Shown piece after piece: positions 1-64,000 of a stretch of 64,000 bases of DNA. Numbering within the stretch: position 1 is the stretch's first letter; the number at the start of each line of letters is the position of its first letter. The notes under the pieces were generated by a model. It was not told where the DNA came from, made no database searches, and saw nothing but the letters and a program-made list of their open reading frames with translations. A program made the position numbers and the translations under genes. Source of the DNA: an uncultured Schlesneria sp. (GTDB lineage Bacteria; Planctomycetota; Planctomycetia; Planctomycetales; Planctomycetaceae); assembly GCA_903858935.1 (NCBI GenBank), contig CAIOKO010000040.1, positions 1-64,000 on the forward strand. Direction: 5' to 3'.

Positions 1-120
1 CGCATCGTCGAAGCTCCGCTTCGCGAATCGCAAAACAGACTACGGCTCTCAAAGAGGGGGTCGGGCGCTATCCCTTCTTCGGACGAATCCACGAGAGCGT
101 GAGCATGGATCGCTGGAGGG

Positions 121-520
121 CGATGCTCCCGCAGTGAAAAATGGCGTCAAAGTTTGTTCGAGTTTGATCGACTTCGACCATTCCTCGTGTTTTATAGGGT
201 TTCGCCGCAATTTTCATCGATTTTCGTCCTGTTTGAGTTTGTTCGAGTTTGTCACGGTTCGATCGACTTCGACTCGACCGGGAGGGCGAGGCTACCGCCA
301 AACCGCGAAATAGGGACACGCATCGACTCAGCGGCTCGGCAGGAGCCTCGCCCTCCCGTCGTGATCCGGGCGATGCTCCCGCAGCGAAAAATGGTGTCAA
401 AGTTTGTTCGAGTTTGATCGACTTCGACCATTCCTCGTGTTTTATAGGGTTTCGCCGCGATTTTCGTCCTGTTCGAGTTCGATCAAGTTCGTCACGGTTT
501 GATCGACTTCGATCGAGTTC
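121..520. repeat. Pair of direct repeats (approx. 121-275 and 371-515) with common core 'CGATGCTCCCGCAGYGAAAAATGGYGTCAAAGTTTGTTCGAGTTTGATCGACTTCGACCATTCCTCGTGTTTTATAGGGTTTCGCCGC'
   Basis: Read directly. The ~90-bp core is almost identical in both copies; copy 1 carries an extra ~12 nt ('AATTTTCATCG' region). It is followed by diverged GTTYGAGTTYG/GATCGACTTCGA units. Confidence 0.9.
280..357. repeat. 78-bp palindromic REP-like element (family B), copy 1
   Basis: Perfect 14-bp terminal inverted repeat GGGAGGGCGAGGCT (280-293) / AGCCTCGCCCTCCC (344-357). Translates to 'REGEAPAEP...' on the minus strand. Reverse complement aligns along its full length with 19184-19261. Confidence 0.9.
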
Positions 521-1581
521 GACGGAACGGCGATCGCCGTCCGACCGGGCAGTCGCCAGAACCAGCGACCTTCCGCAATGGTCTCCTTCCCCCTTCTGCA
601 CCCCAGCAGCAGATAGGCCTTGCGCAGCGTTCTGACAGTGATGGTGTTCGCACGTGCTTCCTCGCGAACAATCGTCGAAAGAACATATCCATCACTCAAT
701 CGAAGCTTCAGCCATTCAGCCGCACGCGATAATTCACTCAGCTCTTCTTCGTCGAGCGACGAAGATTTCGGCTCCGTTGCCATCGCGTGAAATTGTTCTG
801 CTGTCAGCGAAACCGGTTCGGGTTCCCAATCGATCCGATTATCCCGAATGGTAAAGCCAAACCCATCGGGGGTTTCACAAAGATTGGTGCTGACCGGTAA
901 CAACAGCCGTCGCTCAGGTTCATCGATATCACGAACAATCATCCAGACCGAACGAGCCGCTTCGGCCAGCGCGCGAGGAATCGGCAGCCACGAATTCCGT
1001 TTTCCAATTCCCGAATTCGATGGTTGCGCCAGGAACAGGATCGCCGCCCCTGAACGGGCCGCGAGATCTCGCAGTTTCGCAATCATCCCACGTAATTTGA
1101 TGTCACGTTGACCATCAGGAATATCCAGGAAGACGGAGGCAGGATCGATGATAATCAGCCGGACCGGTTGGCCCATGTCCCTGAGTCCGTCCAGGTAAGT
1201 CCCAAGCATGTAAACGTCACAATCCTCTCGGAAAGCCCATCGGGGAGCACAGAGTTCCTCCGCGTCCTCCTTATCCAGATCCTCACTTTCAACGCAGTGA
1301 ATCCATTTTTCGTCAGCACCTGCCGCGTCCAGCCGTGGGCGGACGATCCCCTCCAGATCGTCTTGACTAATAAACAGGATCACGGAGCCACGCTTGCCGG
1401 TGTCATCATCATGAGGACCACCCAACCCCTGCGTCATCCGAGCCGCGAGATCAAGCGCTAACAAACTTTTCCCCACGCCTTGTTCACCGATCAGCAGCGA
1501 TAACTGCCCTGCGGGAATCACCCCTTTCCAGACCCAACCCCTTGGCTTGGCTTTGATGTGAAACAAACACTTCAGATCCAT
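442..1581 (-). CDS. AAA-family ATPase, RepA/RecA-like (hexameric helicase type)
   Basis: Walker A GEQGVGKSLLALDLA, Walker B-like VRLIIIDP, RepA-like layout 'MDLKCLFHIKAKPRGWVWKGVIPAGQLSLLIGEQGVGKS'. Start chosen at internal Met (1581). Confidence 0.7.
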   Translation of the reverse strand: MDLKCLFHIKAKPRGWVWKGVIPAGQLSLLIGEQGVGKSLLALDLAARMTQGLGGPHDDDTGKRGSVILFISQDDLEGIVRPRLDAAGADEKWIHCVESEDLDKEDAEELCAPRWAFREDCDVYMLGTYLDGLRDMGQPVRLIIIDPASVFLDIPDGQRDIKLRGMIAKLRDLAARSGAAILFLAQPSNSGIGKRNSWLPIPRALAEAARSVWMIVRDIDEPERRLLLPVSTNLCETPDGFGFTIRDNRIDWEPEPVSLTAEQFHAMATEPKSSSLDEEELSELSRAAEWLKLRLSDGYVLSTIVREEARANTITVRTLRKAYLLLGCRRGKETIAEGRWFWRLPGRTAIAVPSNSIEVDQTVTNLIELEQDENRGETL

Positions 1582-2045
1582 TCGAAAACTCCTGTCAAAA
1601 GCAGCACACAAACCAGCAATGCGGAACACAACTCCGCCCACGGCTCAATTCTTTCATGCGTAATTCAATTTGTCAACCACAAATTTCTAATAAATTTGTC
1701 GCATATTTGTTGTCGTTGAATCTTAATTAAGGGGAGTCAACACGTGCGTACGAATGTCTTTGCTGCAATGGGGTTTCGGGCGAATCGGTATTAAAAGCCA
1801 GATGATTCACTAGCCCAATGCGCAAGCAAGCTTCACGTCAGGACAAGGCGGTGGCTGACCAGATGATTGGCAAGACTGATTATGTTGCGGTTGAAATTGT
1901 GTTCCGCTTCAGTTTCTGTTCGGCCCCTCGCCTGCGCGTCGGGCGATCATTCCACGATGTTTTGGACAATGTCGGTTTAACGCTTGATTGAGGATGATTC
2001 TGTGTCGAGTTGCTTAAAATATTAAATGTTCCAAAGGACGATCAT

Positions 2046-2084
2046 GCGGTGACAGACCCCGTTGTTATCTCGACCTGTCACCGC
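2046..2084. repeat. Isolated hairpin, perfect 10-bp stem GCGGTGACAG / CTGTCACCGC
   Basis: Arms at 2046-2055 and 2075-2084 in an intergenic region; no + strand gene directly upstream. Confidence 0.6.
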
Positions 2085-2253
2085 TTTGTTGTCCAAGCAG
2101 TCGCTTGGGATTGAGTATCAATCCGATGGCCCGAATGTTCCCCTCTCAACCTTGAAACCATTGCTTGACTCGCTTGGGAAACGGTCTTCCCTCACATAAG
2201 ATGCGTTACGCGGCTTGGAGGCTGTTGAATCACATCTTTTTAAAGGGATGCCG

Positions 2254-3357
2254 ATGACGAACGTGTTGCTTTTAGGAGCGGGGACGATCGGACGGATGAT
2301 CGCGACCCTGTTGCTTCAGTCGGGCGATTATGTCGTTCGAGTCGCTGATTCTGATGCCGAAGCCTTAAGGCGACTGCACTCTCGATTTGGGGTCGAGACG
2401 GTTGTTCTGGATGCCGCCGATGAAGCTCAATTGATGTCGGCGATGACCGGCGTCCAGGCGGTCATTTCGGCACTGACCTTCAGCCTGAATCCGACTGTCG
2501 CTAAAGTCGCCCTGGCTGCCGGGATCAGTTATTTCGATCTGACGGAAGATGTCGCTACGACCGCTGCTGTTCGGGAATTGGCGGCGAGTGCCAAAGTCGG
2601 TCAAATTTTCATGCCGCAATGCGGACTGGCACCCGGATTCGTTGGGATTGCGGCCAATCATCTGGCAAAGAAATTTGAAACCCTCGATTCGCTGTTATTG
2701 CGGGTTGGTGCGTTGCCCGAGTTTCCGACGAATTCATTGAAGTATAACCTCACCTGGTCGACCGATGGCCTGATCAATGAATACTGCAATCCGTGCGACG
2801 TGATTCATCAGGGAAAGAGGCAAGACTGCTGGCCACTGGAAGGGTTGGAACACCTCTCGATTGATGGTGTCGAATACGAAGCATTTTCGACTTCGGGAGG
2901 ATTGGGAACGCTTTGTGAAACGTATGAAGGCCATCTGCGCGAGATGAATTACAAGACCGTCCGTTATATCGGTCACCGGGACCGGATGTTGTTTTTGCTT
3001 GACGAGCTTCGACTACGGGAACGACGCGAGCTGTTGAAAGAGATTCTCGAAAACGCCTTGCCACGAACACTGCAGGACGTCGTCGTTGTCTTTTGTACGG
3101 CGACCGGACAGCGAGACGGTCAGATGGTTCAGTTGTGGGATGCCCGCAAGGTTTATCACCAGACTCATGGCGACGAAGTCTGGAGCGCTATTCAGATCAC
3201 AACAGCCGCATCGATTTGTGCAGTACTCGATCTTCACATCAACGGACAACTGCCGAATACCGGTTTTGTCCGACAGGAACAGGTGGATTTCGAACTGTTC
3301 CTCGCCAACCGGTTTGGAAAACATTACGTTTCGTCGGGTGTGAAATTTCACATCTAG
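2254..3357 (+). CDS. Saccharopine dehydrogenase family protein (NAD(P)-binding)
   Basis: N-terminal Rossmann motif MTNVLLLGAGTIGRMIATLLLQSGDYVVRVADSD and saccharopine dehydrogenase/carboxynorspermidine synthase-like core. Start at 2254 (ORF opens at 2215). Confidence 0.8.
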   Translation: MTNVLLLGAGTIGRMIATLLLQSGDYVVRVADSDAEALRRLHSRFGVETVVLDAADEAQLMSAMTGVQAVISALTFSLNPTVAKVALAAGISYFDLTEDVATTAAVRELAASAKVGQIFMPQCGLAPGFVGIAANHLAKKFETLDSLLLRVGALPEFPTNSLKYNLTWSTDGLINEYCNPCDVIHQGKRQDCWPLEGLEHLSIDGVEYEAFSTSGGLGTLCETYEGHLREMNYKTVRYIGHRDRMLFLLDELRLRERRELLKEILENALPRTLQDVVVVFCTATGQRDGQMVQLWDARKVYHQTHGDEVWSAIQITTAASICAVLDLHINGQLPNTGFVRQEQVDFELFLANRFGKHYVSSGVKFHI

Positions 3358-3416
3358 ATCCACGGAATTTTTTAGAGACTTTTAGCTTCAAATCCCATTA
3401 AGCGAGGCAACGATTC

Positions 3417-4157
3417 ATGCTGCGACAAAATGACTACCGGAGCGTATCCACGCTTCCTCGAATCGCTTTACTGGCACTGGTTTTTGTCACCTCTGCTGTT
3501 GGTTTTTTACCGATCTCGGCCGATGAAAAGCCTGCTGCCAACGAGCCTGCCTGGAAGGCTTTGTTTGATGGAAAGACATTAAAGAACTGGAAATCCTCCA
3601 ATTTCGGTGGGGAAGGGAAAGTGAGTGTCGAAGAGGGAATGATCGTCCTGAATCAGGGATCCGATATGACGGGGATCACCTGGACCGGTGAAGCATTGCC
3701 AAAAATGAATTACGAAGTCTCTGTCATGGCACAACGGATCGAAGGAAACGACTTCTTCTGCGGTATGACGTTTGAAATTAATGACGACCCATGCAGTTTG
3801 ATTATTGGCGGATGGGGTGGTGGCATCGTGGGAATTTCGAGCCTTGATGGACTCGATGCGGCCAACAATGAAACAGCACGATATGAGAGTTTTGAACCCG
3901 GCCAATGGTACAAGATTCGGTTAAGAGTTACGGAGGCCGGGCTGATGGCGTGGATTGGAGACAAACAAGTGGTCGGTGTCGCCACGAAGGGGAAGAAGAT
4001 CTCGATTCGAGCCGAAGTTGAAGCGTCACGTCCCTTCGGGATTTCAACCTATGCCACAATGGCCGGCCTGAAAGAAATCAAGATTCGCAAACTGACCGCT
4101 GAAGAAGCCAAAGCCCCACTGACGCCGGCGGACGACAATAAGAAGAAGAACAAGTAA
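3417..4157 (+). CDS. DUF1080 (3-keto-disaccharide hydrolase-like) domain secreted protein
   Basis: Signal peptide followed by 'WKALFDGKTLKNWKSSNFGGEGKVSVEEGMIVLNQG', typical of DUF1080. Confidence 0.8.
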   Translation: MLRQNDYRSVSTLPRIALLALVFVTSAVGFLPISADEKPAANEPAWKALFDGKTLKNWKSSNFGGEGKVSVEEGMIVLNQGSDMTGITWTGEALPKMNYEVSVMAQRIEGNDFFCGMTFEINDDPCSLIIGGWGGGIVGISSLDGLDAANNETARYESFEPGQWYKIRLRVTEAGLMAWIGDKQVVGVATKGKKISIRAEVEASRPFGISTYATMAGLKEIKIRKLTAEEAKAPLTPADDNKKKNK

Positions 4158-4276
4158 GTACTGTATTTTTCAAACGTTCATCACAGGTGGCCCCATAAGT
4201 CAGCGCCTTGATGGATTCTTCATCGGCGATCTGTGCCATCGCAAATTGCGTCTCCCTTCCTATGGCGGAGCCATTA

Positions 4277-4482
4277 CAGCCATTAGCCGGAGCTGAGCGT
4301 AGCGACGCCACCGGAATGGCGTGCGCCGAAATTCTTCGAATCCTGAAAGGATTCCAGATTCATCTTTGTTGCGGCGGTGTATCGGCATCGTTGAAACGGA
4401 CGAGACGATTCCGCTGGGATCGACGAGCGTGTCAATCTCACCACCGGTGGCGTTGCAACGCTCAGCCACTGGCTAATTGCTG
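4277..4482. repeat. MITE/REP-like element with ~38-bp imperfect terminal inverted repeats (family A)
   Basis: Left arm 4277-4314 CAGCCATTAGCCGGAGCTGAGCGTAGCGACGCCACCGG. Reverse complement matches right arm 4444-4482 CCGGTGGCGTTGCAACGCTCAGCCACTGGCTAATTGCTG with few mismatches. Confidence 0.85.
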
Positions 4483-4547
4483 ATGTCCTTCCAGGACGAC
4501 AATCAAGACTCAAATGCCCGATTTTCCTCGCAACAAAATCAAGGCAC

Positions 4548-4583
4548 GTCCCATCAGTCCTATGGGTCCCATCAAGTCCCATT
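4548..4583. repeat. Short 9-bp-period repeat (GTCCCATCA GTCCTATGG GTCCCATCA AGTCCCATT)
   Basis: Four consecutive 9-nt units read directly; same motif class as 27542-27612. Confidence 0.7.
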
Positions 4584-4618
4584 CCAATTCTGCAATCAAT
4601 TGCCACTCACCAAAAAAT

Positions 4619-4652
4619 GCAGGCCTGGTCCCCTTGCGAGGACCAGGCCTGC
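4619..4652. repeat. Strong hairpin, perfect 13-bp stem GCAGGCCTGGTCC / GGACCAGGCCTGC
   Basis: Arms 4619-4631 and 4640-4652, loop CCTTGCGA; no T-tract follows. Confidence 0.8.
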
Positions 4653-5333
4653 CGCTAAGCGTCATCGTCGGGATCGAAAGGGATCCACGGGACGAGACAG
4701 TGGCCGTCTGTAGACAGCCCGTCGACTGCTGTCAGACGTTGCCACCTCGCTGGCGTTTACTGTCGGAATCCACTAGACCACCTCCCTTTCTTGAATTGAG
4801 CCACCCGCTTCGACTGGTCAGCCAGCACCAGCCACCTCACGGCTTGCAGGGTCCCGTCGCGTACGTTTCCGCGACCCACAACATGATCATTTCCAAGATT
4901 TCGACGTTCTGCAAGAGCGAAATGCCATCGAATCGGCTTTTTTCGATAAGTTGTGATTCGGCAATTTTTTCACCTGATCACAAAGCATTCAGTTTTGTTT
5001 CGGAAACCGAAGGTTTGAACCAGGCAGCCGCAACGAGTTAAGGAATTCATAATTTTTTCGCAAGAAAATAACTCACTGTTCGACATCAACTTAGGCGAGT
5101 TTGGCGTGCTGAATAATTGACTTCGGGAAAGCGTGCTGTTGACTTTCCGAGTCATGATTTTTATTGTGGCACCGTGGCGGCCGTCACCACATGTAGCGTC
5201 AATTTCACCTCATAACCGCTACCTATTGTGTCGATAGATGTTGACAGCAAGCCCCCTTGTCTCGTAGATCTGATGTTTATTTACGCCTTCTGCCAGGCTG
5301 TGGCAGTCTTTATGACCCCAGGATAAGCGAGGA

Positions 5334-8300
5334 GTGTGCATGATGCACCAGTCCAATGGAATGACGTCTTCCGGTTCCACCGTGGCTTCAACGACGGCTC
5401 CGAACAACTCAGGTCATCCTGGGCGTTCGTTGCCTGAGATTCGCCCGATGTCCGTAGCTCCAAAATTTTGCCCGGCGGATACCGATCCGTTCACCACGGT
5501 CGATTGGGACTACCGTACGGCGGCAATTAAGGATGAGAACGGCAAGGTTCTTTTCGAACAGACCAATTGCGAAATCCCCTCTGCATGGACCCCCCTGGCG
5601 ACGAACGTCGTCGTCTCAAAATATTTCTATGGTGAGCATGGGACACCCGAGCGTGAAACGAGCGTAAAACAGGTTATTCACCGCGTTGCTCGTACGATTG
5701 CCGACTGGGGTATCGAGGGTGGTTATTTCGCCAGTCGTGAAGATGGCGAAAACTTCTATCGCGAACTCGCCTGGATGTGTCTGCATCAGTACGGTTCGTT
5801 CAACTCCCCAGTCTGGTTCAATGTCGGGCTATACCACCAGTACGGCGTGAAGGGGGCCAAGGGGAATTATCACTTTAACCCGGCAACGCAAGTCGTTGAG
5901 CGACCAGCGACTTCGTACGAACTTCCCCAGGCATCCGCCTGTTTCATTCAGGCCGTCGATGACAATATGGAAGACATCATGCGGCTCGCAACCAGCGAAG
6001 CCATGCTGTTCAAGTTTGGATCGGGAACGGGAACCGATCTGTCGACGATTCGCGGTTCGAAAGAAAAGCTGTCAGGTGGTGGAACACCGTCTGGTCCCCT
6101 TTCGTTTATGCGAGTTTACGATCAAATTGCAGCCGTCGTGAAATCGGGTGGAAAGACCCGTCGCGCAGCGAAAATGCAATCACTCAAGGATTGGCACCCT
6201 GATATCCTTGAATTCATTCAATGCAAGAAGAAAGAAGAGAAAAAGGCTCGTGTTCTGATCGATAGCGGCGAATACGACGCGAACTTTAACGGCGAAGCTT
6301 ATTCGTCGATCATGTTCCAGAACGCCAATCTTTCCGTCCGATTGAGCGACGAGTTCATGCGGGCCGTTGAAGAAAACAAGAAGTGGAAGACCCGCTGGGT
6401 GACCGATCCCAGTAAGAATGGGCCCGAGTACGATTCCAAATTCATTCTTCGACAGATGGCTGAAGGAGCCTGGTCGTGTGGCGACCCGGGTGTTCAGTAC
6501 GATACGACCATCAACAAGTGGCACACCTGCCCTAATTCAGGTCGCATCAATGCTTCTAATCCCTGTTCGGAATATATGTTCCTCGACGATACCGCCTGCA
6601 ATCTGTCCAGCCTGAACCTTCGCAAGTTTCAGCAACCGGACGGCGGTTTTGACGTAGAACGGTTCCGTGCCGCAGCATCGATCTTCATCACGGCCCAGGA
6701 AATTCTGGTTGATAACGCCAGCTATCCAACCCCGACGATTGCCAAGAATAGCCACCTGTATCGGCCGCTTGGATTGGGTTATGCCAATCTCGGCAGCTTG
6801 CTGATGTCGATGGGGATTCCTTATGACAGTGACGCTGGACGTGGAATCGCAGGCTCGCTCACAGCACTTCTGACCGGCCAGGCCTATCTGACCTCCAGCC
6901 GAATTGCCGGATACCTTGGCCCCTTCGCCGGGTACAAAGACAATGCCGAGCCAATGCTCAGAGTCATGCGAATGCACCGCGACGCCGTCGATCGGATTGA
7001 TTCGACATGTCCTGAATACTTGCGAAACGCTGCAGGCAAAGTCTGGGATGAGTGCGTTGATTCGGGTCGTCAATTCGGATACCGAAACGCTCAAGCGACG
7101 GTGCTGGCTCCGACTGGAACAATCGCATTCATGATGGACTGCGATACGACGGGAATCGAGCCTGATATCGCGCTGGTGAAGTACAAACAGCTGGCAGGTG
7201 GGGGAATGATGAAGATCGTCAACCGGACGGTCCCACTCGCCCTGCGTACCTTGGGCTACGACGCGCCGGAAATCGAACGAATCGTCAAGCATATTGAAGA
7301 GACCGAGACGATTGAAGGTGCGGCTGATTTGAAGCCCGAACATGTTGCCGTTTTTGACTGTGCCTTCAAGGCCAATAACGGAACACGGACGATCCACTGG
7401 AAAGCCCACGTGAAAATGATGGCTGCAGCCCAGCCGTTCCTTTCGGGTGCGATCTCAAAAACGGTCAACATGCCATCCGACAGCACGGTTGACGATATTG
7501 AAAAGGCTTACTTCGAAGGCTGGCGACTTGGACTGAAGGCCCTTGCGATTTATCGCGACGGTTCAAAGCAAAGCCAGCCATTGTCAACGACCAAAGAAGG
7601 GGATCGTAAGAAGGGTGGTGCAGCCGGCGATCGACCAGCTCGACGTCGACTTCCCGCAACCCGCAATTCGTTGACACATAAGTTCTCGGTGGGTGGCCAC
7701 GAAGGCTATATCACTGTCGGCTTATTCGAGGATGGGACTCCTGGCGAGCTGTTCATCAGCATGGCCAAAGAAGGAAGCACCATCGGCGGCCTGATGGATG
7801 TCATCGGAACCGAAACTTCGATGGGCCTTCAATATGGTGTTCCCCTGGAAGTTCTGGTTGAAAAGTTCTCACATTCGCGGTTTGAGCCGAGTGGTTGGAC
7901 ACCGAATCCAGACATTCCGAATGCCAAAAGTATTGTCGACTATATCTTCCGATGGCTTGGTATTCAGTTCTTGCCAGGTTTTCGCGAAGCAAACACACCA
8001 AAACGACCTGAAGCGAATGTTTTTGGTGACAGCGAGGACGTCGCGGAAAGCCATCGATCGGCCGAAGTCGCTTCGACGAAGGCAATGCCTGCGACTTCGG
8101 CCTCAGCGACGAATGGTCACTCCAATGGCAGCCATGCGACCAATGGCCACAACGGAAATGGTCATGCGACAAATGGTCATGCGACCAACGGCCATGCAAC
8201 AAACGGTCACACGACTAATGGACATGGGGCGAACGGACATGCCAATGGTAAGGTGCCAGTCGCGGTGATGCAGCGAATGACACCTTCGCTGAAGACACTG

Positions 8301-8462
8301 CAACCGGCAACCGCCACTGCGGAGTCAACGGCGAATCGAAATCAACAATTCGCCAAGTTCCAGTCTGACGCACCAAGTTGCAGTAATTGCGGGGCAATCA
8401 CGGTCCGCAATGGAAATTGCTATCTCTGTCACAACTGTGGTACCAGCCACGGTTGCAGTTGA
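5334..8462 (+). CDS. nrdJ: Adenosylcobalamin (vitamin B12)-dependent ribonucleoside-diphosphate reductase (class II)
   Basis: Class II RNR core: 'NPCSEYMFLDDTACNLSSLNL', 'APTGTIAFMMDCDTTGIEPD', C-terminal TSCPD-like region and Cys-rich tail 'CSNCGAITVRNGNCYLCHNCGTSHGCS'. Confidence 0.93.
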   Translation: MCMMHQSNGMTSSGSTVASTTAPNNSGHPGRSLPEIRPMSVAPKFCPADTDPFTTVDWDYRTAAIKDENGKVLFEQTNCEIPSAWTPLATNVVVSKYFYGEHGTPERETSVKQVIHRVARTIADWGIEGGYFASREDGENFYRELAWMCLHQYGSFNSPVWFNVGLYHQYGVKGAKGNYHFNPATQVVERPATSYELPQASACFIQAVDDNMEDIMRLATSEAMLFKFGSGTGTDLSTIRGSKEKLSGGGTPSGPLSFMRVYDQIAAVVKSGGKTRRAAKMQSLKDWHPDILEFIQCKKKEEKKARVLIDSGEYDANFNGEAYSSIMFQNANLSVRLSDEFMRAVEENKKWKTRWVTDPSKNGPEYDSKFILRQMAEGAWSCGDPGVQYDTTINKWHTCPNSGRINASNPCSEYMFLDDTACNLSSLNLRKFQQPDGGFDVERFRAAASIFITAQEILVDNASYPTPTIAKNSHLYRPLGLGYANLGSLLMSMGIPYDSDAGRGIAGSLTALLTGQAYLTSSRIAGYLGPFAGYKDNAEPMLRVMRMHRDAVDRIDSTCPEYLRNAAGKVWDECVDSGRQFGYRNAQATVLAPTGTIAFMMDCDTTGIEPDIALVKYKQLAGGGMMKIVNRTVPLALRTLGYDAPEIERIVKHIEETETIEGAADLKPEHVAVFDCAFKANNGTRTIHWKAHVKMMAAAQPFLSGAISKTVNMPSDSTVDDIEKAYFEGWRLGLKALAIYRDGSKQSQPLSTTKEGDRKKGGAAGDRPARRRLPATRNSLTHKFSVGGHEGYITVGLFEDGTPGELFISMAKEGSTIGGLMDVIGTETSMGLQYGVPLEVLVEKFSHSRFEPSGWTPNPDIPNAKSIVDYIFRWLGIQFLPGFREANTPKRPEANVFGDSEDVAESHRSAEVASTKAMPATSASATNGHSNGSHATNGHNGNGHATNGHATNGHATNGHTTNGHGANGHANGKVPVAVMQRMTPSLKTLQPATATAESTANRNQQFAKFQSDAPSCSNCGAITVRNGNCYLCHNCGTSHGCS

Positions 8463-8507
8463 GATCCGCCCCAGGCGGTTCGCCAGGAGCTCCGCTTCAT
8501 GACCCCC

Positions 8508-8543
8508 GAGGAACTTGACGTCATTTCCAACGTCAGGTTCCTC
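8508..8543 (+). repeat. Stem-loop downstream of nrdJ (14-bp stem with one G.U)
   Basis: GAGGAACTTGACGT (8508-8521) / ACGTCAGGTTCCTC (8530-8543). Confidence 0.75.
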
Positions 8544-8613
8544 ACGACACAATTGTAAGACTCTCCGACCGCGCCGACGGCTGATGGAACGGTACATGAC
8601 GCGGAGTTCGGGA

Positions 8614-8650
8614 CGCCCCGGTTCATTGGATATTGAACCGGGGCGTTTTC
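8614..8650 (+). terminator. Rho-independent terminator-like hairpin downstream of nrdJ
   Basis: CGCCCCGGTTCA (8614-8625) / TGAACCGGGGCG (8634-8645) followed by TTTTC. Confidence 0.85.
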
Positions 8651-8743
8651 ATTTTGAATGCAGATTCGACAGCGATCCAGATGCACAGTCCCTTTCTTTT
8701 CGAGTGACTCCTCACGAAAATGCTCCAGAAAGGAGACTTCGTT

Positions 8744-10930
8744 ATGCAGGCACAAGCAAGTTCGGGATTGTGGGAACTTTTGATCTGGATCTTGACGGGA
8801 AGCAGCCTGCTGGGCCTGCCACCCGGTGAAAGAGATCTCGCTCTTCTGAAATCCGTTCCGCCGCAGACCTTTGTCTATTTTGAATGGGCAGCTCGCAGCA
8901 ACGGTGTTGCCGGGGCGGCGGGGGTCGATGGTTTTGCAGCCGATCCAGAAATTCGGAAGTTCTTTGAATTGCTCGACGCCGCGCTGGCAAAAGTCGAAGT
9001 GGTCAACCAGGGCTCTGACGACGACGTCGAGTCGGGTGCGCTCCATCGTTTGCGTCCACTGTTTCCGCAGTTGGTAAAGCTAATTTCTGCTCATCCAGGT
9101 TGTTTCTTTGCCGGTTTTGAACCCCCTCCGCCAAATAGTGCCAATCTTCCGACGTGGCTTCGAATGCTGGCGGGGGTACACGGCGGGTTAATTCTCAGCA
9201 GTGGTGATGACACCGAAAACTTATGGCGGAGTCTTAATCAATCATTGGAATCGATTCCCGAGTTCAAGTTCAATGAGAGCTCATTGACCCAATCGATTCC
9301 CATAGCCGTTCCCGGTTACACACTTGTCATCCATCGTGAGGGCCCGCGGATTATCTTCGCTCTCGGTGATGGCACCCTCGCACGAATTACGGATGGATTG
9401 TCAGGTCGGCCACCAGGGCTTGATACGAACCCGACGTTTCGCAAGGGACTCGAACGCGTCAATGTTCCGCGAATCGGAACTGTCGGTTGGGTTGATGGCA
9501 AAGGCCTTGTTTCGAGCATTACGGCAGCTCTTGGACCGGTCGGATTCCTGGTCAGACCCATCCTGACAATGACGGGTGTTGATGCGATCGACCACATCGT
9601 TCAGGTGTCGGGCGTCGATAATGGCGAGATGATCCAGCGGACTTTTGTTGCCACGGGTGGACGAACTGATGGCATCATGGTGTTGGCCGCCGGGTCACCA
9701 ATACAAGCCCAGCAGTTTGCACATGTTCCCGCGGATGCAGACCTCGTTCTTGCGACCAGCATCAGTCTTAGAGGCATTTTTCAGGAATCGAGACGGTTGC
9801 TGCAGAGCGTCCAGCCGTTATCCGTTCGAATTTTTGACGAGGCGGTTAAACAATTGGAATCCGAGCTCGAGCTGAAAATCGTCGAGGATGTTCTGCCTGC
9901 GTTTGGTGATGTCTTAGTCGCATTCGATTCGCCATCTGCAGGGGGATTGATCGCAACCAGCCTCGTTGTCAGCCTTGAAGTCCGGGATGGCAAAAAAGCT
10001 GCGGTGGTTTTCGATCGTTTGATGAAACTGATCGAACAATCGTTGTCTGGCGAACATTCTGAATTCGACTACGGCGAATCAGTATCATTGCGTCAACAAT
10101 CGTTTCTCAATCACTCGATTTTTTATGTGAATACCTCTGGCGCAAGTTTTTCGGGACGTATCTCGATCACTCCGACATTCTGTTTATCGGAAAAACATCT
10201 GATGTTTGCTGTTCATCCTCAGGCGATGAAGGCCCAATTGCGTCATTTAAACTCAAATCGTCCTGGGTTCGATAAGCAGGCGAGTAGTAAGGTTGCAATT
10301 CCCGCCGGCGACACCTTGTCATACGCTTATTTAAACGGACCACGCGCCAGCAATCTTGTCGGCTCGATCCTACCATATTCAGGCCATGTGTTGCTTAACC
10401 GCCTGGAGGAAGAAGGGGTGTCGATGGATTCCTATTCTCTTCCTTCGGCAGCAGCAATTTCACCCTATTTCGGTGACTCCACAGCGGTCATCACGCGGCA
10501 GAAAGATGGGGTCCTGATCGAAGCTCGAAACGCACCGCCTGTCCTGGTCGGGATGACGTTTTTGTCGCTGTACCGGAATTGGTCTGCCACAGAATTCGAG
10601 CTTCTCGACGCTTTTCGAAAACAAAGAGCAAACGGGGCTCAACAAGCACAACTTGGCCCCGCCGAAAATGCTGTGGTCCCGGCTGTTGCAGAGAAAAAGG
10701 ATCACGACGAGGCAGCCAGGGAAAAGGCGAAGGCCAATCCTCCTTTGGAGCGCAAGCTGGCACCGCTGCTTTTGAAAGCTCTTGTTCCAGATGGAATGCA
10801 ACAGCTGATCCCCGAATCGGCGTTAAAGAAACTTGAAGAAGGGCCATCGCCGGCTGCGATTCAGCGCCGCGAAGAAGCGCGTCGATTAAGAGAAGAACGT
10901 CGACAACGCCGCCCGATTCCGCCTCGTTGA
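8744..10930 (+). CDS. Hypothetical planctomycete protein (large, probably exported)
   Basis: Long ORF with AGAAAGGAG-like RBS before ATG 8744; no family recognised with confidence. Confidence 0.7.
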   Translation: MQAQASSGLWELLIWILTGSSLLGLPPGERDLALLKSVPPQTFVYFEWAARSNGVAGAAGVDGFAADPEIRKFFELLDAALAKVEVVNQGSDDDVESGALHRLRPLFPQLVKLISAHPGCFFAGFEPPPPNSANLPTWLRMLAGVHGGLILSSGDDTENLWRSLNQSLESIPEFKFNESSLTQSIPIAVPGYTLVIHREGPRIIFALGDGTLARITDGLSGRPPGLDTNPTFRKGLERVNVPRIGTVGWVDGKGLVSSITAALGPVGFLVRPILTMTGVDAIDHIVQVSGVDNGEMIQRTFVATGGRTDGIMVLAAGSPIQAQQFAHVPADADLVLATSISLRGIFQESRRLLQSVQPLSVRIFDEAVKQLESELELKIVEDVLPAFGDVLVAFDSPSAGGLIATSLVVSLEVRDGKKAAVVFDRLMKLIEQSLSGEHSEFDYGESVSLRQQSFLNHSIFYVNTSGASFSGRISITPTFCLSEKHLMFAVHPQAMKAQLRHLNSNRPGFDKQASSKVAIPAGDTLSYAYLNGPRASNLVGSILPYSGHVLLNRLEEEGVSMDSYSLPSAAAISPYFGDSTAVITRQKDGVLIEARNAPPVLVGMTFLSLYRNWSATEFELLDAFRKQRANGAQQAQLGPAENAVVPAVAEKKDHDEAAREKAKANPPLERKLAPLLLKALVPDGMQQLIPESALKKLEEGPSPAAIQRREEARRLREERRQRRPIPPR

Positions 10931-13222
10931 TCAATCGAGCACGGGAAACACCTGACCGTTGATTTCGTCTGGTTCGTGACCTCCTGATGTGAACAGGCTC
11001 GGCCCAAACAGGCCGAGTCGCTGCAGTTCTTCAAATCGCTCGGGTTGAACAAATTCGCTATATCCGTAACTCCCTGGTTCTCGGTATCGACGGATCTCAG
11101 ACCAGTTTACGTCGACATGTGTAATCCCTAACTGGCGGAACCGGGAACGAATTTCCTGAACATCGCGTAAACGCTCGCCTTCTGACTGTGGGTCAGCACA
11201 CAATTCTTCGAACCACGAGCGATCAAAAACTGTGTTGTAAAGGTAGGGGTAACGTGCATGAAACATCCCTGCGCCACCCACGCAAAGTACTTTTGTGGCT
11301 GGTGGAAGATGGCCCGATTCAAATTCCTGGTTTAACCATCGAATTCGTGGGGAAACGGCAATCTCACTGGCCGCGTTCAAATCAAGCCGACCCGCGTTAA
11401 AACCGCCGACGTACAACATCACCTCGGCGTTGTAGAGAATCGAAGCGAGAATAAATGCTCCTGCAAACCAGTTCCAGATGCCTGAACCTCGAACTGGCTT
11501 CACGCCTGACGCAAGGATTCCAGGCCAACATGCCCCTACCCCTGCCATGAACGAGACAGCTGAAAACATCGGGACGTAAAACCGGTCAATATGGTGCGTG
11601 AAAAGAAACCAGGTAGCAAACTGCCAGCCAATATATAGCCATGTCAAGCCGATCACTGATCGCTGCGAAGATCCTTCCGAATCGATCACCGTACTTTGAC
11701 CACGTCGTCGAAACCACCAGAAAAGGGACAGCGGCGCGAACCCAAACATCAGGGGGCTATGCCAGTCATTGTTGGCTGAAACATCGGTCAATTTCACTGA
11801 CGCGTCAATCAGACGCTCGTTCCAGCCCGAATATGTCTTTGATGCATGTCCATGACGCCATTTGGCGTCTAACGTTTCGTCACGATCAATGCCACCGAAG
11901 ATTCGGTAAGCAAGCGGATAGACCGGGTTACCCGTTGCAACGGCGTTCTTTAATAACCATGGCCCGACACTGACCAGAACCCCAACCGAAAAAAACACTG
12001 ACATGATTAACGCCCATTGCAATCGGGCAGTTTGAACATGCCGGACCGTCGTCCATACCAGCAGGCATCCAATCGGAACGACGACGGAAGTTAAGCCTGT
12101 GTATTTGCAGGCCATCGCACTGCCGGCCATCATCCCCGTGACGAGTGCCAGCTTGATTGCATTTTTTTGGCTTAAAGTACCACCAGCAACGAATGGTTCT
12201 CGAAAGAGAAACGCAGCAAATAATGCCGCAAAGAGGTAACAGGCGAGTCCCCCTTCCGCATAGGCAATAATGGAAATTCGGTAGGTCCAGGGTGACGTGA
12301 GATAAACAAGAGCGGCCATGATGCCGGCGCCAGCTGAAAACCACCTTCGCCCTGCCGCAAACAAGCCGACCGCCGTCAGTGGAATGAATCCGGCAATCGC
12401 CACCTGACCAGCAAGCGCCCCCCAGTGCCAGTCACCGTAGAGAATCATCCCTGCGAGGATCAGCATCTCGGTCAGAAATGGAAAATTTGTGTAAACGTTA
12501 TGAGGCAGTCGAGTGATTTGTCCCTGCAGGAACCACTCTTTGGGTCCGCCAAGATGATACTCGATCACATCAAAGTCTGTTTGCGGCGACATTGCTCCCA
12601 GAAGCTGGACCGACACAAACGGAACGAGAATGGCGACCGCGATCCAGCCCAACCGTGTGAGGCCTGACGATTGACCGGCGAATGGCGGTCCTGCAATACG
12701 ATCGAAGTTCTGCCGTCGAAAGTGATACAGACATTCGCCAATGAAACCCGCCACGAGTAATAGACCAAGTGGCCAGCGACTCATGCACCCACAGAGACCA
12801 AGCAACAACGTCGATAATGAGACGATTGCAAATCCGAGACAGGTGGAGAAAAAGAGGCGCTCGCAACCGACAAGTCCGAGCTTGATCAGCCGCAGTGTCA
12901 GTGAACCAAGACCCCACGCACCAATCCAGATAACAACGGCCGTCAGAAAAAACGGAACTCGCTGAAGTAAAAACAACCAGCTCCAAGGAGCGGCACTCTG
13001 AACAGTCGGTGGATCGACAATATCCAGAAAATCATACGGAATGCCGGACCAGAGCATCCATCGTTGCACCGACGGATTATTGGGAAAGCCAAAGCTCTGA
13101 AACCAGACAAAAAATCCGACCACCCATAAGATGGCAAGGGAGGAATATACGAGATATCGCTGATAGAACAGCCCCACTGAGGTCGCGGTATTCGACCCCA
13201 GTGGCTTTGAATGACCCGACAT
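10931..13222 (-). CDS. Polytopic membrane protein, GT-C / family 39 glycosyltransferase-like
   Basis: Many TM segments and 'TDFDVIEYHLGGPKEWFLQGQITRLPHNVYTNFPFLTEML', as in ArnT/PMT-like proteins. Confidence 0.7.
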   Translation of the reverse strand: MSGHSKPLGSNTATSVGLFYQRYLVYSSLAILWVVGFFVWFQSFGFPNNPSVQRWMLWSGIPYDFLDIVDPPTVQSAAPWSWLFLLQRVPFFLTAVVIWIGAWGLGSLTLRLIKLGLVGCERLFFSTCLGFAIVSLSTLLLGLCGCMSRWPLGLLLVAGFIGECLYHFRRQNFDRIAGPPFAGQSSGLTRLGWIAVAILVPFVSVQLLGAMSPQTDFDVIEYHLGGPKEWFLQGQITRLPHNVYTNFPFLTEMLILAGMILYGDWHWGALAGQVAIAGFIPLTAVGLFAAGRRWFSAGAGIMAALVYLTSPWTYRISIIAYAEGGLACYLFAALFAAFLFREPFVAGGTLSQKNAIKLALVTGMMAGSAMACKYTGLTSVVVPIGCLLVWTTVRHVQTARLQWALIMSVFFSVGVLVSVGPWLLKNAVATGNPVYPLAYRIFGGIDRDETLDAKWRHGHASKTYSGWNERLIDASVKLTDVSANNDWHSPLMFGFAPLSLFWWFRRRGQSTVIDSEGSSQRSVIGLTWLYIGWQFATWFLFTHHIDRFYVPMFSAVSFMAGVGACWPGILASGVKPVRGSGIWNWFAGAFILASILYNAEVMLYVGGFNAGRLDLNAASEIAVSPRIRWLNQEFESGHLPPATKVLCVGGAGMFHARYPYLYNTVFDRSWFEELCADPQSEGERLRDVQEIRSRFRQLGITHVDVNWSEIRRYREPGSYGYSEFVQPERFEELQRLGLFGPSLFTSGGHEPDEINGQVFPVLD

Positions 13223-13294
13223 GCGAGTCATGTTTGTTCACCGATGAAATTCGGACACGACCGAGACACGTCACCACGCCTGTCGTTGATAAGC

Positions 13295-15382
13295 CTATCG
13301 ATTAGGAGCAGGTCGTTCGACTTCGTATTTTTTCAGTTTTCGATCCAATGTCGAACGTTCGATCTCGAGAATGTGAGCCGCTTGCGACTTATTCCACTTG
13401 GTCCATTCCAGAGTCGCAAGAATATGCTCCTGTTCGATTAATTCGATTGGAACTGCTCGATAGCCACTGTTTGCTGACGACGAGGACGATGGTGTATCGC
13501 TTCTCCCCAAGGCTGACAGTTGAATATCTGCCGGAGCCAATGTGTCACCTGCACACAAAATGACAGCTCGTTCGATCGTATTCTGCAACTCACGAACGTT
13601 ACCCGGCCAGCCATAGTTCACCAGTGTCGACATGGCTGACGGAAGAATCGTGGTTACCGAGCGACCACACTTTTTCGAGAAGCGTTGCATGAAATGCTTG
13701 GCGAGAATCGCGATATCGGTGCGCCGATCACGAAGCGGTTCAACGACAAGTTCCATCACTTGCAGGCGGAAGTAGAGATCTTTTCGGAAGCGGCCTTGAT
13801 CGACAGAGTTTTCAAGGTCGCGATTGGTTGCAGCCACAACGCGAACGTCGACCCTCACTTCGGCACCACCACCAACCCGCTCGTAAGGATGACCTTCCAG
13901 AACCCGCAGGAATTTTGCCTGAATTGCGGGACTCATTTCACCGACTTCATCCAGAAAAATCGTCCCGGTGTGTGCCTGTTCGAATTTCCCGATTTTGCGT
14001 GTGACCGCACCAGTAAACGAACCCTTTTCGTGACCGAACAACTCACTTTCGAGCAGGCTTTCGCTTAAAGCAGCACAGTTCATTGTGACAAACGGGCCAT
14101 CCGCTCGATTGCTGTGCTGGTGAATAGCACGTGCTACCAGCTCTTTACCGACACCACTCTCGCCGCGGATGAGTACGGTTGCTCCCGTTGGCGCGATCCG
14201 CAAAATTCGCTCTCGAAGCCGACGAATCGAATCGCTGTCGCCAACGAGCTCCGTTTCGATCAGAAGCTGCTCACGCAGTGTCTTGTTTTCCCCCTCGACA
14301 CGTGCCAGGCCTGCTGCCAATCGGCTACGCTCTTTCAAGTTTTCCAGCGTCACAGCCAGTTGATCAGCAACGGCCAGGGTGAATTCTGCATCGTCGGCTT
14401 TAAGACGGTTATCAGGGTTTGTGGAGTAAAGCTGGATCATGCCGAGCAACCGATCAGACGTCCGGATCGGGGCACAAATGATACTTTCGGCACGCATTTC
14501 TTTCAGACTGTCGCTTGCACTGAACTGACCATCAGTTTTGATGTCATGCGCGACAACGGCTGCTCGTGATTCCAGCGCAATACTGGTGACGTAATCAGAA
14601 ACCCTTTCGAATTGTCGTGACGAATCAAGCGATTTGAACGCGACGAGATCAAGATTCCGATTATTAAGGTTCTTTGCATTTGGATCATTAAACAACAGCA
14701 CGGCACCAATGTCGGCAGATGTTACGTTAAACAGCCCATCGAGGACGATTTCAGACAAGCTGCGAACATCGGTTTCTTCACCCATTTTTAAACCGAGCTG
14801 AACCAAACGTTGAGCTTCGTGCCCTGCACGTCCACGTTGAATCTGCTGATTTGGCTCGGAAAGAAAGGGATTGCGATCACACAGATGAACGATCTCGGGA
14901 TGAGTATCCGCTGCGGATCGACCTTCCAAGCTCGCGGGCTGAGCGGTTCGCACCGTGTCAGTACCACCTTTTGCGATGGTATCTTCGCTAGGATCGTAAT
15001 CGGTTGACGGCCTGTGCTTCGGAGCGACAGTCGTTTTGGACTTGAGATTCAAACTAAACACGATCGTCGTGTTTCCGATTTGGAATTCTCGACCCTCGGT
15101 CAATTGGATGTCACCAGAGATCGGCTCGCCGTTAACGCGGGTTCCATTCCGGCTTCCCAGATCCCGAAGTTTCCAGATACCGCTATCAAAGAATACTTCA
15201 CAATGATTTCGGCTGCAGATTTCATCAGGGATAACCAGACGATTAGTCGTCGCACGACCGATTGTCGTGATCTGCCCTGAGTGCAATGGAATCGACGTCC
15301 CTTCGGCAGGACCACTGCTAATCATTATTTGTGCGGTAGTTTTAATGATAGCGGTATCAGATTCGCGAGAAATCTTGTTCAT
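13295..15382 (-). CDS. FHA-GAF sigma-54-dependent Fis-family transcriptional regulator
   Basis: FHA ([23 protein letters not shown]...SRNGTRVNG), GAF region, AAA+ ([35 protein letters not shown]-type), C-terminal Fis HTH ([31 protein letters not shown]). Confidence 0.93.
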
Positions 15383-16021
15383 AGTTTATGCCTTCGCACA
15401 GTTGAAAGGTGGCGATTTTAATCGGGAATCTGGAAACCGTTTATCATTAGAAGTAAAGAATGATACGTTCTGAAAACATGCATTTTCAAGTCTTAAAGTA
15501 TGAAATAGAGAAAATTTGATTAAAAACTTCCGCGATACTTAACGCTTTTGAACGCCTTAACCATTGGGAAAGATAGCTGATTTCTGCAAAGAAATCCCAT
15601 TTTCCTCATTCGCCAGCGATCAGAACCTGAATTCCGTCGGTCGCAGGAGCTGTCGATTCTTTGGCCTTTTTCAATAAGGCACAACAACACATAGTGCGTA
15701 TGTTTTTCGAATATCGCACACAGAAACGCGTTCTGTAATGCGTTGGCAGGCGAATGATCTGTGTATTGCAAGGATCCACTTCTTACGCATCGCATTCTGC
15801 CTGGCGAACGAGCGGCTTCCACTGGCTTCCCGAACGTTCGTCAATAATGCCTGTTTCTTTGGCGGGCCAAGAGGCATCAAACTTTTTCGGAATTGTTGAA
15901 ATGACAATCTCCGATTGCCACGTTTAAGACCTTATTCTAGTATCAGCCCGTGTCGCCATCGATAATTTGTCGGGAAACAGGGACGTTTCAGGCGAGCAAA
16001 CATGCCACAAGGAGGTGGTTC

Positions 16022-16909
16022 ATGAAGTCGAATGGTCTCGCTACGATCTTATTAATGATCCCTGTGCTGACGGTACCGGCACTCGCGATCTTCGGCATTC
16101 CGCAGTTTGCGCCTGTTGTTGCCTCCCCGATTGACGAAAGTCGAAACTCCGATCGGCCATCGCGGGGTGGAAATTCGTCCCGGCATTCGCAAGATGATTC
16201 GTTTGATGAGATCGAGGGCTTTAATTCTGAACCAGAAGTAAAGCCTGGTTCCGTCACGTCACTTCGCAATCGAGACCTTTCGAAACCTTCCCTTCGTGAA
16301 AAAGGGCTACGTCGAGCGGATTCCGGTTCAGCTCAGTTCTTGGCCGGTGACCGTGACACCGGATCGACTTGGCCAAATAATCCGCGTCAACCTTCATCAA
16401 AGATGTCTGACGATCTGGCAGACAGGGAACGCTTGTTCAATAACAGCGACCCCACCGATGTTCCGCAGCAAAAAGCGCTACCACGACACCCACGGCGATT
16501 ATCCTCCGTTGATAAAACGAATGAAGAAATTCGTCAGGCAAGAGTCGAAGATCCTGATCAGGCTGTGATTCAGTCCGGGTTCACTGAAGAGACTCGGATT
16601 CGAGAGCAACCTCGGATCCCCAGCGGAGAGAAACGAAGGGGTTCGAGCGAAGGCCTTGGATCGAATCGCCATGCATCGGGCACAGAACCTTTGACATGGG
16701 CCGCTGCGGTTGAACGTCTCAATGAATTTGACATTCGAAGTTTTCGGCTCGAGCCTGGTGATCGATCAGGTCAGTTCCTGTTTATTTGCTCATATACTTC
16801 ACCCGATACTCCCAGCGTTTCCTATCGATTCGAAGCCACAGCGGATCAGCCGTTGAAGGCCGTTGAAAATGTCATCGAGCAAATCATCGAATGGCGGCGT
16901 AATCGATGA
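16022..16909 (+). CDS. Hypothetical exported protein
   Basis: Strong RBS (AAGGAGGTGG) before ATG 16022; N-terminal signal-like segment MKSNGLATILLMIPVLTVPALAIFGIPQF; low-complexity middle. Confidence 0.65.
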   Translation: MKSNGLATILLMIPVLTVPALAIFGIPQFAPVVASPIDESRNSDRPSRGGNSSRHSQDDSFDEIEGFNSEPEVKPGSVTSLRNRDLSKPSLREKGLRRADSGSAQFLAGDRDTGSTWPNNPRQPSSKMSDDLADRERLFNNSDPTDVPQQKALPRHPRRLSSVDKTNEEIRQARVEDPDQAVIQSGFTEETRIREQPRIPSGEKRRGSSEGLGSNRHASGTEPLTWAAAVERLNEFDIRSFRLEPGDRSGQFLFICSYTSPDTPSVSYRFEATADQPLKAVENVIEQIIEWRRNR

Positions 16910-17073
16910 TGTCCTCAACATGGCCAGGGCGCACATTCGCCACGTTCAAATCAGAATGGCAAGCGACCTCGTATAATGGACATCGTTGGTCCTTTTTCTC
17001 GCGAAATCCGCAGAACGCACCAACAATCATCGTTGTGAACGGGGTCCACTCCGGCTGCATTCGAACAGCGAAA

Positions 17074-17646
17074 ATGGCCCGAATTGAAGCCGTGCTGCTT
17101 GTTTCAGACGTGGCGCTTTCGGCGAAACGGCTTGCACAACTTGCGACGCTGGCTGATGTCAGCGAAGCAAAACAACTGATCGAGAAATTGAATCTTGCTT
17201 ACGATCTCGATCGCTGTGCGTTTCGTATTGAACCGGTTGCAAGCGGCTTCCGTCTGCTGACCCGACCTGCGTATTCATTCTGGCTGGGAAAGCTGCATCA
17301 GCGACAGGCGGAATTGCGACTGACACCCCCTGCACTCGAGACGCTGGCCATTGTCGCCTATCGTCAGCCGATTACACGAGCGGACGTCGAGAAGGTTCGG
17401 CGGGTGAACTGTACAGATATGCTGAAACATCTCATGGACCGGGGTCTCGTTCGAATCGGTGGCGAGGACGATTCGCTCGGTCGGCCATTTCTTTACGAGA
17501 CGACGAGGCAGTTCCTCGAATTGTTCGGATTGAGAAGCCTCGATGCGCTTCCGATGGCCGAGTCGCTGCGCAAACCCCGCGCAGTCCCCATGCTCTCGAC
17601 CGAGTCAGATGGTACCGAGTCCGATGCCAATGATTCCGCTGGTTAG
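17074..17646 (+). CDS. scpB: Segregation and condensation protein B
   Basis: 'MARIEAVLLVSDVALSAKRLAQLA...LTPPALETLAIVAYRQPITRADVEKVRRVNC...LVRIGGEDDSLGRPFLYETTRQFLELFGL' is ScpB. The ORF opens at 16906 but 17074 is the homologous start. Confidence 0.9.
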   Translation: MARIEAVLLVSDVALSAKRLAQLATLADVSEAKQLIEKLNLAYDLDRCAFRIEPVASGFRLLTRPAYSFWLGKLHQRQAELRLTPPALETLAIVAYRQPITRADVEKVRRVNCTDMLKHLMDRGLVRIGGEDDSLGRPFLYETTRQFLELFGLRSLDALPMAESLRKPRAVPMLSTESDGTESDANDSAG

Positions 17647-17796
17647 TCATCGCTAAGTGACCCCAAATTCCAAGAGGGAATTGAATTTCTGGACGATGCT
17701 TGAGAGACTTGTCAAGTTCCGTCTCACCGTCCGACAACCAGGTCCAGGGAACATGTCCTGATTTGCGCAGTCGTTATTGCGCGGAGCAAACAGCAA

Positions 17797-18804
17797 ATGA
17801 AGTATCTCGTAACAGGTGCAGCAGGATTCATCGGAATGCACGTCAGCCTGTCGCTGCTTGAGCGCGGCGATTGCGTTGTCGGTTTTGATAATTTGAATCC
17901 CTACTATTCGGTGGCACTGAAGCAAAGCCGTTTGAACAGACTTGTCGGGAAATCAAACTTTCAATTTGAAGAAGGGGATCTTGCTGATCGTGAACGGCTT
18001 CCCCAGTTGTTTGCAAAACAGAAATTTGATGCCGTCATCAATCTGGCTGCGCAGGCTGGCGTCCGGTACTCGCTGACCAATCCACATGCCTATGTCGACA
18101 GTAACCTCGTCGGATTTGTCAACGTGCTGGAAGCGTGTCGGCATCACGAGGTGAAGCATCTGACCTACGCATCGTCCAGTTCCGTTTACGGCGCTAATAC
18201 CGAAATGCCCTTTTCAATCCACCACAACGTGGATCATCCACTCAGTTTGTACGCTGCGACGAAAAAGGCGAACGAATTGATGGCGCATACATACAGCCAT
18301 CTCTACCAGCTTCCAACGACAGGCCTGCGATTTTTTACGGTCTACGGACCGTGGGGCCGGCCGGACATGGCCCTTTGGTTGTTTACAAAAGCGATCCTTG
18401 CGGGTGAATCAATCGACATCTTTAACAACGGTCAGATGCGACGAGACTTCACATATATCGACGACATTGTGCAGGGCATTATTCGAGTTTCCGATCGGAT
18501 TCCATCGGGAAATCCCGACTGGTCAGGCAAACAACCCGACCCTGCGTCAAGTCGCGCTCCCTACCGGATCTATAACATCGGGAATAACCAGCCGGTCGAA
18601 TTGATGCATTTGATCGAGACGTTAGAACTCGCTTTGGGCACGACAGCCGTTAAAAACTTTTTACCAATGCAACCGGGCGATGTGCCGGCGACTTTCGCCG
18701 ACGTCGATGATTTAACACGGGATGTTGGATTCAAACCAAGTACGCCGATCGAGCTTGGCGTTGAACGTTTCGTCCGCTGGTATCGCGAATATCATCAGTG
18801 TTAA
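17797..18804 (+). CDS. NAD-dependent epimerase (UDP-glucuronate 4-epimerase-like, SDR)
   Basis: '[25 protein letters not shown]', YAATKKANE, '[25 protein letters not shown]'. Confidence 0.9.
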
Positions 18805-19183
18805 TCCACCCGTCGATGGCTGGTTGGAGGAGAGCGTTTTCCACAAATTGAGTCGGGTAACAAGCGGCCAATTACTGACAATGGCGAAAAGCACTTCTTC
18901 GATGGCAGGACATCAGGGAAGGTCTTCATTGCGCTAACGCCATGAAGTTGAAATGATCACGTTGACCTGGCCATCCAGTGCGCTCTGAAACCCTGTGTTC
19001 ATTCAAACTTCGGATATCTCTTCGGAGATGCGAAATCTTTACAGTCTTCGCTGCTGTCAACGAGCAGCGGACATCAAAAGTCGGCCATCCTGTGGCACTC
19101 ACGTAGTCGAGGATATTAAGCACGAACGGTTCGAATTGGTTATGCTCGGTGATTCCAGCGCGGGCAACGCTCGCAACCTGAAT

Positions 19184-19261
19184 GGGAGGGGGAGACTCCT
19201 GCCGAGCCGCTAAGTCGATGCGTGTACCTGCTTCGCGGCTCGGCGTGTGTTTCCCCTTCCC
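19184..19261. repeat. 78-bp palindromic REP-like element (family B), copy 2 (inverted relative to copy 1)
   Basis: GGGAGGGGGAGACTCCTGCCGAGCCGCTAAGTCGATGCGTGT...TTCGCGGCTCGGCG...TTCCCCTTCCC; about 63/78 positions match the reverse complement of 280-357 in my hand alignment. Confidence 0.85.
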
Positions 19262-19385
19262 GTGGAGAATCTTCGTGGCGCGAAGAAACAAGACTTTAGT
19301 AGTACGAAATACCAGCGAGCGTCCTGTCGCTCGATCTGTCGATGGCAAAAAACGTAACCTTTTTTGAGTTTCGTCAACTTATCAT

Positions 19386-20531
19386 ATGCTTACCTTTTCA
19401 CTCCATTTTCGTGTGATTTTCATTCTTCCACTTCTTTTGGCGGTGCTGGCGGTGCCGGTATCTGCTCAGAATGAATGGGAAGTCAGCCCTGAAAGCGAAC
19501 TTGCATTGGAGCGGGGGTTGGCCTGGCTGGCCAAATCCCAGGGAGCACAGGGAAACTGGGAATCTAACGATTTGGGTCTGGTCGGATTGGGGGCTCTCGC
19601 GTTTCTTTCGGCAGGACACATGCCAGGTCGGGGCAGGTATGGAGACAATGTTGACAGGGCCCTCAAATATGTCGTCAAGAATGCCAAGCCATCCGGCCTG
19701 TTAAACATCGCTGATGCTCAGCGAGACCTTTACAACCACGGACTTGCCGCGTTCGTTCTGGGTCAAGCATATGGGATGACTGACGATCCGCAGATTGGCA
19801 AAACACTCGAAAGGTCGCTCAAGCTGATTGCCAACACACAATGCGATGACGGAGGTTGGGACTATCGGGCAAAACGTCAGCCGCACGGGCATGACCTTAG
19901 CCTGTCAGTCATGCAGGCCAAAGCGCTGCGAAGTGCCGTCGATAGCGGGTTCGAGGTTCGCAATGATGTCATCAAGCTGGCGATCCAGAGTGTTCGAGAT
20001 CATTACAAGGCAGAAAACGGTGCACGCGGACTGGAAGATCGTGCGAAAGACGGGCCAGGACAATTTACTTACGACGGCAATCGTGCCACGGTCGCGATGT
20101 CGGCGTGCGGCGTGGTCTGCTTGCAGGAATTCGGTCAATACGACGACTGGCGGATCGCCAAGAACCTTGATTATATCTCGAAAGAGCTATCGCGAATTTC
20201 GCCCGTGAAGGGGAACGGCGAAGTCCCATTCGATGCGTATACGCTTTATTACGTCGGCCAGGCGTTATATCAATCAGGTGGCAGCAGTTGGCGGACCAAT
20301 TATCCGGTCTTGCGCGACCACTTGATCGCCTCACAAGTTCGTAAGCCCGAGAATCCGGCTGAAGACGGTTCGTGGCGCGACACGCGATGGGTTCATGGGA
20401 AGCAGGGACAACTCTATGGGACGGCCGTCGGGTGTTTCATCCTGGCGATTCCGAACCGGTACCTGCCTATCCTTCAAGAGGGAAAGATTGAAGGATTGCG
20501 TGAAAAGTTAGGGGGAGAAAAGCCAAAGTAA
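19386..20531 (+). CDS. Prenyltransferase/squalene-oxidase (terpene-cyclase) repeat-containing exported protein
   Basis: Signal peptide, then alpha/alpha-toroid repeats: 'ALERGLAWLAKSQGAQGNWESNDLGLVGLGALAFL', 'LIANTQCDDGGWDYRAKRQPHGHDLSLSVMQAKALRSA'. Confidence 0.8.
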   Translation: MLTFSLHFRVIFILPLLLAVLAVPVSAQNEWEVSPESELALERGLAWLAKSQGAQGNWESNDLGLVGLGALAFLSAGHMPGRGRYGDNVDRALKYVVKNAKPSGLLNIADAQRDLYNHGLAAFVLGQAYGMTDDPQIGKTLERSLKLIANTQCDDGGWDYRAKRQPHGHDLSLSVMQAKALRSAVDSGFEVRNDVIKLAIQSVRDHYKAENGARGLEDRAKDGPGQFTYDGNRATVAMSACGVVCLQEFGQYDDWRIAKNLDYISKELSRISPVKGNGEVPFDAYTLYYVGQALYQSGGSSWRTNYPVLRDHLIASQVRKPENPAEDGSWRDTRWVHGKQGQLYGTAVGCFILAIPNRYLPILQEGKIEGLREKLGGEKPK

Positions 20532-20639
20532 GTCAGCGTTCCCAGAAGATGTTTTACTGTTGATTGACAGAATCAAAATCCAGGCGCTGATGTCATCTGG
20601 CTTGTGATTGTCGCGGTTGTTAATCCCTGAAGAGTTTTC

Positions 20640-23342
20640 ATGCTTAGTTTTGATGCGAGTTCATTTGCAATCGCCGGGGCCATCGCGGCGGCCGGACCGA
20701 TCCTGATTCATCTTTTGAATCGACGACGATTCAAAACGGTGAATTGGGCTGCGATGGACTTTCTCCGTGAAGCGATCGAGCGCAACCGCAAAGTTCTGCA
20801 CTTGCGAGATATCCTGCTGCTGGCGCTACGAATGCTGGCGATCTTATTGTTTGGCCTGGTGTTGTCCCGTCCGTTTTTCAAAGGGGCAGCATCGACCGCG
20901 ATGTGGCAGGCCTTGTTACTTGGGCTGTGCCTGCTGGTTTCGTTTGGATTCGCGATCGGATGGGTGACCAGCCGAAGCGGACGGGGCAAAGTTTTGCTCG
21001 CCACGGGAATGCTGGCAGGACTACTCGCATCAGGTTTTCAATTGTATGGATTAGCTCGACAGTCCGCTGATGTGAATGAATCAATGGCCAGCGCACGGGC
21101 GCCTGTGCATGCAGTCATTGTGATTGACAACAGTCGCAGCCTGGGGGTGGAATCACTCGGTGGAACGCTGCTAGATCGTGCAAAAGGGAAAGGAGCAGAG
21201 TTCATCGATTCTCTGCCACCCGAAAGCCGGATCACTCTGATTCCACTCGCTGGTTCTGAAGACCCGTTTACGTTGGATGCCTATCGCAATAAGGACGACG
21301 CACGGCGAGCCCTCGATCGTGTGAAGCTTGTCGATGCCGAGGGAGGAATCCGGGCTGGACTGGAACTTGCCGAACAGGCATGCCGTCAGACAGTTGACCC
21401 ACCTTCAAAACGGGTCGTTTTGCTCACCGATTTGCAAGCGACCGCATGGCAATCGGTTGTTTCCGTTGATTTATTGCAACGTCTCTCGGGCCTGCAGGTT
21501 GTCAATGTGGCGACAATGCCCGCAAGAAATGTCTGGGTCACTGGCCTGCATATTGAAGATGGACTGACAAGTTCTGAAGTCCCTTGTCGATTGCTTGCTC
21601 GATTACATGCAAGCGGTATCGGAACTGGCTCAGATCTGCCTGCAGAAAGTGAATCGTTTGCAGTACAGATCAAGCTGTTAGTCGACGGAGCCGAAGCGGC
21701 CAGTCAGGTGATTGACTTGACGCCCGGACAGGAACGAGAGATCGAGTTCGCGCACCAGTTCGATCTGCTTGCGGACCCGCTGAAACCAGGTTCTGCCGTT
21801 GTGACAATTGCTGTGCAGTCGGAACTGGCTTCTTCAGATCAACTTCCCGCCGACAATCGGCAGCAGGTCGTCGTGCCAATTGTGGCATCACTGCCGGTAA
21901 TTTTTATTGATCAGCTTGGAGATCAGGAAAATCTCGAACAGAACAAAATTGGTGAGACGTATTCTTTACGTCATTTGATGGCTCCCCGGTCAAGTTCTGA
22001 TAAATCACAACGACGATTGATTCACATCGAGCACATACGACCCGATCAAGTGACGCAGGAATTACTGGAAACAGCGCGGCTTGTCGTTATTGCGGGGGTA
22101 GAAAAGCCGGATGAGGCAACAGTTCGATTACTGCGCGATTTCGTTCAGCAGGGGGGCCCGCTGGTGATTCTCGCCGGAGGGAATTTTGACCCGACGGCAT
22201 GGACAGAACGGGCGTGGCTGTCAGGGCAAGGAATACTTCCGGCCCCGCTCGATTCGAAACCGGTCGGATTCACTCCTAATGATGCGCCGGGACAACTACA
22301 TCCGTTCTACGCACTCTTCGGGTCGATGCAGCATGACTTTTTTCTGATCGAAGGTGAAGACCCCAGGGTACTCTCGTCACTGTTTGAAGCAACACCGTTT
22401 TTTAAAGCCGTTCGCGCCGATCTTAGTCCGAACGTTCTTGAGAATCTCGCCGCGACAGAGACCAGACGATTTTCGGACGAAAGGACTTTCCTCGACAACT
22501 ATCTGGCTCGTACGACGACACGTCACGATCGCGCTGGCAGTTCTGGCATACTTGACGAAGATGATCTGACGTTTCGCCGGCTTGAACCGATCTGGTGGAA
22601 CTGGCGATCGGCACTCCCTCTCGTTGATCGCTCATTGGCTCCTGTGGAATCAGCAAAACGAAGTCAGCCACGCGTGCTTGCCGCATTCGATGGAGATCAT
22701 GGTCCCTTTGTCGTTGAACGTCGTGTCGGTGCAGGTCGAATTGTTCTCTTTACAAGCGGAGTCACGTCCGACTGGAACCTGCTTCGGGGCTCAGCGGCGA
22801 TGTACATGTTTCATCGCGCCTTTTGTCAGTTGATGGAAGGAACCCTTCCATCAAGAAACTACGTTGCGGGCCAAAAGATGACCTTACCTGTCGAACGACG
22901 AAGCGATGTCAGATATTGGTTAATCCGACCAACGGGAGTCAAAGAGCCTTTGAATGTGGACGTGATTGGTGCAAACGTCTCTGGTGTCACCATTCGTCGT
23001 CCCGTACTGGCGGGGACCTATGCCGTAACTTCAGAACAGACTGACACCACGTCGCCTGGTTCGGCATCGAATCGACTGGAAGAAATTTCGTTGGCGGTGA
23101 ACGGATCGGAAAATGAATCGGATATGACAGCAATCTCGATCGCCGACCTGCAACAAAAGCTTGGACACGACGATGTTCGTATTCTGGCTGCCGACGAGCC
23201 AATTCGGCTGGAGGGGGGTGCCCGTCGCGGTCAAGATCTGTGGAAGCTGTGCGGCTGGTGTGCCTTGGGATGCCTGTTGTTCGAAATGATGGTACTGGCC
23301 TGGCCCATGCTGGGGAAAAAGAGTCAGGTGACGCAACAATGA
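20640..23342 (+). CDS. BatA domain / von Willebrand factor A-like membrane protein
   Basis: N-terminal BatA signature 'AAAGPILIHLLNRRRFKTVNWAAMDFLREAIERNRK' and vWA-like 'VIVIDNSRSLGVESLGGTLLDRAKGKGAEFI'. Confidence 0.85.
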   Translation: MLSFDASSFAIAGAIAAAGPILIHLLNRRRFKTVNWAAMDFLREAIERNRKVLHLRDILLLALRMLAILLFGLVLSRPFFKGAASTAMWQALLLGLCLLVSFGFAIGWVTSRSGRGKVLLATGMLAGLLASGFQLYGLARQSADVNESMASARAPVHAVIVIDNSRSLGVESLGGTLLDRAKGKGAEFIDSLPPESRITLIPLAGSEDPFTLDAYRNKDDARRALDRVKLVDAEGGIRAGLELAEQACRQTVDPPSKRVVLLTDLQATAWQSVVSVDLLQRLSGLQVVNVATMPARNVWVTGLHIEDGLTSSEVPCRLLARLHASGIGTGSDLPAESESFAVQIKLLVDGAEAASQVIDLTPGQEREIEFAHQFDLLADPLKPGSAVVTIAVQSELASSDQLPADNRQQVVVPIVASLPVIFIDQLGDQENLEQNKIGETYSLRHLMAPRSSSDKSQRRLIHIEHIRPDQVTQELLETARLVVIAGVEKPDEATVRLLRDFVQQGGPLVILAGGNFDPTAWTERAWLSGQGILPAPLDSKPVGFTPNDAPGQLHPFYALFGSMQHDFFLIEGEDPRVLSSLFEATPFFKAVRADLSPNVLENLAATETRRFSDERTFLDNYLARTTTRHDRAGSSGILDEDDLTFRRLEPIWWNWRSALPLVDRSLAPVESAKRSQPRVLAAFDGDHGPFVVERRVGAGRIVLFTSGVTSDWNLLRGSAAMYMFHRAFCQLMEGTLPSRNYVAGQKMTLPVERRSDVRYWLIRPTGVKEPLNVDVIGANVSGVTIRRPVLAGTYAVTSEQTDTTSPGSASNRLEEISLAVNGSENESDMTAISIADLQQKLGHDDVRILAADEPIRLEGGARRGQDLWKLCGWCALGCLLFEMMVLAWPMLGKKSQVTQQ

Positions 23343-25825
23343 ATTGGACGGGGACGATTGGACGACTGCTAGGCCATGACGACGTGTCGAAGATCGAATC
23401 GGCACGAGTCTCCTTTGGTTCGGCGTGGGCACACACCTCGCCTGCCTTAGTCCTGTTTGGCTGTCTCGGTCTGACCGCCTTAACGGTCTGGTTCTATTTG
23501 CGATGGCAGGCATTTGGACATCGTCCAACACGTTTGTTACTGGCCGCGTTGCGAGCGATCTCGCTGTCGTTGCTACTGCTGATTTTAGCTGATCCGACCC
23601 TGGAACTGTCGCTGGTCAGTATGCCGAAACCTGTGCTATGGCTTCTACTGGATGGAAGCGACAGTATGTCGATCCCGGACGAATTCCCAGAGTCCGATCG
23701 GAACACTTTGGCGAAGGCCGTTGATCTGAATGGGTATCGAGCTTTGCAAAAAGCCGAGAATCGCTCGCAAGAAAAGGTTCCCGGTCCAGGCCAGGCCGAA
23801 TCAGCCGACCGACCGACCCGTGCCGATTACGCAAGATCGCTTTTGTTGAAGATGGATCGGAACCTGCTCGAGCGATTGTCGACGAATTTTCGACTTCGGT
23901 TTTTCAGTTTTGGTGAAGCGGCGGGAGTTCGGCTGTTAAACAACAGTGACTCGAAAGACCATCGTCTGCCGGTTGAATACTGGCAGGCGACAGGAAACGT
24001 GACAGCGTTAGGTGATGCGTTTGAGGATCTGGCTCGTCAACACGCGACGGACAACCTGGCAGCGGTGCTTGTTATCAGCGACTTCGACCAAAACTCTGGC
24101 ACGCCACCACTTTCTGCCGCCAAGAAGCTTGGAGTTCCTGTTTTCACCGTGGGGGTCGGATCGCTCACTGCTGTTGATTTGAGCGTCGATTTACTCGCCC
24201 CGCCAACGATGAAAAAAGCCGAATCTTCCACCTTTAGCGTCACGGTTCGGCAACGTGAACTTGAAAACGCATCTGTTACCGTCCGGCTTTACTCGAATGC
24301 ACCAGGGAATGGCGAGGCCGACTCCTCGACCAGAGTACTGATCGGAGAAAAGACGATTACGATCGTCGGAGGGAGTTCGCAGATCGAGTTTCCGTATACT
24401 CCCGATGGAACCGGCCGGTTTGTATTTACAGCCGAAGTTGATCCTGTTGCGGGTGAAGTCGTCACGCAGAACAATCGAGTGGAGCGGGAAGTCAATATTA
24501 TCGACGATTTTCTGCGTCTGATGTTTGTCGAATACGAACCGACGTGGGAATGGCGGTTTGTTAAAGAAGTATTTTATCGCGACAAACTTGTCGGTGCGCG
24601 CGGCTTTCGCACGTTTCTGCGTTCGGCAGATCCTGTCGTCCGCGAAACCAACGATCTGTTTTTACCAACACTGACACTTCCACGAAGTCAGTTCTTCGAG
24701 AACGACGTCATCTTCCTTGGTGATATGCCCGCCTCAGCATTGAGCACTCGTTTCTGTGAAATGACGAAAGAATTTGTGAGCCAGTTTGGTGGGGGGCTGG
24801 TCGTGATCGCTGGACCTCGATTTGGTCCAGGTCAACTGGCTGAGACTCCGTTAGCCGACATGCTGCCGGTCGTGGTCGATCCCGATTCCAAGCGGCGTGA
24901 CGGCAAGGAATTTCGGCTGACTCTGACACCCGTCGCAGGTCAATTCGATTTTATGCGACTTGGACTGACTGATGCTGAAAACCTTAAAGGCTGGAATAAT
25001 CTGAGCAAACTTCCCTGGTATCAGCCAGTCCGCCGAGTCGAATCAAGGGGAACTCAGGTTTTAGCCGAACATCCGACCGATATGTGCGCCGATGGCAAGA
25101 CTCCACAGCCGTTAATTGCCATACGGCAATACGGTCGCGGCGAAGTCGTGTACGTGGCTTTCGATGAAATGTGGCGGCTACGAAAACTTTATGGCGAAAG
25201 TTTTTACCGTCAGTTCTGGGGCCAATTGATTCACCGGCTGGGATTGAGCCATGCGCTTGGCAGTCATAAGCGCTTTGTCGTCAGAACAGACAAGACACAA
25301 TTTCGCTCGGATGATCAGGTGCAGGTGACAGTCGAAGCCTATGATAAAGAGTTTCATCCATTGGATGAAAAAGAAATTCCCGACCGACGACTCTCCGCCG
25401 AACTGATTCGTCCTGATCGTGACTCTGAGGGAAACCGTGCGCAGACTTTTGGTATCCCCCAACTTAAACAGGGGATCTTCGAAACAAGAGTTCCTGTATT
25501 CAGCGGGGGCGAATATCTGTTGCGAGTCACTGACCCGATTGCGAACGAGGTTGTTGAGATGAACTTCAATGTCGCAAATGTTTCCATCGAGCGACGCAAT
25601 CCGATTCGAAACGTGATGTTGCAAAAGAACATCGCGGCGGAAACGGGTGGCAAATCGTATGACCTGCTGGATGTCGACCAGTTTCCGGATGAATTTCAGC
25701 CCGTCCGTCAAAAGGAGACAAGCTTAGAAATCATTCCTTTGTGGAGTACCTGGCTGACATTCGGGCTGATGATTTCGCTTTTGATCGTGGAATGGTTTGT
25801 CAGAAAACGGGTGAATTTGGCTTAA
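23339..25825 (+). CDS. vWA/glutamine amidotransferase-like membrane protein of the BatA/MoxR cluster
   Basis: 'VLWLLLDGSDSMSIPDEFPESDR' (vWA MIDAS-like) plus N- and C-terminal TMs; ATG overlaps previous stop (ATGA). Confidence 0.75.
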   Translation: MNWTGTIGRLLGHDDVSKIESARVSFGSAWAHTSPALVLFGCLGLTALTVWFYLRWQAFGHRPTRLLLAALRAISLSLLLLILADPTLELSLVSMPKPVLWLLLDGSDSMSIPDEFPESDRNTLAKAVDLNGYRALQKAENRSQEKVPGPGQAESADRPTRADYARSLLLKMDRNLLERLSTNFRLRFFSFGEAAGVRLLNNSDSKDHRLPVEYWQATGNVTALGDAFEDLARQHATDNLAAVLVISDFDQNSGTPPLSAAKKLGVPVFTVGVGSLTAVDLSVDLLAPPTMKKAESSTFSVTVRQRELENASVTVRLYSNAPGNGEADSSTRVLIGEKTITIVGGSSQIEFPYTPDGTGRFVFTAEVDPVAGEVVTQNNRVEREVNIIDDFLRLMFVEYEPTWEWRFVKEVFYRDKLVGARGFRTFLRSADPVVRETNDLFLPTLTLPRSQFFENDVIFLGDMPASALSTRFCEMTKEFVSQFGGGLVVIAGPRFGPGQLAETPLADMLPVVVDPDSKRRDGKEFRLTLTPVAGQFDFMRLGLTDAENLKGWNNLSKLPWYQPVRRVESRGTQVLAEHPTDMCADGKTPQPLIAIRQYGRGEVVYVAFDEMWRLRKLYGESFYRQFWGQLIHRLGLSHALGSHKRFVVRTDKTQFRSDDQVQVTVEAYDKEFHPLDEKEIPDRRLSAELIRPDRDSEGNRAQTFGIPQLKQGIFETRVPVFSGGEYLLRVTDPIANEVVEMNFNVANVSIERRNPIRNVMLQKNIAAETGGKSYDLLDVDQFPDEFQPVRQKETSLEIIPLWSTWLTFGLMISLLIVEWFVRKRVNLA

Positions 25826-27519
25826 TGATGCAGACCAAACTGAGGATACTTCGCTCCGAACTCGGCCGCCTTCAGCGGAAGCGGGCATTCGTGCGCTGGG
25901 CAAGTGCTCTTTGTGCGCTCACCGCATTTTTGTTGTGGTTACTGGTCGCGGCATTCCTTGCGGACTGGTCCTTCAATCTGTCGATCAGTCGTCGCACGGC
26001 ACTTTTGGCCGCCTGGATTTCAGGAGGGCTTTGGACTCTCAAGAAGTTTGTCTGGCCAGTCATTTGGGTGAGAGAAACTGCGGAAGATGTCGCACTGATC
26101 GTCGAACAACAGAATCATATCGACAGCGACCTTGTCGCGGCGTTGCAGTTCGAGCGACCCGAAGCAAAGAAATGGGGATCATCACGACTTGCCGATGCGG
26201 TTGTGGATTATGTCGCGGAATTCAGTCCTTCCCTGAATGTTTTTGAAGGGTTTTCGTACCGGCCGTTACCTCAACGAGCGATCGGACTCGGCGTGACAGT
26301 CTTACTTGTTGCTGGATCGGCGTTCGCATTTCCCGGTCACGCGTCTGCGTTCTGGAACCGTTTTTTCCTCGGTACGGCACACTATCCGACGAAAACCAGA
26401 ATCGAATCGATCGGGATCAACGGCAACGACATACCTGTCTTTGAATCACTTAAGATGTCGCAGGTTCGGATCCCTTATGGCCAGCCAATCACAGTTGAAG
26501 TCAACTGTGGTGGCGAAATTCCATCGTCGGGGTATGCCAGCTTATCCAGTTTGCATAGTGATTCAGTGAACCGAATAGAATTCGGTAAGGTCTCTGGCAG
26601 TTCGAAAACGTTTGCGGGTGAGATGACACATATCGCTGATTCATTTCGCGTGCGATTTCATTTTGGCGATGCCGTATCCGATGCCGCCGAAGTGACGATT
26701 GTGCCGTTGCCTCTGATCGATATGGCATGGACCATCACACCTCCCAATTATGCAAAGGGATCGTTGAAGCCAGGTGAGTACGATGGGGGGTCGCGACAAT
26801 TTTCCGTACTGGAAGGTTCGTCGGCGACGTTAAGACTGGTTTGTTCTAACAAACCGCTGACGTCAGCCCGATTGACGATGGGAGAAGTGACTTACGATCT
26901 GGTGTCATCGACCGATGACCAACACCGAGTCACGACGTGGAGGTTACCGCCGAATTCTCCATTTGAAACGATCACCGAGGCTCTCAAGTACGAGATCCAG
27001 GTGACTGATCGCGATGGTCTGGCATTAGAGACGCCAATCGCCGGAGAGATTCGACTGAAAACCGATCGATCGCCCCGGATCGTTGCCTCGGCAGTCACCC
27101 GACAGGTTCTTCCGACCGCTCAGCCAAAACTCGATTATGCCGCAGGTGATGACTACGGAGTCGCGAACATTGTGGCTGTGATCAATATTTCTCGCGAGGA
27201 TGGTCGGACGTCTCGGCATGAGGTTGTGGCAAAGGTTGTCGAGGAAAAGGACCAGCCGCAGACGATTGTTCGAGGTCAGGTGACCATCCCTTTATCGACG
27301 TATGAACTGCTTAAAGGGGACGAAGTAAAAGTCGTCCTCGAGGCGACGGACTGGCGAGGCAGCATTTCGGGCCAGAAGGGACTGGGCGAACCCATTAGTT
27401 TTACAGTGACGGACTTGAACGGCATCCTGGTGCAGACTGGTGAAGAAGACAAGAAGTCGGCGAAACAACTGGATGAGATCTTGCGACGCGAAATGGGGAT
27501 TGGCGGGGATAAGAAGTGA
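25825..27519 (+). CDS. DUF4175-like membrane protein of the BatA/MoxR cluster
   Basis: Two N-terminal TMs and an Ig-like region; start overlaps previous stop (TAATG). Architecture resembles planctomycete MoxR-cluster proteins. Confidence 0.6.
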   Translation: MMQTKLRILRSELGRLQRKRAFVRWASALCALTAFLLWLLVAAFLADWSFNLSISRRTALLAAWISGGLWTLKKFVWPVIWVRETAEDVALIVEQQNHIDSDLVAALQFERPEAKKWGSSRLADAVVDYVAEFSPSLNVFEGFSYRPLPQRAIGLGVTVLLVAGSAFAFPGHASAFWNRFFLGTAHYPTKTRIESIGINGNDIPVFESLKMSQVRIPYGQPITVEVNCGGEIPSSGYASLSSLHSDSVNRIEFGKVSGSSKTFAGEMTHIADSFRVRFHFGDAVSDAAEVTIVPLPLIDMAWTITPPNYAKGSLKPGEYDGGSRQFSVLEGSSATLRLVCSNKPLTSARLTMGEVTYDLVSSTDDQHRVTTWRLPPNSPFETITEALKYEIQVTDRDGLALETPIAGEIRLKTDRSPRIVASAVTRQVLPTAQPKLDYAAGDDYGVANIVAVINISREDGRTSRHEVVAKVVEEKDQPQTIVRGQVTIPLSTYELLKGDEVKVVLEATDWRGSISGQKGLGEPISFTVTDLNGILVQTGEEDKKSAKQLDEILRREMGIGGDKK

Positions 27520-27541
27520 ATGAAGAAAGAAATCGAAGAAT

Positions 27542-27618
27542 GGGACTTAGGGGACTAATGAGACCTATCAGACAATATAAGTCTCATAGGTCCTATACGC
27601 CCCATAAGTCTGCTTTTT
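27542..27618. repeat. Imperfect long inverted repeat built from 9-bp GGGACYTAT-like units, followed by CTTTTT
   Basis: Left arm GGGACTTAG GGGACTAAT GAGACCTAT CAGACAATA; right arm TAAGTCTCATAGGTCCTATACGCCCCATAAGTCTG (reverse complement has the same 9-mers). Confidence 0.75.
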
Positions 27619-27696
27619 AAAAACCAACCACTTTTGCCAAGCCCTGAATCCAAAAAACGATTACTAATGTCAGCAGCAGTTTGAAGGGGTTCGAAA

Positions 27697-30600
27697 ATGT
27701 TATCGATCCAATTGCGGCAGGTTGTGATTTATCTGTTGGTCGTAATCTTCTGCAGCAGCAAGTTTCTGGTCGCTCAGGTACTTGAGCCTGAAGCGTTGCA
27801 ACGAAAGCAGGAAGACCAGCAGCGCGCTCGCACGTTGACACGAGACTTGCTGGGTGGAGTGCTCGACGTGCAATTACGCCAGCTCGAAGAAAACGGACTT
27901 TCCGATCAAGAGATTTATCGCGACATCAAGCTCATGCGATCAAATCTGAATCATCTGGTCGAAACCGAAATGTCGAAGGTTGTTGACCTGTTGGCCGAAG
28001 CTCAGCGGTTGCCTGCCGAAAGACGTGAAGCAACTTTTGTCGAGGCACGGCAACAAATTCGAACGGTTGTTCGGCAACTGGCGATCGAACGGCAAAACCT
28101 GTTGAAGCGATTGAAAATTGCCGAATTGGCGGAGCAGGTCCGACGATTAATACGGCAGCAGATGGTCGTGCAAACGGCCACCAAAGGGCTACCTGCGGAA
28201 ACACAGGCTCGCCAGGAAGCACTGACATTGAAGACAATTGAAGACCAGCGTGACGTGAAGGAATTATTCCTGCATCTGGTCGACACAATGGTCGACATGA
28301 AATCCTGGAGCGGTTTGTTAGCGGCGACTGCTGCAGACGGGTTACGAATTCTAAAAACGGCCGAAGTCGGGAAGCATTTCGATGGAGCAGGTCGTCAGCT
28401 GCAAGCCGTGAAATACACCGTCGCCTGTGAAGAACAGGAGCTGGTGATCAAGGGGCTCAGAGAGCTTTTGAAAGTGATCGAGCGGACTCAGGGAGCGCTG
28501 AATTCAGAACACATGGCATCGATCGATCGTATTCGGGCATTGACCGACAGGCAGAAACAACTTCGTGAAGAAACGAAATCACTTGCAGATAATCAACCTC
28601 CTTCGGCAGAAATGGTTGAGCGACAATCCGAGCTTCAGAAAGAAATTACTAAACTCACTGAAGTCATTCGTGACAACACCAAGGCCGACTCGCATATCCA
28701 GCAGGCGGAGGCTGCAGCCCTCGAAGCGGCAACAAATCTGCTCGATGGCAAACTTGAACAGGCAACTGCCGATCAAGGTCGCGTACTGGGCAATCTCGCG
28801 GCATTGGAACTCGCATTGAAGGATCAGGCAAAACAGCAGTCGCGCGACAAATCAGCGAATGAACTGGCCAGCGCCGTCAAAGCACTTCAGGTCGCCAAGT
28901 CGATGTTGTCCGAGGCTCAGAATAAGCAGGCTTCTGCGGAGTCGAAGGCGGAAACGAACGCACAGTCCGCAGCACCCGATACAAAACAAGTCGCGCAGAT
29001 CACTCAACGTGCGAAAGACGAACTTGAATTGCCGGCGGCTGTCGTGAACGCATTGGCTGATACGACGCGTGCTGCTAACGAAGCGACGACAAATCTGGAA
29101 TCAGCCGCAGCCGAAAAAGCGAATGCGGTTGAAGAAAAGGCTCTCAAAAAAGAGCGAGATACACTTGATCGCGCAATGGCCACTGTTGATGCGGCGCTGG
29201 CAGATGCCCAGCGTCAGGAGTCTGCGGTGAAGATCGGAGAACTCGCCCGGGCGGCCGAGGTACTCGAACGTGCAGCTGCAGAAGAACGAGCAATTGCTAA
29301 AGAGGTTGCGTCGCTCATTCGCGCCGATCAGGCTGCGGATGCAGAAACATCAGAGAAAGCAAAAGACCTGGTGATCCGGCAACAGGATGTCAAAGAGATT
29401 GCCGAGAAATCTGCAGAAGCACTCGCTCAAACGTCACCTGCCGCGTCAAGGGACGCAACCGAAGGAGCGACGAAGTCACTGGAGTCCAGGGACAAGCTGC
29501 AGGCCGTTGCAGACAAGAAGCCTGCGGATATTAAGGAAGCGGTGACTCAGGCTGTTTCATCTGCGATGGAAGCGTCACAAAAGTTGGCGGACGCAGCCAA
29601 AGAGATCCGAAAGGAAATTGTCGCGACGGCAAAGGATCTGGCTTCGCGAACCACGGCCCAGGCCGAACAGTTAGCAGATGCAAGAGCCGCGGTTGAGAAG
29701 GCCATCGACGATCTTCCATCGCAGGACAAAGTCGCGCAACTTGAAGCGGCAAAGAACGAACTTGGTCATGCGATGCAGGAACAGGCTAAGGCTTCTGGAA
29801 AGCCTGAATTAGCCCTTGCGATGGAACTCGTGAAACAAATTGCAGATTCGCTGGATGCACAAGATGCCGCTTCGGCAGCCGCAACGGCGGCTGAGTCTGG
29901 ACTTGGTTCCGAATTAAAAGCGACGACCAGGCAAGAAGAAGTGGCTGAAAAATCTTCGGTTGCCGCTGCGACCGCTGCAAAAAGGTTGCAGGCTCAGGAA
30001 GCAAAGTCACAAGGGAAACAAGATGTTCTGACAAGAGCATTGAATGAAGCTCAACAGGCTGCGGCGCAAGCAGCGAAACAGACCTTAGACGGAGATCAGC
30101 CTGCTGCGAAAGAATCTCGCCAGACGGCAGAAACAGCGTTGAAGCAAGCGTTGACGGTGGCCAAAACCGAAGCAAATGCTGTCATGAATACTTCACCGAG
30201 TGCTCCGCTCGATCAGCGATCCCAGGCAAAGGCAACAGCGGCAACCAGGGAGGCCGAAATGATGGCAACCAAGGCATCAACTGAAGCTGGGGCTGACATT
30301 CATCCGGCCGCAGTCGCAACGAATGCAGCCGAACAGGCATTAACAACTCATCCGGAACAAGCGCCGGCTGACCAGGCAACAGCCGTCGATGAATTGCAAA
30401 AGGCGGGAAAGAAACTGGATGCGGCAATTCAGAGGGCTGCAGCCGATCAGGGTAAGGCATTAGTTCATCAGGCCAAAGAGAACACCTTGCTGGCCGAAAG
30501 AATTGCTGCAATCGAACCCGCTGCAGCGGATGCAATTGGTGCCGCTGCAACGGCAGCGCAGGCGGGATCGGAAGCACTGGAATCACCCCGTCAGATGGCT

Positions 30601-31644
30601 GAAGCAGCAAACACCGCCGAGTTGGCACTTGAGCAAGCTGCTGCCGATCTTGGCGCGAAGGAGCAAGAAATCAGGCGTGATCAGGCGATTGCGGAATCCG
30701 TCGCGAATCTCACTCAAGGCCAGCAGACTGCCGCAGACATGATTGCCAAACAAGCGGCACAACTTGAAAACATGGCCAATGCAACCAAGGACGCACCGAC
30801 CGATGCTGACCAGGAAGCGGCTCAACTACTCAGTGACGCACAACAACAGTTTGCGGATTCACAACGAGCGACAGGTCAGGGAGCAGTCGAATTAAGTGGC
30901 CAGACGGAAGTTGCCAATCTGCCATTACGTGAGGCACTGGAATTGGCGTCCAAACTTCCTGCAATCGATCTTCCCAATGGTATGCTGGAAGATGCGATGT
31001 CACCGGACGGTCCGCTTATTCCAGCGGACGGTCAACTCGCCGCCGATGGCCAGCCCGCTTCCACGGAAGCTCAGCCATCAGGTGACGCACAATCCCTGAC
31101 AGAACAACCCGATGCCAAGACAGCAGGACAGCCACATACGGGGAATTCTGCACCTAAAAGCCCGGCAAACCTGGGGACCGGTTTCGTTCCCAATTCTCCT
31201 CATTTGACAGCCGAAATGATGGCAGGATCGAAGGCTCAGCGAGCTGCGCAGAAGGCGCTGGGTCAACAACTGCCGCTCTCCCAACAGTCCAAAGACAAGA
31301 CGATGCCGACGGCACAAGATACAGACATCGATCAAGGTAAACCGATTGATGGTGAGCAAGCCAAGTCGTCGAAATTGACGAAGAAAGAGGGTTCTGCGAC
31401 GACGAACCAGAAGGTCAAAGATGGGGCCATCGAAAAGCTGCCGGAAGGAACCGACTCCATGGCCAAATCATCGAACAAGGGCCGCGAAAAGGAAGAAAAC
31501 GTCTCGGTTCGACAACTGAAGGAAGAAGCCTGGTTCGCCAAGCTTCCTCCGGAATTGCGAAAATCGATTCGGGCCGGTGCCGGGCAAAAGCCACCTCGAG
31601 CGTATGAAGAACGGCTGAAGAATTACTTTCAAAGTGTGGACTGA
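27697..31644 (+). CDS. 1315-aa Ala/Gln/Lys/Glu-rich coiled-coil protein of the BatA/MoxR cluster
   Basis: Signal-like N-terminus MLSIQLRQVVIYLLVVIFCSSKFLVAQ; low-complexity helical body; C-terminal tail 'WFAKLPPELRKSIRAGAGQKPPRAYEERLKNYFQSVD'. Confidence 0.8.
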   Translation: MLSIQLRQVVIYLLVVIFCSSKFLVAQVLEPEALQRKQEDQQRARTLTRDLLGGVLDVQLRQLEENGLSDQEIYRDIKLMRSNLNHLVETEMSKVVDLLAEAQRLPAERREATFVEARQQIRTVVRQLAIERQNLLKRLKIAELAEQVRRLIRQQMVVQTATKGLPAETQARQEALTLKTIEDQRDVKELFLHLVDTMVDMKSWSGLLAATAADGLRILKTAEVGKHFDGAGRQLQAVKYTVACEEQELVIKGLRELLKVIERTQGALNSEHMASIDRIRALTDRQKQLREETKSLADNQPPSAEMVERQSELQKEITKLTEVIRDNTKADSHIQQAEAAALEAATNLLDGKLEQATADQGRVLGNLAALELALKDQAKQQSRDKSANELASAVKALQVAKSMLSEAQNKQASAESKAETNAQSAAPDTKQVAQITQRAKDELELPAAVVNALADTTRAANEATTNLESAAAEKANAVEEKALKKERDTLDRAMATVDAALADAQRQESAVKIGELARAAEVLERAAAEERAIAKEVASLIRADQAADAETSEKAKDLVIRQQDVKEIAEKSAEALAQTSPAASRDATEGATKSLESRDKLQAVADKKPADIKEAVTQAVSSAMEASQKLADAAKEIRKEIVATAKDLASRTTAQAEQLADARAAVEKAIDDLPSQDKVAQLEAAKNELGHAMQEQAKASGKPELALAMELVKQIADSLDAQDAASAAATAAESGLGSELKATTRQEEVAEKSSVAAATAAKRLQAQEAKSQGKQDVLTRALNEAQQAAAQAAKQTLDGDQPAAKESRQTAETALKQALTVAKTEANAVMNTSPSAPLDQRSQAKATAATREAEMMATKASTEAGADIHPAAVATNAAEQALTTHPEQAPADQATAVDELQKAGKKLDAAIQRAAADQGKALVHQAKENTLLAERIAAIEPAAADAIGAAATAAQAGSEALESPRQMAEAANTAELALEQAAADLGAKEQEIRRDQAIAESVANLTQGQQTAADMIAKQAAQLENMANATKDAPTDADQEAAQLLSDAQQQFADSQRATGQGAVELSGQTEVANLPLREALELASKLPAIDLPNGMLEDAMSPDGPLIPADGQLAADGQPASTEAQPSGDAQSLTEQPDAKTAGQPHTGNSAPKSPANLGTGFVPNSPHLTAEMMAGSKAQRAAQKALGQQLPLSQQSKDKTMPTAQDTDIDQGKPIDGEQAKSSKLTKKEGSATTNQKVKDGAIEKLPEGTDSMAKSSNKGREKEENVSVRQLKEEAWFAKLPPELRKSIRAGAGQKPPRAYEERLKNYFQSVD

Positions 31645-31705
31645 ATGTTTTGGTTAACGAAGCGGTCCTTCATTTATCCTCAACTCAAGAATCAAGAACG
31701 TGAAC

Positions 31706-32734
31706 ATGACAACGGAAAATCTTGCTCCCGACGAAGTGGCTGCGGTTCAAAAATGCGAAGGGGCCTACAACACACTTAAGGACGAACTGGCCAAAGTCAT
31801 TGTCGGCCAGAATGAGGTGATCGAACAGGTCCTGATCGCGATCTTTGCTCGGGGTCATGCCTTGCTTGAAGGGGTCCCCGGTCTTGCCAAGACGCTGCTG
31901 GTCAGTTCGCTGGCTCAGGCACTGCATCTTTCGTTCAAGCGGATTCAATTTACTCCTGACCTGATGCCCAGTGACGTCACAGGGACCGACGTCATTCAAG
32001 AAAATATCGAAACTCACAATCGCGAATACAAATTTCTTCCCGGCCCGTTGTTTGCGAATATGATTCTTGCGGATGAAATCAATCGGACTCCGCCGAAGAC
32101 TCAAGCGGCCATGCTTGAGGCAATGCAAGAACGTCAAGTTTCTGCAGGTGGCAAGATTCACAAGCTGCCGGACCCGTTCTTCGTACTCGCGACGCAAAAC
32201 CCCCTTGAACAAGAAGGAACATATCCCCTTCCTGAAGCGCAGCTCGATCGTTTCTTGCTGCATATTCGAGTCGACTATCCGTCAGCGGCTGACGAGTGGG
32301 AAGTCGCGAGACGAGTGACGTCGGGTCAGATGGGTGAAATTCGAGCGGTACTCTCTGGCGACGATATTATCGGATACCAGAAGCTGGTTCATCGCGTTCC
32401 CGTCAGTGACCAGGTACTTGGCTACGCTCATGCACTGGTTCGAGCCTCGCGACCCGGCGCGATTGAAGCGCCTGACTTCGTCAACAAGTGGGTCAATTGG
32501 GGAGCAGGACCTCGCGGTGTACTGACACTTGTGACGTGTGCGAAAGCGAGAGCGATTTTGTACGGTCGATACCACGCCACGATCGGCGACGTTCAGGCTG
32601 TCGCGAAGGGAGCATTGCGACATCGAATTGCTCCGAACTACGCCGCACAAGCGGCGGATGTGAACAGCGAGAAATTAATCGGAATGCTGTTGGAGAAAAC
32701 GCCTGCTGACAAGAAGTATGTGCAGCCCGCGTAG
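31706..32734 (+). CDS. MoxR-family AAA+ ATPase
   Basis: 'GHALLEGVPGLAKTLLVSSLAQAL', 'FTPDLMPSDVTGTDVIQ', 'LADEINRTPPKTQAAMLEAMQERQV', 'LATQNPLEQEGTYPLPEAQLDRFLLHI'. Confidence 0.96.
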   Translation: MTTENLAPDEVAAVQKCEGAYNTLKDELAKVIVGQNEVIEQVLIAIFARGHALLEGVPGLAKTLLVSSLAQALHLSFKRIQFTPDLMPSDVTGTDVIQENIETHNREYKFLPGPLFANMILADEINRTPPKTQAAMLEAMQERQVSAGGKIHKLPDPFFVLATQNPLEQEGTYPLPEAQLDRFLLHIRVDYPSAADEWEVARRVTSGQMGEIRAVLSGDDIIGYQKLVHRVPVSDQVLGYAHALVRASRPGAIEAPDFVNKWVNWGAGPRGVLTLVTCAKARAILYGRYHATIGDVQAVAKGALRHRIAPNYAAQAADVNSEKLIGMLLEKTPADKKYVQPA

Positions 32735-32845
32735 AAGAAGGGCCGGCAGGCGTCACCCCATCCCAACAGGTCGTACAAGGCCAGGAAATCCTACAACGCG
32801 CAAGTGACTATGCAATTCTAATCCCATCATGGACGCGCATTAAAA

Positions 32846-33748
32846 ATGTCGAGTGTTCTTTCGAGGTATTTGAATCCCGAGGTTCTCAGCCGAATTGCTG
32901 ATCGGCCGCTGGAGCCGCGCGGCCTGGTCGTTGGCAACCTTGCGGGGGCTCATAAGTCGCCGCTCAGCGGCTTTGCCGTCGAGTTTGCAGGGCATCGCGA
33001 CTATATCGTTGGAGACGATCCACGACACATTGACTGGCGTCTGTATTACAAGCGAGATCGCCTTTCGATCAAACAGTACGAGATGGAAACGAACTTTGTC
33101 TGCCATCTACTGCTGGATGTCAGTGCCTCGATGCGCTATGGCGAAGATGCTCAACAGAAATTGACTTATGCGGCCCAGGCCGCGACGACGCTGGGTTACT
33201 CGATCGTCAGGCAGAACGACAAAGTCTCGCTGGCGACCTTTGACGATAAAGTTCGCGGATACGTCCCGCCCGGGAATTCACTCGCCCAGATCCATCGGAT
33301 GACGCTTCATCTCGACGAGATTGCACCCGTTGAGAAAACGAAGATGTCCGAGTGCTTGACCGACTTGACCGGTCGAATGGGCCGTCGCGAAATCGTGATG
33401 ATTTTCAGCGATTTTTTTACGGACCTGGAGTCTCTTGAATCAGCCCTGCAGCGGATGAAGTACAATCGTCATGAAATCGTGCTGTTCCATGTCCTGCATC
33501 ATCACGAGCGATCGTTTCAGTTCGAAGGAATGGTCAAATTTCTGGGATTGGAAGAGGTCGGCGAATACTTAACACAGACCGAAGATATCCGTCAGGCATA
33601 TCTCGAAGCGATGCAGCGGTATGAAACCGCCTTCGACGAACTCTGTCGCCGAAACGCCATCGAACGCGTTTCGGTGGACACCAGCCACAATTTGGGTGAC
33701 GATCTGGTCGAATACCTCAATCAGCGAACTCGAGTTCGAATCCGTTAA
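32846..33748 (+). CDS. DUF58 domain-containing protein
   Basis: 'GNLAGAHKSPLSGFAVEFAGHRDYIVGDDPRHIDWRLYYKRDRLSIKQYEMETNFVCHLLLDVSASM'. Confidence 0.95.
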   Translation: MSSVLSRYLNPEVLSRIADRPLEPRGLVVGNLAGAHKSPLSGFAVEFAGHRDYIVGDDPRHIDWRLYYKRDRLSIKQYEMETNFVCHLLLDVSASMRYGEDAQQKLTYAAQAATTLGYSIVRQNDKVSLATFDDKVRGYVPPGNSLAQIHRMTLHLDEIAPVEKTKMSECLTDLTGRMGRREIVMIFSDFFTDLESLESALQRMKYNRHEIVLFHVLHHHERSFQFEGMVKFLGLEEVGEYLTQTEDIRQAYLEAMQRYETAFDELCRRNAIERVSVDTSHNLGDDLVEYLNQRTRVRIR

Positions 33749-33842
33749 CGCAAACGGAAATGGGCTGACGTTGTTTTTGTCTGGCTGACAATGTCGCTGT
33801 CATCGACGAATCCGTGATTATTAACCGACGTAGTGGACTTTC

Positions 33843-34862
33843 ATGAACGATTCCAAACCAAGGCTTTTGGTCTCTTCCGGCGAATTCTGTTATCGGCCAA
33901 TCGCCGACTGGGCCAAATGGCCGGTCGGGTGGAATGTCGAAGAAGTGACCGCAGTGGCCACGGACTCGAAAGACCGAGTCTTCGTTTTTAATCGTGGCGA
34001 TCATCCTGTCGCGGTTTTCGATACTGAAGGAACATTATTGTTTTCATGGGGTGAGGATCTGTTCAACCGCCCGCATGGTATCTGGATCGGGCCGGACGAC
34101 TCTGTTTATTTAACTGATGACCTTGACCATACGGTCCACAAATTTACCCCTGAAGGACGGTTGTTGTTGAGCTTGGGAACAAGCGGATCTCCTTCGGACA
34201 CCGGGGCAACCTCGATCGATTATCGAACGATTCGATATGCCGGACCGCCATTTCATTTTCCAACAAACCTGGCACTTGCTCCGAACGGCGACATGTATAT
34301 TTCGGATGGATATGGAAACGCTCGTATCCACAAGTTTTCGCCAGATGGGACACTTCAATTCTCGTGGGGTGAAGCAGGCTGCGGCCCGGGGCAGTTTCAC
34401 GTTCCGCATGGAATCGCCGTCGACGCAAATGGAACCGTCTATGTCGCAGACCGTGAGAACAGTCGATTGCAACTATTCTCGCCCGAGGGGAAATTTCTGA
34501 CAGAGTGGACCGACATCGCTCGCCCTTGTGAAATGGTGATCGACGATGCGGGCCGCGTCTACGTGGCCGAGTTGGGTTATCGAGCAGGAATGTGGCCGGG
34601 AACGACTGCTCCCTCTCCCGAGTCAACAGGGGGACGTGTCAGTATCTTCGATTCGGCAGGAAAGCTACTGGCCCGATTTGGCGGTGGCCAGCGTCCTTGT
34701 GACCCCGGAGATTTTTTTGCCCCGCATGACATCTGGTTAGACTCAAAGGGGAGTCTCTACGTATCCGAAGTTGTCTGGTCGGCGAACGCGCGTCGTCTTC
34801 CCGAAGTGGGCCGCTATCACACATTGCAAAAATTCGAACGCGTACGAGGGACAATCGAATGA
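33843..34862 (+). CDS. NHL repeat (beta-propeller) protein
   Basis: Repeated 'DSVYLTDDLDHTVHKFTPEGRLL', 'DMYISDGYGNARIHKFSPDGTLQFSWGEAGCGPGQFHVPHGIAVDANGTVYVADRENSRLQLFSPEG'. Confidence 0.9.
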   Translation: MNDSKPRLLVSSGEFCYRPIADWAKWPVGWNVEEVTAVATDSKDRVFVFNRGDHPVAVFDTEGTLLFSWGEDLFNRPHGIWIGPDDSVYLTDDLDHTVHKFTPEGRLLLSLGTSGSPSDTGATSIDYRTIRYAGPPFHFPTNLALAPNGDMYISDGYGNARIHKFSPDGTLQFSWGEAGCGPGQFHVPHGIAVDANGTVYVADRENSRLQLFSPEGKFLTEWTDIARPCEMVIDDAGRVYVAELGYRAGMWPGTTAPSPESTGGRVSIFDSAGKLLARFGGGQRPCDPGDFFAPHDIWLDSKGSLYVSEVVWSANARRLPEVGRYHTLQKFERVRGTIE

Positions 34863-35950
34863 AGGCCTGGCGATTTTACGGTTTCAGCGATATGCGACTG
34901 GATGATATTCCAGAGCCTGTCTGCAGACCGGGACATGTTGTCGTTGAACCACTGTGTGTTCAGCCGAGTGTGACCGAAGCACAACTGGCGTTCGGCATTC
35001 CGACATTGGCCTACGACCGTGTCAAAGCTCGACTTGAAAAGGATGCACCGATCCAACTCTTCGGTCATGAATTCTGTGCAAAGATCGTCGAGATTGGCGC
35101 GGGGGTCACTGGCTACCAGATAGGCGACCGCGTCGCTGCCCGGGCAAAGCTTCCCTGTGGTGACTGCCCGCTATGTCGAGCCGAAAAGAGTACTCTTTGC
35201 CGCCGTGGTCCTGTAATTGGCTTCGATCAACCTGGTTGCTTCAGTGAACGAGCACTACTCCCCGAAATTTCGCTGGTGAAGGTGGATGATCGAATTTCGA
35301 ATAGCGTCGCGGCATGTCTGCAATCTCTGAGCGATAGTGTTGCCGCGGTCGAAACGGCTCAACTTCAGATCGCGGACACCGTTGTCATCTTCGGACAAGG
35401 GAGTATGGGCCTGGAGTGCCTGCAGATTGCACGCATCAGCGGTGCGGGTCAGATCATCACTGTCGATGTCCGCGACGAAGCCTGTGCGGTTTCTCGCGAG
35501 TCAGGTGCGGATCATGCCTTGAACGCCAAAACCTGTGATGTCGTGGCCACGATCCGCGAATTGACTGGTGGAAACGGGGCCGACGTTGTCTTCGAGTGTG
35601 CGGGTGGAAGTCCGAAGCAAGGATTGGCCGGTCATCAGACACTGTTGGACGCTTTGAACTCTGTTCGTTCCGGTGGGAAGATTATCGGTGTCTCATGGTT
35701 CGGTGGCCCCGTGATGCTTCCCATTGATCTATTTAGAGAACGAAGCCTGAGATACCTGTTTCCTGACATCAGCACGCGGGAACATCTTGGACACACCGTC
35801 CAGCTGGTGGCATCGGGTCGAGTCCGACTCGAACCGACGATCCGCCATGTTCTGCAAGGAATTGAGTCGGTACCGCAGGCATTTGAGATCACCGCGAATA
35901 AGGGAAAATATCAGGCAATTAACCCGGCTCAAGTGGTTTTTCAGAAATGA
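34859..35950 (+). CDS. Zinc-dependent alcohol dehydrogenase family protein
   Basis: GroES-like N-terminus with 'LPCGDCPLCRAEKSTLC' and Rossmann 'VVIFGQGSMGLECLQIARISGAG'; ATGA overlap with upstream gene. Confidence 0.9.
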   Translation: MKAWRFYGFSDMRLDDIPEPVCRPGHVVVEPLCVQPSVTEAQLAFGIPTLAYDRVKARLEKDAPIQLFGHEFCAKIVEIGAGVTGYQIGDRVAARAKLPCGDCPLCRAEKSTLCRRGPVIGFDQPGCFSERALLPEISLVKVDDRISNSVAACLQSLSDSVAAVETAQLQIADTVVIFGQGSMGLECLQIARISGAGQIITVDVRDEACAVSRESGADHALNAKTCDVVATIRELTGGNGADVVFECAGGSPKQGLAGHQTLLDALNSVRSGGKIIGVSWFGGPVMLPIDLFRERSLRYLFPDISTREHLGHTVQLVASGRVRLEPTIRHVLQGIESVPQAFEITANKGKYQAINPAQVVFQK

Positions 35951-35976
35951 CATTCATTTGAAAAGATCGGTGGTAA

Positions 35977-37182
35977 ATGAACTTTAAGAAAGTTCGAAAT
36001 TCGTCGTTGGCCATGAGTTTTTGCGTAAGTTCATTGGGATTTGCGGCATTCGTTTTGAATGCGGATGACCGGCAACCGGTCAAAACACCTGTTGTCGTAC
36101 CCGGCCAACATGTCAATGTGTATGCCGAACCGAGTCGATTCGGCGGCTGGCCGGCGAACTTTGGGATCTGGTCGTGGGGTAACGAAATCCTGGTCGGATT
36201 CGCCGCAGGACATTCCAAAGACAATGGACCTGGGTTTCATGCTATCGACCACGATAAACCCGAGGAACACTTACTCGCACGCAGTCTCGATGGTGGTGAA
36301 AGCTGGAAAATTGAAAATCCGGCCGAGCAGGGGGCACTCATTCCTGTTGGAAAAACTTTACATGGAATCACGCCGCCGGGTTTGAAGGAAAAGCCTTGGG
36401 AAGAATGCCCGGGGGGAATCGACTTCAAGCACCCAGATTTTGTGATGACCTTCCGCATGCTGGATCACCATGGCGGTCCATCGCGTTTTTCCTATTCAAT
36501 CGACCGTGGAAAGACCTGGCGCGGCCCCTTCCGACTTTCTATCCAGGACACAAACGGAAATGCCATCGCAATTGCCGCAAGGACGGATTACATCGTCAAT
36601 GGTCCCCATGACTGCCTGGCCTTCCTGACGGCAGCCAAATCGGATGGTCGCGAAGGCCGGCCGTTCTGCGCACGGACGACAGACGGAGCGAAGACCTGGA
36701 AATTCGTCGCCTGGATCGGCAACGAGCCACAAGGTTATTCGATCATGCCGTCATCCGTACGACTTGGCAAAACCGAACTCCTTTCCATCATCAGATGTCG
36801 ACATGAAGCCAAAAGTTGGCTGGAAGCATATCGTTCAATTGATGAAGGTCAAAATTGGAAGCTCGACACAATACCGGTCAAAGATCTGGGTGAAGGGAAT
36901 CCCCCCAGTACGTTACGCTTATCCGGCGGAAGAATCTGTCTTACTTACGGTTATCGGGCGTCTCCGTTTGAGATTCGTGCCGTACTCAGCAAGGATGACG
37001 GAAAGACATGGGGTCGGGAATTGACGTTGCGTGCAAACGGCGGCGGACGTGACATTGGATATCCGGCAAGTATTCAACGTCCCGATGGTAAAATCGTCAC
37101 GATCTATTATTTTCACGACAAACCGCAGAGCGACCGCTACGTTGCTGCGACAATCTGGAATCCGGAAACACTGGCAAAATAA
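35977..37182 (+). CDS. Sialidase/BNR-repeat exo-glycosidase-like exported protein
   Basis: Signal peptide; Asp-box-like 'SLDGGESWKI', 'SIDRGKTWRG', 'TTDGAKTWKF', 'SIDEGQNWKL', 'SKDDGKTWGR'. Confidence 0.85.
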   Translation: MNFKKVRNSSLAMSFCVSSLGFAAFVLNADDRQPVKTPVVVPGQHVNVYAEPSRFGGWPANFGIWSWGNEILVGFAAGHSKDNGPGFHAIDHDKPEEHLLARSLDGGESWKIENPAEQGALIPVGKTLHGITPPGLKEKPWEECPGGIDFKHPDFVMTFRMLDHHGGPSRFSYSIDRGKTWRGPFRLSIQDTNGNAIAIAARTDYIVNGPHDCLAFLTAAKSDGREGRPFCARTTDGAKTWKFVAWIGNEPQGYSIMPSSVRLGKTELLSIIRCRHEAKSWLEAYRSIDEGQNWKLDTIPVKDLGEGNPPSTLRLSGGRICLTYGYRASPFEIRAVLSKDDGKTWGRELTLRANGGGRDIGYPASIQRPDGKIVTIYYFHDKPQSDRYVAATIWNPETLAK

Positions 37183-37356
37183 GCCGGAAACAGGCCTGAT
37201 TTGCGGCTCTTATTTTTGCAGATTGACAGGAATCACGGCTAATAACCCCTATTGACGCAATTTTTGCCGATTCCTATAACCCCGCCCGCTAGGGATGTCG
37301 GTGCCCGTACGGGCTTGAGTTACAGTTCGGTTTCACTTCCGATTCGGAGACAGATC

Positions 37357-38487
37357 ATGGGTGAAAGGAATCACCTGTCGGCACCGGGTGCCGTAGGCCA
37401 GACCAAGGGACGCTGGACAATGTTGTTTGGAGGCACCATTGCTGCCCTCCTCGCAACAGGAATGCTGATGCAATATGTGCGCAGCCCGTCGTCGAAAGCC
37501 GCAACAGATCCTCCAGCAGGACAGGCACGAGTCGGTAGTCCCGGCAAGAAGCCAGAAGTCCTGGCTCGCGTGGACAAAGACTCGATCACCTATGACACCG
37601 TCGCCGAAGAATGCGTCAAGCGCTATGGTCGTGAAGTTCTCGACGATCTGATCCACCGGCTGATCATTCAGCAGGCCTGCGAAGCGAATCAGATCAATGT
37701 CAGCGAACAAGAAATTTCAGACGAAATCGGACGAATCGCAAAACGATTCCATCTGGATGTAAACCAATGGCAGCAAATGTTGCAGGCCGAACGGAACATC
37801 TCGCCGATTCAATACCGTCAAAGTGTGATCTTCCCGATGCTGGCCTTGAAGAAGTTGGCCGGTGAAGAAGTTGACGTTACGGAAAAGGACATTAACGAAG
37901 CATTCGTTCGCAATTATGGTCCACGCGTCAAAGCACGCATGATCATGTTCGACAACCAGCGACGTGCTCAAGCCGGTTGGGATCAATTGAAGAACAATCC
38001 AGACGACTTCGAAACGCTTGCTGCCAAGCTTTCGATCGATCCGAACAGTCGGGCACTCGGCGGTCAAATTCCTCCGATTCCAAGATTCAACGGAAATGAA
38101 CAATTGGAAAATGCTGCGTTCCGCCTGAAGAAAGACGAAATCTCGGGCGTCATCGAAGTCGGGCCAAGTCGGTATGTCGTCCTCAAATGCGAAGGCCGTA
38201 CAGAGCCAGTTGTGACCGACATTGATGAAGTCAAGAGCGTGCTGTACGACGAACTGAAAGAATCGAAGATTCAAGCAGATGTCGCCAAGATCTTCGAGAA
38301 ATTGAAGAAGGAAACGATTGTCGACAATTATCTGACTCAAACTTCTAACCGTCCGGAACGAAATGCGGCGGCATCGGGCCCAATCGGTGGTGCCGTTCAG
38401 CCCACGAGTGGAACCCAGTCCAAGTCGAACGCGTCTCCAACGCGTACATCAAATGCGGCGGCACCTGCCAAGACCACCCGTAACTGA
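37357..38487 (+). CDS. Peptidylprolyl isomerase, parvulin-type (SurA/PpiC-like)
   Basis: One TM, SurA_N-like region, parvulin core 'ARMIMFDNQRRAQAGWDQLKNNPDDFETLAAKLSIDPNSRALGGQIPPIPRF'. Start at 37357 (ORF opens at 37252). Confidence 0.85.
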   Translation: MGERNHLSAPGAVGQTKGRWTMLFGGTIAALLATGMLMQYVRSPSSKAATDPPAGQARVGSPGKKPEVLARVDKDSITYDTVAEECVKRYGREVLDDLIHRLIIQQACEANQINVSEQEISDEIGRIAKRFHLDVNQWQQMLQAERNISPIQYRQSVIFPMLALKKLAGEEVDVTEKDINEAFVRNYGPRVKARMIMFDNQRRAQAGWDQLKNNPDDFETLAAKLSIDPNSRALGGQIPPIPRFNGNEQLENAAFRLKKDEISGVIEVGPSRYVVLKCEGRTEPVVTDIDEVKSVLYDELKESKIQADVAKIFEKLKKETIVDNYLTQTSNRPERNAAASGPIGGAVQPTSGTQSKSNASPTRTSNAAAPAKTTRN

Positions 38488-38526
38488 TTTGGCTTGACTG
38501 CTGTAATAATCGAGAATCCTAGCCAG

Positions 38527-38560
38527 CGAGTCTCCGATCTAATCGGAGACTCGTTTTTTT
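38527..38560 (+). terminator. Rho-independent terminator
   Basis: CGAGTCTCCGAT (38527-38538) / ATCGGAGACTCG (38542-38553) followed by TTTTTTT. Confidence 0.93.
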
Positions 38561-39576
38561 TATTCACCGAGCAATATCGATTCGAAATCGGTAAACCTTG
38601 GCGGAACAGGATCTCCCCGTCGAAGCCGTTCAACGTCACTTTCATCACCTGGATTCAGAAACTGTAAAAGCAATTTCGAGTTTTTTTCTTTATCTGCAGA
38701 TTTGCGAATGACGCAGGCAACAACAGATGATTGACCAAGAACCTGAAACCGACCGCTTTCGACTCCGTACTGCAACGCCGTCCCCTCATCGATTCCAAAT
38801 CCAATCAGATCCGGATGTTGCTCGAGGACCGTTTGAAGCCTGCTCATTCGGTTTCGTTTAATAAAATGCTGGTCAATGACGGCACCGGGGATCAGATCGA
38901 AACCCCGCCCCATGGTCGGCTGGTCTCGGCCTCCAGCGATCATCACTCGAGACATCACCGCAGCACCTGCTGACGTTCCTCCGATGACACCATTCCGGCC
39001 AAGTAATTCTTTCAATCGCGATTCGACCCGTGTTCGACCGTACCAGGCGGCTAACCAAGTCTGTTGTCCCCCGCCCAACCAAACCCCAGTTGCCGTTTCC
39101 AGCATGCGAGAAAATTCCGGGTCGTCTGCCTCCGTCCGAGATTCTGTGTGCAGGACATCAACGGATTTGACGTCGTAAAGTAACCACGACTCACGATATT
39201 GCGCACGTGACTGTTGGTTGATCGATTCCGCAGGGATTACAACAATCTTTGCATCGCGTCCGCCAGCCAGATCAACAAAACGCTGACGAATTTGTTCCGG
39301 GAGTTGACCCCCGCCTACGATCAGCAATGTTCCCCCTGAAAATGCGACATTGATTGGAGACGGGTCTTCGATCCGTGCGACACGACGGTAGATTTCGGCG
39401 CGTACATACACGCCGGCTCCAATTGTCATTAAAACGGTAATTGCCCAGCAGACGATTCGTCGATGCGGTAACCACGATCGTCGACTCGGGTCGAAAATCC
39501 GTTTTTCTGAAAACCTGTGTCGACTGAGAAATGAAAATGCGGAAAAATGCCAACGCGTCCTCTGATGTGCGGACAT
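38560..39576 (-). CDS. Cyanophycinase-like peptidase S51 family protein
   Basis: 'GVWLGGGQQTWLAAWYGRTRVESRLKELLGRNGVIGGTSAGAAVMSRVMIAGG' (S51 Ser nucleophile in GTSAGA). Confidence 0.88.
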   Translation of the reverse strand: MSAHQRTRWHFSAFSFLSRHRFSEKRIFDPSRRSWLPHRRIVCWAITVLMTIGAGVYVRAEIYRRVARIEDPSPINVAFSGGTLLIVGGGQLPEQIRQRFVDLAGGRDAKIVVIPAESINQQSRAQYRESWLLYDVKSVDVLHTESRTEADDPEFSRMLETATGVWLGGGQQTWLAAWYGRTRVESRLKELLGRNGVIGGTSAGAAVMSRVMIAGGRDQPTMGRGFDLIPGAVIDQHFIKRNRMSRLQTVLEQHPDLIGFGIDEGTALQYGVESGRFQVLGQSSVVACVIRKSADKEKNSKLLLQFLNPGDESDVERLRRGDPVPPRFTDFESILLGE

Positions 39577-39701
39577 GATCTGCCTCTTGATTCCAACGAG
39601 TGTCGCAGAGAAAAAGACGTGATGTCTATAATAATATCGTCGCCTGAGACGTTGAAAAGTGGTTATTTAGAAATTTCTCAACAAATTCTGATGGCGAACG
39701 A

Positions 39702-40205
39702 ATGAATCACAAGAAGTCACTCTTCCTGCTTCGACATGCGAAATCAAGTTGGAAGGATCCTGAGCTTGATGATCAAGAGCGTCCATTAAACGGTCGCGGC
39801 TGCCGGAATGCCGTCCAGATGGGTCGATTAGTGCGGGATAAAGAGCTTGTCCCAGACCTGGTGCTGTGTTCAACGGCCCAACGAGCGAGAGAGACTGCAG
39901 CGCTGTTTTTTGGCGAATGGAAAGCTTCGCCAACGACAGTGTACCGGAACGACCTTTATCACTCGGCACCAGTTCAAATCGAAGGTATTTTAAACACAAT
40001 CGATGACTCGATCGAATCCCTGATGATCATCGGGCACAATCCCGGATTAGAAGAGTTTTTGAATAAACACACCGGCAATGTCTGCAGCGTGCCGACTTCT
40101 GCATTGGCACAGGTGGATTTTGAACTGGACTCATGGAGTCACTTCGATGACGTGACCGAAGGGACATTGATCATTTTCTGGCGTCCAAAAGACTTCGGTT
40201 TTTGA
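39702..40205 (+). CDS. Histidine phosphatase family protein, SixA-like
   Basis: 'LFLLRHAKSSWKDPELDDQERPLNGRG', 'IIGHNPGLEEF'. Confidence 0.9.
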   Translation: MNHKKSLFLLRHAKSSWKDPELDDQERPLNGRGCRNAVQMGRLVRDKELVPDLVLCSTAQRARETAALFFGEWKASPTTVYRNDLYHSAPVQIEGILNTIDDSIESLMIIGHNPGLEEFLNKHTGNVCSVPTSALAQVDFELDSWSHFDDVTEGTLIIFWRPKDFGF

Positions 40206-40324
40206 ATCGTCAAATCGATTGGGCGACCAGTTGAATTGGTACGTTGAGGATTCATTTTCGAAAGTGTTGATCGTCCGGGCGATACTTTGGATTACCTTCA
40301 CGGACTGTTTCAAATTTGATTTTA

Positions 40325-41353
40325 TTAAAACCGTCTCGCCGACAGATCGTCAGCTTTTTCTGGAAACAGCATGCTGACGCTCGTTCGGTCGTGAATCGAG
40401 CGTATGGCTGCTGCCATCAGGTGGGCGACGGAAACAACTTCAACATTATGGGGAAGTGGACCGAACGAGTTTTCGATCGTATCGGTGATGAACATTTTCT
40501 TAATGTCACTTTCGGCAATGCGAGCCGCCGCCCCCTCGGAAAGAACGCCATGCGTGACGCCCGCGTAAATATCCTTTGCACCCCGTGACTTCAGTGTCTT
40601 GGCCATTTCAACCAATGACCGACCGGTAATCGTGAGATCGTCGACAAGAAAGACGTTCTTGTCCTGAACATTTCCAATCACTTCGACGATCTGAACCGTC
40701 TCGGTATGATCAGCACGGTACTTGTTTCCAATCACCACCGGAGCGTTCAATAAAGTCGCGTAAGCCGCGGCACCTTTCGCGAAACCGACGTCAGGACTGC
40801 AAACAACCAGATCTGAAACGTTTAATGTCTTAAAGTGATTAACCAGTACGATTCGACCGTAAAGGTGGTCAACAGGAATTCGGAAGAAGCCCTGAATCTG
40901 CGGACTGTGAAGATCCATCGTCAGCACGCGATCAGCCCCTGCGGCTTCGATCGCGTCGGCACAGACCCGGGCCCTGATCGAGACGCGTGGCTCGTCCTTT
41001 TTGTCCCCCTGTGCATAACTGAAAAAGGGTATGACGGCTGTCACATTTTGAGCACTGGCTCGCCGAGCCGCGTCGATCCAGAACAATAGCTCCATAAAAT
41101 TGTCATTCACCGGATAGTGGCAACCCTGAACGATAAAGACGTCTTTGCCACGTACGTTTTCTTTGATTCGAACGAAAACGTTCCCTTCGCTGAAAATATG
41201 AGCACGAGCAGGGGTCAGCGATACACCCAGTGTGTTGGCAATCGTCTGCGCGAGGATTGGATTTCCGTTCCCAGCGATAATGGCCAGATCTCCCTGAGGA
41301 GCTTGAAAAGGTGCAATTCTTGGCCCGGCCAGATCTGGGCGGATGAAGTCCAT
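40325..41353 (-). CDS. prs: Ribose-phosphate pyrophosphokinase
   Basis: 'QGCHYPVNDNFMELLFWIDAARRASAQNVTAVIPFFSYAQGDKKDEPRVSIRARVCADAIEAAGADRVLTMDLHSPQIQGFF', 'NVFLVDDLTITGRSLVEMAKTLKSRGA'. Confidence 0.95.
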   Translation of the reverse strand: MDFIRPDLAGPRIAPFQAPQGDLAIIAGNGNPILAQTIANTLGVSLTPARAHIFSEGNVFVRIKENVRGKDVFIVQGCHYPVNDNFMELLFWIDAARRASAQNVTAVIPFFSYAQGDKKDEPRVSIRARVCADAIEAAGADRVLTMDLHSPQIQGFFRIPVDHLYGRIVLVNHFKTLNVSDLVVCSPDVGFAKGAAAYATLLNAPVVIGNKYRADHTETVQIVEVIGNVQDKNVFLVDDLTITGRSLVEMAKTLKSRGAKDIYAGVTHGVLSEGAAARIAESDIKKMFITDTIENSFGPLPHNVEVVSVAHLMAAAIRSIHDRTSVSMLFPEKADDLSARRF

Positions 41354-41570
41354 CGATCATTTCTCCTCGTTGTTCACCAGTCGAAGGGTGGAAATCGTAG
41401 CACCTGAACTGCAGTGATACAAAGCCATCACGCTGCGGCATCAACAAAAGTCCATTGGACACGTGAAGCGATGCTTTGCCAGTCTCTGTCGATCGGAGTA
41501 TGATTTCGCGGTCGCGGTGAGTTCGATTGTTTGAAACCGCTTTCGTCTCTTTATTCAATTCAATGCGAAA

Positions 41571-41819
41571 ATGGCTGACTACACAAAATACGATTCTCGC
41601 GTCGACTCGCTGGTGATTGAATCCCGTACTAATTGGGATCCGTCCGTCGGGAATCTGTCTGAAGAAGACAAGTTGTTTCTGGCAAAAATGGTTCATCTTT
41701 CGCCCTCGAAAGCCGCAAAAGTATCGTACTCGCGGTCTCATACCGGGTTTACGCGGGAGATCACAGTTACCGAGCAAGATATTGCTCGTATTTATGTCGA
41801 ACAAATGCACTCAAAGTAG
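41571..41819 (+). CDS. Small conserved-looking hypothetical protein (82 aa)
   Basis: Complete ORF between a divergent gene and a terminator hairpin; no family recognised. Confidence 0.6.
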   Translation: MADYTKYDSRVDSLVIESRTNWDPSVGNLSEEDKLFLAKMVHLSPSKAAKVSYSRSHTGFTREITVTEQDIARIYVEQMHSK

Positions 41820-41901
41820 TTCACATCGTTTGAATGTATTTCGATTGACTGTAATGTCGATTTGATTTCCTGAAACTCGGGTTTCGGTAAGCTAATAAAA
41901 C

Positions 41902-41940
41902 AACGCTGGGCTGTTTTCTTTCAAAAACAGCCCAGCGTTT
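41902..41940. terminator. Terminator-like hairpin between convergent genes (possibly bidirectional)
   Basis: AACGCTGGGCTGTTTT (41902-41917) / AAAACAGCCCAGCGTT (41924-41939). Confidence 0.88.
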
Positions 41941-41966
41941 GTATTTATCGAACTGGTTGCGAAGAA

Positions 41967-44027
41967 TCAGTTCGAACCATCAGTATAGGCTCGGGTCACT
42001 TCTTCAAGCAGCATTGGTTCTTGCAGGCCGCCGCCACTCAGTCGAGCTTTCATCCGGTGGCTTCCTTCTTTGGTCACCTTCATCTGGACCCGGAAGGTTA
42101 CCTGGCTGCCCGGAGCGATCTGTTCGATCGGGTTGAAGAACAACTGGCGGCCTTCGATCACCTGATCAACAGGAGCCTTAGCCGACAGGAACTGCATGCC
42201 GTTAGGCAAGTCGCAGGCAACCACGACACCGGTCGCAGCTTTCGACCCTTCGTTCTTCACTCGAATTTCGTAACCGGTTTCTGAACCGACTTCCACCGGA
42301 TCGTCGAGATCAACGAGTTCTAACGTCAGAGACGCAATTCCATCGACGCGAGTTTCGATTTGAGCATCCGCTTGAACGCCAGAGTCAGAAACGACCTGGA
42401 CTGTTTGAGTGAAGTCACCCAGCTTCAGGGAATTCAATTCACATGTAACTTGCGTTGATTCACCCGGTGCAAGGCGATTGATGAACCATTGGATCGTATT
42501 GATCGACGGGTCATACTTGCCTGCATGATCGGCAGAAACGAACTTGAATCCCTCTGAGACTACTTGTGACACGCGGATGTTGCTGTTGACCAGACTGCCG
42601 TCGTTCGTGACGGTCATCGTGTATTTGGCGTTACGTCCCTTGTAGCGAAGTGAAGGTCCTTCGACAGCAATTTTCAGGCTTGGAGCGATAACGTTGAATT
42701 CCACCAAGTCGGTACTTGATGCTTCCGAACTGGAAGTGGCAACAACGGTGACTGATTGAGGTCCACCTTTTGCGGCCGTCAATCCAAGCCGATAACTTCG
42801 AGTTTCACCAGGTCCAACCGCTCCGATATCGATCACAAGGCGATCTTCTCGCGTGGGGTGTTCAAGGCCCGCCGACAATTTCGCTTCGACTTTCACGTCC
42901 TGAACCGTCCCCGTACCGGGGTTGGTGACCGTGATCATTTGCGAGGCAGGATCGCCCAGCATCACTTCTTTTGTCGGCGATTTAACAGAGACTTTCAGCA
43001 ATGGTTCGTGAACCGAAAACGCAGTCGAAGTGGTTCCCGTGAAGCGAACTTGAGCCGTGGCGCCGATATCCCCACGTCGGCTGGGAATCATCTTCACAGT
43101 GATCTTTTTCTCACTGCCGGCCTGGAGTTCTTCGATCGCCCATGTCAATCGGTCAGTCGCGGAGGCTGGCTTCGGCTCGGCTGCCGTTAATCGCACATTG
43201 GTCGGAAAAATTGCGTCGACTGCAATTTGTGTGACTGGTGTCGAACCTGTGTTTTTCACGACTAAGTCGGCCTGACATTCTTGTCCGACGTTGAACTCAC
43301 CGCGCTTGAACCATTCCAAGGTGACTTGAGGCGTTTGCGGCCCTGACTTCACTTGAGCAGTTTCAATGACGGTGGTTCGCGCATTTGCGTCGCTATCAAA
43401 CGACTCTTCGCGAGCAGCAACGGGTTCTTTTTGTTTGGTGGCGGATTTTCGAGTTGCTTTCGCCGTTGATTCGTCAAAATCGGCCACGGGAGGCGCGCTT
43501 TTGGGGCGGCTGTCGCTTCGAATCTGCTGAACAAGGGGCTTCTTACCCGACGGCTTGTTATAGTTCGCCTGAGAAACCGAAGGGTTGACCTTTTCCTTCG
43601 CGCCTGTGGCCGCAGCAGGGCTGTCAGACACGGTTGGAAGGTCCGTCAGCGAAGGTTCTTCGAAGTCCGCTTTGGCTTTCCTGGTTGGTGACTTCGCCGC
43701 CGCTACTGGCTTTTCAGTTAATGGCTCATCGGCCCAATCCGTTGCATCCGACTTCGCAGGGGCCGAAGCGGTTACGACTGGCTTGGCGACGGGATCAGGA
43801 GATGACCCTTCCTCGCCAAACAAGTCTTTGTAGTAGTTTTTTGGTCCTGCGCTGGTCGCCGCGTCGGGCTTCTTTGCAGGCCGTTTTGCTGCGAGTTTCG
43901 CCGAAGATCCCGCAGTTCCGACTGCGAACCGTCCTGCCGACTGGTCTGCGACAGGATCAGCAGCGTAGCCGCTTTGATGAAGCGCCATCATTCCCGAGAT
44001 GGCGAGAATCCAACTCCCGCGTCGCAT
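41967..44027 (-). CDS. DUF11/CARDB-type repeat domain exported protein
   Basis: Signal peptide, Ala/Lys-rich linker, repeated beta-sandwich units 'NTGSTPVTQIAVDAIFPTNVRLTAAEP', 'NPGTGTVQDVKVEAKLSAGLEH', 'NEGSKAATGVVVACDLPNGMQFLSA'. Confidence 0.85.
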   Translation of the reverse strand: MRRGSWILAISGMMALHQSGYAADPVADQSAGRFAVGTAGSSAKLAAKRPAKKPDAATSAGPKNYYKDLFGEEGSSPDPVAKPVVTASAPAKSDATDWADEPLTEKPVAAAKSPTRKAKADFEEPSLTDLPTVSDSPAAATGAKEKVNPSVSQANYNKPSGKKPLVQQIRSDSRPKSAPPVADFDESTAKATRKSATKQKEPVAAREESFDSDANARTTVIETAQVKSGPQTPQVTLEWFKRGEFNVGQECQADLVVKNTGSTPVTQIAVDAIFPTNVRLTAAEPKPASATDRLTWAIEELQAGSEKKITVKMIPSRRGDIGATAQVRFTGTTSTAFSVHEPLLKVSVKSPTKEVMLGDPASQMITVTNPGTGTVQDVKVEAKLSAGLEHPTREDRLVIDIGAVGPGETRSYRLGLTAAKGGPQSVTVVATSSSEASSTDLVEFNVIAPSLKIAVEGPSLRYKGRNAKYTMTVTNDGSLVNSNIRVSQVVSEGFKFVSADHAGKYDPSINTIQWFINRLAPGESTQVTCELNSLKLGDFTQTVQVVSDSGVQADAQIETRVDGIASLTLELVDLDDPVEVGSETGYEIRVKNEGSKAATGVVVACDLPNGMQFLSAKAPVDQVIEGRQLFFNPIEQIAPGSQVTFRVQMKVTKEGSHRMKARLSGGGLQEPMLLEEVTRAYTDGSN

Positions 44028-44372
44028 GATCAGCTCCTTCGAATCGATTCGTGGTGAGTGTAATAACCCAAAGCGAGGTCATTCCCCGCCAGGCAATCAC
44101 CGACACCGCCGAATCCCATTTCAGCGCGTGCCCGTAATCTGTATCGGTCAGGTCGACCAGAACCATTGAATCGATCCGAACGACTTGAATTACTTTTACG
44201 AATGTAGGGACTCTTCTGAGTGGAATTCGAATAAGAAATGATTCAAGTGCGGCATTTTTTGCCGCACCGAGTTTAAATGTTTTGGCGAAGGACCAAAGCA
44301 TAGGGTTTGTCGAGGCCGATGGGTGTATAATGAAGAAGATGATTTAGACCATGAAGCATCGAGGCTGATGTC

Positions 44373-45323
44373 ATGCCACCACGCAAGCGACCCGTCCAGG
44401 AAGCTACCCCACGTGCCGCAGCGCCCGCAGATCCTTCGCAGCATCTTTCTGGCTTCATCCATTATCTCAAGGCAGAATGCGGTCTATCTCAAAATACTAT
44501 CCTGGCGTATCGCCGGGACCTCACCCGATTTGATGCCTGGTATCGAGAGCACGGCCCCTCACGACTTCAACTGGTAGATCTAGGGTTGCTCACTCGCTAT
44601 CTGGAAGACCTTCACCAGCATCTGTACGCCGCAACTTCGATGGCAAGACACCTGGTTTCCCTCAAGATGTTTTTCCGATACCTCGTCCTTGAAGGGATTC
44701 TGCCCGAAAGTGTCGCGGAATTGGTGAACTCACCAAAACTCTGGCAGCATTTGCCCAAGGTGCTCAGTCCAGAAAAGGTCGATGAACTGATTGCAGCGCC
44801 ACTACGACAAGACCGTTATCCGTTGCGCGATCGCGCGCTTTTGGCGCTGATGTACGCGACCGGGTGCCGTGCTTCGGAAGTCTGCGGAATTACGCCGCGC
44901 GACATCCAGCTCGAAGAAGGTTATTGCCGTTGTGTCGGTAAGGGAAACAAAGAACGGATTGTATCGCTGAATCCGGTCGCACGGGCTGCAGTCGAAGCGT
45001 ATCTCAAAAACGAGCGAACTTTGCTTGTTTTAAAAGACGAGCCGACAACTCCTCTTCTTGTCTCCCGCAGCGGCAAGCGCCTATCCAGGATCACTGTGTG
45101 GAAATTGGTCAAACGCTATGCCGCTCGAATTGGAGCAAGCCGCGAGGTCAGCCCACATACACTTCGCCATAGTTTCGCGACACATATGCTGGCAGGAGGA
45201 GCCGAGATTCGCGCTCTACAAGAACTACTTGGACACGCCAGCATTCGGACAACACAAATCTATACCCAAGTCGACCACAGCCGACTCAAGTCAGTCCATG
45301 AAAAATGCCACCCTCGCGGATGA
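44373..45323 (+). CDS. xerD: Tyrosine site-specific recombinase XerC/XerD family
   Basis: SAM-like N-terminus 'FIHYLKAECGLSQNTILAYRRDL'; catalytic 'ATGCRASEVCGI', 'SPHTLRHSFATHMLAGGAEIRALQELLGHASIRTTQIYTQVD'. C vs D assignment uncertain. Confidence 0.92.
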   Translation: MPPRKRPVQEATPRAAAPADPSQHLSGFIHYLKAECGLSQNTILAYRRDLTRFDAWYREHGPSRLQLVDLGLLTRYLEDLHQHLYAATSMARHLVSLKMFFRYLVLEGILPESVAELVNSPKLWQHLPKVLSPEKVDELIAAPLRQDRYPLRDRALLALMYATGCRASEVCGITPRDIQLEEGYCRCVGKGNKERIVSLNPVARAAVEAYLKNERTLLVLKDEPTTPLLVSRSGKRLSRITVWKLVKRYAARIGASREVSPHTLRHSFATHMLAGGAEIRALQELLGHASIRTTQIYTQVDHSRLKSVHEKCHPRG

Positions 45324-45342
45324 GCAATAGCCGAAAAGTTTC

Positions 45343-46860
45343 CTATTCAGCAAGTTTCGCAAGTAATTTCTCGCGGACAGTTTGAGGGTCAGCACCCTTG
45401 ACCGATTTCATGACCTGACCGATCAGTGCGCCAATCGCCTTCTCATTCCCACTCTTGAAGTCCGCGATGGCCTTCGCGTTGCGTGCCAATACTTCGGCAA
45501 TGACGGTCTCAATCGCGCCTGTATCTTGAACGATCGCAAGTCCACGTGACTTTACCAACTCGTCAATTCGCTCCGCTGAAATAGCGTTACCACCGTCGGC
45601 ATCCTCAAGCAGCGCTGTGAATACTTCCCTGGCGGACTTAATGGTAATCTGCTTCTTATTAATTCGGTCAAGCAGTGCGGAAAGCACGGGGGGACGGATT
45701 GGAAAGTTCGAGATCGTCTCGTTTCGTTCTTTCATTGCGGCTTGCATGTCTTGGGTCAGCCAGTTTGCAGCTTGCTTGCCGTCACCACAGGTTTTAGCGA
45801 CCTCTTCGTAGTAATCAGCAACGACACGCCCCTGGTCGATAATGACGGCTGCGTCATAAGGTGACAACTGGAATTCGTCGACAATTCGTTTCCGACGTGT
45901 GGCAGGAAGTTCACACATCTCGGCGCGAATCGAATTGATCTTTTCGACGCTCGTCATCACGGGAACCAGGTCTGGGTCGGGGAAGTATCGATAGTCGGCG
46001 GCCTCTTCTTTTTCTCGCAGAGGATAGGTGGAGCCACGATTTGGATCGAATCCGACCGTTCGCTTATGCCCCCCTTTTGCTCCCATCCGGATGCCAGTCT
46101 GCTGGAACGATTCCCATTGACGAGCGACTTCATACTCAATCGCCTGCTCGGTAAATCGAAAGCTGTTAAGATTCTTGATCTCGACAATGGGTGTTGGAAC
46201 TTTTGTGCCATCTGGTTGAGTCACGTGCAAGTTCACATTCGCATCACAGCGCAAGCTCCCTTCCTGCATGTTACAATCCGAGACTTCGAGGTACGTCAAC
46301 ATGAGCCTCAACTCTTCGAGAAACCGTCGAGCTTCATCTGCAGAACGCAAATCCGGTTCTGTCACAATCTCAACCAATGGGGTTCCGGCGCGGTTAAGAT
46401 CGACCTTGCTGTCTCGACCTCGACCCGATTCATCATGCATATTCTTGCCAGCATCTTCTTCAAGATGAGCCCGCAGAATTCTCACGCGCCGAACGGTTGG
46501 TTGTTTGCTTCCATCTGCAGCAGAATCGCCAATGACAACATCGACCTGACCGTGATGGCTGAACGGCAGATCGAACTGGCTGATCTGGTATCCTTTGGGA
46601 AGGTCTGGATAGAAGTACTGTTTGCGATCCCATTTTGTGAAGGGAGCGATCTGACACCCCAGCCCCAGGGCCGTTTTTACTCCGAGATGATAGGCGTGTT
46701 CGTTCAAAACAGGTAACGCCCCGGGTAATCCGAGACAAACGGGACAAGTCTGAACGTTTGGATGATCGGGATTGAAGGCCGTCGAACATCCGCAAAAAAT
46801 CTTCGTCTTCGTCTGAAGCTGAACGTGAATTTCGAGGCCAATAATGATTTCGTAGGACAT
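45343..46860 (-). CDS. gatB: Asp-tRNA(Asn)/Glu-tRNA(Gln) amidotransferase subunit B
   Basis: 'MSYEIIIGLEIHVQLQTKTKIFCGCSTAF...NVQTCPVCLGLPGALPVLNEHA'. Start at 46860 (ORF opens at 46893). Confidence 0.97.
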   Translation of the reverse strand: MSYEIIIGLEIHVQLQTKTKIFCGCSTAFNPDHPNVQTCPVCLGLPGALPVLNEHAYHLGVKTALGLGCQIAPFTKWDRKQYFYPDLPKGYQISQFDLPFSHHGQVDVVIGDSAADGSKQPTVRRVRILRAHLEEDAGKNMHDESGRGRDSKVDLNRAGTPLVEIVTEPDLRSADEARRFLEELRLMLTYLEVSDCNMQEGSLRCDANVNLHVTQPDGTKVPTPIVEIKNLNSFRFTEQAIEYEVARQWESFQQTGIRMGAKGGHKRTVGFDPNRGSTYPLREKEEAADYRYFPDPDLVPVMTSVEKINSIRAEMCELPATRRKRIVDEFQLSPYDAAVIIDQGRVVADYYEEVAKTCGDGKQAANWLTQDMQAAMKERNETISNFPIRPPVLSALLDRINKKQITIKSAREVFTALLEDADGGNAISAERIDELVKSRGLAIVQDTGAIETVIAEVLARNAKAIADFKSGNEKAIGALIGQVMKSVKGADPQTVREKLLAKLAE

Positions 46861-46994
46861 CACATTCTCAATCGAATAAATCTTGAAGAACAAAACTTCG
46901 CGAACAAACTGGGCGACGTCACCTGATCACCTTCTCAAGGCCAGCGATTTGAAACGGCCAAAGCAAGTCAGAACCCGTCTGACTCCAGCACGCC

Positions 46995-47876
46995 TTATGG
47001 TGAGCTGATCGAGTCAATCGTTGCCCATGTCAATGTTCCATTGGAAATCTTCTCAACCAGATCGGGCACTGATTCAAGGATATTTTCGGCAACCGGATCT
47101 GAACTTTGACTTAATGCCAGAGCAGCGGCCTGTCGTTCGACGGTTGAGCCCGATGTGAGTACCTGTTTGAGATCTGATAGGGCGCGAGCATCTGCGTGGT
47201 GTCCAACGCATCGCCACATATCTGGCGCAACCGGTCTTTTCGCAGCCCATCTCTCGTGAACAAAGTCGACGACCATCGCTGACAAGTGAGGGTTGGCGCG
47301 TTGATCAAGCCCCACAATCGGAGACATTGGCACGCCAATGAACTGGCACTTCAGCACCATTTGGTTCCACTGATCGTCGGTAAACTGCTCGGCGGGATAG
47401 GGGTTCTGGTGAGCGACTGCGCAGAATACCGCTTTTATATTCGTCCGAATCCCTTCGGCCGCACGTAATACGTGAGCTGAAGGGTGTGGCAGAAGTGGCA
47501 AGGTCTGGTACATCGCAACAAGTTCGCCAACTTCACCTGCTCCAAACAATTGATCCAGGACCGCGACAAGCTCAGCCGATTCCATCGTTGGGATAGAAAG
47601 TAGTAACAACGCCCGCGTCAGTTGGTCGACGCTCCACCCGCGAGGATTCCAACCTGGCCGCGTCTGGTTGGCTGCTGAAAGTTCCTCGTCAATAAGTCCT
47701 AAGTCCGATTTTCCGACCTTCCGTGGCGCCATACCAAAGGCGAGATAAAGACCTTTCCTGTCGCCCAGGCGGACAACACCCTGTCGATCGCGGACCCAGG
47801 CCGCTGCGGCCGGGTCTAGTCTCATTGCAAGCCAGCTCTCGATTAACGTCTTTATTTTTTCTGTATCAGGATTCAT
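46995..47876 (-). CDS. EboA-like domain protein
   Basis: 'IKAVFCAVAHQNPYPAEQFTDDQWNQMVLKCQFIGVPMSPIVGLDQRANPHLSAMVVDFVHERWAAKRPVAPDMWRCVG' resembles the EboA signature region. Confidence 0.75.
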   Translation of the reverse strand: MNPDTEKIKTLIESWLAMRLDPAAAAWVRDRQGVVRLGDRKGLYLAFGMAPRKVGKSDLGLIDEELSAANQTRPGWNPRGWSVDQLTRALLLLSIPTMESAELVAVLDQLFGAGEVGELVAMYQTLPLLPHPSAHVLRAAEGIRTNIKAVFCAVAHQNPYPAEQFTDDQWNQMVLKCQFIGVPMSPIVGLDQRANPHLSAMVVDFVHERWAAKRPVAPDMWRCVGHHADARALSDLKQVLTSGSTVERQAAALALSQSSDPVAENILESVPDLVEKISNGTLTWATIDSISSP

Positions 47877-47974
47877 TCTAACTCCTGCTGATTTCGGTTC
47901 TTTTCCGCGACGAGAAATAACCAAAATCAACGTGGGATTTACGTCTTTGTGTTCTCAATCGAAACCGTTGTTCG

Positions 47975-48226
47975 TTAGTGGCCATGACCGCAACTGGTGG
48001 GATTGCCACAGCAGCCGGCCATCGGAAGTTGAGGAACTGGACTCGCGATCGGCAACGCAATTCCTCCGGAGATCACCCGTTCAACTGGTGTATCGAGCGG
48101 CGTCTTGCCAGGCTCGGACTGACTTCGCTGGCAAAGTTCACCCCAGTTCGAAATCGATTCTTTCATTCCATGTTGCACAGTCACAGTTTTTTGATTCGTT
48201 GCACAATGATAATCGTACGTTGGCAT
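47975..48226 (-). CDS. FmdB-like small protein with Cys/His-rich C-terminus
   Basis: MPTYDYHCATNQKTVTVQHGMKESISNWGELC...ERVISGG resembles FmdB zinc-ribbon proteins but lacks the usual CxxC pairs; ends CCGNPTSCGHGH. Confidence 0.65.
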   Translation of the reverse strand: MPTYDYHCATNQKTVTVQHGMKESISNWGELCQRSQSEPGKTPLDTPVERVISGGIALPIASPVPQLPMAGCCGNPTSCGHGH

Positions 48227-48264
48227 CTCACGGTTCTCCCTGGAAACGGTAAATTTTTAAAATG

Positions 48265-49167
48265 TCAGCCAGATCGTTGTCGGGCTTCTGACAGCATTAC
48301 GTCAAAAAGTTCACGTTGTTTGATCAGTTCAGCGGCGGGGTCTTCAGGAACTTCGCCTTCTTCCAGCATCATCCAGCCCGAATAATCCGCATTCACATAA
48401 AGATCCAGAAGTTGTGGCCATGGATAGTTCTTGGAATCGAATCGATGAATGTGCGTCGTCCGACCCAACCGATCTTTCACCAGGTTAAAATTATGTTCCA
48501 ATCCAGGGGCTTCAAGATCCTGCGGATTGGAATTCCAGCAGACTGCCACGTTTGGGTGATCGGCGACGTCAAGAATCGCCTTGATCGTTGGAAGCTGTGC
48601 ACATTGACCGTGAACTTCCAGCCGGATTTGTTGTCCGAAACCCGTGGCAAATTCAGCGATCAGATTCAACGCTTTTCCAATTTGTATAATCGTTTTATCG
48701 CGGGGAACATCCTTATGAAACGAGTCGGGCTTCACCTTGACACCTGAACCACCCACGTCGTGGCTCAATTTAATAAACTGTTTCGTGGCTTCGATCGACG
48801 TTTCCAGAACCTTCGGGTCAGGGCTGTCAAACCGTTCGTTGCTGCCAATCCCGACCATTTGAACCGAACTCGATTCAAATTGTGCTCGAACGGCGTTGCG
48901 TTCAGCCTCCGTCAGGCTCGGTTCGACACCGTGCTTATGAGTCGTTCTCAATTCAACGCCAAGCACTTTCGCTTGCTCGCAATTTTTCAGCAGCGTGCGC
49001 AAGTCCCAGTCTTTACCCCACTGGTACGTCACAAGACCGTAACGGATGTCCGCTCCCTTTTTTTCCTGGGAATAACTCGGACTAGTGAGCCCAAATGCCC
49101 CGACGGCAACAGTAGCAGTGGTCAAGGCGGTTGTCTTAAGAAAGTCGCGTCGAGTCACGTCTGACAT
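48265..49167 (-). CDS. Sugar phosphate isomerase/epimerase (AP endonuclease-2-like TIM barrel), Tat-exported
   Basis: Tat signal 'MSDVTRRDFLKTTALTTATVAVGAFG'; TIM-barrel features 'VGGSGVKVKPDSF', 'VCWNSNPQD', 'YSGWMMLEEGEVPEDP'. Confidence 0.85.
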   Translation of the reverse strand: MSDVTRRDFLKTTALTTATVAVGAFGLTSPSYSQEKKGADIRYGLVTYQWGKDWDLRTLLKNCEQAKVLGVELRTTHKHGVEPSLTEAERNAVRAQFESSSVQMVGIGSNERFDSPDPKVLETSIEATKQFIKLSHDVGGSGVKVKPDSFHKDVPRDKTIIQIGKALNLIAEFATGFGQQIRLEVHGQCAQLPTIKAILDVADHPNVAVCWNSNPQDLEAPGLEHNFNLVKDRLGRTTHIHRFDSKNYPWPQLLDLYVNADYSGWMMLEEGEVPEDPAAELIKQRELFDVMLSEARQRSG

Positions 49168-49188
49168 GATCTTTTCCCTTTCTGCGAG

Positions 49189-50685
49189 TTACGAAGATGC
49201 GAGTTGCCGTTCTGCAATTTCGATCGCTTTCAACAGGCCGCGAGCTTTGTTCAAAGTTTCTTCGTATTCAGACGCCGCAACGCTGTCCGCCACGATGCCA
49301 GCTCCCGCTTGAACATAGGCAGTCTGGCCGATCATGACGATCGTTCGCAGCGCAATGCACGTATCCATGTGGCCCGTAAAATCGAGGCACCCCACCGCTC
49401 CACCATACGGACCTCGGCGATGAGGTTCCAATTCGTCGATGATCTCCATCGCACGAACTTTAGGAGCTCCCGACAGCGTTCCGGCGGGAAGTCCCGCGCG
49501 AAGTGCGTCGAGCGCCGTTTTGCCCTTTGCCAACTTACCCGTTACCGTCGAGCTGATATGCATGACATGGCTGTATCGTTCGACATGCATGATGTCGCTT
49601 AACTCTACCGAACCATATTCGGCGACTCGCCCGACGTCGTTGCGAGCCAGATCGACAAGCATCACATGCTCGGCACGTTCTTTTTCATCAGCGAGAAGTT
49701 CCCTCTCAAGGGCTTCGTCCTCGTCTTGAGTTTTGCCACGGCGTCGGGTGCCAGCCAATGGACGAATCGTCGTTCGCCCATTCTCGACTCGAACCATGAT
49801 TTCTGGTGAGCTACCGATCAGGTTCACAGCGGGAGTTCGCAGTAGAAACATGAATGGGCTAGGATTCACGACTCGCAGTGCTCTGTAAATATCGAGCGAA
49901 CTGGCCGTGGTGTTGACTTCAAGACGCTGGCTGAGCACGACCTGGAAAATGTCCCCGGCGCGAATGTATTCCTTTGATTTTTCAACCGCTGCTTCATAAC
50001 CCTCGCGGGAAAAATTCGAACGGACCGGGATCTGTGGATCACCAACTAACGAGACGTCAGCCAGATGAATTGTTTCCGTCGGTGTGTCGAGCTGTTTGCA
50101 CAACATATCGACCCTGCGGCAAGCATCGTCATAAACAACCTTTAGGTCAGCAGTTTGCACAGAGGCATGCACAACAACTTGAATCGTCTTTTGAATCTGA
50201 TCGAAAATCACCATCTTGTCGTACATGGCGAACGACATGTCTGGCAGCTTGCGATCATCGGCTGGAGGATTCGGCAGATTCTCGGTGTACCGAACTGTGT
50301 CATAACCCGCATAGCCAACCGCCCCACCACAAAACCGAGGCAATCCCGCGAGATGTGGTGCTCGGTATTGTTCCAGCATCGTATGCAGGTGTTCGAGCGG
50401 GTCGTCAACCTGATAGGTTTTGGTTTGGCCAGACTGCGTCAACACGATCTGTTTATCGAAGGCATCCACCTGAAGGAACGGCCCAGCCCCGAGAAAACTG
50501 TATCGGCCGACCCGTTCACCGCCAACGACGCTTTCAAACAAGAACGAATTCTCATCGTCCTGTAACCGGCAGTACGCGCTGACGGGGGTCAGCGTGTCGC
50601 TGATCAGTTGCCGGTAAACGGGTACGAAATTCATCCCTTCGGACAACTGCCGAAAAGTAGCGAAGTCGGGAGTATAAGAGGCCAT
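49189..50685 (-). CDS. trpE: Anthranilate synthase component I
   Basis: '[12 protein letters not shown]...[87 protein letters not shown]'. Confidence 0.96.
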
Positions 50686-50797
50686 GTCGTCGAGCGTCTC
50701 TCCAGCGGAATTTCAACAGCAATCGATTGCGTGAAAATCCATCGTATCGGGTCCAGGAATTGAGGGCTAGCGCTCAACCTTTCGGGAAAGAATTCTT

Positions 50798-51409
50798 TTA
50801 ATCCTCATGCTCATTGCTTTCGACAGATTGCAACTTCAACCAGCCGGGAAGCTGAAAAAGATCCGAAACGGGAATCGCGAACCCGGGCAGCAACTGTTGT
50901 CCAGTCACGACTTGTGGTTCCTTCAATGTCAGACCGCCTCTTTTTCCATCAAACTGATGAACATGTCGGGTAACGGAATCAATGACCCAGACCCCTGTCA
51001 CTCCCCACTCGAGATACGCCTGCACTCGATCGGACATGGATTCGCGGCGCTCGTTTGTCGAGGCGACTTCAACGACAAGGACCGGACGGGTGTCTGTCAG
51101 CACCTTGTCTGTCTCCGCAAACCGATTTCCTGGTTCAAACCGAAAACAGGACACAGCGGGACACCGAACCGTCGGGCCTTCCTTATTAACAATCAGCGGA
51201 AGCTCAAAACACGCGCAGGTATCTGTGGATTTTTTGAGAAACGCTGCCAGCGATCGCGACAGATTTCGAACGACATCTCCGTGTGCATCGTCGGGAGGAT
51301 TCAGTCTCAAAAAACGACCCTCCACCAGTTCGATCCAGCGTTCGCCATCCAGAATACGCTCTTCAAACTGTTCGAGCGTCATCAGATCATGGGCCGTCGA
51401 TTCTGTCAT
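50798..51409 (-). CDS. Uma2 family endonuclease-like protein
   Basis: 'GRFLRLNPPDDAHGDVVRNLSRSLAAFLKK...DTRPVLVVEVASTNERRESMSDRVQAYLEWGVTGVWVID'. Confidence 0.88.
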   Translation of the reverse strand: MTESTAHDLMTLEQFEERILDGERWIELVEGRFLRLNPPDDAHGDVVRNLSRSLAAFLKKSTDTCACFELPLIVNKEGPTVRCPAVSCFRFEPGNRFAETDKVLTDTRPVLVVEVASTNERRESMSDRVQAYLEWGVTGVWVIDSVTRHVHQFDGKRGGLTLKEPQVVTGQQLLPGFAIPVSDLFQLPGWLKLQSVESNEHED

Positions 51410-51647
51410 GTCTCTGTCTCGCGCAAATTAACTGCAATAGCATACGAAACGAATCTTGTACGCAACGAATTTAGGGGTATTCGATTGCGATCCGCAAGGA
51501 TGACAAAAAATGAGATTGCCACAGATCGCACTGCTTTCAAATTGACGCACGTTGTCACGCATCCGTATGATGTGCCATCAGTATTAACTGATATCTGTCC
51601 CGCCTGATGTCCTCCTGCCTGTTTAACCCTCCTTGGAGTCGAGCTGC

Positions 51648-53933
51648 ATGCTGGTCTCTTGCTTCACTCGGAAATTGCCGTTTGCGCTTGTGTTGGCCAG
51701 TTTACATATTGTGTCGGCTCAAGAACCGGTGATCAATGGGACCGTTCCTGGGGGAGTATCTCCTGGAAGCGTACTGCCACTTCAAATCAATGGCGGTAAT
51801 TTATCCGTCGCGAAAAAACTCTGGCTTAGTTTCCCCGCCGAGGCGGTGCTCGCTGAAGGGATTGATAAGAACGGCGAAAATCCCGGACAAGTCACGTACC
51901 GAATTAACGTCCCTGCAAACACGCCGTGCGGTATTCACGCGATGCGGGTCGTGACGGATAAGGGCGTCTCTCCCTTACGCTTTTTGTTTATCGACGATCT
52001 TCCTTCAATCGCATCTGCCGGATCAAACGTGCAACTGGCGACAGCTCAAGCCGTTTCAATTCCAACAGCAATCGATGGGACAGTCGCAGGCTTAAGCTGG
52101 CAGTATTTCAAATTTCCAGCTCAAGCGGGCCAACGCTTGTCGATCGAAGTACTGGCACGACGGATGGGCTCGTCGTTAGATCCCATGATTCGACTGCTCG
52201 ATATCAAAGGTCGTGAGCTTGCTTACAACGACGACACGCCTGGACTGAACAGCGATTCGTCCCTCGTTTACACGTTCAAAGACGCCGGTGAATACATCGT
52301 CGAATTACGAGACATCAAGTACGGGGCTGGAAACTACCGGCTGAGAATCGGCGATTTCCCTGTGGCAACCGTTGCTTATCCATTGGCCGTTCAGCGTGGA
52401 ACAACAGCCAATGTGACTTTGGCAGGTTTTGGAGTCGATGGACTGGCGCCGACCCCTGTTGCCCTCGCAGCTGATTATCCCTCCGGATGGATGAATGTCA
52501 GTTCAAAGCGCCCCAATGGTGCCAGCGGTTACAGTACGGTCGAAGTCGTCTCGACTCAACAATTTCTTGAACAAGAACCCAATAATAGTCCTGAACAGGC
52601 AAACCGGGTCGAACTTGGGCAAGACATTAACGGGCGACTGGAAGCCCCCGGAGACGTAGATCGGTTTGTCTTCACGGCAAAAAAAGACCAGACCGCCAGC
52701 TTCTTTGGCATCACGCGACAACAGGGATCTCCCACTGACCTCAATTTTAAGATTCTCAATAAGGATGGCGGACAACTGGCTGCGGCAGAAGATAATGGCA
52801 CCAGCGAAGGCTCCCTCAGTTATAAATTTCCAGCGGATAGCGACTACGTGCTGTTCGTCGAAGACTTGAATCACCGAGGCGGAAGCGAACACGCTTATCG
52901 AATTTCCGTCACGATGAATCCTCCTCAGTTCTCTCTCGCAGCTTCGCTCGACACATTCAATATTCCAGCCGGTGGTTCTGTCATGGCGACGGTGACAACC
53001 GTACGAACCGGCTACGCAGGAGCGATCGAATTGAGTGCCACCAATCTGCCGGCTGGCGTTTCAGCCAGCAAATCCGTGATCGGAACAGGTCGAAACGATG
53101 CGGTCATCACATTGCAAGCCACGCCTGAGTTTGCAGCAGGGGAACTTTATCAAATCAACATTGTTGGCTCGGCAAAGATTGGTGAGGCGGATGTCACCGT
53201 ACCGGCCGAAATCGGCGGAGTTCTTAAAGCAAGAAACAACGCCATGCGCTGGTCGCCTAGCAATCTGAATCGATTTGTCGCAGCCTCGTCAGCCCCCGCT
53301 CCTGGATTTTCATGGCGGGTTGAACCCAGTTCCGTTGTCTTCGGAAAAGACCTTTCGACAAAGATTAAACTGATCGTAACGCGAGCCGCTGGATTTGAGG
53401 AAGGGGTCGTTGTCGCCGTCGCTCCTCCCCAGAACGGGCTTCCTGCTGGCGTGACAATCGCCTTGAAAAATGTCGACAAAGGCCAAACCGAAGCTGAACT
53501 GGTGATCTCGGCCAACAATCAAGCCCCACTCGGTGAGTTCACTGCCGGGCTGACGGGTACGCTTAAACAGGGCGACAAAACGGTCGTTCAAGGATTGGCA
53601 ATTCGGCTGAACCTGGCGGCTCCCATGACAATTAAGATTGATCCCGCGACGGGAAAGATCGCCAAAGGTGGTGAACTGGTTGTGAAAGCGATCGTTGATC
53701 GTAACCCAGCTTTCACGGGGCCGGTCAACGTGACGCTGCAGAACCTGCCTGCGGGAATTGCAGCGGCACCAGCGACAATCGCCGCCGATCAGACAGCTGT
53801 TGATATCAAGCTGACTGCAGCAGCCGATGCCGCAACCGCCAACGTGAATAATGTGACCGCCAAAGCCGATGCCATGGCTGGAGCGGCAAAATTGGAAGCA
53901 ACATCGTCAGCCGTTGTTCTGGCTGTGGACTAA
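51648..53933 (+). CDS. Bacterial pre-peptidase C-terminal (PPC) domain exported protein
   Basis: PPC-like 'WQYFKFPAQAGQRLSIEVLARRMGSSLDPMIRLLDIKGRELAYNDDTPGLNSDSSLVYTFKDAGEYIVELRDIKYGAGNYRLRIG' and 'EQEPNNSPEQANRVELGQDINGRLEAPGDVDRFVFTAKK'. Confidence 0.85.
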   Translation: MLVSCFTRKLPFALVLASLHIVSAQEPVINGTVPGGVSPGSVLPLQINGGNLSVAKKLWLSFPAEAVLAEGIDKNGENPGQVTYRINVPANTPCGIHAMRVVTDKGVSPLRFLFIDDLPSIASAGSNVQLATAQAVSIPTAIDGTVAGLSWQYFKFPAQAGQRLSIEVLARRMGSSLDPMIRLLDIKGRELAYNDDTPGLNSDSSLVYTFKDAGEYIVELRDIKYGAGNYRLRIGDFPVATVAYPLAVQRGTTANVTLAGFGVDGLAPTPVALAADYPSGWMNVSSKRPNGASGYSTVEVVSTQQFLEQEPNNSPEQANRVELGQDINGRLEAPGDVDRFVFTAKKDQTASFFGITRQQGSPTDLNFKILNKDGGQLAAAEDNGTSEGSLSYKFPADSDYVLFVEDLNHRGGSEHAYRISVTMNPPQFSLAASLDTFNIPAGGSVMATVTTVRTGYAGAIELSATNLPAGVSASKSVIGTGRNDAVITLQATPEFAAGELYQINIVGSAKIGEADVTVPAEIGGVLKARNNAMRWSPSNLNRFVAASSAPAPGFSWRVEPSSVVFGKDLSTKIKLIVTRAAGFEEGVVVAVAPPQNGLPAGVTIALKNVDKGQTEAELVISANNQAPLGEFTAGLTGTLKQGDKTVVQGLAIRLNLAAPMTIKIDPATGKIAKGGELVVKAIVDRNPAFTGPVNVTLQNLPAGIAAAPATIAADQTAVDIKLTAAADAATANVNNVTAKADAMAGAAKLEATSSAVVLAVD

Positions 53934-54011
53934 TTCTGCGGATGCAGACAATTTTGATAAGTACTCGATCATCATCGCGAAACGAAAATTACCCGGACGG
54001 AGACGAAGACG

Positions 54012-56462
54012 ATGAGAATGAATGCCGTTTGCCAAGTGCTGTCGCTGAGCGTTGTTGCTCTGTTGCCCAGCTTCGTTTTGGCGGAAACACCAATTGATGT
54101 CGGTCAGCCAACCTCGATCGTCGTTGAACCGGGAAAGTTTGAGCTTTTAGGAAAACGTTCACGGCAGCAATTGCTCGTGACGGGAGTGTATTCCGGTGAA
54201 GACGTCCGCGATCTGACGCCAGTCGCCACTTTTGTGTCGTCTAACCCTGCGATCGTCACTGTCGATGGGGCTGTCGCTTTGCCGGTGGGAAATGGTGAAG
54301 CCACGCTCACGGCGACCATCAGCGGTCAGACATTCTCGGTCCCTGTCGTCGTCAAAAATCTGGAAGCTCCGGCACCTGTCAGTTTCAAAAACGAAACGCA
54401 GATGGCATTGACGAAGGCCGGTTGCAATATGGGTGCCTGTCACGGGTCACCCTCCGGGAAGGGCGGTTTCCGTTTGTCGTTACGAGCCTACGATTCGGCA
54501 CTCGATATCATGACGGTTCGTTCAGAGTTCTACGGACGTCGAACGAATATCATGGAACCAGGCCAAAGCCTGTTGCTGCAAAAGCCGCTCATGGAAGTCG
54601 CACACGGTGGTGGGAAACGGCTGAAAAAAGGTGATCCTGCCCATAAGGCTCTGGAACAATGGATCGCGGAAGGAATGCGTCTTGATCCGGCGACCGAACC
54701 GGATCTTCTGAAGATTGTGACGGTCCCCTCCAAGCGAATCCTGCGACAGCCAGCCGCTCGACAACAAATTATGGTCCTTGGTCATTTCAGCGACGGGTCA
54801 ATCCGCGATCTGACGCCTCTGACCGACTTTACATCGTCCAACGAAAGTGTCGGTTCGGTCAACGCCCAAGGTCTGGTGACGAAAAACGGACGCGGTGAGA
54901 CAGCAGTCCTCGCTCGTTATCTCGATAAAATGTCGACGACTTATATGACGTTCCTCGAGGACGTTCCGGGTTTCGCCTGGAACAATCCTCCTGAAAACAA
55001 CTTTGTCGACACGGCTGTCTTCGAAAAACTGAAGCAACTGCAGATCCTTCCTTCTGACCTTTGTACCGACGATGAATTTCTACGACGTGTCACCCTGGAT
55101 CTGACTGGTCGATTACCAACCGCTGACGAGGCCAAAGCGTTTCTGGCCGAACGTAGCCCGTCGCAACGAATGGCTTTGGTTGATCGTCTGCTCGACAGCG
55201 ACGAGTATGCCGCGTTCTGGGCTTTGAAGTGGGGCGATGTGCTCCGGTCGAACAGCAAGAAATTGAAGACGGCTGGCGTCCATAAATTCCGACAATGGAT
55301 TTATGAGTCGATGCGGAACGACAAGCCACTCGACCAGTTCGCAACCGAACTGCTGACCGCTAACGGCAGCGTCTTCGAAAATCCACCGGCGAACTTCTGG
55401 CGAGCCAGTCGTGACCCGCAGGATGCCACCGAAACGACGGCTCAATTGTTCCTGGGTGTCCGTATCCAGTGCGCCAAGTGCCACAACCATCCGTTCGAGC
55501 GATGGACGCAGGACAACTACTACGGTATCGCAGCAGCATTCGTCCGCGTTGGTCGCAAAAACTCGGTCGATGCCGAAGAAGAAGTCATCTTCTCACAAGG
55601 GGGGGGTGAAGTCACTCAGCCTCGAACCAACAAGCAAATGAAGGTTCACCTTCTTCTGAAGGGGGACGTCGACGTTCCTGCCGAACAGGATCGACGAGTC
55701 GTCTTCGCTCAATGGCTGACGTCTCCCGAAAACCCGTTCTTCGCCAAGAGCGTTTCAAACCGAATCTGGGGACATCTGCTTGGACGAGGTATCGTCGATC
55801 CAATCGATGATTTCCGTGATTCAAACCCCCCATCGAATGCAAAGCTGCTTGACGAACTGGCCCGCCAATTCGCCGCAAACAACTTCAGCCAGCGCTGGGC
55901 GATCCGCACAATCTGTAACAGCCGTACATATCAGCTCAGCTCGCGCAAGAATCCGTTCAACAAGGATGATGAGATTTATTGTTCACACGCAAACACACGG
56001 CTTCTGAGTGCCGAACAACTGCTCGATGGAATCTGTGCTGTAACAAATGTGCCAGAACAATTCCCGGGTATGCCACTGGGAACCCGAGCGTGTGAATTGG
56101 CAGATCCACCAACCGATCACTATTTCCTGAAAGTCTTCGGTCAGCCTCAACGCGAAATGGCCTGCCAGTGTGAACGCTCAAGCGAATCGAATCTTTCGCA
56201 GGCGCTGCAGATGATCAATGGCCCTGTAGTTCACAACAAGCTGCGAGCCGACAATGGTCGAATCGCGACCATGCTGAAAGAGAACAAGCCGGAAGAAGAA
56301 ATCATTACCGCGCTGTATCTCGCCGCCTTGGCAAGAACACCATCACCTGAGGAAATGAACGCCTCCAAGCAACACATCGCGGCTCAGCAGGACCGCAGAC
56401 AAGCGTTCGAAGACGTCGGCTGGGCGATCTTGAACTCGAAAGAGTTCCTGTTCCAGCACTGA
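54012..56462 (+). CDS. DUF1549/DUF1553 protein with bacterial Ig-like (BIG2) domains
   Basis: 'NMGACHGSPSGKGGFRLSLRAYDSALD', 'DDEFLRRVTLDLTGRLPTADEAKAFL', 'LFLGVRIQCAKCHNHPFERWTQDNYYGIAAAF', 'SNRIWGHLLGRGIVDPIDDFRDSNPPSNAKLLDELA'. Confidence 0.94.
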   Translation: MRMNAVCQVLSLSVVALLPSFVLAETPIDVGQPTSIVVEPGKFELLGKRSRQQLLVTGVYSGEDVRDLTPVATFVSSNPAIVTVDGAVALPVGNGEATLTATISGQTFSVPVVVKNLEAPAPVSFKNETQMALTKAGCNMGACHGSPSGKGGFRLSLRAYDSALDIMTVRSEFYGRRTNIMEPGQSLLLQKPLMEVAHGGGKRLKKGDPAHKALEQWIAEGMRLDPATEPDLLKIVTVPSKRILRQPAARQQIMVLGHFSDGSIRDLTPLTDFTSSNESVGSVNAQGLVTKNGRGETAVLARYLDKMSTTYMTFLEDVPGFAWNNPPENNFVDTAVFEKLKQLQILPSDLCTDDEFLRRVTLDLTGRLPTADEAKAFLAERSPSQRMALVDRLLDSDEYAAFWALKWGDVLRSNSKKLKTAGVHKFRQWIYESMRNDKPLDQFATELLTANGSVFENPPANFWRASRDPQDATETTAQLFLGVRIQCAKCHNHPFERWTQDNYYGIAAAFVRVGRKNSVDAEEEVIFSQGGGEVTQPRTNKQMKVHLLLKGDVDVPAEQDRRVVFAQWLTSPENPFFAKSVSNRIWGHLLGRGIVDPIDDFRDSNPPSNAKLLDELARQFAANNFSQRWAIRTICNSRTYQLSSRKNPFNKDDEIYCSHANTRLLSAEQLLDGICAVTNVPEQFPGMPLGTRACELADPPTDHYFLKVFGQPQREMACQCERSSESNLSQALQMINGPVVHNKLRADNGRIATMLKENKPEEEIITALYLAALARTPSPEEMNASKQHIAAQQDRRQAFEDVGWAILNSKEFLFQH

Positions 56463-56474
56463 ATTGCATAAGCC

Positions 56475-56516
56475 AAGGGCGCCCGATCGGGAATAGACGA
56501 TCCGGCGCCCTTCTTC
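56475..56516. terminator. Terminator-like hairpin between convergent genes
   Basis: AAGGGCGCC (56475-56483) / GGCGCCCTT (56504-56512) followed by CTTCGTT; additional GATCG/CGATC pairing inside. Confidence 0.65.
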
Positions 56517-56555
56517 GTTGGAATTCGGAAAAGAATCTTCAGGCCCTGACTTTGC

Positions 56556-57488
56556 TCAAGACGCATGCCGCATTCGCAGCATTGGTTTTTCAAGTGTCAC
56601 AACTGTGTTGGCTGGGATACTCTCGTAAACCGATGCACCCGCTCCAATGACCGAATTGCGACCTATTGTCGTCGTTCCGCCAAGGACGGTCGCATTCGCA
56701 TAGACGACCACGTGGTCCTCAATCGTAGGATGGCGTTTGGAGTTACGAATCAGGTTGCCCTGCTCGTCACGAGCGAAACTGAGTGCTCCGAGCGTCACCC
56801 CTTGATAGAGTTTGACGTGGCTGGCAATCTCACACGTCGCCCCAATCACCACACCCGTTCCGTGGTCGATGAAAAAGGATGGACCTATCTCGGCACCAGG
56901 ATGGATGTCGATTCCTGTACGACCATGGGCCCATTCCGAAAGCATTCTCGGAATCAGCGGCACTTGTAACCGGAACAATTCGTGTGCGAGTCGATAAACC
57001 GTGACCGCTTCCAGACCCGGATAGCAGAATATGATTTCGTCCAGCCCCCCGGCAGCCGGGTCACCGTCGTATGCCGCCTGTACGTCAGTCGCCAGCATGC
57101 GACGAATCGCGGGAAGTGTCGAAAGAAACTCGATTGCCTTTTCCTGACCTATCGTCTCAAAATCGGGCTGAAGGTCACCACAACTGAGATGATGTTTTCG
57201 GCGGAAATCGTGACGCAGGGCGCGAGCAATCTGTTGTGTCAGCCGGTCGTGCAGGCTGTCGATCAGGTCACCAATGTGATAGGTCACATTGCCGAGATGC
57301 AGATTCTGCCGCTTGCGGTAGCCGGGGTAGATAATTTCTTTCAAATCTTCGGCAATCTCGAAAACGATTTCAACGCTTGGCAGCGGACAATGACCCAGGT
57401 GATTGATCGTCTCAATTTCCTGATACGTGTCGACGATGCGGTCGGTCAATTCAGGAAGACGTTCCTTGAGACGAATATCCGTGGCCAT
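56556..57488 (-). CDS. cysE: Serine O-acetyltransferase (EpsC/CysE type)
   Basis: '[60 protein letters not shown]...[34 protein letters not shown]'. Start at 57488. Confidence 0.93.
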
Positions 57489-57839
57489 AAGCCAATCCTT
57501 CTTTCGGCGAAAACTAGCAAACTCGAATGTCGTTTCATCTTGCCACCGCTGATTCAACGTCGGCAGACACGCGGCGGCACACGATTGAGGAACCGCTCGA
57601 TTGTAGGGGATCTCTTTTCATCGAATCAATCATTGTTCGGAATCGGCGGAGTATTCGTTCTCAAATGACTTAATCCTACAGTCCTCACGAATCAACGCCC
57701 TCACCAGGTCGCAAATGCCCGAACAATCGTAAAAGTCTTCCTCTTCTACTGATTCTATCAAGTCCAAACCAGTCAGACTTTGCGGGCAACCCGGTCATTT
57801 CTGAACCCAGCGATTCAAATCCGACGATGACGACAGGAG

Positions 57840-58709
57840 TTGTCTGATACGACGCACTGCGTCTGTTGGAATGTCTCCATGCTTTTGGCCGATTCGCCTG
57901 AAATGCAGTTCATGAATGACGAAACACCAGCGGAATACTGGCTGGAGACTCGTCGTCCGTTTTGCAATCTCATTTTCCTGTTGCCGCTGCTCATTGTCTA
58001 TGAGTCCGGTGTCGGGTTCGCGAGCGGCTCTCGTGGCGACTCGATCCGCAACGGTGCCGACGCCTGGATCAGGCACTGGTTACATCAAGCGGGGATTGAG
58101 ATCGTCTGGCTGTTACCAGTGCTGCTGGTCGGCACTTTAATGGCCTGGCATATGACGACTCGTCAGCCTTGGAAAATGGCCTGGGATACGCTTGGCGGAA
58201 TGGCCGCCGAAAGTTTGCTTTACGCGTTTGTGTTGATCATGCTTGGTCAATTGACCGATTACGGATTTCGACATGCTCCGCTGATTCACCTGCAGGTGGA
58301 TGGACCAGCGCAACACGGATTCCTGATCCGGCTCGTCACCTTCATGGGAGCCGGAATTTATGAGGAGTTTCTGTTTCGACTTTGTCTGTTGCCACTGACC
58401 TATGCCGTCTTTCGAGCGGCGATGGCTCCGAAAGGTTGGGCGATCATTGGTACTGTGATCACAACCAGCTTCATCTTTTCGCTTGCCCACTATCTGGGAC
58501 CGACTTCGGATGGCCACGCATTGGCTATGATTACTGAGGCGGTCACTCGCGTTCAGTCGAACCGCGAACTGTGGTTTGGTTTTGCGTTCCGGACATTGGC
58601 CGGAATGTTCTTTGCCGCACTCTATTTCTTGCGGGGCTTCGGGATTACCGTTGGTGCCCACGCGACCTATGATGTCGTCGTCGGTGTCGTACTGGTCAGT
58701 GAAATCTGA
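57840..58709 (+). CDS. CPBP family intramembrane metalloprotease-like (Abi) protein
   Basis: Polytopic; 'GAGIYEEFLFRLCLLPLTYAVFRAA' (EExxxR) and 'ITTSFIFSLAHYLG' (FxxxH). True start may be 57879, 57903 or 57912. Confidence 0.85.
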   Translation: MSDTTHCVCWNVSMLLADSPEMQFMNDETPAEYWLETRRPFCNLIFLLPLLIVYESGVGFASGSRGDSIRNGADAWIRHWLHQAGIEIVWLLPVLLVGTLMAWHMTTRQPWKMAWDTLGGMAAESLLYAFVLIMLGQLTDYGFRHAPLIHLQVDGPAQHGFLIRLVTFMGAGIYEEFLFRLCLLPLTYAVFRAAMAPKGWAIIGTVITTSFIFSLAHYLGPTSDGHALAMITEAVTRVQSNRELWFGFAFRTLAGMFFAALYFLRGFGITVGAHATYDVVVGVVLVSEI

Positions 58710-58861
58710 TCAGCCCCTGACGTGCTAAATCATCCACCGTCAGGATTATTTGCCACTCCATCCGAGTCTTCTCCGACGCAGTGTCTTCGGAGTTGTCGAA
58801 AAGCACGGGCCGTTAACGCCAGGATTTTTCTTCGAAAACATTATCGGCTTCACCGATGACT

Positions 58862-58958
58862 GTGCCACTGCCAGACCGTCTTCGGTCAAGCAGTGGCGAG
58901 CGACACAACTACTTCGATTTCAAGACACTACTTCTCCGAAGACTCCGAGGCAGTGGCA
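58862..58958 (+). repeat. ~97-bp REP/MITE-like element (family C), copy 1
   Basis: GTGCCACTGC...GCAGTGGCA terminal inverted repeats; internal CACTGCCAGACCG-TCTT-CGGTCAAGCAGTG and CTTCTCCGAAGACTCC. Confidence 0.88.
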
Positions 58959-59020
58959 AATCAAGACGGAGGCCAAATTAATACCCCGAGGTTTACGGTC
59001 CGCCTCTCAAGCTCACCTGG

Positions 59021-59755
59021 TCACTCCTTGCGCGTTAAGTCCGCCATCAGTACACCTGCAGCCACGGAGACGTTAAGTGACGGTACCGTCCCTTTCGACG
59101 TGAGCTTGCAGATCTGGTCGCACTTGTCGAGCGACAATCTCCGAAGCCCATGTTCTTCGTTGCCCAGAATCAAAAGCCATGAACGGTCTCGCGGGATTTC
59201 CGACACGTCCTGTTCCGCATGTTCGGATGAACCAAGCAGCCATATCCCGGCGGTCTTGGCAACGTTCATCGCCCGTGCCAGATTTGTCGGTTCACCAAAC
59301 GGAACATATTCCAATCCTCCCGCTGCCACGTCATACACTGTCGCGGTCAGCGGAGCCGAGCGATCCCGCGTCATCACAATCCCCTTGATCCCAAAGAACG
59401 ACGCCGTTCGAAAGATCGCTCCAACGTTATGAGGGTCCTGCAGACAATCGAGCGCAAGCCAAAGGCCTGGGCTGGATTCCGCATTCGCGAATAGCTCTTC
59501 TATCAACAGTCCGTTTCGCTCGCGAACCGTTGCCTGTGCTGCACCCGTCCGTTCAAACTTCTGCTCAGACGCAGGTCGTCTGGCCTCTTCTGCAAACGTT
59601 GTTCGAATAGGTATCTCGTGCTGCCTGGCAAGTTCAATGACATCAGCCCACGCGGGCGATGGCTTTCCCGCAGGCAACCGAACATCGACCACGTCTTCAG
59701 GTCGAGTCTGTAGCGCCGCGAGCACGCTGTGCGGGTTTTTCAAAATCAGTGACAT
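59021..59755 (-). CDS. TrmH/SpoU family RNA 2'-O-methyltransferase (paralogue 1)
   Basis: 'LALDCLQDPHNVGAIFRTASFFGIKGIVMTRDRSAPLTATVYDVAAGGLEYVPF', 'LLILGNEEHGLRRLS', 'VPSLNVSVAAGVLMADL'. Confidence 0.92.
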   Translation of the reverse strand: MSLILKNPHSVLAALQTRPEDVVDVRLPAGKPSPAWADVIELARQHEIPIRTTFAEEARRPASEQKFERTGAAQATVRERNGLLIEELFANAESSPGLWLALDCLQDPHNVGAIFRTASFFGIKGIVMTRDRSAPLTATVYDVAAGGLEYVPFGEPTNLARAMNVAKTAGIWLLGSSEHAEQDVSEIPRDRSWLLILGNEEHGLRRLSLDKCDQICKLTSKGTVPSLNVSVAAGVLMADLTRKE

Positions 59756-59806
59756 ACAGAGTCTCAGTCAAAAAGGTCAGGCAGACAAGACCAGCCGCAT
59801 CAGCAT

Positions 59807-60571
59807 TCATTGTCGCCGTTGCCGGAGGATTTCGTAGAACAGAATCCCAGCCGACACGGCGGCATTCAAGGAATTGACACGTCCCAACATTGGAATCTGG
59901 ACAAATTGAGTACAAAGTGCCTGAAGTATCGGTTGGATTCCCCGTCCTTCGTTTCCTATCAAGACCAGCGTCGCCTGCCGGAAATCAGTTTCAAAGATTG
60001 GTTGTTCCGCATGGTCAGATGCACCCACGATCTGGAATCCACAATTTCGCAAATCCCGCACAGTGGCTTCAAGATCGTTCGACTCGGCGATCGGTACGTA
60101 ATTCACAGCGCCTGCCGAACTGCGCGCAACTTGGCTATTCACCGAGGCTTGTTCGTGAATTCCAACAATCACACCGTCGATCCCCAGGACTTCTGCCGAA
60201 CGGACGATCGCCCCGAAATTATGTGAATCCTGGATACGGTCAAGCAGTACCAGAGCCGGGTTCGGAGGCAATGCTTTTAAAAGTGTTGTCACGTCCCAAT
60301 AGGGAAACGGAGGCATGCGTGCGGCGAGTCCCTGATGATCTTCGGATCGACAGTTCTTCGTGATCTCGGAATCACGGACGGAAACGACATTCAGACCTCG
60401 GTCGGCGGCGATAGCCACAGCTTCGTCCCGAGCAGATGGTTCACATCGATCGCTGTGAAGTAATTCCATGACTGGCCATCGATTGGCACGCAGCGTTTCT
60501 AACACCACGTTGCGGCCCCAGATCCAGCAGCGATTGTGATTCGTGAGCAGCGGTCGACGAAGGGAACTCAT
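59807..60571 (-). CDS. rlmB: TrmH/SpoU family 23S rRNA 2'-O-methyltransferase (RlmB-like, paralogue 2)
   Basis: 'WIWGRNVVLETLRAN', 'LVLLDRIQDSHNFGAIVRSAEVLGIDGVIV', 'LVLIGNEGRGIQPIL', 'VNSLNAAVSAGILFYEILRQR'. Confidence 0.88.
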   Translation of the reverse strand: MSSLRRPLLTNHNRCWIWGRNVVLETLRANRWPVMELLHSDRCEPSARDEAVAIAADRGLNVVSVRDSEITKNCRSEDHQGLAARMPPFPYWDVTTLLKALPPNPALVLLDRIQDSHNFGAIVRSAEVLGIDGVIVGIHEQASVNSQVARSSAGAVNYVPIAESNDLEATVRDLRNCGFQIVGASDHAEQPIFETDFRQATLVLIGNEGRGIQPILQALCTQFVQIPMLGRVNSLNAAVSAGILFYEILRQRRQ

Positions 60572-60638
60572 CAGATTCGTTAAACTCGAGTTGGTAGAAC
60601 AATAATAATTGCAGCTCGTTCTCGGGCATTCAAACGAT

Positions 60639-60731
60639 GTGCCACAGCTTGACCGTCTTCGGTCAAGCTGTGTTCTTTATCCCGCAACAAGAGAAGCCAA
60701 TGCTTCTCCGAAGACCCCAAAGCAGTGGCAC
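60639..60731 (+). repeat. ~93-bp REP/MITE-like element (family C), copy 2, same orientation as copy 1
   Basis: GTGCCAC...GCAGTGGCAC ends; perfect 13-bp stem CACAGCTTGACCG-TCTT-CGGTCAAGCTGTG (60643-60672); shared CTTCTCCGAAGACYCC. Confidence 0.9.
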
Positions 60732-60770
60732 AAGGTCGTGATCTAAAAGTCTGACAAAGCATGAGACGCG

Positions 60771-63119
60771 TTACCAGTTCACTGACCCGAATCTATTTCG
60801 ATATTTCATGGCCAGGGCGAATAGACATATCGCAATCAGAAAGGCAATCATCGCTCCAGCCAACGAGTCCCATTGCCACACATTCCAAGTCACCGTACTT
60901 AAGATCATGGACAACAATAAGCCAACCCCGGCAATGAAATTCCAAGCCATTATCTGCTCGACAAGCAGCAAGGCTAATGCGGTGAAAAGCAGGGCTCGAG
61001 AGAATCCCGTCCCGGTCGAAATCACTCGCACTTTTTCGCCGTCACCTGATGACGATTCTTCCCACTCGGTCAAGTACGAAAAATCGATACCCGGCATCAG
61101 TTCGGTCCTGAGATCTTCGGCACGAAGTGAGGTCAGGTCGCTCTCGATCGGATCGACATTGACTGCGTACCAGTCAGTCCGATTGGCAGGTGGCCCCAGT
61201 AAGATTTTGTGAAACCCGCTGGTGGTCGTTGGTTCGGTGATCAGGGCGCGACCGTCTCCAGAAGGCTGAAGGGGCTTCGACTCGCCGTCAGGAAGCTGAT
61301 GGGTCGCCGACGTATCTGCCGCTCGTAGAACAACGTGACATTGAAGTGGCTGGCCGACGAACACTTCCCGATCTTTCCAACGATCGGAAATCGCATAATT
61401 TACCGTTTCGTGAATCAGGGGAATCAAGCTATGCCCCCAAACAGCCCACGTGCTCCACTCCCGATCCACCGATGTTGTGAACAGGATCACCCGGCCTCGG
61501 CCTGAGGGCGCATCAATGATGGCGGGATCGCCTGAACTGAAGCGCAGCGCAACTTTTGCCGAACGGTCTTCGTCAACCACCGTCTTGATGTAGACGAACG
61601 TCTTCGTCAATTCGAGACCAGCGCCGGTATTTCCCTGAAACGGACTGACGATCGGGTGGTCGAAGTCCCCCGCGTTGAATTCAAATGAGACTTCTTTCTT
61701 TTTGGCATCGCCGATTCGCTCACCCAGCTTTGCCGGCAGGATCGGTTGTTTATCACGATGCAATATCTGGTTGTAATTGTCTGCTCGAACCTGATCGCCC
61801 AGACAGAAGACGACACCACCTCCCGCATCAAGATACATGCGCAAAACTTCGGCTTCGCGTTCGGTGAACATCGCGACGTTACAAATGAAGACGCAATCGA
61901 ACCGACTGAGATCTGTACCCAGTAAATCACTTTCACGAATGACGGTCGGTTGGATGGAGCTGATAATCGCTCGATTGGGTAGCTCGGGGGCAAGTGCCAG
62001 TTTCAAAAAGTCGGTTGCATTTCCCATCAGCTCGCCTGACGGCTTTCCGTTGACGAGCAAGACCTGCAGTTCGTCCCGTACCGGGATGACAAGTGATCGC
62101 GAGTCATCCACTGGCAAAGAGTCGGGTGAGAGACGAACTTTTAACCGATGCTCACCACCGCTGAAGCTGGGAGCAAATTCGACCGTCACTTCCTGTCCAG
62201 CCGGTAAGTCGACTCGTTTCGTATCCGCCAGTTGACCGTCGAGTGTCAGTTCAACCAGTTGCGCAGTAGCTCCAACCGAATTGAAATTTTTGATCGATGC
62301 GGAAACTCGAACAGGGCGACCAGACAATGCAAATGATTCGTCGGTTTTAAGTCCAGACACCGCGACGTTGGCCGCATTCTGTTCACCAACGTCCAGCCAG
62401 ACAATCTTTGCCCGTTCAGCAATTTTCTTGATCGTCTCACGCACTTTGAGTGTCTCGGCGGAATCGGGGGGGGCCCACGTTGCGGACTGCAGATCGGTAA
62501 TAAAATAGACTTCCTTGTGAGTCAAATCGGGGGCCAGCGATAACAGTTCGTCGATCTCTTTCAACACGATCGACGCATCGACTCGTTCATCGAATAACGT
62601 CAGTTGATCGATCTCTTCGATCACGGCGGCGGACTGATACGCAGGTCGCCGAACCATGACGTGCGGTACCGAATCGCTGATCCGAACAAGGTTGATGGCG
62701 TCCCCTTGTTTCGCACGACTCACAATTTGTCTTGCCATATCTTTGGCTCGGTCGAACCGGGTACGGCCCGCCGCTGAATAACCCATGCTGAAAGTGGAAT
62801 CGACAACTACGATCCGGTGCTTCGGACCTGCCGATTGAAAATATTCACCGAGTGTTTCCGCCGTCGGTCGGGATAGCGCCAGCGCGATGCAAGTCAGGAT
62901 CAAAGTACGGATAACTAGCAGCAGGATCTGTTCAAGTTTTATTCGACGCGACTGTTTCTTGGTTGCAGCGAGCAGAAATCGCATTGCGGCCCACTGAACG
63001 GTCTGAAACCGACGCCGATGTAACAAGTGTATCAGGATCGGAATGCTGCCCGCTGCCAGCCCCCATAACATCAAGGGACTGGCGAATCCGAACGCAAGAA
63101 GAGGTCGAAACAAGTACAT
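60771..63119 (-). CDS. BatA domain / vWA membrane protein (paralogue of 20640-23342)
   Basis: 'FASPLMLWGLAAGSIPILIHLLHRRRFQTVQWAAMRFLLAATKKQSRRIKLEQILLLVIRTLILTCIALALSRP', vWA-like 'IVVVDSTFSMGYSAAGRTRFDRAKDMARQIV'. Confidence 0.92.
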   Translation of the reverse strand: MYLFRPLLAFGFASPLMLWGLAAGSIPILIHLLHRRRFQTVQWAAMRFLLAATKKQSRRIKLEQILLLVIRTLILTCIALALSRPTAETLGEYFQSAGPKHRIVVVDSTFSMGYSAAGRTRFDRAKDMARQIVSRAKQGDAINLVRISDSVPHVMVRRPAYQSAAVIEEIDQLTLFDERVDASIVLKEIDELLSLAPDLTHKEVYFITDLQSATWAPPDSAETLKVRETIKKIAERAKIVWLDVGEQNAANVAVSGLKTDESFALSGRPVRVSASIKNFNSVGATAQLVELTLDGQLADTKRVDLPAGQEVTVEFAPSFSGGEHRLKVRLSPDSLPVDDSRSLVIPVRDELQVLLVNGKPSGELMGNATDFLKLALAPELPNRAIISSIQPTVIRESDLLGTDLSRFDCVFICNVAMFTEREAEVLRMYLDAGGGVVFCLGDQVRADNYNQILHRDKQPILPAKLGERIGDAKKKEVSFEFNAGDFDHPIVSPFQGNTGAGLELTKTFVYIKTVVDEDRSAKVALRFSSGDPAIIDAPSGRGRVILFTTSVDREWSTWAVWGHSLIPLIHETVNYAISDRWKDREVFVGQPLQCHVVLRAADTSATHQLPDGESKPLQPSGDGRALITEPTTTSGFHKILLGPPANRTDWYAVNVDPIESDLTSLRAEDLRTELMPGIDFSYLTEWEESSSGDGEKVRVISTGTGFSRALLFTALALLLVEQIMAWNFIAGVGLLLSMILSTVTWNVWQWDSLAGAMIAFLIAICLFALAMKYRNRFGSVNW

Positions 63120-63210
63120 GCCAGCAGGGACTCAAATGATTCCGGACAATCGAATAACATCGATCTTGGCGGATGTGAGAGGTAAAACGCAACTCAATCC
63201 GAACTTAATA

Positions 63211-63267
63211 GTGGAGGCTTCCCGCCGCCACGGATATTTTATCTCAGAGGCTGGAAGCCTCTGCTAC
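63211..63267. repeat. Short palindromic repeat (family D) with hairpin CAGAGGC-TGGAA-GCCTCTG
   Basis: Hairpin at 63245-63263; upstream GTGGAGGCTTCC partly mirrors the right end GGAAGCCTCTGCTAC. Confidence 0.65.
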
Positions 63268-63390
63268 CGTTCGAAATCCCCGATCACCTCACAAAACACA
63301 CTTTGACCGGGATGAATCTCTCTGGAACGCTTGTCGTCGTCAGACTTCCGTGCTACCAAGCTGTTTTCCTTCTGTGTTTGGTTAAGTTGC

Positions 63391-64000
63391 ATGCCGATCC
63401 GAATTTCAAACCTTCGTCTTCCCGTCGCTGCTCCCGAAGCAGATCTCCCACAACATCTGGCGAGACGTCTCGGTGTGTCAGTCGGCGATCTTGCGCAATG
63501 GCGAATTCTCAAAAAAAGCCTTGATGCCCGCTCATCCATGGATCTTCAGTTCGTCTATACGACGCTGATCGAGTTGACCGAAGACTGTACACGTCGATCC
63601 AGAGTCCCATTCGGGCAAACCGGCGACATTCAACTCTTCGAGCCACCCGAGTTCGATGATGCGTTGTCCGGTAACGATCCGTTATCCGAACGGCCGATCA
63701 TCGTCGGCTCGGGACCTGCCGGACTGCTGGCGGCATACTACCTCGCAATCAAGGGCTATCGTCCACTGATCATTGAACGAGGGGAAGCAGTCAAAGATCG
63801 AGTTTCCGCCGTTCGCGAGTTCGACCGAGGGGGTGAATTCGATCGCGAAAACAACTACCTGTTCGGCGAAGGAGGAGCAGGTTGCTTCAGCGACGGGAAA
63901 CTGACCTGTCGACTGGAGGGACCCGACGTCGACTGGGTTTTGAAGAGTTTCGTCGATTGCGGCGGACGACCGTCGCTTGTCTATGAAAATCGACCGCATC
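63391..64000 (+). CDS. FAD-dependent dehydrogenase/oxidoreductase, N-terminal part (truncated by window end)
   Basis: My translation from ATG 63391: MPIRISNLRLPVAAPEADLPQHLARRLGVSVGDLAQWRILKKSLDARSSMDLQFVYTTLIEL...RPIIVGSGPAGLLAAYYLAIKGYRPLIIERGEAVKDRVSAVREFDRGGEFDRENNYLFGEGGAGCFSDGKLTCR, resembling COG2509-type dehydrogenases. No stop before the edge, so it is not in the ORF track. Confidence 0.9.
   Translation, partial: MPIRISNLRLPVAAPEADLPQHLARRLGVSVGDLAQWRILKKSLDARSSMDLQFVYTTLIELTEDCTRRSRVPFGQTGDIQLFEPPEFDDALSGNDPLSERPIIVGSGPAGLLAAYYLAIKGYRPLIIERGEAVKDRVSAVREFDRGGEFDRENNYLFGEGGAGCFSDGKLTCRLEGPDVDWVLKSFVDCGGRPSLVYENRPH

Follow-up and report, generated by a model that had tools for sequence, protein, structure and literature searches.

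The palindrome at positions 27540 to 27612 of the window, the 64,000-nt stretch of DNA analyzed here, belongs to a dispersed family of tandem ATGGGACNN units and is not a one-off attenuator. It is probably an old, eroding copy of a dispersed REP-like intergenic repeat, with at most an incidental effect at the junction where it lies. An earlier note, made from the sequence alone, had read it as a hairpin of a repeat type also found at 4548 to 4583, acting as an attenuator within a MoxR/vWA gene cluster. The hairpin, its membership of a repeat family, and its kinship with 4548 to 4583 held, but a dedicated attenuator for that cluster was not supported.

An inverted-repeat finder placed two 30-nt arms with 77% complementarity at 27544 to 27573 and 27581 to 27610, separated by a 7-nt loop (27574 to 27580). 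The palindrome was located in the intergenic gap with coordinates and sequence as described earlier, although the previous estimate of a ~35-bp arm was slightly generous. Folded as RNA, 27536 to 27625 gave -32.9 kcal/mol where shuffles averaged -16.4 (z -5.31), with 0 of 200 shuffles as good. By sequence, inverted-repeat finder, and unit scan, the left arm (27536 to 27573, plus strand; unit scan score 16) consists of the array start AAGA (27536 to 27539) and four degenerate ATGGGACNN units (ATGGGACTT AGGGGACTA ATGAGACCT ATCAGAC), and the right arm (27581 to 27612, minus strand) consists of opposed degenerate units (GTCTCAT AG GTCCTAT AC GCCCCAT AA GTCTG). The repeat unit had been written as GGGACNTAT, for which ATGGGACNN is a better consensus. 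The CTTTTT tract said to follow the hairpin was present directly behind the stem (27613 to 27618, plus strand), and comparison with orthologs points to its probable origin from an ATTCTT end such as the relatives G004 and G005 have.

Within the window, a unit scan found just two elements, this palindrome and 4548 to 4583; in the control, one array each was found in 2 of 20 shuffled windows. The 27-nt left arm had no second match in the window, with none expected in shuffles, and Rfam gave 0 matches above the gathering score in the window. The element at 4548 to 4583 (minus strand) is a single array lacking an opposed arm, supported by its sequence, the unit scan, Tandem Repeats Finder (TRF; period 9, GTCCCATCA), its fold, and relatives, being kept in G004 and decayed in G001. 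Its equation with the palindrome was therefore correct at the level of the period-9 unit but did not extend to a second arm or to the fold, which was weak (-8.0, z -1.84). Two repeats of other kinds were also observed in the window. Positions 400 to 521 are part of a second dispersed repeat, with blastn similarity to a G001 intergenic stretch (L385) and through that to G005 loci, and a 15/45-nt tandem repeat at 8133 to 8242 lies close to where a predicted gene ends.

The palindrome lies between two plus-strand genes. The upstream one (25741 to 27519; gene call, Pfam, and relatives), whose start may be internal (Met29), had been called DUF4175-like; the resemblance was recovered, but at 23.2 bits, under the Pfam cut-off of 27.3. 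The downstream gene (27697 to 31644; gene call and Pfam) encodes 1,315 aa without a Pfam match. The MoxR/vWA cluster described around the palindrome was confirmed by Pfam, with MoxR at 31700 to 32734, DUF58 at 32846 to 33748, and BatA/VWA at 20640 to 23342. Attenuation by a leader peptide was considered for a 12-codon open reading frame starting at 27520, just past the upstream stop, and was rejected, the ATG being absent in G001, G004, and G005.

The dispersal of the family was established by the genome-wide array scan that the earlier note had proposed, run on the window's own genome (G000). The ATGGGACNN pattern gave 67 matches at up to 2 mismatches, counting overlapping matches inside one array separately, whereas its reverse gave 0; another pattern search, allowing up to 3 mismatches, gave 48 matches and likewise 0 in reverse. 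Across the 15 genomes of the genus set, the number of ATGGGACNN matches ranged from 0 to 100, with 77 to 100 in the three close relatives G001, G004, and G005, 18 to 24 in G003 and G011, 4 to 7 in G012 and G014, and none in seven genomes (G002, G006 to G010, and G013). The exact three-unit pattern occurred in 4 of 199 genomes sampled from the phylum, and the family is therefore patchy. The exact four-unit pattern was found in at least 120 contig stretches in Planctomycetes, Verrucomicrobia, Lentisphaerae, Acidobacteria, Chlamydiae, Hydrogenedentes, and others. Among the matches listed, 92 of 189 strong arrays had an opposed array within 110 nt, Schlesneria loci and a small number of overlapping self-matches being included in the count. 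These matches were mixed, and some, such as those on Bacillus-type and viral contigs, resemble coding repeats (ATGGGACAG, Met-Gly-Gln) and probably lie outside the family.

The general plan of the family is a run of tandem ATGGGACNN units (ATGGGAC plus two free bases), often as an opposed pair, AAGAATGGGAC[NNATGGGAC]n-loop-[GTCCCATNN]nGTCCCATTCTT. In contig stretches of G000, G001, G004, and G005, 84 elements were read, some of them orthologous to each other: 32 with a +- pair (29 simple and 3 compound), 5 with -+, and 47 running in one direction only. More than a third of the arrays had no partner. Four units was the commonest array length in these four species (64 of 124 arrays). Whether in a palindrome or alone, arrays began behind a purine-rich stretch, which was AAGA for 44 of the 124. 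This accounts for the ATTCTT that closes an intact palindrome, whose U-rich end complements the start of the array and is no added terminator tract. Gain and loss of 9-nt units between copies was also seen.

Across 461 units, positions 1, 2, 5, 6, and 7 (A, T, G, A, and C) were 95 to 98% conserved and the GG at positions 3 and 4 86%, while positions 8 and 9 were free; the difference between the AT + GAC core and GG was significant (p 4e-23). In arrays from other phyla, which lie outside the ascertainment, the pattern was less clear, with 95 to 99% at positions 1, 2, and 5 and 71 to 87% at positions 3, 4, 6, and 7. Coding selection was rejected, as the variable positions 3, 4, 8, and 9 fit codon degeneracy in no frame. 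Given the AT..GAC constraint, simple neutrality does not describe the family taken together. A doubtful but conceivable extension is that the mirrored ATGGGACNN arrays of Planctomycetes, Verrucomicrobia, Lentisphaerae, Chlamydiae, and Acidobacteria all belong to a single type of element, shared horizontally, in which AT..GAC would be kept, independently of hairpin pairing, by a dedicated undescribed protein that reads or copies it.

With gene calls from a hexamer model made for this analysis and run on draft contigs, 16 of 41 intergenic elements lay within 40 nt of a stop codon, compared with 12% expected from length-weighted random placement (p 1e-5), and 2 of 41 within 40 nt of a start. Divergent gene pairs flanked nine elements, and of the 56 elements placed, 6 were inside predicted genes. 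Arrays inside genes include one that forms a NGTDGTHGTNGTK linker in an FAD-dehydrogenase fusion. REP elements show a similar bias toward gene 3' ends. The bias of the ATGGGACNN copies can be explained by tolerance alone.

The orthologous junction was readable in G001, G004, G005, G014, G008, G013, G011, G002, and G006; G003, G012, and G007 were left out, and the upstream gene was not matched in G009 or G010. The element was present in G001, G004, and G005 and absent from the other six, which were all the more distant relatives read. In G008 and G014 (L240 and L239), unrelated palindromes follow the upstream gene, GTGAGCCGGGTGGCGTCAGCCCCCGG... and CACGTCGAGG...CCTCGACGTG. The folds in G004 and G005 were -30.7 and -30.1, and energies near -30 are the expectation for neutral decay of a perfect ancestral palindrome, assuming that the ancestor was perfect. 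In G001, most of the right arm was gone, leaving a 10-bp outer stem (fold -14.4, z -3.4). The tract behind the element read CTTTTT in G000, GTTTTT in G001, and ATTCTT in G004 and G005, with T5 in the first two only. Element identity (0.66 to 0.78) was lower than that of the flank (0.73 to 0.84) in five of six pairwise comparisons, the exception being G000-G005.

The palindromes showed no sign of selection for arm pairing. Across 29 +- palindromes, identity of the two free bases at the same index was 0.20 against 0.17 shuffled (p 0.22), and core variants matched between arms without clear excess (10 double against 8.0 shuffled, a slight nominal difference). The complementarity therefore comes from the shared unit, with mismatched steps at the free bases, and not from maintained pairing.

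These comparisons bear on the proposal that the palindrome is a functional partial terminator, in which the hairpin and U-tract would release some transcripts and lower expression of the downstream 1,315-aa gene. The strong fold with T5 directly behind the stem, the preference of the family for gene 3' ends, and the presence of a hairpin of some kind in all four close species agree with such a role, and transcription attenuation is reported for BIMEs of Escherichia coli by Espeli 2001, as cited in PMC12306157. It is nevertheless unlikely. The U-tract, whose conservation is expected of an intrinsic terminator, varied between species, the element was generally less conserved than its flank and was missing from the more distant relatives, and the closest relative, G001, had lost most of the right arm while retaining the outer stem. 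Furthermore, no site at 27540 to 27618 was among those of the terminator scan, the two arms did not covary across the family, and like elements occur at many unrelated loci, as single arrays, inside genes, and between divergent gene pairs. Judged from sequence, partial termination in this one genome is possible as an incidental local by-product. Against the reading as an old repeat, the persistence of the outer stem even in G001 and the appearance of T5 in two species could be taken as selection for a terminator, and neither an insertion event nor a transposase was caught.

Other sites gave the same picture of age. At the C217 site, the intact form was present in G000, G001, and G004, with differing unit numbers and free bases and a terminal inverted repeat, GAAGAATGGGAC...GTCCCATTCTTC; the G005 copy was shorter and ended TTCTTT, and no element was shown in G014, G006, G007, and G002. 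The array in the FAD-dehydrogenase fusion lies in a variable linker and was common to the four close species. Further sites with both flanks mapped were all common to the close relatives, some of them eroded, and the copies therefore predate the split of the compared species. No insertion event or presence/absence polymorphism was found among the compared close-relative sites, no empty site was exactly alignable, the more distant junctions did not align, and no target-site duplication was seen by eye at the compared sites. By reading of the printed copies, no GTAG or CGTC tag was noticed at the ends, the intact ends being AAGA-ATGGGAC and GTCCCAT-TCTT.

The last two results weigh against a non-autonomous mobile element of REP/MITE type whose movement would depend on a Y1 (RAYT-like) transposase, as does the lack of polymorphism among the compared sites, and this origin is considered improbable. 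In its favor, the family is dispersed, palindromic, intergenic, and patchy, and Y1 transposases were present in 15 of 15 genus genomes, with high scorers in array-rich genomes and also in some array-free ones. However, no palindromic array adjoined any of 20 Y1 loci in four genomes, the nearest approach being two adjacent units ~1.4 kb off at one locus. That the family is a simple repeat which forms G-quadruplexes and acts through them, comparable to GGGNATC in Xanthomonas and Nostoc, is very improbable: GGG recurs every 9 nt and the preference for four units, intergenic placement, and proximity to stop codons are shared with those repeats (PMC4692102), but a canonical G-quadruplex motif occurred in only 23 of 124 arrays and not in the window palindrome, and the first two G residues are the most variable core positions.

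Under the reading as an old dispersed repeat, the ancestor of the four closely related Schlesneria-like species would already have carried copies, as was found wherever the flanks of a site were mappable. Each array of ATGGGACNN 9-mers would begin after a purine-rich AAGA, and here an opposed second array would allow folding into a hairpin whose short helices are separated by mismatched steps. Copies would change by the observed gain and loss of 9-nt units and settle preferentially just behind gene 3' ends, where they are found. A sequence-specific binding or copying factor may lie behind the AT..GAC constraint and the spread of the family. At this junction, the palindrome would most likely be just a hairpin tolerated at the 3' end of a gene, affecting the transcript weakly and incidentally, and it would have no regulatory role.

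Short intergenic tandem repeats and REP-like palindromes are of a known kind. The GGGNATC heptamer repeats of Xanthomonas and Nostoc, mainly intergenic and near stop codons with four units preferred (PMC4692102), resemble the present family in their short G-rich tandem units, dispersal, and occasional opposed pairs. They differ from it in that the ATGGGACNN unit is 9 nt with two free positions, opposed pairs are common, arrays also lie between divergent genes, GGG is poorly kept, and most arrays lack a G-quadruplex motif. REP/BIME palindromes and GTAG/CGTC repeats (PMC3733652, PMC3116915) are likewise dispersed extragenic palindromes with a hairpin fold, and the ATGGGACNN family lies near gene 3' ends; unlike REP/BIME, its palindrome is made of two tandem arrays, with no GTAG/CGTC tag noticed and no palindromic array beside the examined Y1 genes. 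The TAACTGA direct repeats of Beggiatoaceae, Cyanobacteria, and Bacteroidetes (PMC4679880) are also short, intergenic, patchy across distant lineages, and subject to whole-unit changes, but they lie mostly just upstream of starts in one orientation, whereas ATGGGACNN arrays are placed behind stops, frequently in mirrored form. The literature searched contained no description of a mirrored 9-nt form with the AT..GAC conservation pattern.

The distribution of this 9-nt unit, often in mirrored form, is patchy: it recurs in distant phyla, and within the genus only part of the members have it. Hairpin pairing, coding, and G-quadruplex formation all fail to explain its conservation pattern. If an enzyme or binding protein is behind the arrays, the existence of both array-rich and array-free species in the Schlesneria-like group renders it a tractable target. 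For the locus itself, a hairpin that is a dispersed repeat is a caution against inferring regulation. Arrays were also observed in two further settings. A multi-copy block at contig ends (L286 1 to 500, L284, L285, L291, and L378) carries an array upstream of a small gene that starts MVQRFSSREEARQQAIERQ and has no Pfam match. A syntenic region with an array roughly every 1 to 2 kb was present in G000 (L286, C137), G004 (L372), G001 (L384), and G005 (L391), and one of its arrays lies inside a 440-aa gene without a Pfam match.
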